From a virus: 23,871 nt of DNA. The number at the start of each line of letters is the position of its first letter. Position 1 is the first letter of the stretch. Below the pieces are notes generated by a model. It did no database searches and had not been told where the DNA came from. It was given only the letters and a program-made list of their open reading frames with translations. The position numbers and the translations under genes are program-made. Shown here one piece after another: positions 1-23,871 of the stretch. The stretch is taken from positions 1 through 23,871 of IMG/VR virus record IMGVR_UViG_3300032282_003028; one strand, given 5' to 3'.

Positions 1-252
1 CAAATTCGCAGGAGCGTAAACAATCTTGCCCGTGCTATCCACCAGCGTGGCATTGCTGCCGCGTGTGAACGTAACGCGGGTGTCGAGCGACGGCGTGAGG
101 AAGTCTAGATACAGCGACGATCCGCTGTACGGACTACTTCCTGCAAAGCCTGACATAAGGCCGGTAGCACCGCCCCACAGACCTTGGGTGTCCCTGTACA
201 GGCCAACACCAAGGGCAATGCCAGACGCGCCGCTGTACAGGCTCGTTGACAT
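1..252 (-). CDS. Fibre/tail-like virion protein, N-terminal part (cut by window edge)
   Basis: The reading frame is open for 84 codons from an ATG at 250-252 to the window edge, so only the N-terminus is present. It begins MSTSLYSGASGIALGVGLY and is rich in Gly, Ser and Tyr. Residues 49-84 contain a block of the form LDFLTPSLDTRVTFTRGSNA followed by TLVDSTGKIVYAPANL. From memory, this 'FTR-x-SNAT-x-VDS-x-G' block is common near the N-terminus or lectin-like part of phage tail, spike and fibre proteins. The ATG lies 2 bases after the stop of the upstream 108-residue gene, so translation is probably coupled. It is the last visible gene of the capsid operon. A virion protein is well supported; whether it is a tail fibre, head fibre or spike cannot be told from this fragment. 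Confidence 0.7.
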   Translation of the reverse strand, partial: MSTSLYSGASGIALGVGLYRDTQGLWGGATGLMSGFAGSSPYSGSSLYLDFLTPSLDTRVTFTRGSNATLVDSTGKIVYAPANL

Positions 253-254
253 TA

Positions 255-581
255 CTAGTTCAAGCCAGCCTGAACAACCGTAAGTACCGCAGAACCATTA
301 CCTGAAGTTTGCTGAAGACGCACAGAAACAGGAATATAGGCATAGTTGCCCTGACGGTTAACAGTCTGTGCCACCAAATTCGCATCTGGATGGCTGAACC
401 ACGTAGGCGTAACCGCTGCATCGTTTGGATTATCGAGCGTCTGTTGAACAGTGTAATTGACCGTGCCCGTAACAACAATCTGAAGAGATACGTTGGGGTT
501 GCCTAAATAATCCATGATGACAGACGTTGAGTTTTTTGTGCCCGCAGAGGCGTCAGATGTCGTTACAACAATAGGGCGCAT
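255..581 (-). CDS. Conserved small phage structural-module protein, 108 aa
   Basis: This gene starts MRPIVVTTSDAS with AAAGGA upstream of its ATG. It is dominated by alternating hydrophobic and polar residues, Thr, Val, Asn and Gln, suggesting an all-beta fold, and has no membrane segment or signal peptide. The blocks VTGTVNYTVQQTLDNP, TPTWFSHP and GNYAYIPVSVRLQ resemble a small protein family that I associate with phage head and tail modules. Its function is unknown. It sits between a DUF6321-like gene and a fibre-like gene, about 1 kb downstream of the major capsid gene, which suggests a minor virion or head-completion role. That role is inferred from context only. Confidence 0.75.
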   Translation of the reverse strand: MRPIVVTTSDASAGTKNSTSVIMDYLGNPNVSLQIVVTGTVNYTVQQTLDNPNDAAVTPTWFSHPDANLVAQTVNRQGNYAYIPVSVRLQQTSGNGSAVLTVVQAGLN

Positions 582-606
582 TATCTTATTCCTTTAAGAG
601 TCTTGA

Positions 607-852
607 CTAGCAGTTCCATGCTTTCCTAGCCAGACGAAGCCGTGACTTCGGATCTTTGGCAGCCTCAGGGAACATCTTCATTTGTCCGGCAGATCGCGCA
701 CAGTAACTATCTCTACGCTTTCCACCTTCGGGTTGCGGGCGTTTAAGATTGCTTCCAGTGGCTGCATTGTACGCCTTACGGCCAGCTTCATTGAGGCCAC
801 CCTTCGGGTTCTTATGCTTTGCCTTGAACTGGAAGTCCTTCTTCGCCCGCAT
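607..852 (-). CDS. DUF6321-like small basic phage protein, 81 aa
   Basis: The protein reads MRAKKDFQFKAKHKNPKGGL and continues through NEAGRKAYNAATGSNLKRP, RRDSYCARSAGQM and a basic C-terminus ending in ARKAWNC. I recognise the KNPKGGLNEAGRKAYN and CARSAGQM blocks as the DUF6321-type phage family. It is strongly basic with two cysteines and no membrane segment. A longer frame reaches a TTG at 892-894, but the ATG at 850-852 has GGAG six bases upstream and the family's usual N-terminus, so I chose it. The family has no established biochemical role that I know of. The Lys/Arg content would allow nucleic-acid contact, but that is inference. It lies in the capsid operon between two structural-type genes. 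Confidence 0.8.
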   Translation of the reverse strand: MRAKKDFQFKAKHKNPKGGLNEAGRKAYNAATGSNLKRPQPEGGKRRDSYCARSAGQMKMFPEAAKDPKSRLRLARKAWNC

Positions 853-897
853 TACAATCTCCATGAAACTAGGGCGACCCGAAGGCCGCCCCAATCA

Positions 898-1572
898 TTA
901 GGCTTGTGTTACGCCATAGAGGCCCGTCTGGGTATCTGGATCAGCAACGAAGACCCAAAGCGTCAAACGCTTTGTACCATTGGCTGCATCTGGAACCGCA
1001 AAGGTTCCGCGAACATCGCCAGTAGTGGTCGTAGCTGGGCTTGTCGTAACAGCAGCTGTAAACGTGCCGGTTGTAACAAATGCAGCATTCCAAGCGGTTT
1101 GCACATAGTTACGGCTGTCTGCACGGATAGGGAGGCCAAAAACATCCGTTGAGCCAACACTGGCGTTACCAGCAAGAAGAGGCGAAACTGCAACTCGCGT
1201 TACAGTCTTAAATGCTTTCTTACCAGAAACAGTTGTTGTCCCGTTAAACGTAATAGCTTCCGACATCGCGATCCCGTAAGTATCAGTACCTGTAACGGTA
1301 GCAATTTGAGATGTGTCACCAGCGTTACTTGAAACAATTGAAACTGCACGAGGCACATCCAGAGTAGCAACCCCAGCTGTCGCAGAAGCACCGTTTATGG
1401 TAAGGTTACCAGCTACAGCAACAGCCTGAGCCGCCGCAACAGCTGTTGCCGACAACGTAGCAGGAACAATGTCAAAAACATTGATAGGCGACATGAATGC
1501 GCCCGGTAACGAAGCCGTACCGTTATAAGCAAAGTTTCTACCTGCCCGGACACCATCAGAGAAATGAGTCAT
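898..1572 (-). CDS. Virion-type protein downstream of major capsid, 224 aa
   Basis: The ATG at 1570-1572 is preceded by GGAG at good spacing. The product is rich in Ala, Thr, Val and Gly, has almost no charged clusters and looks all-beta, as virion decoration or tail-tube-like proteins often do. There is no signal peptide or clear transmembrane segment. The N-terminus MTHFSDGVRAGRNFAYNGT and a C-terminal VADPDTQTGLYGVTQA stand out, but I do not recognise the family with certainty. It follows the major capsid gene with a hairpin between them (1591-1614). A decoration or minor head protein is the leading guess from position and composition. Confidence 0.75.
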   Translation of the reverse strand: MTHFSDGVRAGRNFAYNGTASLPGAFMSPINVFDIVPATLSATAVAAAQAVAVAGNLTINGASATAGVATLDVPRAVSIVSSNAGDTSQIATVTGTDTYGIAMSEAITFNGTTTVSGKKAFKTVTRVAVSPLLAGNASVGSTDVFGLPIRADSRNYVQTAWNAAFVTTGTFTAAVTTSPATTTTGDVRGTFAVPDAANGTKRLTLWVFVADPDTQTGLYGVTQA

Positions 1573-1590
1573 AAATTATCTCCAAAATTA

Positions 1591-1614
1591 GGGAGGTGAC
1601 GGATGCCACCCCCC
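1591..1614 (-). terminator. Hairpin between major capsid gene and the next gene; weak terminator or attenuator
   Basis: Read on the minus strand, GGGGGGTG and CACCTCCC form an 8-bp stem with one G-U pair around an 8-base loop, starting 9 bases after the capsid stop codon. The following bases are TAATTTTGG, a poor U-tract. It probably terminates only partly, or protects the 3' end of the capsid message, so that downstream genes are made in smaller amounts. Confidence 0.5.
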
Positions 1615-1622
1615 TTATCCGA

Positions 1623-2528
1623 TTAGGAAGCGCCCTGCGAACCCCAGCCTGCGCGGAAGTTCGAGCAACCGAACGAATAACGCTCAATGGCTTTTGCCTT
1701 GAGGTTGTCGGTGTCGAAGTCCGTGTAGACATCGGTTTCGAGAGCTTCACGCTCGTAGTGCTTGAAGCCGTTTGGAGCGTCGGTGAGCAAGAACCAGCCG
1801 TTCGTGTCGGTCAGGAACATGTTAACGCGATGACCCTGCGGAACTGCAGAGTTGTTGTAGATTGCGTTAATGTCGTTGTTCGCTGTATCGACGCGGAACT
1901 GCGATTGAAGTAAACGAGTTGCTGTCCACTGCAGTTCAGCTGGAACGATGAGCTTCGTAGGCTTTGTCATGATGCGGAGGCCCGCAGCATCACGGAAGCG
2001 CTGAACGCCAACGATGGCATCCTGAAGCGACGTTTCGTTCAAGTCGGCCTGTACCGTAAAGGTATTGGCAACTGTTCCGTTTTCGATGGGGTGAGCCGTC
2101 GAGAACAGAGGTTGACCATCACCAATTGGGAAGCTGGCTGAGAAGCCGTTGTTCAGCACAGATGCGCCAAGCACTTCCTTGGTCTGTTCCATCGACTGAC
2201 GAAGAGCCTTCGCCTGCAGTGGGAACGACGATTGGTACAAGTTGTCCTTGATCGCCTGACGGGTGATGATGAAACCAATGCTGGTGTAACGGTTTACATA
2301 GTTCGTTACAAAGCGCTGGCCCATTTCGCCGTAAGAGGTCGAAGCACCTTCTGCCTTGATTTGCGCCAAGCCAAGCAGCTTAACTTCAACTTCGATTTCA
2401 ACAGCCTTATCGGATGTGTGCTTCTCGAAGACTTCCGACCACTGGCCCGGATACATCGGATAGTCGCCAAAAACAGCGGCTAGACCGGGCCGAAGCAGGT
2501 CGCGGATTGCGGTTGTATTAATAGCCAT
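1623..2528 (-). CDS. Major capsid protein, Mu gpT-like HK97 fold, 301 aa
   Basis: This gene encodes the main shell protein of the head. The sequence matches the Mu gpT-like capsid family as I know it: an N-terminal helical start (MAINTTAIRDLLRPGL), then a block around residues 60-100 with SYGEMGQRFVTNYVNRYTSI and GFIITRQAIKDN, then a region with PLFSTAHPIENG, and a C-terminal domain with RIMTKPTKLIVPAELQWTA, HRVNMFLTDTNGWFLLTDAP and a final SFGCSNFRAGWGS. The length of about 300 residues is normal for this family. The start ATG has AAGGA upstream. No protease gene or cleavable delta-domain is seen, so separate scaffolding by the upstream acidic protein is likely. Expression is probably boosted by the dedicated promoter at 3301-3329. 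Confidence 0.93.
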   Translation of the reverse strand: MAINTTAIRDLLRPGLAAVFGDYPMYPGQWSEVFEKHTSDKAVEIEVEVKLLGLAQIKAEGASTSYGEMGQRFVTNYVNRYTSIGFIITRQAIKDNLYQSSFPLQAKALRQSMEQTKEVLGASVLNNGFSASFPIGDGQPLFSTAHPIENGTVANTFTVQADLNETSLQDAIVGVQRFRDAAGLRIMTKPTKLIVPAELQWTATRLLQSQFRVDTANNDINAIYNNSAVPQGHRVNMFLTDTNGWFLLTDAPNGFKHYEREALETDVYTDFDTDNLKAKAIERYSFGCSNFRAGWGSQGAS

Positions 2529-2551
2529 TTTAAATTCCTTCTACTGGCTTA

Positions 2552-3148
2552 TCAGATGCCGGTGATACCGCTACGATATTGGTGGTTGTTAATGACAACG
2601 TGCCAGTTAGCAAAAGAACCAACAGCGTTACCCGGAGTCGGATCAAGCTGAAGGATCTTGCAGTTTAGCGTAGAAGTCACGGCTTCAGTCGTATTATCGA
2701 TAGAAACAGCGGAAATACCCGTCGCGGTTGAGCCAGCAGTGTACAGGAAGTTAATGTTCAAGCCACGGTCAGCCAAAGCAAGCGGAGTGCCAGCTGCGCC
2801 AAGGTTGTTGGTTTCCTGAACCGAGAACACTGTATTCGGATCATCAATCACGAGAGCCTCAACGGTCGAGCCGGTGAGAACACCCGGATTGCCCGGCCAG
2901 TAGTTCTGGAACGTCACGACGCCAGTGCTGCTGGTGTACTTGACACCCCAGAAAACGCCGATGCAAGTAGCTCCAGCAACGCCTACACCAAGTGTGCCGT
3001 CGGCCAGAGTTGTTACAGGATCGCCTTTAAAGAGGGCAGTCGCGTAGGTGCTTGTGATTTGGTAAGGGTTAGTCGCGCCAGTCCAAGCAGAACCATCAAG
3101 TTTCTTGACGGGCTGAAAACCATTAGGCGCATTCGTTCCGTAAGACAT
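2552..3148 (-). CDS. Capsid-module virion protein, first gene of capsid operon, 198 aa
   Basis: The product starts MSYGTNAPNGFQPVKKLDGS and contains TYATALFKGDPVTTLADGTL, GVGVAGATCIGVFWGVKY and, near the C-terminus, LQLDPTPGNAVGSFANWHVV. From memory these blocks belong to a conserved phage family encoded directly next to HK97-fold capsid genes. It is Gly/Thr/Val-rich, has no signal peptide and is probably all-beta. The ATG has GGAGAAA seven bases upstream. Its place as first gene of the capsid operon, sharing a promoter with the major capsid gene, suggests a high-copy virion component such as a decoration or head-fibre protein. That role is inferred, not shown by a motif. Confidence 0.8.
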   Translation of the reverse strand: MSYGTNAPNGFQPVKKLDGSAWTGATNPYQITSTYATALFKGDPVTTLADGTLGVGVAGATCIGVFWGVKYTSSTGVVTFQNYWPGNPGVLTGSTVEALVIDDPNTVFSVQETNNLGAAGTPLALADRGLNINFLYTAGSTATGISAVSIDNTTEAVTSTLNCKILQLDPTPGNAVGSFANWHVVINNHQYRSGITGI

Positions 3149-3199
3149 ACGGTTTCTCCATGCTAAAATGAATGATTCGGCTTTAACCTGCCTGCTAGG

Positions 3200-3290
3200 T
3201 GACGCGATACGTTACGCGACATCGAATCGACTACCCGCCGTAGGAGTGGATACGTGACCACTATCGCAGTGCAGGATACGTAACCTGCGT
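3200..3290 (-). promoter_or_regulatory. Three inverted repeats with a shared ATACGT loop in the capsid operon leader
   Basis: On the plus strand the arms are AGTGG/CCACT (3245-3249 and 3258-3262), GCAGG/CCTGC (3271-3275 and 3284-3288) and CGCG/CGCG (3203-3206 and 3215-3218, extended by TG/CA after one mismatch). The loops are ATACGTGA, ATACGTAA and ATACGTTA. Stem bases differ between copies but stay paired, while the loop stays the same. A fourth partial copy, GGATACG at 3294-3300, abuts the -10 region. All lie between the predicted promoter and the first capsid-operon ATG, so they would be in the 5' untranslated RNA. Confidence 0.7.
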
Positions 3291-3300
3291 CGAGGATACG

Positions 3301-3329
3301 ATAAATAACTCAATTTAATATATTGTCAA
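3301..3329 (-). promoter_or_regulatory. Promoter for the capsid operon
   Basis: On the minus strand there is a perfect -35 box TTGACA (3324-3329), followed after 17 bases by ATTTAT (3301-3306), or after 16 bases by TATTTA. The -10 box is weak, but the spacer is very AT-rich. It begins only 6 bases after the U-tract of the preceding terminator, the expected layout for a fresh transcription unit. Confidence 0.6.
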
Positions 3330-3335
3330 CAACAT

Positions 3336-3400
3336 AAAAAAGCCCCCGCCCAGTTTCCCAGACGGAGGCAGTTCCCACAGCGTGTATCAGAACGCTGTGG
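3336..3400 (-). terminator. Double hairpin ending in a strong Rho-independent terminator
   Basis: On the minus strand a first hairpin has a perfect 8-bp stem CCACAGCG/CGCTGTGG with a 10-base loop (3375-3400). The second pairs GCCTCCGTC with GGCGGGGGC (9 bp, two G-U pairs, 3342-3369) and runs directly into six Us (3336-3341). It starts 8 bases after the stop of the 160-residue gene and should end the packaging/portal/scaffold transcript before the capsid operon. Confidence 0.88.
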
Positions 3401-3408
3401 CCGGAGGT

Positions 3409-3891
3409 TTAATCCTTAAACGATGTAACACGCTCAAACGATACGCCGCTATCTTTATCTTCAAAGCGAGGCAAGTTTGGATCGTTCTGACCAGTCCATG
3501 CCACATCTTGCAAAGTTTCGATATTCTCCAGATCGCGATCTTGGATGCGATCATTAACATCCCGTGTGGGGCATTCACAAAGCATTAGGCCACCGCGACG
3601 TATAACCTGAGCTTCCATGCCTTCATAGCCGGGAAGGGGAGGAGGAACCATTTCAGGGTGGCGTGATGCAGGAACTGGAGCCCAGCCCTTGATCATGCGA
3701 TCCGTCATATTGTCTGGATCGGGTTCATTCAGTGTTGATTCGCGAACCCAAGCATATGTCATGTTCGCTGGAATTTTATCCTTTGGAACGTATAGCTTGG
3801 ACTGGAAGTGGGTTTCAGGACGCTTGCGCATACCGGATTCCCGTGACTCTGTTGCGCGTGTTTGCGAAACTCTCGATGCTCGTGCCATCAT
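3409..3891 (-). CDS. Conserved phage head-module protein, 160 aa
   Basis: The N-terminal 35 residues are basic and Ser/Thr/Arg-rich (MMARASRVSQTRATESRESG), followed by YAWVRESTLNEPDPDNMTDR, IKGWAPVPASRHPEM and GGLMLCECPTRD. This 'WVRE...D..N....GW.PV....HPE' arrangement resembles a phage family I have seen next to capsid and scaffold genes; no function is established as far as I know. The ATG overlaps the stop of the scaffold-like gene (TAATG), so translation is coupled. A second ATG at 3886-3888 is equally possible; AAAGGA lies upstream of both. It is the last gene before the strong terminator. Without a catalytic motif, a structural or assembly role is the best inference. Confidence 0.8.
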   Translation of the reverse strand: MMARASRVSQTRATESRESGMRKRPETHFQSKLYVPKDKIPANMTYAWVRESTLNEPDPDNMTDRMIKGWAPVPASRHPEMVPPPLPGYEGMEAQVIRRGGLMLCECPTRDVNDRIQDRDLENIETLQDVAWTGQNDPNLPRFEDKDSGVSFERVTSFKD

Positions 3892-4925
3892 TAAGATCCT
3901 TTATTCTGCTTCATCATGTGAATTGCGTAGTATTTTTCAGCCTCAAGATCAGTCATGCGACCACCCTTGGGACTACGGATTGCACCCGACTGGGCAAGCT
4001 GATGCGCCATGCGGCGTTGGTCAGCAGACAGGCGAATTGACTTAGAAGTTCTGCCTTGCTGGTTAGGCGCACTGCGCTGGACAGGAGCAATATTAGAATC
4101 GCGTGACATTGGCGGCGTTCTCTTACTTGGGGTTGATACGCTAGAAAATGCGTCAGGATACTCCTTGCGCATGTGTCGGTCAATTTCCGTGAAGTAATCA
4201 ACGCCACCAATTTCATCGTCACGACCTTCAGAACGATACCGACGCTCGATGCGCCGTGCATATAACGTGGCCTCTTCATGCATCTCAGGATCAAACTCAG
4301 GAGACTGTGGTTGGAACCAATCGTTCTTCTGAATCCATCCAGCAGTGCGAGGCTCAAGTGTAGTCTGAGGCTCAGTTTTTGGCTGAACTTGCTTTTGAAC
4401 CTCTGGGGTAGATACCTTTTGCTCGGCTTCCCAATTCTCAACACCGCTAAGATCGTTCTGCAGTTTGTAGTAAACGCTCTGCAGCTCAACAATCTGCTCA
4501 CTGTCGCCCATAGAATGTGCATCCATAAGACGCTGCTTAACGGAGCTGGCTTCATTAATGAGATTGTTCTTGTAGTGCGTCATCATTGCAAAGTCAGACT
4601 GCTGACGCATCTGAGCTTCATTCTGCAAGCGAGACTCGGCATCCTGCGCACGCCGCTCAGCATCAGCTGCCTTGCGAGATAGCTCAGCTATACGCTTGTC
4701 AGGCGAACGCTTGCGCTTCGGAGTCTCTTCTTCTTCCTCAGGTTCTTCTTCAGCATCTTCTTCTTGCTCAAGCTCTTCTTCCTCAGGCTCTTCTTCCTCA
4801 GGCTCCTCTTCTTCATAATCAGCAAGGCTTTCACCAAGATCCTCTTCAGTGATCTCAATGTCTATGTCTTCTGTGGGGCCTTCTTCCGTGTATGGAAGTT
4901 CTGGAATTTCATTTTCTTCATCCAT
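3891..4925 (-). CDS. Scaffold-like capsid assembly protein, 344 aa
   Basis: Residues 1-68 are extremely acidic, with runs such as EEEEPEEEE. A basic switch follows (PKRKRSPDKR, about 69-78), then a long predicted coiled coil (about 79-110, ELSRKAADAERRAQDAESRL). The middle is Gln/Glu-rich. The C-terminal part has a conserved-looking WIQKNDWFQPQSPEFDPEMH block and ends basic. An acidic/coiled-coil protein of this size with a basic C-terminus, encoded between the portal and the capsid gene, is typical of phage scaffolding proteins, which guide shell assembly and then leave. No protease motif is seen. It lies downstream of the GroES-like gene with a 10-base gap and overlaps the next start by one base. 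Confidence 0.8.
   Translation of the reverse strand: MDEENEIPELPYTEEGPTEDIDIEITEEDLGESLADYEEEEPEEEEPEEEELEQEEDAEEEPEEEEETPKRKRSPDKRIAELSRKAADAERRAQDAESRLQNEAQMRQQSDFAMMTHYKNNLINEASSVKQRLMDAHSMGDSEQIVELQSVYYKLQNDLSGVENWEAEQKVSTPEVQKQVQPKTEPQTTLEPRTAGWIQKNDWFQPQSPEFDPEMHEEATLYARRIERRYRSEGRDDEIGGVDYFTEIDRHMRKEYPDAFSSVSTPSKRTPPMSRDSNIAPVQRSAPNQQGRTSKSIRLSADQRRMAHQLAQSGAIRSPKGGRMTDLEAEKYYAIHMMKQNKGS
4772..4801 (-). repeat. Exact 15-bp tandem duplication in the acidic coding repeat of the scaffold gene
   Basis: The plus-strand unit GCTCTTCTTCCTCAG occurs twice head to tail (4772-4786 and 4787-4801) within a wider CTT/CTC-rich tract at about 4727-4816. It encodes the Pro-Glu-Glu-Glu-Glu repeat of the scaffold-like protein. 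The unit length is a multiple of three, so copy-number change would keep the frame. Confidence 0.85.
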
Positions 4926-4935
4926 GTTCTATTCC

Positions 4936-5394
4936 TTAAAAATTGCCAGCGGACTTGCCAGACTCGACATCTTCTGGCCCAGAAATAACCGCCATGACGC
5001 GATCATCTGGTAGAAGTGCCACTGCAACACCGCGATAGGAAACCATTGTTGATTCGTAGCGCGGGATTAGAATCCAGTCGCCAACCTTGCACCACGGCCC
5101 GGAACGCTCGAACTTTTCACCCTGATAGGCTTCGGGCCCCACAGCGCACACCAAGGCAGAAACCGAGGAATACTTGTCTTCAGCGCGAACCGTGTCAGGC
5201 AGGTAAAGCGTCACTTCCGTGCCGTCTTCCTTCTTGATTGTCTTCAGTTCTTCGGGACGTATATAAATTTTAACAGCCACAAGATAACCAGCTGGCCGCA
5301 TATCAAACGGCTGGCCTGTCATCTCTATGAACTGCTCATCGATGAATTGCCTTGCAAGCTCTTCCTCGTGCGGTTCAATGTTACTCATGTTCAT
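4936..5394 (-). CDS. Phage GroES-like co-chaperonin, 152 aa
   Basis: Residues 36-145 follow the Cpn10/GroES plan: AGYLVAVKIYIRPEEL at the first strand, a variable loop (about 49-78), ALVCAVGPEAY at the 'V..VG.G' position, CKVGDWILIPRYESTMVSY at the usual 'KVGD.V.F..Y.GT.V' position, and LLPDDRVMAVI at the usual 'L.E.DILAVI' position. There is an acidic N-terminal extension of about 35 residues, so at 152 residues it is longer than the usual ~95. Phage versions such as T4 gp31 replace host GroES so that GroEL can fold the capsid protein; its place beside the scaffold-like gene and 2.4 kb before the capsid gene fits that. The LYL at 63-65 may stand in for the hydrophobic GroEL-contacting tripeptide of the mobile loop. 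The ATG overlaps the upstream stop, with AAGGAG nine bases upstream. Confidence 0.82.
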   Translation of the reverse strand: MNMSNIEPHEEELARQFIDEQFIEMTGQPFDMRPAGYLVAVKIYIRPEELKTIKKEDGTEVTLYLPDTVRAEDKYSSVSALVCAVGPEAYQGEKFERSGPWCKVGDWILIPRYESTMVSYRGVAVALLPDDRVMAVISGPEDVESGKSAGNF

Positions 5395-5675
5395 TAGTAA
5401 TGACTCCTTATTTTTTGTTCCGGTATTTTATCATCATCAGGCTGCATCATACGCTTATACTCGTCGGCGATGACTTGAATTGCAGCTGTATAGCCACGCA
5501 CCAACGCATTACCCTCCAGAACCTGAAGGGCAATCTCTTCTACCGACGATGCAGGAACGTAACGATCCCCTTGGCTCGACGGCTTAAAACGTGCATTTAA
5601 TGAGTATTCTGTGGCGCGATCTCGCAGCTCACTGATACGCTCAACCGCTCTGCGGCTTAGTTCCTCTGCGCTCAT
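5394..5675 (-). CDS. Hypothetical helical phage protein, 93 aa
   Basis: I do not recognise this family. The product (MSAEELSRRAVERISELRDR...) is charged, mostly helical by composition, and has no cysteine, signal peptide or membrane segment. A stretch VEEIALQVLEGNALVRGYTA in the middle is its most distinctive part. The ATG at 5673-5675 has GGAG eight bases upstream and lies inside the 3' end of the preceding 60-codon gene (35-base overlap). Its stop overlaps the ATG of the GroES-like gene, so the two are probably translated together. Position suggests a role in head assembly, but no motif supports this. Confidence 0.75.
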   Translation of the reverse strand: MSAEELSRRAVERISELRDRATEYSLNARFKPSSQGDRYVPASSVEEIALQVLEGNALVRGYTAAIQVIADEYKRMMQPDDDKIPEQKIRSHY

Positions 5676-5823
5676 TTACTTTCTCCGGTAATTTTTTATA
5701 GTTCTTCGTTGCAGCGGTAAAGTCTTCGCCCACCTTCTGCGATATTCCAACCTTCTTAGCAAAGGCTGGGTTGTGCGCGACCGCGCTCATAAGACGAAAC
5801 TGACGTTTTGATCTTGATGGCAC
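5641..5823 (-). CDS. Small basic phage protein, 60 aa (GTG start)
   Basis: The product begins MPSRSKRQFRLMSAVAHNPA and contains KKVGISQKVGEDF and YKKLPEKVNER. It resembles a widespread group of short basic phage proteins that start MP-x-(K/R)SK-x-Q-x-R-L (DUF3008-like in my memory, uncertain). The start is GTG at 5821-5823 with GGGAG seven bases upstream. It overlaps the next gene by 35 bases in another frame, and both ribosome-binding sites look real. The net charge is strongly positive. Function is unknown; DNA or RNA contact is possible but only by charge. Confidence 0.7.
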   Translation of the reverse strand: MPSRSKRQFRLMSAVAHNPAFAKKVGISQKVGEDFTAATKNYKKLPEKVNERRGTKPQSG

Positions 5824-5838
5824 GGTCGCGCTCCCTTG

Positions 5839-7029
5839 TTACTTGCCGCGTATTTTGTTCATGGCATGTATGATTTTGCCTTCGGGTGACATCATGCCTT
5901 TGCGAACCTTAGCAGCACCACCAGCAGCTTTCTTGACAGGCGTTGCTGTCTTCATAATGGTTGGCGATACAAATCCCGGACGTGTCGGTGTCTTTGGACG
6001 ATCCATACGATCATCCCGCTCTGACTTACGCATATCTTTCGATTTGTCTTTTGACAGCCGACGCATCATTTCTGGTGACATCACTTTTGCGTTTGTTGAA
6101 GCTACAGTCGTAGATCCACCAACAGCCTTCTTCGTGACCTTGCCGCCCTTCTTCATAGCGCCGGAGTCATAGTTTGCCTGAGTGCTAGGAGGGCCCTCGT
6201 TAGTAGTTCCAGATGAAGTGCCTGTGCGTGTTGGGCGAACACGATCATCACGGTCTAGCTTACGCGCATCTTTCATGCGGTCGCGCTCTAAATCGCGGGT
6301 ATCTCTCATGTCTTGACGATCTGACTTGCGCTCATCTCTCATGGTTTTACGCTCTAGCTTACGCGCTTCTCTCATAGGGTCATTAAATATTTTACCCATT
6401 GCGCTTGCGCCTGTCGTTACCGTTCCGCCAACTGCTTTCTTCATGACTTTTCCACCTTTTTTAAATGGTACACTTGCTGTAAATCCATAACCCCTTGGTG
6501 GGTTAGTATTAGTAAGATTACTCAGAGTAGTCTTGGGCTGACTAATAACCGCAGGAGATATTGTTGGGCCAGCGGTAGGGGTTAATGGAGGCAAGGGATT
6601 GGGCACAATTGATCTGCCGCCGCTACTACCGCCACCAGTAAATGACCTTTGCTGGGTTGCAACAGGAAGCGTGTAGCCTCCCAGACCATCTAAGCCATTA
6701 TACGATCCACCCGTATTAGGGTTGCCAGTGACCACAATGTCGCCACCATTTGCTTTCTTAACAATTCTTCCCCCGTGCATTTTTTTAACAGGAGATTTAC
6801 CAGAACCGCCAGTAGACATCAGCTTAGAAGCCTGCACATCCGTAGGGATTAATCCGCCATCCATCATGCGGCCCTTCTTCACAGAACCACCAACCTTATA
6901 GGTAGGGATAGGACGGGCGTTAGCACGCTCCTGAAGCGCCTTTGCGCCATTTGGTTGTTTAGGCATAGGCGCAGCATTCTCTGGCCCAAAAATTGCACGA
7001 GCCTTGGCCCGCAAGTCAGTCATCTTCAT
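5839..7029 (-). CDS. Lys/Gly-repeat basic phage protein, 396 aa
   Basis: This is a low-complexity basic protein with five short KK/GG elements: KVGGSVKKGRMMDGG (45-59), KKMHGGRIVKKANGG (82-96), KKGGKVMKKAVGG (190-202), KKGGKVTKKAVGG (293-305) and VKKAAGG (365-371). The third and fourth are each followed by a linker, an Arg/Asp/Lys-rich stretch (about 218-264 and 323-345) and PTRTG or PTRPG, so a unit of roughly 100 residues looks duplicated. A Gly/Pro/Thr-rich spacer lies between (100-185). Such KKGG proteins occur in other phage head modules, with no clear role that I know of. The ATG overlaps the portal stop (ATGA), with GGAGG six bases upstream. A DNA-binding internal head or ejected protein is a reasonable inference. 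Confidence 0.78.
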   Translation of the reverse strand: MKMTDLRAKARAIFGPENAAPMPKQPNGAKALQERANARPIPTYKVGGSVKKGRMMDGGLIPTDVQASKLMSTGGSGKSPVKKMHGGRIVKKANGGDIVVTGNPNTGGSYNGLDGLGGYTLPVATQQRSFTGGGSSGGRSIVPNPLPPLTPTAGPTISPAVISQPKTTLSNLTNTNPPRGYGFTASVPFKKGGKVMKKAVGGTVTTGASAMGKIFNDPMREARKLERKTMRDERKSDRQDMRDTRDLERDRMKDARKLDRDDRVRPTRTGTSSGTTNEGPPSTQANYDSGAMKKGGKVTKKAVGGSTTVASTNAKVMSPEMMRRLSKDKSKDMRKSERDDRMDRPKTPTRPGFVSPTIMKTATPVKKAAGGAAKVRKGMMSPEGKIIHAMNKIRGK

Positions 7030-9377
7030 TGGAAACCTCCATTACTACGCAGGGCCTCGGACTGTAGCTTCATTGCCGCAATCCTCTCTCTTGAAGCACG
7101 GTCTTCCGCGTCAGTCTGTGCTTCTAATTGAGCCCTTGCCATATCGACTTGAGCGTCAAGTTTACTGTCAGCATCGCGCTGCTGAATCTTAGCCTGCTCA
7201 AGCTGGAGCATGGGGTCTGGCCCCGGAGGCTGAGATTTATAGGATGGCGCAAGCTGCTGCATGGCCTGTGCGACCATAGCCGCAAGCTGATTTTCAATCT
7301 CAGGTGGCAGCTGTTGTCCGGGAGGCGGTAATGGCTTGCCAATGATTTGTTCGACCTGCACCCGCATCTTCAGAGCCAAGTGCTCATTGATGTGTGCCTG
7401 TAGCGATGGGTTTTCTTCAGCAATCGGCGCGTGTGCCGCGATGTGTGCGTCGTGATCCTGATACTGCGCAGCAACCAACGGTTTGCCCATGAGCGCGTTC
7501 TGGTTCTCAGACAGCGGATCCAATGGCTGTGGCTTATCCTGCTCAGGCAACAAGAGCAATTCTATCTTTTCATCATCAATACCCATCTCAACATACATCT
7601 GACGATAGGCTTCGCGCATATTATGCTGGTCAGGCTGCTGTGTAGCAAACCGCAGCAAGGCTTCTGCCCGCATCATGCGCTGTGCCGACGATGAAATGTT
7701 TGGATCACTTACAGGGATGACATCGACGTTATCCGAAAAGTCTTCCCGCATGATTGCCGACATTCCACCGCGAACAGGGAATGGATACGGCTCATCCGGC
7801 AAATACTTACCGAACAGATTTGCAATGAGCTTTAACTCTCTGCTGAATGACTTGTGTGCCCTCTTGAGGGTCGCCGACTGGAGTCGGGTTGCCGCTTCCA
7901 TAAGAGCCACAGTCGTTCCAACTGGGGCATCCTGTCTGCCTTCACCCACGGCAATCTCCGCCGTGTTTGCAAGATTCCGCGCACTCTCATACGTTTCCTT
8001 CAGCAATGCCAAAGAAACCTGCGAGGGCTCCTTGTAAGGCATGGTCATAATTGCGTTCTGAATCGGCATCCCGCCCGTGTCAATTTCACGGAACTCGGTT
8101 GGGCCGATCCCAATGTTGTTATCATCAAGGCGCATGCCCTTGACGCGCAAGCCACCGGGGAAGTTATTCAGTGTGGCTGCGTCAATCAGCTGGCGGCGTA
8201 TCTGTGTCGCCGTCTTTGCCGAGTTACCCAGTAAGTGTGCATAGCCAAGGCCATAGAAACCAACGCCGGGCATTAGCTTATAGTGAACGAAGTTACCCTG
8301 ACGCTGGAACGTAGGATCGTCTTTTACATAGTTCCGATAGATCGAAAGAACCTTACGGCTACCCTCTTCAATCGTAACAATATACGGAAGGGGAATACCA
8401 TCCTCGTTCTCGAAGCCTTCAAGATTCAAGTCAGCATAGATCTCGTAGATCTTGTATTCTTCTGTGCCTTCTGCACCCGGCTCAACGCCCTGAACACCAT
8501 CTACCTGAGCCTGAATCGGTGTCTGGCTTGAATCATCCAGCTGTGGATCACCAACCTTGAGGTCGCGATACACACCAGCCAACTGCGCCAAGCGAAAATT
8601 GCGGCGAGTCATAGGCGTAATGTGGCAGAAACGTGGCGAGGTTTCCAAATCGGTCGTGCCGTATGCAACGATGAAGTTGTCAGGCAAAACAAAGCGGCTC
8701 ACTGGGCGTCCCAGCATCCTGTCCTGATATACTTTCTTGAACGTCGAACCCACCAGCGCCAACCAAAACAGCATCTGGTCAAACTCTTCGTAGAACTCAG
8801 GGGCCAATTCCGTAAGGTAAAGGTTCATGAAGTCCTTAACCCGCGAAGCCTGCGCATCCAGCTCTTCATTCGCAACGCCAATGACCTGCGTCTTAACCGG
8901 CCCGGCTGCTGGCAGTAACTCACCACAGGCCACAGCCTGCCAACGCACGACAGCTTCTGCCAAGAGCGGATCGTAAACGCCACACGCACCTTTAAACGGC
9001 GTCGTGCGGTCTTCGATCTTCAGACCCATCAGCTTGATGCCCTCGGACATCGTGTTTTCCCAGTCGCTGCGTGACTGCTTGTCTTCCTCAACACCACTGA
9101 GCAACATCTCGCCCAAGCTATTCAAATCCATATCGTCCATGTGCAACGCTAGATTCGATTCGTGTTCTTCCTGCTCTTCTTCATCTACCGCAGGATCAAA
9201 ATCAACCTCAACGCCACCATCATCCATTTCGGTGATCTCAGCGCCATCGACCATCTCAGGGCCACCTATTTCAATTTCAAATTCTGCTTCGCCCTCAGGC
9301 ATCTCAACGTCAACACCACCAATACCCTCGAACTGAGGACGTAAGGTATCTTCGATTGTCATCGGTTTACGGGCCAT
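7026..9377 (-). CDS. Portal protein, P22-type, 783 aa
   Basis: The portal forms the dodecameric ring through which DNA enters and leaves the head. The size of nearly 800 residues matches P22-like portals. Recognisable blocks are FKGACGVYDPLLAEAVVRWQ (about residues 127-146), a WLALVGSTFKKVYQD block typical of the wing, and DNFIVAYGTTDLETSPR with CHITPMTRR. Further on are MPGVGFYGLGYAHLLGNSAK, TQIRRQLIDAATLNNFPGG and PVGTTVALMEAATRLQS. Residues 20-75 are a strongly acidic extension (GVEVDFDPAVDEEEQEEHES), and the last ~130 residues are a Gln/Ala-rich helical tail like the P22 barrel. Its ATG overlaps the upstream stop (TAATG), and its stop overlaps the next ATG. It lies next to the terminase, as is usual. 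Confidence 0.92.
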   Translation of the reverse strand: MARKPMTIEDTLRPQFEGIGGVDVEMPEGEAEFEIEIGGPEMVDGAEITEMDDGGVEVDFDPAVDEEEQEEHESNLALHMDDMDLNSLGEMLLSGVEEDKQSRSDWENTMSEGIKLMGLKIEDRTTPFKGACGVYDPLLAEAVVRWQAVACGELLPAAGPVKTQVIGVANEELDAQASRVKDFMNLYLTELAPEFYEEFDQMLFWLALVGSTFKKVYQDRMLGRPVSRFVLPDNFIVAYGTTDLETSPRFCHITPMTRRNFRLAQLAGVYRDLKVGDPQLDDSSQTPIQAQVDGVQGVEPGAEGTEEYKIYEIYADLNLEGFENEDGIPLPYIVTIEEGSRKVLSIYRNYVKDDPTFQRQGNFVHYKLMPGVGFYGLGYAHLLGNSAKTATQIRRQLIDAATLNNFPGGLRVKGMRLDDNNIGIGPTEFREIDTGGMPIQNAIMTMPYKEPSQVSLALLKETYESARNLANTAEIAVGEGRQDAPVGTTVALMEAATRLQSATLKRAHKSFSRELKLIANLFGKYLPDEPYPFPVRGGMSAIMREDFSDNVDVIPVSDPNISSSAQRMMRAEALLRFATQQPDQHNMREAYRQMYVEMGIDDEKIELLLLPEQDKPQPLDPLSENQNALMGKPLVAAQYQDHDAHIAAHAPIAEENPSLQAHINEHLALKMRVQVEQIIGKPLPPPGQQLPPEIENQLAAMVAQAMQQLAPSYKSQPPGPDPMLQLEQAKIQQRDADSKLDAQVDMARAQLEAQTDAEDRASRERIAAMKLQSEALRSNGGFQ

Positions 9378-9787
9378 TAAATATACTTTCTCTGGCTGGC
9401 AATTGAACCATCATCAACAATGATGCCACCATCGGCATGTCCATGCGGCAAAACCAATTTTGATTTCTTTTCGTATTTCTTAAAATAATCTTCCAAAGGT
9501 TTTACCCCGCCAGCATTAGTTACATTAGTTGGAGATGCGTAAAATGTCCAGCCATCCTTATCAGAGCCAACCCATTTCCCAGCAGGGGGAGCATCCTTAG
9601 CCTTTGCCGCTAGGCTATCATCAGAATAAGTGATGTGATTGGTTTTTTTATACGTATCATCTAAGTGACCAGTAACGGGATCAGGATTAATCCCGGCATC
9701 ATAGGCAGCACGCACATCGTAATCCGGAGTTTCCCGGATCTTATGTGTCTTTAACCATTCTTCATATGATGGACGTTCTTCAGCCAT
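9377..9787 (-). CDS. Conserved phage protein between terminase and portal, 136 aa
   Basis: The N-terminus is acidic/helical (MAEERPSYEEWLKTHKIRET), followed by YDVRAAYDAGINPDPVTGHL, DTYKKTNHITYSDDS and APPAGKWVGSDKDGW. The 'DTYKK-x-NH-x-T-(F/Y)-S-x-(D/E)S ... G-x-W' arrangement is a recurring phage family that I have seen close to portal and terminase genes; its function is not established to my knowledge. The ending GHADGGIIVDDGS carries a short Gly-rich tail like those of other proteins in this module. Its ATG has GAGG five bases upstream, and its stop overlaps the portal ATG. Confidence 0.8.
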   Translation of the reverse strand: MAEERPSYEEWLKTHKIRETPDYDVRAAYDAGINPDPVTGHLDDTYKKTNHITYSDDSLAAKAKDAPPAGKWVGSDKDGWTFYASPTNVTNAGGVKPLEDYFKKYEKKSKLVLPHGHADGGIIVDDGSIASQRKYI

Positions 9788-9798
9788 TGTGCCTCATA

Positions 9799-11331
9799 CT
9801 AATAAAACGCAGCGCGTTCAAGCGGAACATCATACACTGGTTCATATGGGTTATCTGTATTGTGAACCCAGCCAGACTGCTTAATCCGCAGGAATGCCAT
9901 TGTCATAGTATCCACCCAGTCCCTAGAGTCCGCAGCAGGAAACTGCACACACTGTTCCATAAAGTCACGCGCCCACGGCCTCAGCTCATCGTATGACGGC
10001 TTCATCGCCGGAAGCCACACTCTACCATTTTCAATCAAGTCAGTCACCAAACGAACACGCGCTATCTTATCACCAAACTTATCAGGATTAAACGGCGTTG
10101 CAACAATTCCTGCACGACCCAAGTCCTGTATCAGCATCTGGCCGTTCGCCTTAGCCTCCACCAGCACTGTATCCGGCTTGCGGTTCTTTGATACCTTGAT
10201 GGGCACGCGATAGTTATCGTCCCTGTAATCCAACGCCATACGCTGCACCATCCGCCTCAGGATAGGCCACTCCGCCCGTTCGCGCCACACCGACAACAGT
10301 ATCAGATTCGGTATATCATTCTCATCGTCAAACACGCCCCATGTCGTGGACGCACTAAACGCCGACGTCTTGTTCGCCGTCAGCGCCGTATCCCATGACT
10401 GTATGACGTACTTCACCTCCGGCGGATCGGGGGATCTCCACCACTTAAACCATGTCTGATCAATGATACCACCAGCATCCACAACCGGATTCTGCTGATA
10501 CAACGATGACCAGATACGGCTCGTCGTGGAAGGCTGGCGGCGGATCTTCTCCAGTTCCTCTTTCGGGAACTGCTCCGGCCAAAGCGCATCTCCGGGTTTT
10601 CGCCCCAAAATGTCATTATCCACCGCCAGTGCGGGCAAAATCACCCGCTCCCACTTTTCACCCTGACCATCCCGTTCGCCCTGATCCAAGCGACCCATGT
10701 GGTCGCCCAAATGCCAGCGTGTTCCTATCAGGATGATAGGGGTGTCCTTGTTCTTACGGCGCGTGAAAAAATCCGCACCGTACCAAGCCCATAATTTATT
10801 CCGCTCACTGTCCGACTCAGCCGCCTGAATACCCGACAGCAAATCGTCACCAATCAATATATCCCCGCGCCGACCCGTTACGTTCGCGCCAACAGCCGTC
10901 GCGTGATAACCGCCAGCCTGTGTTGTCATCCACTCGCCCGCAGCCGTCTTGTCAGCACTAATCCCCACACCCGGAAATAATCGCCGATGCTCGTCGCCCT
11001 TGATGACGTTACGCACCTTCAGACCAAACGAATCCGACAGCTCCTGCTTGTGTGTCGCAAAGATCACATTCTTCGTCGGGTTCTTCGACAGATAATAGGC
11101 CGGGAAGTAATGCGATGCCGCAAACGACTTCCCATGCCCCGGTGGCATTGAAATCATCAGCCGCTGGATCTTACCCTCAGCAACCTCATCCAGCTTATCA
11201 CAGATCAACTTCAAATGCGGCGGCGGCTTCAACCCACTCACATACTCAATATACGCAGCAAACGACGCCATCGCCTCCTCGCGGGCAACCAGCTCCGCCA
11301 GTAAGTCATCGGTCGTTAGGTTATCGTTCAT
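9799..11331 (-). CDS. terL: Terminase large subunit, 510 aa
   Basis: This is the DNA-packaging motor. The ATPase half has Walker A PPGHGKS (63-69), a Walker B-like DILIGDD (157-163) with the acidic pair at 162-163, and a TRWH motif (204-207). The nuclease half (RNase H-like) shows QSWDTA with D314, VEAKANGQ with E392, and DSRDWVDTMTMA with D471 and D474. Those are the expected metal-binding acids at the expected spacing. The length is normal. The start ATG overlaps the stop of the 57-residue gene (ATGA). It pairs with the small subunit upstream and the portal downstream. The packaging strategy (cos or headful) cannot be read from this window. Confidence 0.95.
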   Translation of the reverse strand: MNDNLTTDDLLAELVAREEAMASFAAYIEYVSGLKPPPHLKLICDKLDEVAEGKIQRLMISMPPGHGKSFAASHYFPAYYLSKNPTKNVIFATHKQELSDSFGLKVRNVIKGDEHRRLFPGVGISADKTAAGEWMTTQAGGYHATAVGANVTGRRGDILIGDDLLSGIQAAESDSERNKLWAWYGADFFTRRKNKDTPIILIGTRWHLGDHMGRLDQGERDGQGEKWERVILPALAVDNDILGRKPGDALWPEQFPKEELEKIRRQPSTTSRIWSSLYQQNPVVDAGGIIDQTWFKWWRSPDPPEVKYVIQSWDTALTANKTSAFSASTTWGVFDDENDIPNLILLSVWRERAEWPILRRMVQRMALDYRDDNYRVPIKVSKNRKPDTVLVEAKANGQMLIQDLGRAGIVATPFNPDKFGDKIARVRLVTDLIENGRVWLPAMKPSYDELRPWARDFMEQCVQFPAADSRDWVDTMTMAFLRIKQSGWVHNTDNPYEPVYDVPLERAAFY

Positions 11332-11501
11332 TCCACTTCAGCGGCCATAACGTCGAGACGGCGATCCATCATCGACTCCGCCATATCAAACGCATCCTTA
11401 GCATGAAAATAAGGATTCCCTATACTTTCACGCGCACCTATGATCGCCTGCATGGCCAAGCCAGCATACCAATCGCGTAACTCCATATCGCTCTTTCGCA
11501 T
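11328..11501 (-). CDS. Small conserved phage protein between terminase subunits, 57 aa
   Basis: The product starts MRKSDMELRDWYAGLAMQAI and continues IGARESIGNPYFHAKDAFDM to AAEVE. The pattern 'LRD-(Y/W)-(F/Y)A-x-x-A-x-Q...A...A-(Y/F)-x-x-A-(D/E)-(A/S)M' is a very common small phage family of unknown function. The ATG at 11499-11501 has GGAG seven bases upstream; the stop overlaps the large terminase ATG by the ATGA arrangement. Its short length hides it from ordinary ORF cut-offs. It is probably a helical, non-membrane protein; no partner can be named. Confidence 0.8.
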   Translation of the reverse strand: MRKSDMELRDWYAGLAMQAIIGARESIGNPYFHAKDAFDMAESMMDRRLDVMAAEVE

Positions 11502-11513
11502 CACTTATCTCCT

Positions 11514-12038
11514 TTAATCCGCATCAATAACCATAACCGGCTTTGCCCGGTCAGCAACCATCGCACGCAACGTAGCCAGATCCAGATCCTTCGCCGTCAC
11601 CGTGTGATTGATATTCACCGTCTGATCCATAAACCCTAGCAACTGTGCCTGCGTCTTCACCGCGCTAATCGCACTCGTGAAATTCTTCGCATCCAACGCC
11701 CGCTCATGCACAGCCTGCAATTCATCCAAAAACAAATCCCGCGTGTACTCCGCCCGCTCAATCACAATCCCGGAAGACTCAGCCTCCATAACCAAGCGCT
11801 GAACCGCAGGTCGCGCAAGCTGCCGATCCGCAACTACCTTGATGTGATATTCCGGATTCGTAATCCCAGCGCGAACACACGCAAGCTCAGCAGGGTTCTT
11901 CGACTTTAACGCCCTTAACCGCACATACTCACGCGCAAACACCAAGTCACGATCCTCACGCATCGCAACCTCAGCGTCCTCGCTGATCAGTGAGCCCAAT
12001 CCAAAACCACCGTCTTCTGTGTCCATATCATCAATCAT
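11514..12038 (-). CDS. terS: Terminase small subunit, about 174 aa
   Basis: The small subunit recognises viral DNA and hands it to the large subunit. Residues in the middle (NPAELACVRAGITNPEYHIK, then VVADRQLARPAVQRLV) have the helix-turn-helix layout of terminase small subunits, where a 'NPAV..L' element follows the recognition helix. The C-terminal half (LDELQAVHERALDAKNFTSA, AVKTQAQLLGFMD) matches the oligomerisation region seen in similar phage proteins. The frame extends to a TTG at 12084-12086, inside a predicted promoter, so that start is unlikely. I placed it at the ATG at 12036-12038, but ATGs at 12051, 12042 and 12024 are also possible and none has a clear ribosome-binding site. It is the first gene of the leftward module. 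Confidence 0.82.
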   Translation of the reverse strand: MIDDMDTEDGGFGLGSLISEDAEVAMREDRDLVFAREYVRLRALKSKNPAELACVRAGITNPEYHIKVVADRQLARPAVQRLVMEAESSGIVIERAEYTRDLFLDELQAVHERALDAKNFTSAISAVKTQAQLLGFMDQTVNINHTVTAKDLDLATLRAMVADRAKPVMVIDAD

Positions 12039-12085
12039 AATCATCAACCACATTAAATCAATATATAAATTTTTATGGAACCGCA

Positions 12086-12111
12086 ATTATAAACAAAGGG
12101 GGTCATATCAG
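12086..12111 (-). promoter_or_regulatory. Candidate promoter for the leftward packaging module
   Basis: The minus strand has a perfect TATAAT (12086-12091). The best upstream -35-like sequence is CTGATA, four of six matches and about 14 bases away, which is short, so an activator or phage factor may be needed. The predicted start is about 40 bases before the small terminase ATG in an AT-rich leader. G-runs on the plus strand lie immediately upstream. Confidence 0.4.
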
Positions 12112-12163
12112 GGGGTAGGGGGTATGAATAGAGGGGCAAATGATTTGGCGCGAAATGTGGGGG
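12098..12163 (+). other. G-tract cluster with G-quadruplex potential
   Basis: G-runs lie at 12098-12102 (5), 12111-12115 (5), 12118-12122 (5), 12133-12136 (4) and 12159-12163 (5). A second compact group GGGTGGGTGGGGG follows at 12210-12222. The first four runs have loops of 8, 2 and 10 bases, which permits a quadruplex on the plus strand directly upstream of the leftward promoter. Confidence 0.5.
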
Positions 12164-12270
12164 AGAGTGGCTGTATATACTTACTAAATGCGCGTCACCC
12201 CTGCAAAGTGGGTGGGTGGGGGTCTGGCAGCTGCAGCTGGGGCCGACCAGTCCTCGATCAGCTCCCGTCG

Positions 12271-12321
12271 ATCACATTGCCCTGTGATTTCGAACAAGAC
12301 CAGGCTCACATCTGGGTGTGA
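12271..12321. promoter_or_regulatory. Pair of identical-arm palindromes TCACA-N6-TGTGA (putative operators)
   Basis: Site A is ATCACA-TTGCCC-TGTGAT (12271-12288). Site B is TCACA-TCTGGG-TGTGA (12306-12321). The arms are perfect and identical between the two sites, with the same 6-base spacer length but different spacer sequence, and the centres are 34 bp apart. They lie upstream of the TTGACA promoter at 12367. The order of the arms is the inverse of the CRP site TGTGA-N6-TCACA, so CRP itself is not the obvious binder. Confidence 0.55.
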
Positions 12322-12366
12322 TGTATCCGGTTTTCGCCCTGGTGCATTTATGTGATGACATGGGTG

Positions 12367-12394
12367 TTGACATGCCAGCTGACGCTGATAAGAA
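12367..12394 (+). promoter_or_regulatory. Candidate rightward promoter of the first early block
   Basis: A perfect -35 box TTGACA (12367-12372) is followed by a 16-base spacer and TAAGAA (12389-12394), a weak -10. The predicted start is about 60 bases before the first rightward ATG (12462). The upstream palindromes at 12271-12321 suggest regulation. Confidence 0.45.
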
Positions 12395-12461
12395 TTGCAG
12401 CGGGCGAGTTGCCCAGCGGGTCGGGCCGTGTCTCCCGTCGATAGTGCAAAGGAAACAAACT

Positions 12462-12761
12462 ATGAAGATCGAACCTAACAGCTGGTTCAGTTACATCCGC
12501 CCCGACGAGGTGGCCGAGTGCTGGGAGGGCGTCCTGTCCTCCGGCCTCTACGAACCCTTGTGGCAGTGCGTCGATCTCTACACGGGCCCAAGGCCTGAGG
12601 AGAGCGAAGAGCCCTGCGTTGGTCTCAACTGCGTTGCCGACTTCTGGGATCGGTTCTCACCGGACAAGCAGCAGCTGCTCAACCAGCTGGCGGATCGCAA
12701 CGACCGCTCACCTTGGGCTGATCGCGACATCGTAGCTTTCGATCCGTTCAACTTCTCATAA
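12462..12761 (+). CDS. Hypothetical acidic early protein, 99 aa
   Basis: I do not recognise this family. The protein (MKIEPNSWFSYIRPDEVAEC...) is acidic and unusually rich in Trp (about six), with five Cys and no signal peptide or membrane segment. An upstream in-frame extension exists, but the ATG at 12462 has CAAAGGAAACAA directly before it, the same leader as the next gene, so I chose it. It is the first gene of the GC-rich early block. A perfect 10-bp inverted repeat follows its stop. First-expressed small acidic phage proteins often act on host factors; that is only a general inference. Confidence 0.7.
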   Translation: MKIEPNSWFSYIRPDEVAECWEGVLSSGLYEPLWQCVDLYTGPRPEESEEPCVGLNCVADFWDRFSPDKQQLLNQLADRNDRSPWADRDIVAFDPFNFS

Positions 12762-12768
12762 CCCCATC

Positions 12769-12804
12769 GACCGGCTGCGGAGGCAAAACCTGCTGCAGCC
12801 GGTC
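12769..12804 (+). other. Perfect 10-bp intercistronic hairpin
   Basis: GACCGGCTGC (12769-12778) pairs perfectly with GCAGCCGGTC (12795-12804), and inner AGG/CCT bases can extend the structure around a short A-rich loop. It starts 7 bases after the stop of the 99-residue gene and ends 22 bases before the next ATG. No U-tract follows, so it is more likely an RNA-stability or processing element than a terminator. Confidence 0.65.
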
Positions 12805-12826
12805 ACAGTTCAAAGGAAACAATACC

Positions 12827-13324
12827 ATGTTAAAGTTCGACAACCTCGCTGCGGCGAACATCCACGCCCACAGCGCAACCTCTGATCGCGACCGGCTGCT
12901 CGTGCAGCTGCTCCCCACGATGATCGACCGGATCGTCCAGCTGGAGCTTCAGGTCAACGAGTTCGGCCAGTGGAGAGCCAACGCCGACACCACCGCCATC
13001 AGGCTCAACGAGCTCGAGGACGGACTTGGCAAGCTGCACGACCAGACAGTCGGCGATCAGCTGGCCCCGTTTGACGAGCGGGTGCTCGAGGTGCTCGATG
13101 TCCGCAGCGGAACCGCCTTCGAACATCTTGAGGCTGAGATCGATGAGAAGCTCTCCGACTTCATCGACAGTTACAGCTTCACCGAAGCCGTGGCCGAGGC
13201 GGTGGAGGGATCGATCGGGGAACATGTCAAGCAGAAGCTCGACGACATCCTGTACGATGCGATCATCGACGCAATCGGTGACCCGGAGGACATCGTTCGC
13301 AAGGGCCTCCGCTCTATCCTCTAA
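12827..13324 (+). CDS. Hypothetical acidic helical early protein, 165 aa
   Basis: This family is not recognised. The protein is acidic and predicted to be largely helical: residues 20-70 (LLVQLLPTMIDRIVQLELQV, LNELEDGLGKLHDQ) look like a coiled coil, and the C-terminal half (AEIDEKLSDFIDSY, AVAEAVEGSIGEHVKQKLDD) continues as amphipathic helix. It has no cysteine and no membrane segment. The start has the CAAAGGAAACAA-type leader shared with the preceding gene. GC content and codon choice are higher in GC than in the small-gene cluster to the right. Oligomerisation through the coiled coil is likely; function is unknown. Confidence 0.72.
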   Translation: MLKFDNLAAANIHAHSATSDRDRLLVQLLPTMIDRIVQLELQVNEFGQWRANADTTAIRLNELEDGLGKLHDQTVGDQLAPFDERVLEVLDVRSGTAFEHLEAEIDEKLSDFIDSYSFTEAVAEAVEGSIGEHVKQKLDDILYDAIIDAIGDPEDIVRKGLRSIL

Positions 13325-13331
13325 TCGTCCC

Positions 13332-13360
13332 GGTGGCGATTGGCCCAGCTGGTCGCCACC
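13332..13360 (+). other. Perfect 8-bp intercistronic hairpin
   Basis: GGTGGCGA (13332-13339) pairs with TCGCCACC (13353-13360) around a 13-base loop that contains the palindrome CCAGCTGG. It starts 7 bases after a stop codon and ends 20 bases before the next ATG, with no U-tract: the same arrangement as the hairpin at 12769-12804. Confidence 0.6.
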
Positions 13361-13380
13361 AACCCTTGAAAGGATCTATC

Positions 13381-13548
13381 ATGATCGAGTCAAAAGAATG
13401 TTACCAAGAGTATTGCGCCGAATGCCGTTGGAACGGACAGAGGCCCATGACATGGAGCGAATGGGCAGCCGACCCATACTACCCCAAGGCCGAGGCGCAG
13501 GAGCGCCTGACGGAGCTCTGGGAGAACGACACTTGGGATATGTATTGA
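13381..13548 (+). CDS. Small acidic hypothetical protein, 55 aa
   Basis: The product reads MIESKECYQEYCAECRWNGQ and continues PMTWSEWAADPYYPKAEAQE to NDTWDMY. It contains C-x4-C-x2-C near the N-terminus (Cys7, Cys12, Cys15), too few for a standard zinc ribbon by itself, and many Trp and Tyr. The ATG at 13381 is preceded by GAAAGGA; an upstream in-frame start at 13333 overlaps the hairpin and is less likely. I do not recognise the family. It belongs to the GC-rich early block. Confidence 0.65.
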   Translation: MIESKECYQEYCAECRWNGQRPMTWSEWAADPYYPKAEAQERLTELWENDTWDMY

Positions 13549-13562
13549 AAGGAACGAATACC

Positions 13563-13799
13563 ATGACACGCAAAGACTATGTATTGATCGCCGACACCAT
13601 CGCGCAGCTGAGCCGCGACATCGCCCACGATGAAGGCTGCGCCCTATCCGACACGGGTCGGGCCGTTGCATCAGGCGAACGGGCTGCGATCCAGACGCTC
13701 ACATTCAGGCTGGCCCACGAGCTGCAGCTGGACAACCCCCGCTTTGATCGGGGTCGCTTCATCGAGGCGTGCCAGCTGGACGCTGAGCGGCTGGCGTGA
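13563..13799 (+). CDS. Conserved small phage/plasmid protein (MTRKDY family), 78 aa
   Basis: The product starts MTRKDYVLIADTIAQLSRDI and ends LDNPRFDRGRFIEACQL-x-x-x-x-LA. The pairing of an N-terminal 'MTRKDY..IA' and a C-terminal 'DNPRFDR.RF..AC' is a very common phage and plasmid family of unknown function. It is helical and soluble. The ATG has GAAAGGA eleven bases upstream. A much longer open frame reaches back to 13026, but it overlaps two better-supported genes and lacks a ribosome-binding site, so I rejected the extension. Confidence 0.8.
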   Translation: MTRKDYVLIADTIAQLSRDIAHDEGCALSDTGRAVASGERAAIQTLTFRLAHELQLDNPRFDRGRFIEACQLDAERLA

Positions 13800-13867
13800 T
13801 CGGACACGCGCACCTGTGCCTAGTCGGCATACTGGTGCTGGGCCTGATGATCCTGCACCGCAGCTGA
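13796..13867 (+). CDS. Possible 23-residue membrane peptide
   Basis: A GTG start at 13796 overlaps the previous stop (GTGA) and encodes MIGHAHLCLVGILVLGLMIL-HRS, nearly all of which could be one transmembrane helix. It ends 6 bases before a strong terminator, exactly where a last gene of an operon would end. Its tiny size means it may not be a real gene; the overlap arrangement and uninterrupted hydrophobicity are the only support. Confidence 0.4.
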   Translation: MIGHAHLCLVGILVLGLMILHRS

Positions 13868-13873
13868 AAGATC

Positions 13874-13898
13874 GGGGGCCTTCGGGCTCCCTTTTTTT
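13874..13898 (+). terminator. Rho-independent terminator with UUCG tetraloop
   Basis: GGGGGCC (13874-13880) pairs with GGCTCCC (13885-13891), one G-U pair, around the stable loop TTCG, followed by seven Ts. It ends the first rightward block. Confidence 0.93.
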
Positions 13899-13933
13899 GT
13901 CCGCGATCCGACCGCCCCCGCCCTCCCCTTAGG

Positions 13934-13997
13934 TTGAGATACATAGGAAGGCGCGAACCCCCATTTTTCTGGGATTGATAGACATAGGCTGGCGCGA
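13934..13997 (+). repeat. Two copies of a 23-bp phage repeat (R1, R2)
   Basis: R1 (13934-13956) and R2 (13975-13997) each start TTGA, have ACATAGG in the middle and end GGCGCGA, with the same 23-base length. They lie just after a terminator and upstream of the promoter at 14025. Three more copies lie at 14845-14940. R2 is followed by ACCGCTGATTAT (14008-14019), which also follows R3. Confidence 0.75.
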
Positions 13998-14024
13998 AAT
14001 ACGACGAACCGCTGATTATGTGCG

Positions 14025-14053
14025 TTGACATAGCTGCGAATATAATATTTGAT
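14025..14053 (+). promoter_or_regulatory. Promoter of the three-gene block
   Basis: A perfect -35 box TTGACA (14025-14030) is followed after 17 bases by TTTGAT (14048-14053), four of six matches. A perfect TATAAT at 14041-14046 is only 10 bases away and would need a different upstream element. The first ATG is at 14092. Confidence 0.6.
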
Positions 14054-14058
14054 GCGCT

Positions 14059-14075
14059 TGTCATAACGGATGACA
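14059..14075. promoter_or_regulatory. Palindromic operator candidate at the predicted transcription start
   Basis: TGTCAT-AACGG-ATGACA is a perfect inverted repeat with 6-base arms. It covers the expected +1 of the promoter at 14025-14053, the usual place for a repressor site. Its TGTCA core is shared with the TGTCAC repeats at 14953-15325. Confidence 0.5.
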
Positions 14076-14091
14076 CAAGAAAGGGACTGAA

Positions 14092-14262
14092 ATGAAGTAT
14101 ATCGATATTACCCCGACATGGGAGCAAGCCGTCCGCATCTACCTACTGGTGCTTGAAGAGGGCTCAGAGGAGGGCAGAGTAACTGCGCGGGAGGAGATAC
14201 TGCGCCTCGCCCGTCAGTATGATGAATTGATTGCCGACATGAAGCAGGAGGAAGCAGCGTGA
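14092..14262 (+). CDS. Conserved small phage protein (MKYIDITPTW family), 56 aa
   Basis: The product reads MKYIDITPTWEQAVRIYLLV, then LEEGSEEGRVTAREEILRLA and RQYDELIADMKQEEAA. The 'ITPTW' start followed by a helical 'E.G...GR..AREE..R.A' segment is a frequent small phage and plasmid family with no known function. The ATG has AAGAAAGGG about eight bases upstream. Its stop overlaps the next GTG start (GTGA). It is the first gene after promoter 14025-14053. Confidence 0.8.
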   Translation: MKYIDITPTWEQAVRIYLLVLEEGSEEGRVTAREEILRLARQYDELIADMKQEEAA

Positions 14263-14501
14263 CCCAAGGAATAGAAACCAAGCACCTAAAGCCCACCAAC
14301 ACCAAGGGCTCCCGCATCAAGGCCACCGCATGGGCTGGCAGTGTCACCATCGGCTACGACTACGCGCTCGATGCCGAGGACAACCACGCCAACGCAGCAA
14401 TGGCGCTTGCCCAGAAGCTAGGATGGGGAGGCGATTATATCCAAGGCGGCAACGCCAAGGGCAATGGCTACCTGTTCGTAAAGAGGGAACGTTACGCATG
14501 A
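14259..14501 (+). CDS. Conserved small phage protein, 80 aa (GTG start)
   Basis: The product begins MTQGIETKHLKPTNTKGSRI and contains KATAWAGSVTIGYDYAL, then NHANAAMALAQKLGW and GGNAKGNGYLFVKRE. The 'PTNT-x-GSRIKA' and 'HA.AA.ALA.KLGW' blocks mark a very common phage family of unknown function, probably an alpha/beta fold. The GTG overlaps the upstream stop, and its own stop overlaps the next ATG (ATGA), so the three genes of this block are translationally coupled. Confidence 0.85.
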   Translation: MTQGIETKHLKPTNTKGSRIKATAWAGSVTIGYDYALDAEDNHANAAMALAQKLGWGGDYIQGGNAKGNGYLFVKRERYA

Positions 14502-14788
14502 CCCACTACATCGGAACAATCTATTTCCTTGGTAAATACCGCCCTCTCTCAGTGGAGGGCGACAACCTAGAAGAAGTAATGATAGAGCTCACTAGACGGG
14601 CTCAGGACGCCCCAGAGGAGGTGCAGGAGCGCATTAAAACCCTCTGGCTAGGCATAGACACCAGAAACGCCGGACATAGCATTGAGCACGGCTCCTACGG
14701 CGCTTCATGGGTGAAGGCAGACCGACCAGCCTTCCCGCCGGACACATGGGACAGTATGCCACCCTGTCCGAACCTAATTTACAACTGA
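14498..14788 (+). CDS. Hypothetical phage protein, 96 aa
   Basis: The product starts MTHYIGTIYFLGKYRPLSVE and has an amphipathic helical middle (LEEVMIELTRRAQDAPEEVQ) and a Pro/Trp-rich C-terminus ending MPPCPNLIYN. I do not recognise the family. The ATG overlaps the preceding stop, with GAGGG nine bases upstream; a longer open frame to 14330 overlaps the preceding gene and was not used. A terminator follows 5 bases after its stop, so it ends the three-gene block. Confidence 0.75.
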   Translation: MTHYIGTIYFLGKYRPLSVEGDNLEEVMIELTRRAQDAPEEVQERIKTLWLGIDTRNAGHSIEHGSYGASWVKADRPAFPPDTWDSMPPCPNLIYN

Positions 14789-14793
14789 AATCA

Positions 14794-14816
14794 GGGGGGC
14801 TTCGGCTCCCCTTTTT
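14794..14816 (+). terminator. Second UUCG-capped Rho-independent terminator
   Basis: GGGGGGC (14794-14800) pairs with GCTCCCC (14805-14811), one G-U pair, around TTCG, followed by five Ts. It is a near-copy of the terminator at 13874-13898. Confidence 0.92.
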
Positions 14817-14844
14817 ATTTGCCTCCCCCGACCAACCGCTGGGG

Positions 14845-14940
14845 TTGAATTACATAGGATGGCGCGACCGCTGATTATCCGAGCCGCCGCCGTTGCTGAC
14901 ATAGGATGGCGCTATCGGTTGAATTTGATAGGAAAGCGCG
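14845..14940 (+). repeat. Three copies of the 22-23-bp phage repeat (R3-R5)
   Basis: R3 is 14845-14867, R4 14893-14914 and R5 14919-14940. R3 and R4 share ACATAGGATGGCGC exactly; R5 is more diverged (GATAGGAAAGCGCG). All begin TTG. With R1 and R2 there are five copies, each array lying just downstream of a UUCG terminator. Confidence 0.72.
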
Positions 14941-14952
14941 GGATTTTGGCAA

Positions 14953-15325
14953 TGTCACAGAGAAAACGGCTGATTTCTGCGGGTTTGAGGGTGATTTGTC
15001 ACAGAATTTCCAAAAATGTCACAGAGTTGTGACAAAAAAAACGGCTGATTTCCGCCCTTTTCTATATATATATCTAAATGTCATGATATTTATATATATA
15101 TAACCCCCTGATTAAAAAAAAGTGTATACAACTGTATACATAGGGATGGATATATATAGGGATATATATTTACGATTTCCGTGACATTTTTCGGTTTCCT
15201 TATATATAACAACGACTTGCTTGTCACAAACGTGTCACACGTCCGATTCGGCCCTATTATTATCGTTATAAATCAATAACTTATTTGTCACAGCTTTTGT
15301 GACATTTTGGGCCAATTCCGTGACA
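14953..15325. repeat. Array of TGTCAC-type repeats (putative iterons)
   Basis: Plus-strand TGTCACA lies at 14953, 14997, 15017, 15222, 15233 and 15286; the four followed by G are at 14953, 14997, 15017 and 15286. The inverse TGTGACA is at 15028 and 15298, and shorter GTGACA is at 15181 and 15320. Two pairs (15017/15028 and 15286/15298) face each other with centres about 11-12 bases apart, roughly one helical turn. Confidence 0.7.
15123..15140. promoter_or_regulatory. Two TGTATACA palindromes exactly one helical turn apart
   Basis: The perfect 8-base palindrome TGTATACA occurs at 15123-15130 and 15133-15140, separated by AC. The 10-base period puts both on the same face of the DNA, as expected for cooperative binding of a dimeric repressor or initiator. 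Confidence 0.55.
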
Positions 15326-15466
15326 TTTTGGTATTTTATCAGTTTAATTGATGGATGACGTTTTTTTTGCGATTAGAGCTTGACTATTAATATGACGCTG
15401 GCGTAGCGTTGGCATTCGGCTGCAATGTGACGTTGACAGCCTGATGAAATGAGAAAGGGTATTGAA

Positions 15467-15775
15467 ATGACATTATCGTTAGTTGGAAAATCTTCTCCTT
15501 GGGGCATCGTGCAGGACGAAGAGTCCGTTGCAGAAGGTATCATTTATGTTTCGACTGCCTCGCATGGCGGCATCTGGGTTGCCCGTGAATTGCTTCCCCG
15601 TATCTCGCAGGAGATGAAAGACTATGCGGAATATTGGTCGGGTTCATCGCAGTGGTTTGAGGAGGATTGCGCGGCGCAATGCGTGGTGGTTAGCTTCCCC
15701 GAATATTTCCCTGCGGATCAGGTTGAACGCGCATGGGAGACTGTCCGCCGTTATGTGACGAAGGAGGCGGCGTGA
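15467..15775 (+). CDS. DUF7007-like protein, 102 aa
   Basis: The product has SSPWGIVQDEESVAEGIIYV (9-28), then STASHGGIWVARELLP (29-44), WFEEDCAAQCVVVSFPEYFP (63-82) and a final helix. The 'PWG...GI..VST-ASHGG-x-W' and '(Y/F)EED...' blocks are those of the DUF7007-type domain seen in phages and mobile elements. Its function is not established to my knowledge. I placed the start at the ATG at 15467, which has AGAAAGGG eight bases upstream; an ATG at 15449 lacks one. It is the first gene of the long small-gene cluster, and its stop overlaps the next ATG (TGATG). Confidence 0.85.
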   Translation: MTLSLVGKSSPWGIVQDEESVAEGIIYVSTASHGGIWVARELLPRISQEMKDYAEYWSGSSQWFEEDCAAQCVVVSFPEYFPADQVERAWETVRRYVTKEAA

Positions 15776-15882
15776 TGTGGAGGGTATTGGATAATCCGTT
15801 TAATCGGGCGTGGTGCGCTGAATTGATTGGCGCGATCTTGGCGGTTGCCCCGTCTTATTGCATTGTCGAAAGGGTTTCGTGA
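15775..15882 (+). CDS. Small hypothetical protein, 35 aa
   Basis: An ATG overlapping the previous stop (TGATG) opens a frame encoding MWRVLDNPFNRAWCAELIGA, then ILAVAPSYCIVERVS. The middle (AELIGAILAVAPSYCIV) is hydrophobic enough for a short membrane segment. The stop overlaps the next ATG in the same TGATG fashion. GGAGG lies close upstream. The tight fit between two accepted genes is the main evidence; the function is unknown. Confidence 0.6.
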   Translation: MWRVLDNPFNRAWCAELIGAILAVAPSYCIVERVS

Positions 15883-16133
15883 TGGCTGAGATGGAATTGA
15901 AGATAGGCGGGGAGTATTTCCCCGTCGAATCTAAGGTTGCGCCGCTGTGGTGGCAGGGCAAGGTTTTGTCTTACACGGCCAGCGGTTACGGCGGACGCAT
16001 TCCCTTGCCTTATATGGTGCATTGGAAAGGCCGTTGGAGGCGTGTTTATGTGGCGCAGTATAGCAACGCTGGGACGGCCTATATCGGTCGGTCTCTGGCG
16101 GCTTGTGACGCGATTGTAGAAAGGGTTTTGTGA
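15882..16133 (+). CDS. Hypothetical phage protein, 83 aa
   Basis: The product starts MAEMELKIGGEYFPVESKVA and is rich in aromatic and basic residues (PLWWQGKVLSY, VHWKGRWRRVYVAQYSN), suggesting a small beta-barrel fold such as an SH3- or OB-like domain; this is inferred from alternating strands only. The ATG has AAAGGG eight bases upstream and overlaps the previous stop; its own stop overlaps the next ATG. The family is not recognised. Confidence 0.72.
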   Translation: MAEMELKIGGEYFPVESKVAPLWWQGKVLSYTASGYGGRIPLPYMVHWKGRWRRVYVAQYSNAGTAYIGRSLAACDAIVERVL

Positions 16134-16348
16134 TGACGCAGGGTGAGATAGCTTATCGTGAGGATTGTGCGCGGCGGGGTGTATATCCTGACGGCCAGAC
16201 GAGGCGCGATTGGTCGCAGTTGGATGATTTGGTGCGCTCGACATGGGAACGGAACCCTACGGCGCGAGATTATGAGGAAGAGGACGTTAGCGAGGCGCTG
16301 GGCGCTGGGTATCGCTATCGGGACTATGCAGGGCAGGGAGAAGGCTAA
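16133..16348 (+). CDS. Hypothetical phage protein, 71 aa
   Basis: The product (MTQGEIAYREDCARRGVYPD, then GQTRRDWSQLDDLVRSTWER) is highly charged, helical and soluble. The arrangement 'YREDCARRGVYPDGQ.R..W..L' reads like a small conserved phage domain, but I cannot name the family. The ATG at 16133 directly follows a GTG at 16130; AAAGGG lies upstream. The stop overlaps the next ATG (TAATG). Confidence 0.7.
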   Translation: MTQGEIAYREDCARRGVYPDGQTRRDWSQLDDLVRSTWERNPTARDYEEEDVSEALGAGYRYRDYAGQGEG

Positions 16349-16656
16349 TGGATAAGGATACGACATATAACGGATGGACGAATTACGAAACGTGGCGCGT
16401 TAATCTGGAGATGTTTGACGCTGATTTTTCCAGCGACAATGAAATGGACGCATATGATCTGGGGCAGAGCATGCGCGAGATGGCGTTGGAGATTGTCGGC
16501 CAGCATGGTTCGGGGATCACCTTGGACTATGCGGAGGCGTTTCTGAGCGCCGTGAATTGGTATGAGATAGGTTCGATGAATATCGATGCTTATCGGCCAC
16601 CAGAAGAGTTCCACTGCCGCAATGGTATCCCGATAGATGATTGTGTTTGTTGTTAG
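16348..16656 (+). CDS. DUF7249-like protein, 102 aa
   Basis: The N-terminus YNGWTNYETWRVNLEMF (8-24) and the later LDYAEAFLSAVNWYEIGSMN are the hallmarks of the 'YNGWTNYETW' family (DUF7249 in my memory), found in phages and mobile elements with no proven function. The C-terminus HCRNGIPIDDCVCC carries four cysteines in 14 residues and could bind a metal, which is not typical of the family as I know it. The ATG overlaps the previous stop, with GGGAGAAGG upstream. Confidence 0.85.
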   Translation: MDKDTTYNGWTNYETWRVNLEMFDADFSSDNEMDAYDLGQSMREMALEIVGQHGSGITLDYAEAFLSAVNWYEIGSMNIDAYRPPEEFHCRNGIPIDDCVCC

Positions 16657-16666
16657 GAGAGAGATG

Positions 16667-16894
16667 ATGGAATATTGGGTTGATATTGTCCGGCGCGAGG
16701 TGACGTTTGAGCGTTACAATGTTTGTGTCACGGCTGACAGTCCGGAACACGCGCAAAAGCGGGTGCATGAACATTACATGGGGGATGGCGATGTGCTGAC
16801 CTATGGCGAGGAATGCACTGAAAATCATGCGAAGCATTTAGAGACTGATGAAAGCATTGTTGTATTCATTGGCGATGCAGAGGAGGCGAAGTGA
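16667..16894 (+). CDS. Small hypothetical phage protein, 75 aa
   Basis: The product begins MEYWVDIVRREVTFERYNVC and continues VTADSPEHAQKRVHEHYMGD. The pattern of an N-terminal strand pair followed by 'V.A.SPE.A...V..HY' resembles small phage ferredoxin-like domains in which a helix follows two strands; no function is known. Tandem ATGs at 16664 and 16667 follow GGAG by four and seven bases; the second has the better spacing. The stop overlaps the next ATG. Confidence 0.75.
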   Translation: MEYWVDIVRREVTFERYNVCVTADSPEHAQKRVHEHYMGDGDVLTYGEECTENHAKHLETDESIVVFIGDAEEAK

Positions 16895-17064
16895 TGGCAA
16901 CGTATGTTTTTGGCACTGATTTATATGTCGGTGCGGACACTTTGGCGGAGGCCCGTGATGGCCTGTTGGAATTGCTGGCGGATATAGTCCGGCGGAATGA
17001 TAGCGATGCGTTCTATGTGAAAGAGATGATTTACGAGGAGACGGGCAATGCCGAATTGGTGTGA
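16894..17064 (+). CDS. Small hypothetical phage protein, 56 aa
   Basis: The product reads MATYVFGTDLYVGADTLAEA, then RDGLLELLADIVRRNDSDAF and YVKEMIYEETGNAELV. It looks like a short strand-helix-strand protein, acidic, without cysteine. GGAGG lies five to nine bases before the ATG, which overlaps the previous stop. Its last 17 bases overlap the start of the Api92-like gene. It may work with that neighbour, but nothing beyond the overlap suggests this. The family is not recognised. Confidence 0.7.
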   Translation: MATYVFGTDLYVGADTLAEARDGLLELLADIVRRNDSDAFYVKEMIYEETGNAELV

Positions 17065-17521
17065 AAATGTAGTGACGTTTACGGGGCCGCGAGAGAAGCT
17101 GGACGCGCTGATTGAGGGCGCTGGCAAAGGGGAATTGCTTAACGCGATCCGCCCAATGCCGGAGAGCGTCTTTCGGGGGAACGTAGGCAGCGCCGAGCGC
17201 GATGAGCACGGCTCGAATAATTGGTATGACTGGAGCATTGAGCATTGGGGAACGAAATGGGACGTTAAAGACGTTGACATTGATGACGAGGGCGAGAGCG
17301 TAGCGTTTCGTTTCGATAGTGCATGGTCGCCACCTGTTGAGGCGTATCGCTATGCAGAGGAGCAGGGCTTGGCTGTGGCGGCTATGTATTGCGAGACGGG
17401 CTTTGACTTCATTGGGCGATATAGTGCGGGTGTTGATATGATTACGCCGATTGAGGATTGCGAGGACGAGGATTTGCGCGATTGTTTCGCGTTTGCGTTT
17501 GAGGAGTGGGATGATGAATAA
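17048..17521 (+). CDS. Api92-like ferredoxin-fold protein (YubB/DUF1281 group), 157 aa
   Basis: The start MPNWCENVVTFTGPREKLDA is the standard opening of the Api92-like/DUF1281 family, and SNNWYDWSIEHWGTKWDV (57-74) with FRFDSAWSPPVEA are its other hallmark blocks. The length is typical. The family is widespread on phages and plasmids; its role is unproven. The ATG has GGAG seven bases upstream and overlaps the previous gene by 17 bases. The C-terminus is strongly acidic (IEDCEDEDLRDCFAFAFEEW), which might mimic nucleic acid, though that is speculation. Confidence 0.9.
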   Translation: MPNWCENVVTFTGPREKLDALIEGAGKGELLNAIRPMPESVFRGNVGSAERDEHGSNNWYDWSIEHWGTKWDVKDVDIDDEGESVAFRFDSAWSPPVEAYRYAEEQGLAVAAMYCETGFDFIGRYSAGVDMITPIEDCEDEDLRDCFAFAFEEWDDE

Positions 17522-17783
17522 AGATATATTTCGCACAGTGCGCGAGCTGCTGGAGAACCCTGATGAGGTGCTGATGGGTAATGCCGTGAACAATGAAGGC
17601 AAGCTGTATGATGACAGTGTTGAGAACCTGACCGCGATCTTGGCGATGGAGGGTCGTTATACGGATATGCTGGCGGCTCTGGAGAGCTTGTTAGCCGATT
17701 GCGAAGCCCACGGCCTGACCGACAATGACGCACACTTGCGCGAAGCACGCGCAGCGATAGCTAAGGCGAAGGGAGAGGCATGA
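17514..17783 (+). CDS. Hypothetical helical phage protein, 89 aa
   Basis: The product has MNKDIFRTVRELLENPDEVL at the N-terminus, and its C-terminal half (MLAALESLLADCEAHGL, AHLREARAAIAKAKGEA) is the 'LE.LL...G....AR.AIAKAKGE' ending common in phage-encoded small proteins. It is mostly helical and soluble. Tandem ATGs at 17511 and 17514 lie four and seven bases after GGAG; the second was chosen. The start overlaps the Api92-like gene, and the stop overlaps the next start (ATGATG). Confidence 0.75.
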   Translation: MNKDIFRTVRELLENPDEVLMGNAVNNEGKLYDDSVENLTAILAMEGRYTDMLAALESLLADCEAHGLTDNDAHLREARAAIAKAKGEA

Positions 17784-18055
17784 TGGCTTGGAGAATTGAT
17801 GGCTGCGCTTCGACGGGCGATTTAGATATATTTGCGGTCGATGAGACGCTGGGCGACTATCGCGTAGCTATGATCGAGTGCGATGATAATACAGTGGATG
17901 AACAAGCTGTAATGGCAAACGCACGGCTGATTGCAGCTGCGCCGGAGATGTATGCGGCTCTGGAGCGATTGGTTTACGATTACGCGCACTTCGCAAAAAC
18001 GAATGATAGCTTCGTGGCCGAGGTTGGCCAGCTCTTGCAGGAGATAGACGGATGA
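17783..18055 (+). CDS. Conserved small phage protein with ARLIAAAPEM motif, 90 aa
   Basis: The C-terminal half carries QAVMANARLIAAAPEMYAAL, a signature found in many small phage proteins of unknown function, followed by a helix and ending LLQEIDG. The N-terminus (MAWRIDGCASTGDLDIFAVD) is strand-rich. Tandem ATGs at 17780 and 17783 follow GGAG; the second has a seven-base spacing. The stop overlaps the next ATG (ATGA). Confidence 0.8.
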   Translation: MAWRIDGCASTGDLDIFAVDETLGDYRVAMIECDDNTVDEQAVMANARLIAAAPEMYAALERLVYDYAHFAKTNDSFVAEVGQLLQEIDG

Positions 18056-18225
18056 ACGTGCGGTTAGAATTGGATTGCAAGGAGGTTGCGCGGTTTGAGT
18101 ATGGCTCACACGCTATGTGGGCTGCGCTGGCTTTGAGCAAGGAAGATGATCGGCTTTGGACAGTGATAGACGAACGCGAGAGCGCGGTCACGACTATCGA
18201 ATATCGAAATGGAAAGGCGTATTGA
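18052..18225 (+). CDS. Small hypothetical protein, 57 aa
   Basis: The product reads MNVRLELDCKEVARFEYGSH, then AMWAALALSKEDDRLWTVID and ends YRNGKAY. It looks like a strand-helix-strand fold and is soluble. GGAG lies nine bases upstream, and the ATG overlaps the previous stop. The family is not recognised. It is supported by frame continuity, spacing and the lack of any alternative gene here. Confidence 0.68.
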   Translation: MNVRLELDCKEVARFEYGSHAMWAALALSKEDDRLWTVIDERESAVTTIEYRNGKAY

Positions 18226-18226
18226 T

Positions 18227-18379
18227 ATGGAAAAGTTTGATTTCACGCTGGCATTTTCGGTCATGGCCACTGATCCGGTGGACGCACGGGTGAAGCTGAA
18301 GGATTTGCTGAAGGCGATTAGCAAGGAAGAGATTTTGTGGGCGATGCGGCCTGTGAAAGAGGAGAGAGATGATGCGTAG
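18227..18379 (+). CDS. Small hypothetical protein, 50 aa
   Basis: The product (MEKFDFTLAFSVMATDPVDA, then RVKLKDLLKAISKEEILWAM, ending PVKEERDDA) has one strand followed by two helices. GGAAAGG lies 9-15 bases before the ATG. It starts one base after the previous stop and overlaps the next gene by 8 bases. The family is not recognised. Confidence 0.65.
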   Translation: MEKFDFTLAFSVMATDPVDARVKLKDLLKAISKEEILWAMRPVKEERDDA

Positions 18380-18572
18380 ATGGTTAGCGAGTAAATTGTT
18401 TGATCTGGCCACAAGGCTAGACTGGGATGGGGCATTGAGTGCCGCGACAGCTTTTGTTCTGGTTTATGGTGGGCCTTGGGCCATGTTGAAGAAGAAGAAG
18501 AAGATTGGCCGTCCTCTGGGCAGTAGGGATAAGAAGCCCCGCAAGAACCCTGTCCGCAAGGTGAGGTCATGA
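18372..18572 (+). CDS. Small protein with hydrophobic segment and highly basic tail, 66 aa
   Basis: Residues 21-39 (about GALSAATAFVLVYGGPWAM) are hydrophobic enough for a membrane helix. The tail from residue 40 is extremely basic (LKKKKKIGRPLGSRDKKPRK...), with GRPLGS resembling an AT-hook-like or nucleic-acid-binding stretch. Tandem ATGs at 18369 and 18372 follow GGAG; the second was chosen. The basic run comes from an AAG-repeat tract. Whether it is a membrane protein or a DNA-binding peptide is open. Confidence 0.65.
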   Translation: MRRWLASKLFDLATRLDWDGALSAATAFVLVYGGPWAMLKKKKKIGRPLGSRDKKPRKNPVRKVRS

Positions 18573-18781
18573 GCAGGGAACTGGACGCAGCAGACGCAGA
18601 CGATCTGTTGGATATGCTCGATCTGATTGTCAATTCGATAGACGAGCACGTTGGCGGTGATGACAGCACGGACATAGACCCGTCGCTGTGGGATGATTAC
18701 TACAATGCGTTTGATACGCTGGTAGCGTATGGTCGTAGAGAACCGAGGAGGGTGAGATGGATACCGAAGAGCGGTTTATAA
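18569..18781 (+). CDS. Small acidic hypothetical protein, 70 aa
   Basis: The product starts MSRELDAADADDLLDMLDLI and stays strongly acidic through VNSIDEHVGGDDSTDIDPSL, then ends with a short basic tail RREPRRVRWIPKSGL. It is helical and soluble. The acidic part could mimic DNA, but no motif shows this. The ATG overlaps the previous stop (ATGA), with GAGG close upstream. Its end overlaps the next gene by 25 bases. Confidence 0.68.
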   Translation: MSRELDAADADDLLDMLDLIVNSIDEHVGGDDSTDIDPSLWDDYYNAFDTLVAYGRREPRRVRWIPKSGL

Positions 18782-19038
18782 TTAAACAGATAGTGGGGCG
18801 TGCGTTGGACAAGGGATATTTGCTGTCGGTGTTCGACGGCGAGGAGTTTCCTGTCCGGTATAGCGATGACGCTGAAGCTGTGATGGCTGAACTGGGGCAC
18901 TGCGATGAGGAGTGGCTTCAGGTGGCGAACGCTGATCGCAGGAGGATCGGTTCGATATTTTTTGTCTATGGCAACGACCCGGATGAGGTGGTCTGCGATT
19001 ACACGGACAGAGCAGAGATCGAGGAGATAGTCGGATGA
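18757..19038 (+). CDS. Conserved small phage protein, 93 aa
   Basis: The product contains ALDKGYLLSVFDGEEFPVRY, AVMAELGHCDEEWLQV and GSIFFVYGNDPDEVVCDYTD. The chain 'DG.E.....(D)..AV.AELG..DE..L.V ... G...FVYGN.PDEV..D.(T/S)' is a common small phage family of unknown function, probably alpha/beta. The ATG has GAGGAGGG upstream and overlaps the previous gene by 25 bases; the stop overlaps the next ATG (ATGA). Confidence 0.82.
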   Translation: MDTEERFIIKQIVGRALDKGYLLSVFDGEEFPVRYSDDAEAVMAELGHCDEEWLQVANADRRRIGSIFFVYGNDPDEVVCDYTDRAEIEEIVG

Positions 19039-19229
19039 CTGACCATGAAGTAATACTGAAGGCACGCGATGCCTTTAATGAACGTGATAGGGCGGCGCGA
19101 CAGCTGCAAGAGATTGACGGCGAGATCAGGGGCTTGGTCACTGAGTATAGCTCAGCGGTCAGGGTATGGGGTTTCACATCGGATATGCTTAGGCAGGCGG
19201 TTCGTGCGCGTCTGGGCGAAGCTGCCTGA
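19035..19229 (+). CDS. Small hypothetical protein, 64 aa
   Basis: The product (MTDHEVILKARDAFNERDRA, then ARQLQEIDGEIRGLVTEYSS, ending RARLGEAA) has a long charged helix likely to form a coiled coil in its first 40 residues. It is soluble, with no cysteine. The ATG overlaps the previous stop, with GAGG and GAG upstream; the stop overlaps the next ATG (TGATG). The family is not recognised. Confidence 0.7.
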   Translation: MTDHEVILKARDAFNERDRAARQLQEIDGEIRGLVTEYSSAVRVWGFTSDMLRQAVRARLGEAA

Positions 19230-19558
19230 TGCTGGGTTATGCTAACCGCTATGATGAGAAGGGGGCGATCCCTTTCGAGGTGGTGGAAGTGATAAGCGGA
19301 CATGAGCTTGTGCTTCGCGAGATGATTGCTGACTTGAAGAAAGGTTGGCGACCGGCGATGATCATGGGCCATTGCACGAATGAGGAAGAGCAGGAGTGGA
19401 CGATAGCGTCTGACCCACAAGCATTGACGTTCCGTATCCGGCTGGATAAGCAGGGTAATTGGAAGGATGCTGCGGGTAAGGTGTATCGCACCGAGGCAAT
19501 CCCGATTCGCTTTCACAGGTATAGTTTTATTGGCGGCGTTTACGACAGCGAAGGTTAG
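19229..19558 (+). CDS. Conserved small phage protein, 109 aa; last gene of the small-gene cluster
   Basis: The product contains GAIPFEVVEVISGHELVLRE and MIADLKKGW, then QEWTIASDPQALTFRIRLDK, GNWKDAAGKVYR and HRYSFIGGVYD. A strand-rich body with 'FEVV.V.S......R...' early, '(W/Y)....(D/N)P.A....IR' in the middle and '(F/Y).F' at the end resembles a small family seen in phages and integrative elements, of unknown function. The ATG overlaps the previous stop. Nothing that looks like a terminator follows before the primase gene, so read-through is possible. Confidence 0.75.
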   Translation: MLGYANRYDEKGAIPFEVVEVISGHELVLREMIADLKKGWRPAMIMGHCTNEEEQEWTIASDPQALTFRIRLDKQGNWKDAAGKVYRTEAIPIRFHRYSFIGGVYDSEG

Positions 19559-19590
19559 GGCTTGTCAGTTTCGTTTTGCTATGCCAGCAT

Positions 19591-19596
19591 TATAGT
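19591..19596 (+). promoter_or_regulatory. Weak promoter candidate upstream of the primase genes
   Basis: TATAGT (19591-19596) matches five of six -10 bases, about 40 bases before the primase-like ATG. No convincing -35 box lies at the right distance. This 79-base gap is the only real break between the small-gene cluster and the replication genes, which supports a start here, but weakly. Confidence 0.3.
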
Positions 19597-19637
19597 TTGT
19601 GCGTTTGACGGCGCAATTTAAGAAAGGTATTAACATT

Positions 19638-20030
19638 ATGACCGGAAAATGTGGCGCTGTCCAAGGTTCGCCTAAAAACCACATATCTTCCAGTGAGCGA
19701 CTCCCTTTCCCCGCCGCTGGTAAGACCGTCAATCTCCGGTCAATTTCTATAAGTGACATCAAGGATCGCCTGAGTTCCACGCACATCGAGGCGCTATGCA
19801 AGGCTTGGCTGCCGGATGGTAAGCGACAGGGTGGTTGGTTTGTATCGACCACTCCTTGGCGCACTGATCGCAATGCTTCGCTGGGGGTATCCCTGAGCAC
19901 TGGGCGTTGGAAAGACTTTGCTACGGGTGAGCATGGCGACATGATCGACCTATCTATGAGGCTATTCGGAGATAGCTTGCACGAAACATTAAAAGGATTC
20001 GCAGAGATGCTGGGTATGAACCATGCGTAA
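19638..20030 (+). CDS. Primase N-terminal-like protein without zinc finger, 130 aa
   Basis: The core KAWLPDGKRQGGWFVSTTPW (50-69), then RTDRNASLGVSLSTGRWKDF, ATGEHGDMIDL and a final LKGFAEMLGM match the N-terminal domain of phage and mobile-element primases ('G..W....P.R.DR..S..V...TGRW.DFATG..GD.IDL'). In classic primases this part carries a CHC2 zinc finger; here only two cysteines exist (5 and about 49) and no finger. The frame opens at a GTG at 19599, but the ATG at 19638 with AGAAAGG ten bases upstream is the better start. Its end overlaps the primase-helicase start by 8 bases, so the two are probably made together and work as one. Confidence 0.8.
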   Translation: MTGKCGAVQGSPKNHISSSERLPFPAAGKTVNLRSISISDIKDRLSSTHIEALCKAWLPDGKRQGGWFVSTTPWRTDRNASLGVSLSTGRWKDFATGEHGDMIDLSMRLFGDSLHETLKGFAEMLGMNHA

Positions 20031-22425
20031 GATAGACCTGAGATTGGTCAAGTCCGAGGACATAACGGACACACCGAGCATAGTCACGCCCATGCCGGAG
20101 CCTATTGTGGTTCCGCAGAAGCTGAAGAACGCGCTGGGTGGTGAGCCGGATTCGATGTGGATATACCGGATGGCTGATGGCTCTGCCTTTGGTGCGGTGG
20201 CGCGTTGGAACCCTGAGGGTAAGCGCAAAGAGATTAGGCCGATTATCTGGGACGGCAAAAAGTTTATCACTTCAGGCTTTGGGCCGCAGCGACCGCTGTA
20301 TAACAGCGATATGATTGCGTCTGCGCCGAATGCGCCAGTGCTGATTGTCGAGGGTGAGAAGGCAGCTGATGCAGCGCCGCAGTATTTGCCGGAGGGCTGG
20401 GTCGTGGCGACATGGCAGGGCGGTGCGAATGCCGTCGAGCAGACCAACTGGGACATACTGGAGGGGCATAGCGTTGTTGTCTGGCCGGACAATGACGGAG
20501 CTGGGGCTCAGGCTGCGATTGAGATTCAGAACATTCTTGCGCGTCATGCTGTGCCTGTCTCGATTGTAGGGCTTAGTCCGGCGTTCCCTGATGGCTGGGA
20601 TTTAGGTGACGATTTGCCAACCAAGGTGAAGCCGGAGAACATTACTGGGCTGCTGCGTAGGGAATTGAAACGCGCCGCTGTTGCTGTGTATGATGCGCCA
20701 GCCAAAGAAGCCGTTGATCATGATGAGGATGTGGAACGGGAGTGGCGACCGCTGGGCTATGATAACAATAAATATATGTTGCAGACGCAGCATCGAGGGC
20801 AAGTGGATGTGTTCGATCCCGACCGCCTGATGAGCCAGAAGGGCTGCATAAATATCTATGGCGATATAACGCACTGGGGTGGCCAGCAGGGCAAGCCTGA
20901 CGGGAAAGGCGTTGACTGGATACAGGCTGGGGTCACGATCATGGATAGTTGCCACAAGCTGGGTGTTTATGATCCCAAGCGATTGCGTGGGCGCGGCATT
21001 TGGATTGACAAGGGGGAAGATGGTGTTGATCGGGCCGTGATGAACGCTGGCAGTAAACTGGTGGTAAGCAGGTCTGGAACTGAGACGCGAGAGATTCCGT
21101 TTGTGCGCTTTAAGAGCCGCTGGATTTATCAGAAGAACTCTGATTTGATTCTAAACATTGATGATTACAATGAGCGGGCCAGTGATGACGATGGTCGGAT
21201 GATCCGGGAGTTATGCAACAAAGTGCGCTGGGATGCGCCTATCTATGGCGACTTGCTGGCTGGCTGGATTGCTACAGCTGTTGTCTGCGGTGGTCTGCAA
21301 TGGCGAACACACGCTTGGGTCACGGGCAATCAGGGGTCTGGTAAGTCTACGATTGTGAATGAGATTGCTGGCGCTTGCCTTGGGGACTTGGCTATCTATC
21401 CGCTGGGGGCAACGACCGAGGCTGGTATTCGGCAACTGGTTCGCAATGATGCTATGCCCGTGGTGTTCGATGAGAGCGAGAGCGACAGCAAGAATAAGAT
21501 GCAGAATGAGGCGCGGCGGCAAGCGGTGCTTGATCTGATGCGTCAGGCTTCGAGCGAGGGGCGTGGCCGTATTCTGAAGGGTTCAGCGAACCATAACGCA
21601 CAGGCGTTTACGATGCGGTCATCGTTCCTGATGTCATCTATCGGCGTTGGTCTGAAGGAAGCAGCTGACCTTACAAGGACGGCGGTGCTTACGATTAAGC
21701 CGCTGGACAGTTACAGCCATGACGAGCGGAAGAAGAAGGAGCAGGAGTTTAAGGACTTCCTGAGCCTTGCATCGGAGATTCCACGGGAGATGCCACAGCG
21801 CTTGGTTGCGCGGCAGCTGCACAATCTGTTTACGCTGCGTCACAACGTGGAGATTTTTAAAGAGACGATTGCCGTCATGCTGGCGAACCGCCGTATTGGT
21901 GATCAGCTGGGGACGCTGATGGCCGGATGCCATAGCCTGTATAGCACGAAGCGGTTAGACCTAAAGCAGTGCGAGAAATACCTAAACACGGTGAACCTCG
22001 ATGAGTTCATGCAGGTGAAGTCAGAGCGCGAAGATGTCGCCCTGCTGCATCACATTGTGGGAAGCATGATACGGGTGGAGACTGTTCACGGTGCGCAGGA
22101 ACGGACGATTGGTGAGCTGCTGATAGTTTGTTTTACCCGCGATGATACAACGGACGTTCGGTTGAAGGTAGCGGAGGCGACTCTTAGCCGTTATGGGATG
22201 AAGATCGAGCGTGAACACGGGAGTGTTACGGGTGTATGGATAGGCCAGAGCATCCAGTCTATGAACCGGATTATGCAAACGTCTGTCTATTTTGAGGGTT
22301 GGTCTGGCGTTTTGTTACGTCATCCATATGCAAAGAAAAGCATAGATAGTGTTCGCTTCGGTGGAGCAACGTCACGGGCAATCTATCTACCAAAACAGGA
22401 ATGGCCAGTAGGACTATGGGAATAA
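20023..22425 (+). CDS. TOPRIM primase-helicase, 800 aa
   Basis: Residues 1-100 form a primase-type lead-in (MWIYRMADGSAFGAVARWNP). A TOPRIM domain follows, with PVLIVEGEKAADAA (E110) and VVVWPDNDGAG (D156, D158), the acids that bind catalytic metal for primer synthesis. The C-terminal half is a P-loop ATPase with Walker A GNQGSGKS (435-442) and Walker B VVFDESE (480-486), followed by an Arg-containing sensor-like stretch (MRSSFLMSSIGVGLKEAADL). This fusion is typical of phage replication proteins that prime and unwind DNA at the fork. The small protein upstream probably supplies the missing N-terminal part. No DNA polymerase is seen in this window. Confidence 0.9.
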   Translation: MRKIDLRLVKSEDITDTPSIVTPMPEPIVVPQKLKNALGGEPDSMWIYRMADGSAFGAVARWNPEGKRKEIRPIIWDGKKFITSGFGPQRPLYNSDMIASAPNAPVLIVEGEKAADAAPQYLPEGWVVATWQGGANAVEQTNWDILEGHSVVVWPDNDGAGAQAAIEIQNILARHAVPVSIVGLSPAFPDGWDLGDDLPTKVKPENITGLLRRELKRAAVAVYDAPAKEAVDHDEDVEREWRPLGYDNNKYMLQTQHRGQVDVFDPDRLMSQKGCINIYGDITHWGGQQGKPDGKGVDWIQAGVTIMDSCHKLGVYDPKRLRGRGIWIDKGEDGVDRAVMNAGSKLVVSRSGTETREIPFVRFKSRWIYQKNSDLILNIDDYNERASDDDGRMIRELCNKVRWDAPIYGDLLAGWIATAVVCGGLQWRTHAWVTGNQGSGKSTIVNEIAGACLGDLAIYPLGATTEAGIRQLVRNDAMPVVFDESESDSKNKMQNEARRQAVLDLMRQASSEGRGRILKGSANHNAQAFTMRSSFLMSSIGVGLKEAADLTRTAVLTIKPLDSYSHDERKKKEQEFKDFLSLASEIPREMPQRLVARQLHNLFTLRHNVEIFKETIAVMLANRRIGDQLGTLMAGCHSLYSTKRLDLKQCEKYLNTVNLDEFMQVKSEREDVALLHHIVGSMIRVETVHGAQERTIGELLIVCFTRDDTTDVRLKVAEATLSRYGMKIEREHGSVTGVWIGQSIQSMNRIMQTSVYFEGWSGVLLRHPYAKKSIDSVRFGGATSRAIYLPKQEWPVGLWE

Positions 22426-22589
22426 AGAACAAGCACGAAGGCACTGAATTGGCCTTCAGAATCATCAGGGATTGGCCGGACACCACGCTTTTAGGCAAGC
22501 GTCCGCATCACTTAGCTGCTGCGTTTGGCATTAGCTTGGATACTGCTGAAAGGCTGTTGAAAGAGGAGCGTCGCAAGCGTAACTTCTAA
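22416..22589 (+). CDS. Small HTH-like protein, 57 aa
   Basis: The segment RPHHLAAAFGISLDTAERLL-KEE has the helix-turn-helix pattern 'LA..FGIS..TA.RLL', and the protein ends in a basic KEERRKRNF tail. The rest is short and helical. Two starts are possible, ATG at 22401 or 22416; the second has AGGA only two bases upstream, so the choice is uncertain. Both overlap the end of the primase-helicase in another frame. A small DNA-binding regulator is the likely role, inferred from the HTH only. Confidence 0.65.
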   Translation: MGIKNKHEGTELAFRIIRDWPDTTLLGKRPHHLAAAFGISLDTAERLLKEERRKRNF

Positions 22590-22590
22590 G

Positions 22591-22618
22591 TTGAATTACT
22601 TGGATTAACGTGTAGTAT
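22591..22618 (+). promoter_or_regulatory. Promoter candidate for the right-end small genes
   Basis: TTGAAT (22591-22596) is followed after 16 bases by TAGTAT (22613-22618), each four of six matches or better. The gene it would serve starts at 22643. Its first nine bases TTGAATTAC equal the start of repeat R3, which may be chance. Confidence 0.4.
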
Positions 22619-22642
22619 TTATAAAGATAACCGGAGAATGAT

Positions 22643-22870
22643 ATGAACTTTGAAATTGAAGATGAACATGCGATCCCCGCTGCGCGTCAGCACAATGGTC
22701 GCCGTGAGAAATACCCTTGGTCGCAGCTGGACATAGGCCAGAGCTTCTTTGTTAAAGGTGGCGTGCTTCGCTCGATGAGCAGCACTGCGTCACATGCGGG
22801 TCGCCGCAACGGCAAGAAGTTCATTGCTCGTGATGCTGAAGGCGGCATTCGAGTTTGGCGATATGAATGA
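22643..22870 (+). CDS. Conserved small phage protein, 75 aa
   Basis: The product contains NGRREKYPWSQLDIGQSFFV (18-37) and later NGKKFIARDAEGGIRVWRYE. The chain 'YPW..L..GQSFFV ... GKKF..R...GG.RVWR' is a very common small phage family of unknown function, often near replication genes. The fold is probably an alpha/beta DNA-binding-type domain, but this is not proven. The ATG has GGAG eight bases upstream. Confidence 0.85.
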   Translation: MNFEIEDEHAIPAARQHNGRREKYPWSQLDIGQSFFVKGGVLRSMSSTASHAGRRNGKKFIARDAEGGIRVWRYE

Positions 22871-23114
22871 TATAGTCGAAGCAATGGACATTGACGGACA
22901 ACTGTATGTGTCCGGTCAGAATCTTCCGCAGTTTCTTGAGCGTGCCACTGAGCGTGGCGCGGAGATGGAGCGGCTCAGGATTATGGAGATCATCCAAGAA
23001 CGCATCGACGTTCACAGCAAATTTATTAATTTCTGCATGGATAATGATGTGCGGGTAACGCCGAGTATCTTTACCGCCGTCATGGAATTGCGTGCGCTGT
23101 TGCGGAAAATATGA
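22863..23114 (+). CDS. Hypothetical helical phage protein, 83 aa
   Basis: The product begins MNDIVEAMDIDGQLYVSGQN and contains a long helix AEMERLRIMEIIQERIDVHS in the middle. It is mostly helical, with one cysteine and no membrane segment. It overlaps the preceding gene by 8 bases without a clear ribosome-binding site, so translation probably depends on coupling. The family is not recognised. Confidence 0.7.
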   Translation: MNDIVEAMDIDGQLYVSGQNLPQFLERATERGAEMERLRIMEIIQERIDVHSKFINFCMDNDVRVTPSIFTAVMELRALLRKI

Positions 23115-23153
23115 TGCCGATATTAGTATGGACGTTTGAGAAAGGATAAGGAC

Positions 23154-23333
23154 ATGGTTGAAATTATTGCGGCAATAAGCGTGTCTGCGCTGGCCTACTT
23201 TAGCTACATGCTGGGTAAAGGGAGCGCGGACGGGAATGTTCTCACCCTCAAACGCGAGAACGAGATACTCAATGAAAAGCTTACCCGTCTTACTGGCCGC
23301 GATGAGCGTGGCCGTTTCAAGGGGGGCAAGTAG
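23154..23333 (+). CDS. Small membrane protein with coiled-coil tail, 59 aa
   Basis: Residues 4-21 (IIAAISVSALAYFSYMLG) form a single N-terminal membrane helix. Residues 30-52 (NVLTLKRENEILNEKLTRLT) are a likely coiled coil, and the protein ends RDERGRFKGGK. This layout resembles small single-pass phage proteins such as spanin-type inner-membrane subunits, but it is too short and lacks context for that call. The ATG at 23154 follows AAAGGATAAGG. The stop overlaps the next GTG start. Confidence 0.72.
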   Translation: MVEIIAAISVSALAYFSYMLGKGSADGNVLTLKRENEILNEKLTRLTGRDERGRFKGGK

Positions 23334-23488
23334 TGCCGCAACGGGTATGGACACCTGAGAAGGACGCGCAGCTTCTAGAGTATTATCAGCAAGGGCTAAG
23401 GCCAACCTACATGGCGGAACAAATGGGGCTGACGATTGCTTCTGTGGAATGCCGCTACAGAAAATTGAAGAAGGAGAAAAACCAGTGA
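23333..23488 (+). CDS. SANT/GcrA-like HTH protein, 51 aa (GTG start)
   Basis: The protein MPQRVWTPEKDAQLLEYYQQ, then GLRPTYMAEQMGLTIASVEC and RYRKLKKEKNQ shows the WT-x-E-(K/E)-D-x-x-L-L...G...-(I/M)A-x-x-(L/M)G-x-T...V..R pattern of a single Myb/SANT or GcrA-type three-helix DNA-binding domain (about residues 5-45). The start is GTG, overlapping the previous stop, with GGGGGG upstream. GcrA-type proteins regulate transcription in Alphaproteobacteria, and their short phage relatives are likely regulators. The domain call is good; the target is unknown. Confidence 0.72.
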   Translation: MPQRVWTPEKDAQLLEYYQQGLRPTYMAEQMGLTIASVECRYRKLKKEKNQ

Positions 23489-23871
23489 AGTATATTGCAT
23501 TCGCAGCCATTGTTGCTGCATCGACATCGACCCCTGCTAACGCCAGCCCATCACTGGCTATCTGCCATAAGCCGTATGCCTTGTGCGCCAGTAGCCCGAC
23601 CGTAATCATTCCCGGAGAGACGGTGACTGTCAACGGTAAGAAGTTTCAGGCGGGTGTGTCCGTTTGTCCTGTCCTCAAGGGGCCAAGCATTGCTGACCTG
23701 AACTTAATGGATGGGTCGTGCGCTTCGCCAGACTTGACAGACAAAACCGTCTGGTCGCTGTTCAGTAACGTGCAAAGCTACCCGCAATTACCTGACTGGA
23801 AGGTGCTACCATCCGTCAAGCGCACCTTTATCACCAACGCCAATGCTGGTGGCGGCATGAGCAACATGTGG
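23485..23871 (+). CDS. Secreted phage protein of unknown function, N-terminal part (cut by window edge)
   Basis: A GTG start overlaps the previous stop (GTGA), with AAGGAG nine bases upstream. Residues 1-20 (MKYIAFAAIVAASTSTPANA) form a typical signal peptide ending in ANA. The mature part has Cys in SLAICHKPYALCASSP, SVCPVLKGPS and DGSCASPDL, then VWSLFSNVQSYPQLPDWKVL and a final NANAGGGMSNMW. The frame stays open to the edge at 129 codons. I associate the 'GGMSNMW' and 'SVCPVL.GPSIADLN' blocks with a conserved secreted phage family. The even number of cysteines suggests disulphides in the periplasm or outside the cell. Function is unknown. Confidence 0.78.
   Translation, partial: MKYIAFAAIVAASTSTPANASPSLAICHKPYALCASSPTVIIPGETVTVNGKKFQAGVSVCPVLKGPSIADLNLMDGSCASPDLTDKTVWSLFSNVQSYPQLPDWKVLPSVKRTFITNANAGGGMSNMW

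Follow-up and report, generated by a model that had tools for sequence, protein, structure and literature searches.

To our knowledge, control of the capsid genes in dsDNA phages is usually attributed to the timing of transcription. In ssRNA phages a small bulged hairpin, the coat-protein operator, couples coat supply to translation, and the put sites of phage HK022, like nut-type antitermination RNAs, are phage leader hairpins that act in cis on a long operon. Other described systems share features with the locus studied here. The gp43 (DNA polymerase) operator of phages T4 and RB69 is an mRNA hairpin about 40 nt 5' of the AUG, with a conserved loop carried on a phage-specific stem (PMC3014915). 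In the Com/mom system of phage Mu, a protein opens a structure that holds the start codon, and a hairpin adjoins it (PMC6483171). An ANTAR-target RNA is a pair of small hairpins in tandem within a leader, certain loop bases being constant; by rule the hexaloop has A as its first and G as its fourth base, and overlap with a terminator is frequent (PMC3369931).

The window analysed here is a viral DNA record of 23,871 nucleotides, for which a preliminary description had reported three inverted repeats with differing arms around a shared loop in the leader of a capsid operon. All three are present as described (Table 1). The loop is indeed conserved, but its reading as ATACGT has to be corrected: since the genes, terminator and promoter lie on the minus strand, the loop in the RNA is U-N-A-C-G-U-A-U. 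Each unit of the window also carries the triplet CGA 5' of its stem, which had been missed.

Table 1. Features of the capsid leader and its neighbouring genes in the window.
Feature	Position	Strand	Basis or remark
Upstream gene, function not assigned	3891-3409	-	
Intrinsic terminator of upstream gene	3342..3369	-	Terminator scan; also in relatives; isolates the leader
Predicted promoter: TTGACA (3329-3324) and poor -10-like TTATTT (3308-3303)	3303..3329	-	Kept in relatives
Unit 1: CGAC + GCAGG-UUACGUAU-CCUGC	3271..3292 (hairpin 3288-3271)	-	Sequence and covariation across relatives
Unit 2: CGAU + AGUGG-UCACGUAU-CCACU	3245..3266 (hairpin 3262-3245)	-	Sequence and covariation
Unit 3: CGAUGU + CGCG-UAACGUAU-CGCG	3203..3224 (hairpin 3218-3203)	-	Sequence and covariation
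Weak hairpin AUGG-AGAAA-CCGU enclosing the GGAG Shine-Dalgarno	3149..3161	-	
First gene of transcript, 198-aa probable capsid cement/stabilising protein	2552..3148	-	phrog_37556; AlphaFold model; weak fold matches
Major capsid protein	1623..2528	-	phrog_371; PF10124 Mu gpT-like

The AlphaFold model of the 198-aa product of the first gene has a pLDDT of 90. Its nearest solved folds (weak matches, best E 0.045) are tailed-phage capsid proteins, including a capsid stabilising protein, and its weak fold matches among viral models include DUF2190 proteins; going by the model, the product is probably a cement protein. A gene for a GroES-like co-chaperonin lies within the structural cluster of the window (4936-5394, minus strand), and its position is kept in most distant isolates. 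A terminator scan of the window predicted no terminator from the hairpins to the first gene, and attenuation is therefore unlikely. An ANTAR-target RNA of the transcription type was rejected on the same ground, and the ANTAR-target rule also failed, because UNACGUAY taken as the hexaloop NACGUA has mostly C at position 1.

We assessed how specific the units are to this leader. The 23.9-kb record has three copies of TNACGTATC, each in the leader and on the minus strand. The pattern GTNACGTAYC is found exactly three times per record in eight of eight related records (20-59 kb), always in the sense orientation and in the same leader, compared with one match in total for the reversed control pattern over the same records. 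A covariance model of the unit gave two or three strong matches per unit-bearing genome, all in the leader, and elsewhere or in distant relatives weak matches alone (about 15 bits or less). Scans of IMG/VR yielded 74 distinct related leaders with 206 units, and in 201 of these CGA precedes the loop by 6-7 nt. The loop consensus, UNACGUAY, hardly varies. The preliminary description had taken the loop to be constant, which is not fully true, as position 2 is C, U or A (mostly C) and position 8 is nearly always a pyrimidine.

The stems, by comparison with the loop, are free in sequence, and their changes are paired. The 105 distinct units contain 32 distinct 5-base arm pairs, extracted with a requirement for at least three pairs per unit, and the four loop-proximal base pairs are complementary in all 32; when the 3' arms were re-dealt, a mean of 5.9 of 32 were complementary, with a maximum of 14 in 10,000 trials. 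With the requirement dropped, the CGA-flanked units that fail to form a plain stem have a one-base bulge in a matching place (e.g. GGCCG/CGUGCC), and the remaining non-stem matches are the -35 box or chance strings. Covariation had been proposed as a check on aligned leaders, and it is strong in 27 distinct units representing the window's clade: 94.8% of cells pair, against 57.1% in shuffles, and the covariation score of 0.892, against 0.193 in shuffles, was reached by 0 of 500 shuffles, counts that are no probabilities because the sequences share ancestry and are not independent. Given this kinship, the variety of compensated pair types is a stronger argument than the shuffle counts. Sliding of the partner arm abolished the covariation in the 27 representatives. 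For the window itself the evidence for the hairpins is comparative, not energetic; the global fold of its leader is no stabler than shuffles (z 0.23), and its minimum-energy structure contains hairpins 2 and 3, with hairpin 1 absent. Related phages do show both the loop and paired stems at this leader, and the paired stem changes around a constant loop strongly support the earlier proposal of a selected RNA structure in the capsid leader. From these sequence comparisons we regard it as near certain that the units form an RNA structure.

The same data bear on two further proposals of the preliminary description. One was a repressor array on duplex DNA. The sites are near-palindromic and lie near a promoter, but both arms switch to unrelated yet complementary sequences and the sites are always in the sense orientation, downstream of the promoter, so that we consider a duplex DNA operator hardly credible. 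The other was pairing between loops, whether of different copies or of different transcripts, through the self-complementary ACGU. We think such kissing very improbable: the rare natural loops UCACGCAC and UCACGCAU disrupt ACGU while the stem is kept, the mostly C at position 2 gives no extension of the palindrome, which does not include the fixed positions 1, 7 and 8, and the loop CYCGGYGY of a second clade (see below) varies within its own possible palindrome.

The window's clade also has an optional second hairpin type, which lies between units or follows them (3192-3179 and 3243-3231 on the minus strand of the window; also L100, L148, L179 and L078). It has short stems, e.g. GAGC/GCUC, GAGU/ACUC or GGC/GCC, and loops with GGU or GG (AUGGCAG, GGGUAACA, AGGUUAAA).

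The array has a fixed relation to the predicted promoter. The distance from TTGAC to the CGA of unit 1 is 36-41 nt in 66 of the 68 leaders measured, and the TTATTT of the window occupies the same alignment column as TATGAT in the divergent phage L217; a simple consensus scan did not pick up the predicted promoter of the window. Use of this promoter as predicted would place the start of unit 1 at about +1 to +4. The leader had been assumed to be transcribed from upstream of the hairpins, and the predicted start does lie upstream of the first of them. This placement, which recurs in nearly all relatives, together with the free stem sequence, would suit 5'-terminal hairpins that, possibly together with a bound protein, shield an abundant mRNA from decay that depends on its 5' end. 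Stability alone would need neither an invariant loop nor a fixed CGA flank nor two to three copies, and we regard a 5' stabiliser as unlikely, if still worth keeping in mind. The array also lies directly 3' of the promoter of a long co-directed run of structural genes, where nascent hairpins could load a factor on, or modify, RNA polymerase and so act as a processive antitermination or elongation signal for a late operon of about 30 kb. Against such a put-like role, two relatives have few predicted strong intrinsic terminators downstream, the units occur at one transcript only, and the second clade links the array to the ribosome-binding site. Antitermination is accordingly an explanation that we doubt.

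At its other end, the array lies close to the translation start. The last unit is 33-61 nt 5' of the AUG in the leaders of the window's clade, which together with the conserved loop on a varying stem recalls the gp43 operator. The gp43 operator is a single hairpin with the loop UAAC, at a DNA polymerase gene and overlapping the ribosome-binding site, whereas the units here number two or three, have another loop, precede cement and capsid genes and do not overlap the Shine-Dalgarno. The unpaired probability of the Shine-Dalgarno in the window's clade is 0.34, compared with 0.30 in shuffles, indicating no extra sequestration. A translational operator, as first suggested in the preliminary description, is the best-supported function, though for this clade it stays a proposal.

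We next considered the distribution of the array. A three-unit pattern scan over 2.9 million viral contigs found arrays preceding the cement-capsid gene pair, plus unrelated tandem repeats. Two or three units are present in every long relative that was checked, always in the sense orientation and ahead of the probable cement and capsid genes, and nowhere else. The divergent phages L216 and L217, and L225 beside them, with capsid proteins about 65% identical (range 64-66%), keep two units. Once capsid identity drops to about 50% or less, relatives in the window's direction have no such units, and this control is therefore not essential to the family; most isolated relatives, Pelagibacter phage HTVC023P and Roseobacter phage CRP-901 among them, have too little room ahead of the gene to fit a leader of this kind. 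Other matches to the three-unit pattern, such as L122, L123, L125, L156, L165 and L194, were rejected as simple or coding tandem repeats with no CGA flank and no changing stems. An unrelated phage record also picked up by the pattern scan (L161:1138-1217) contains intergenic tandem palindromes around TACGTA (AAGGTACGTATCCTT and similar), which differ from the units.

A two-unit scan of bacterial and archaeal genomes recovered genuine arrays in L211, L213 and L214, which precede the phage gene on MAG-binned contigs, and no host gene with a like array. This bears on the idea of an RNA sponge, in which the repeated sites would titrate a host or phage RNA-binding protein with no action on the gene behind. 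Identical sites repeated on a presumably abundant transcript would fit, but there are two or three sites only, always just 5' of the same gene, and no like array among host genes, and we judge a sponge improbable. Comparing the gene content of phages with and without units singled out no one candidate for the binding protein.

Relatives of MW202675 form a second clade of at least 595 contigs, whose capsid protein is 46% identical to that of the window. Ahead of the same cement gene they have two hairpins with free stems and a fixed 8-base loop, CYCGGYGY (e.g. AGUCUCC-CUCGGUGU-GGAGACU and ACUUGCC-CCCGGUGU-GGCAAGU). The string CYCGGYGYG by itself is not rare in these GC-rich genomes, and it is therefore the stem evidence that carries weight: in 29 representatives 93.7% of cells pair, compared with 62.0% in shuffles, and covariation is 0.906 compared with 0.268. 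The aligned leaders also contain an extra covarying lower helix beneath hairpin 2, the 3' strand of which (UGAUGGACCUCCU in common members) has the start codon and Shine-Dalgarno as alternative pairing partners; the predicted fold takes one pairing or the other, depending on the member. The Shine-Dalgarno is unpaired with a probability of 0.27, compared with 0.51 in shuffles, and 34 of 48 leaders fall below the lower quartile of their own shuffles for this value. As modelled, these leaders (L277-L356, e.g. L308, L311, L317 and L316) look like a two-state switch that would hide the Shine-Dalgarno and start codon. Such an inhibitory structure over the translation start signals resembles Mu Com/mom, from which the window's clade differs in having no comparable structure above shuffles and in its repeated units. 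Members of the second clade have tRNA genes (Met, Pro) a short way upstream of their capsid leader (L110:2238-2314 and L290:1825-1901).

Some members (L318, L320) lack the extra pyrimidine of the loop, and their stem runs uninterrupted up to a five-base loop, UCGGU. Their form suggests pairing of loop positions 1 and 7 (C-G in the second clade, U-A in the window's clade), with position 8 bulged. In the second clade the bulged five-base-loop form and the open loop are of about equal stability; the bulged form is 2.5-3.4 kcal/mol worse in the window's clade, where we put it forward as a hypothetical topology that is allowed but not energetically favoured.

Taken together, we propose, with about even confidence, that the leader units form an RNA operator which acts in cis from the 5' end of the cement-capsid mRNA, is probably bound by a protein and controls how the cement and capsid genes are translated. 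The array would present two or three near-identical binding sites, each consisting of the CGA flank, a freely varying stem of 4-6 bp and a constant loop of 8 bases, or perhaps of five if the U-A pair closes it and the pyrimidine is bulged. A fixed loop and flank on free-sequence stems are what a protein reading loop and shape would need, which favours protein binding, and a phage or host protein would most likely bind the units and set how often ribosomes start on the two genes. Control might take the form of feedback repression or of release from a default block. Protein binding, translation as the regulated step and the sign of control are all three points that we infer. Because the second clade ties its array to ribosome access, a translational operator is favoured; because no extra Shine-Dalgarno sequestration is seen in the window's clade, the link to translation there would rest on position and analogy.

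In favour of an operator are the covariation, the constant loop and CGA flank, the restriction to the cement-capsid leader, the site beside the predicted start, the retention to 64-66% capsid identity and the parallel second-clade array with its sequestered ribosome-binding site. Against it are the lack of Shine-Dalgarno overlap or extra sequestration, of a binding protein from gene content and of units in relatives at about 50% capsid identity or below, and the unremarkable fold of the window. By analogy, the array may work like the gp43 operator or Mu Com/mom, its relation to either being likeness and not membership.

Neither the window nor 11 loci from three clades matched any family at the Rfam 15 gathering threshold, and a relaxed Rfam search gave chance-level matches alone, at the terminator. 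The open-access literature searched held no description of the element, which is no proof that it is undescribed. The structured RNA is well supported and new to the resources searched; its function is inferred. A strongly covarying 5'-terminal RNA array in two clades with different fixed loops, on hundreds of environmental contigs, suggests that capsid supply is widely controlled at the level of RNA. Each unit is about 22 nt long, and the two loop types offer a natural specificity swap toward the binding partner.

The loops could go further and serve as an identity code, each clade having its own (UNACGUAY, CYCGGYGY and perhaps CUUCGGGY). A phage protein that co-evolves with the loop, which might be the capsid or cement protein or an assembly factor, would recognise it, and assembly would thereby throttle capsid production through the RNA operator. 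This would be a dsDNA-phage analogue of the ssRNA-phage coat operator, which differs in belonging to RNA phages, in sitting at the replicase start site and in its loop; we offer it as a tentative extension that is probably not correct. The third loop comes from a third clade (L357-L366), in which a single hairpin carries, among other loops, a CUUCGGGY-like one. The leader of this clade contains, about 150 nt ahead of the lead gene, a near-invariant hairpin, CGUC-CCUUCGGG-UUGACG, followed by a long hairpin whose arms seem to covary and then by a GC-rich hairpin.
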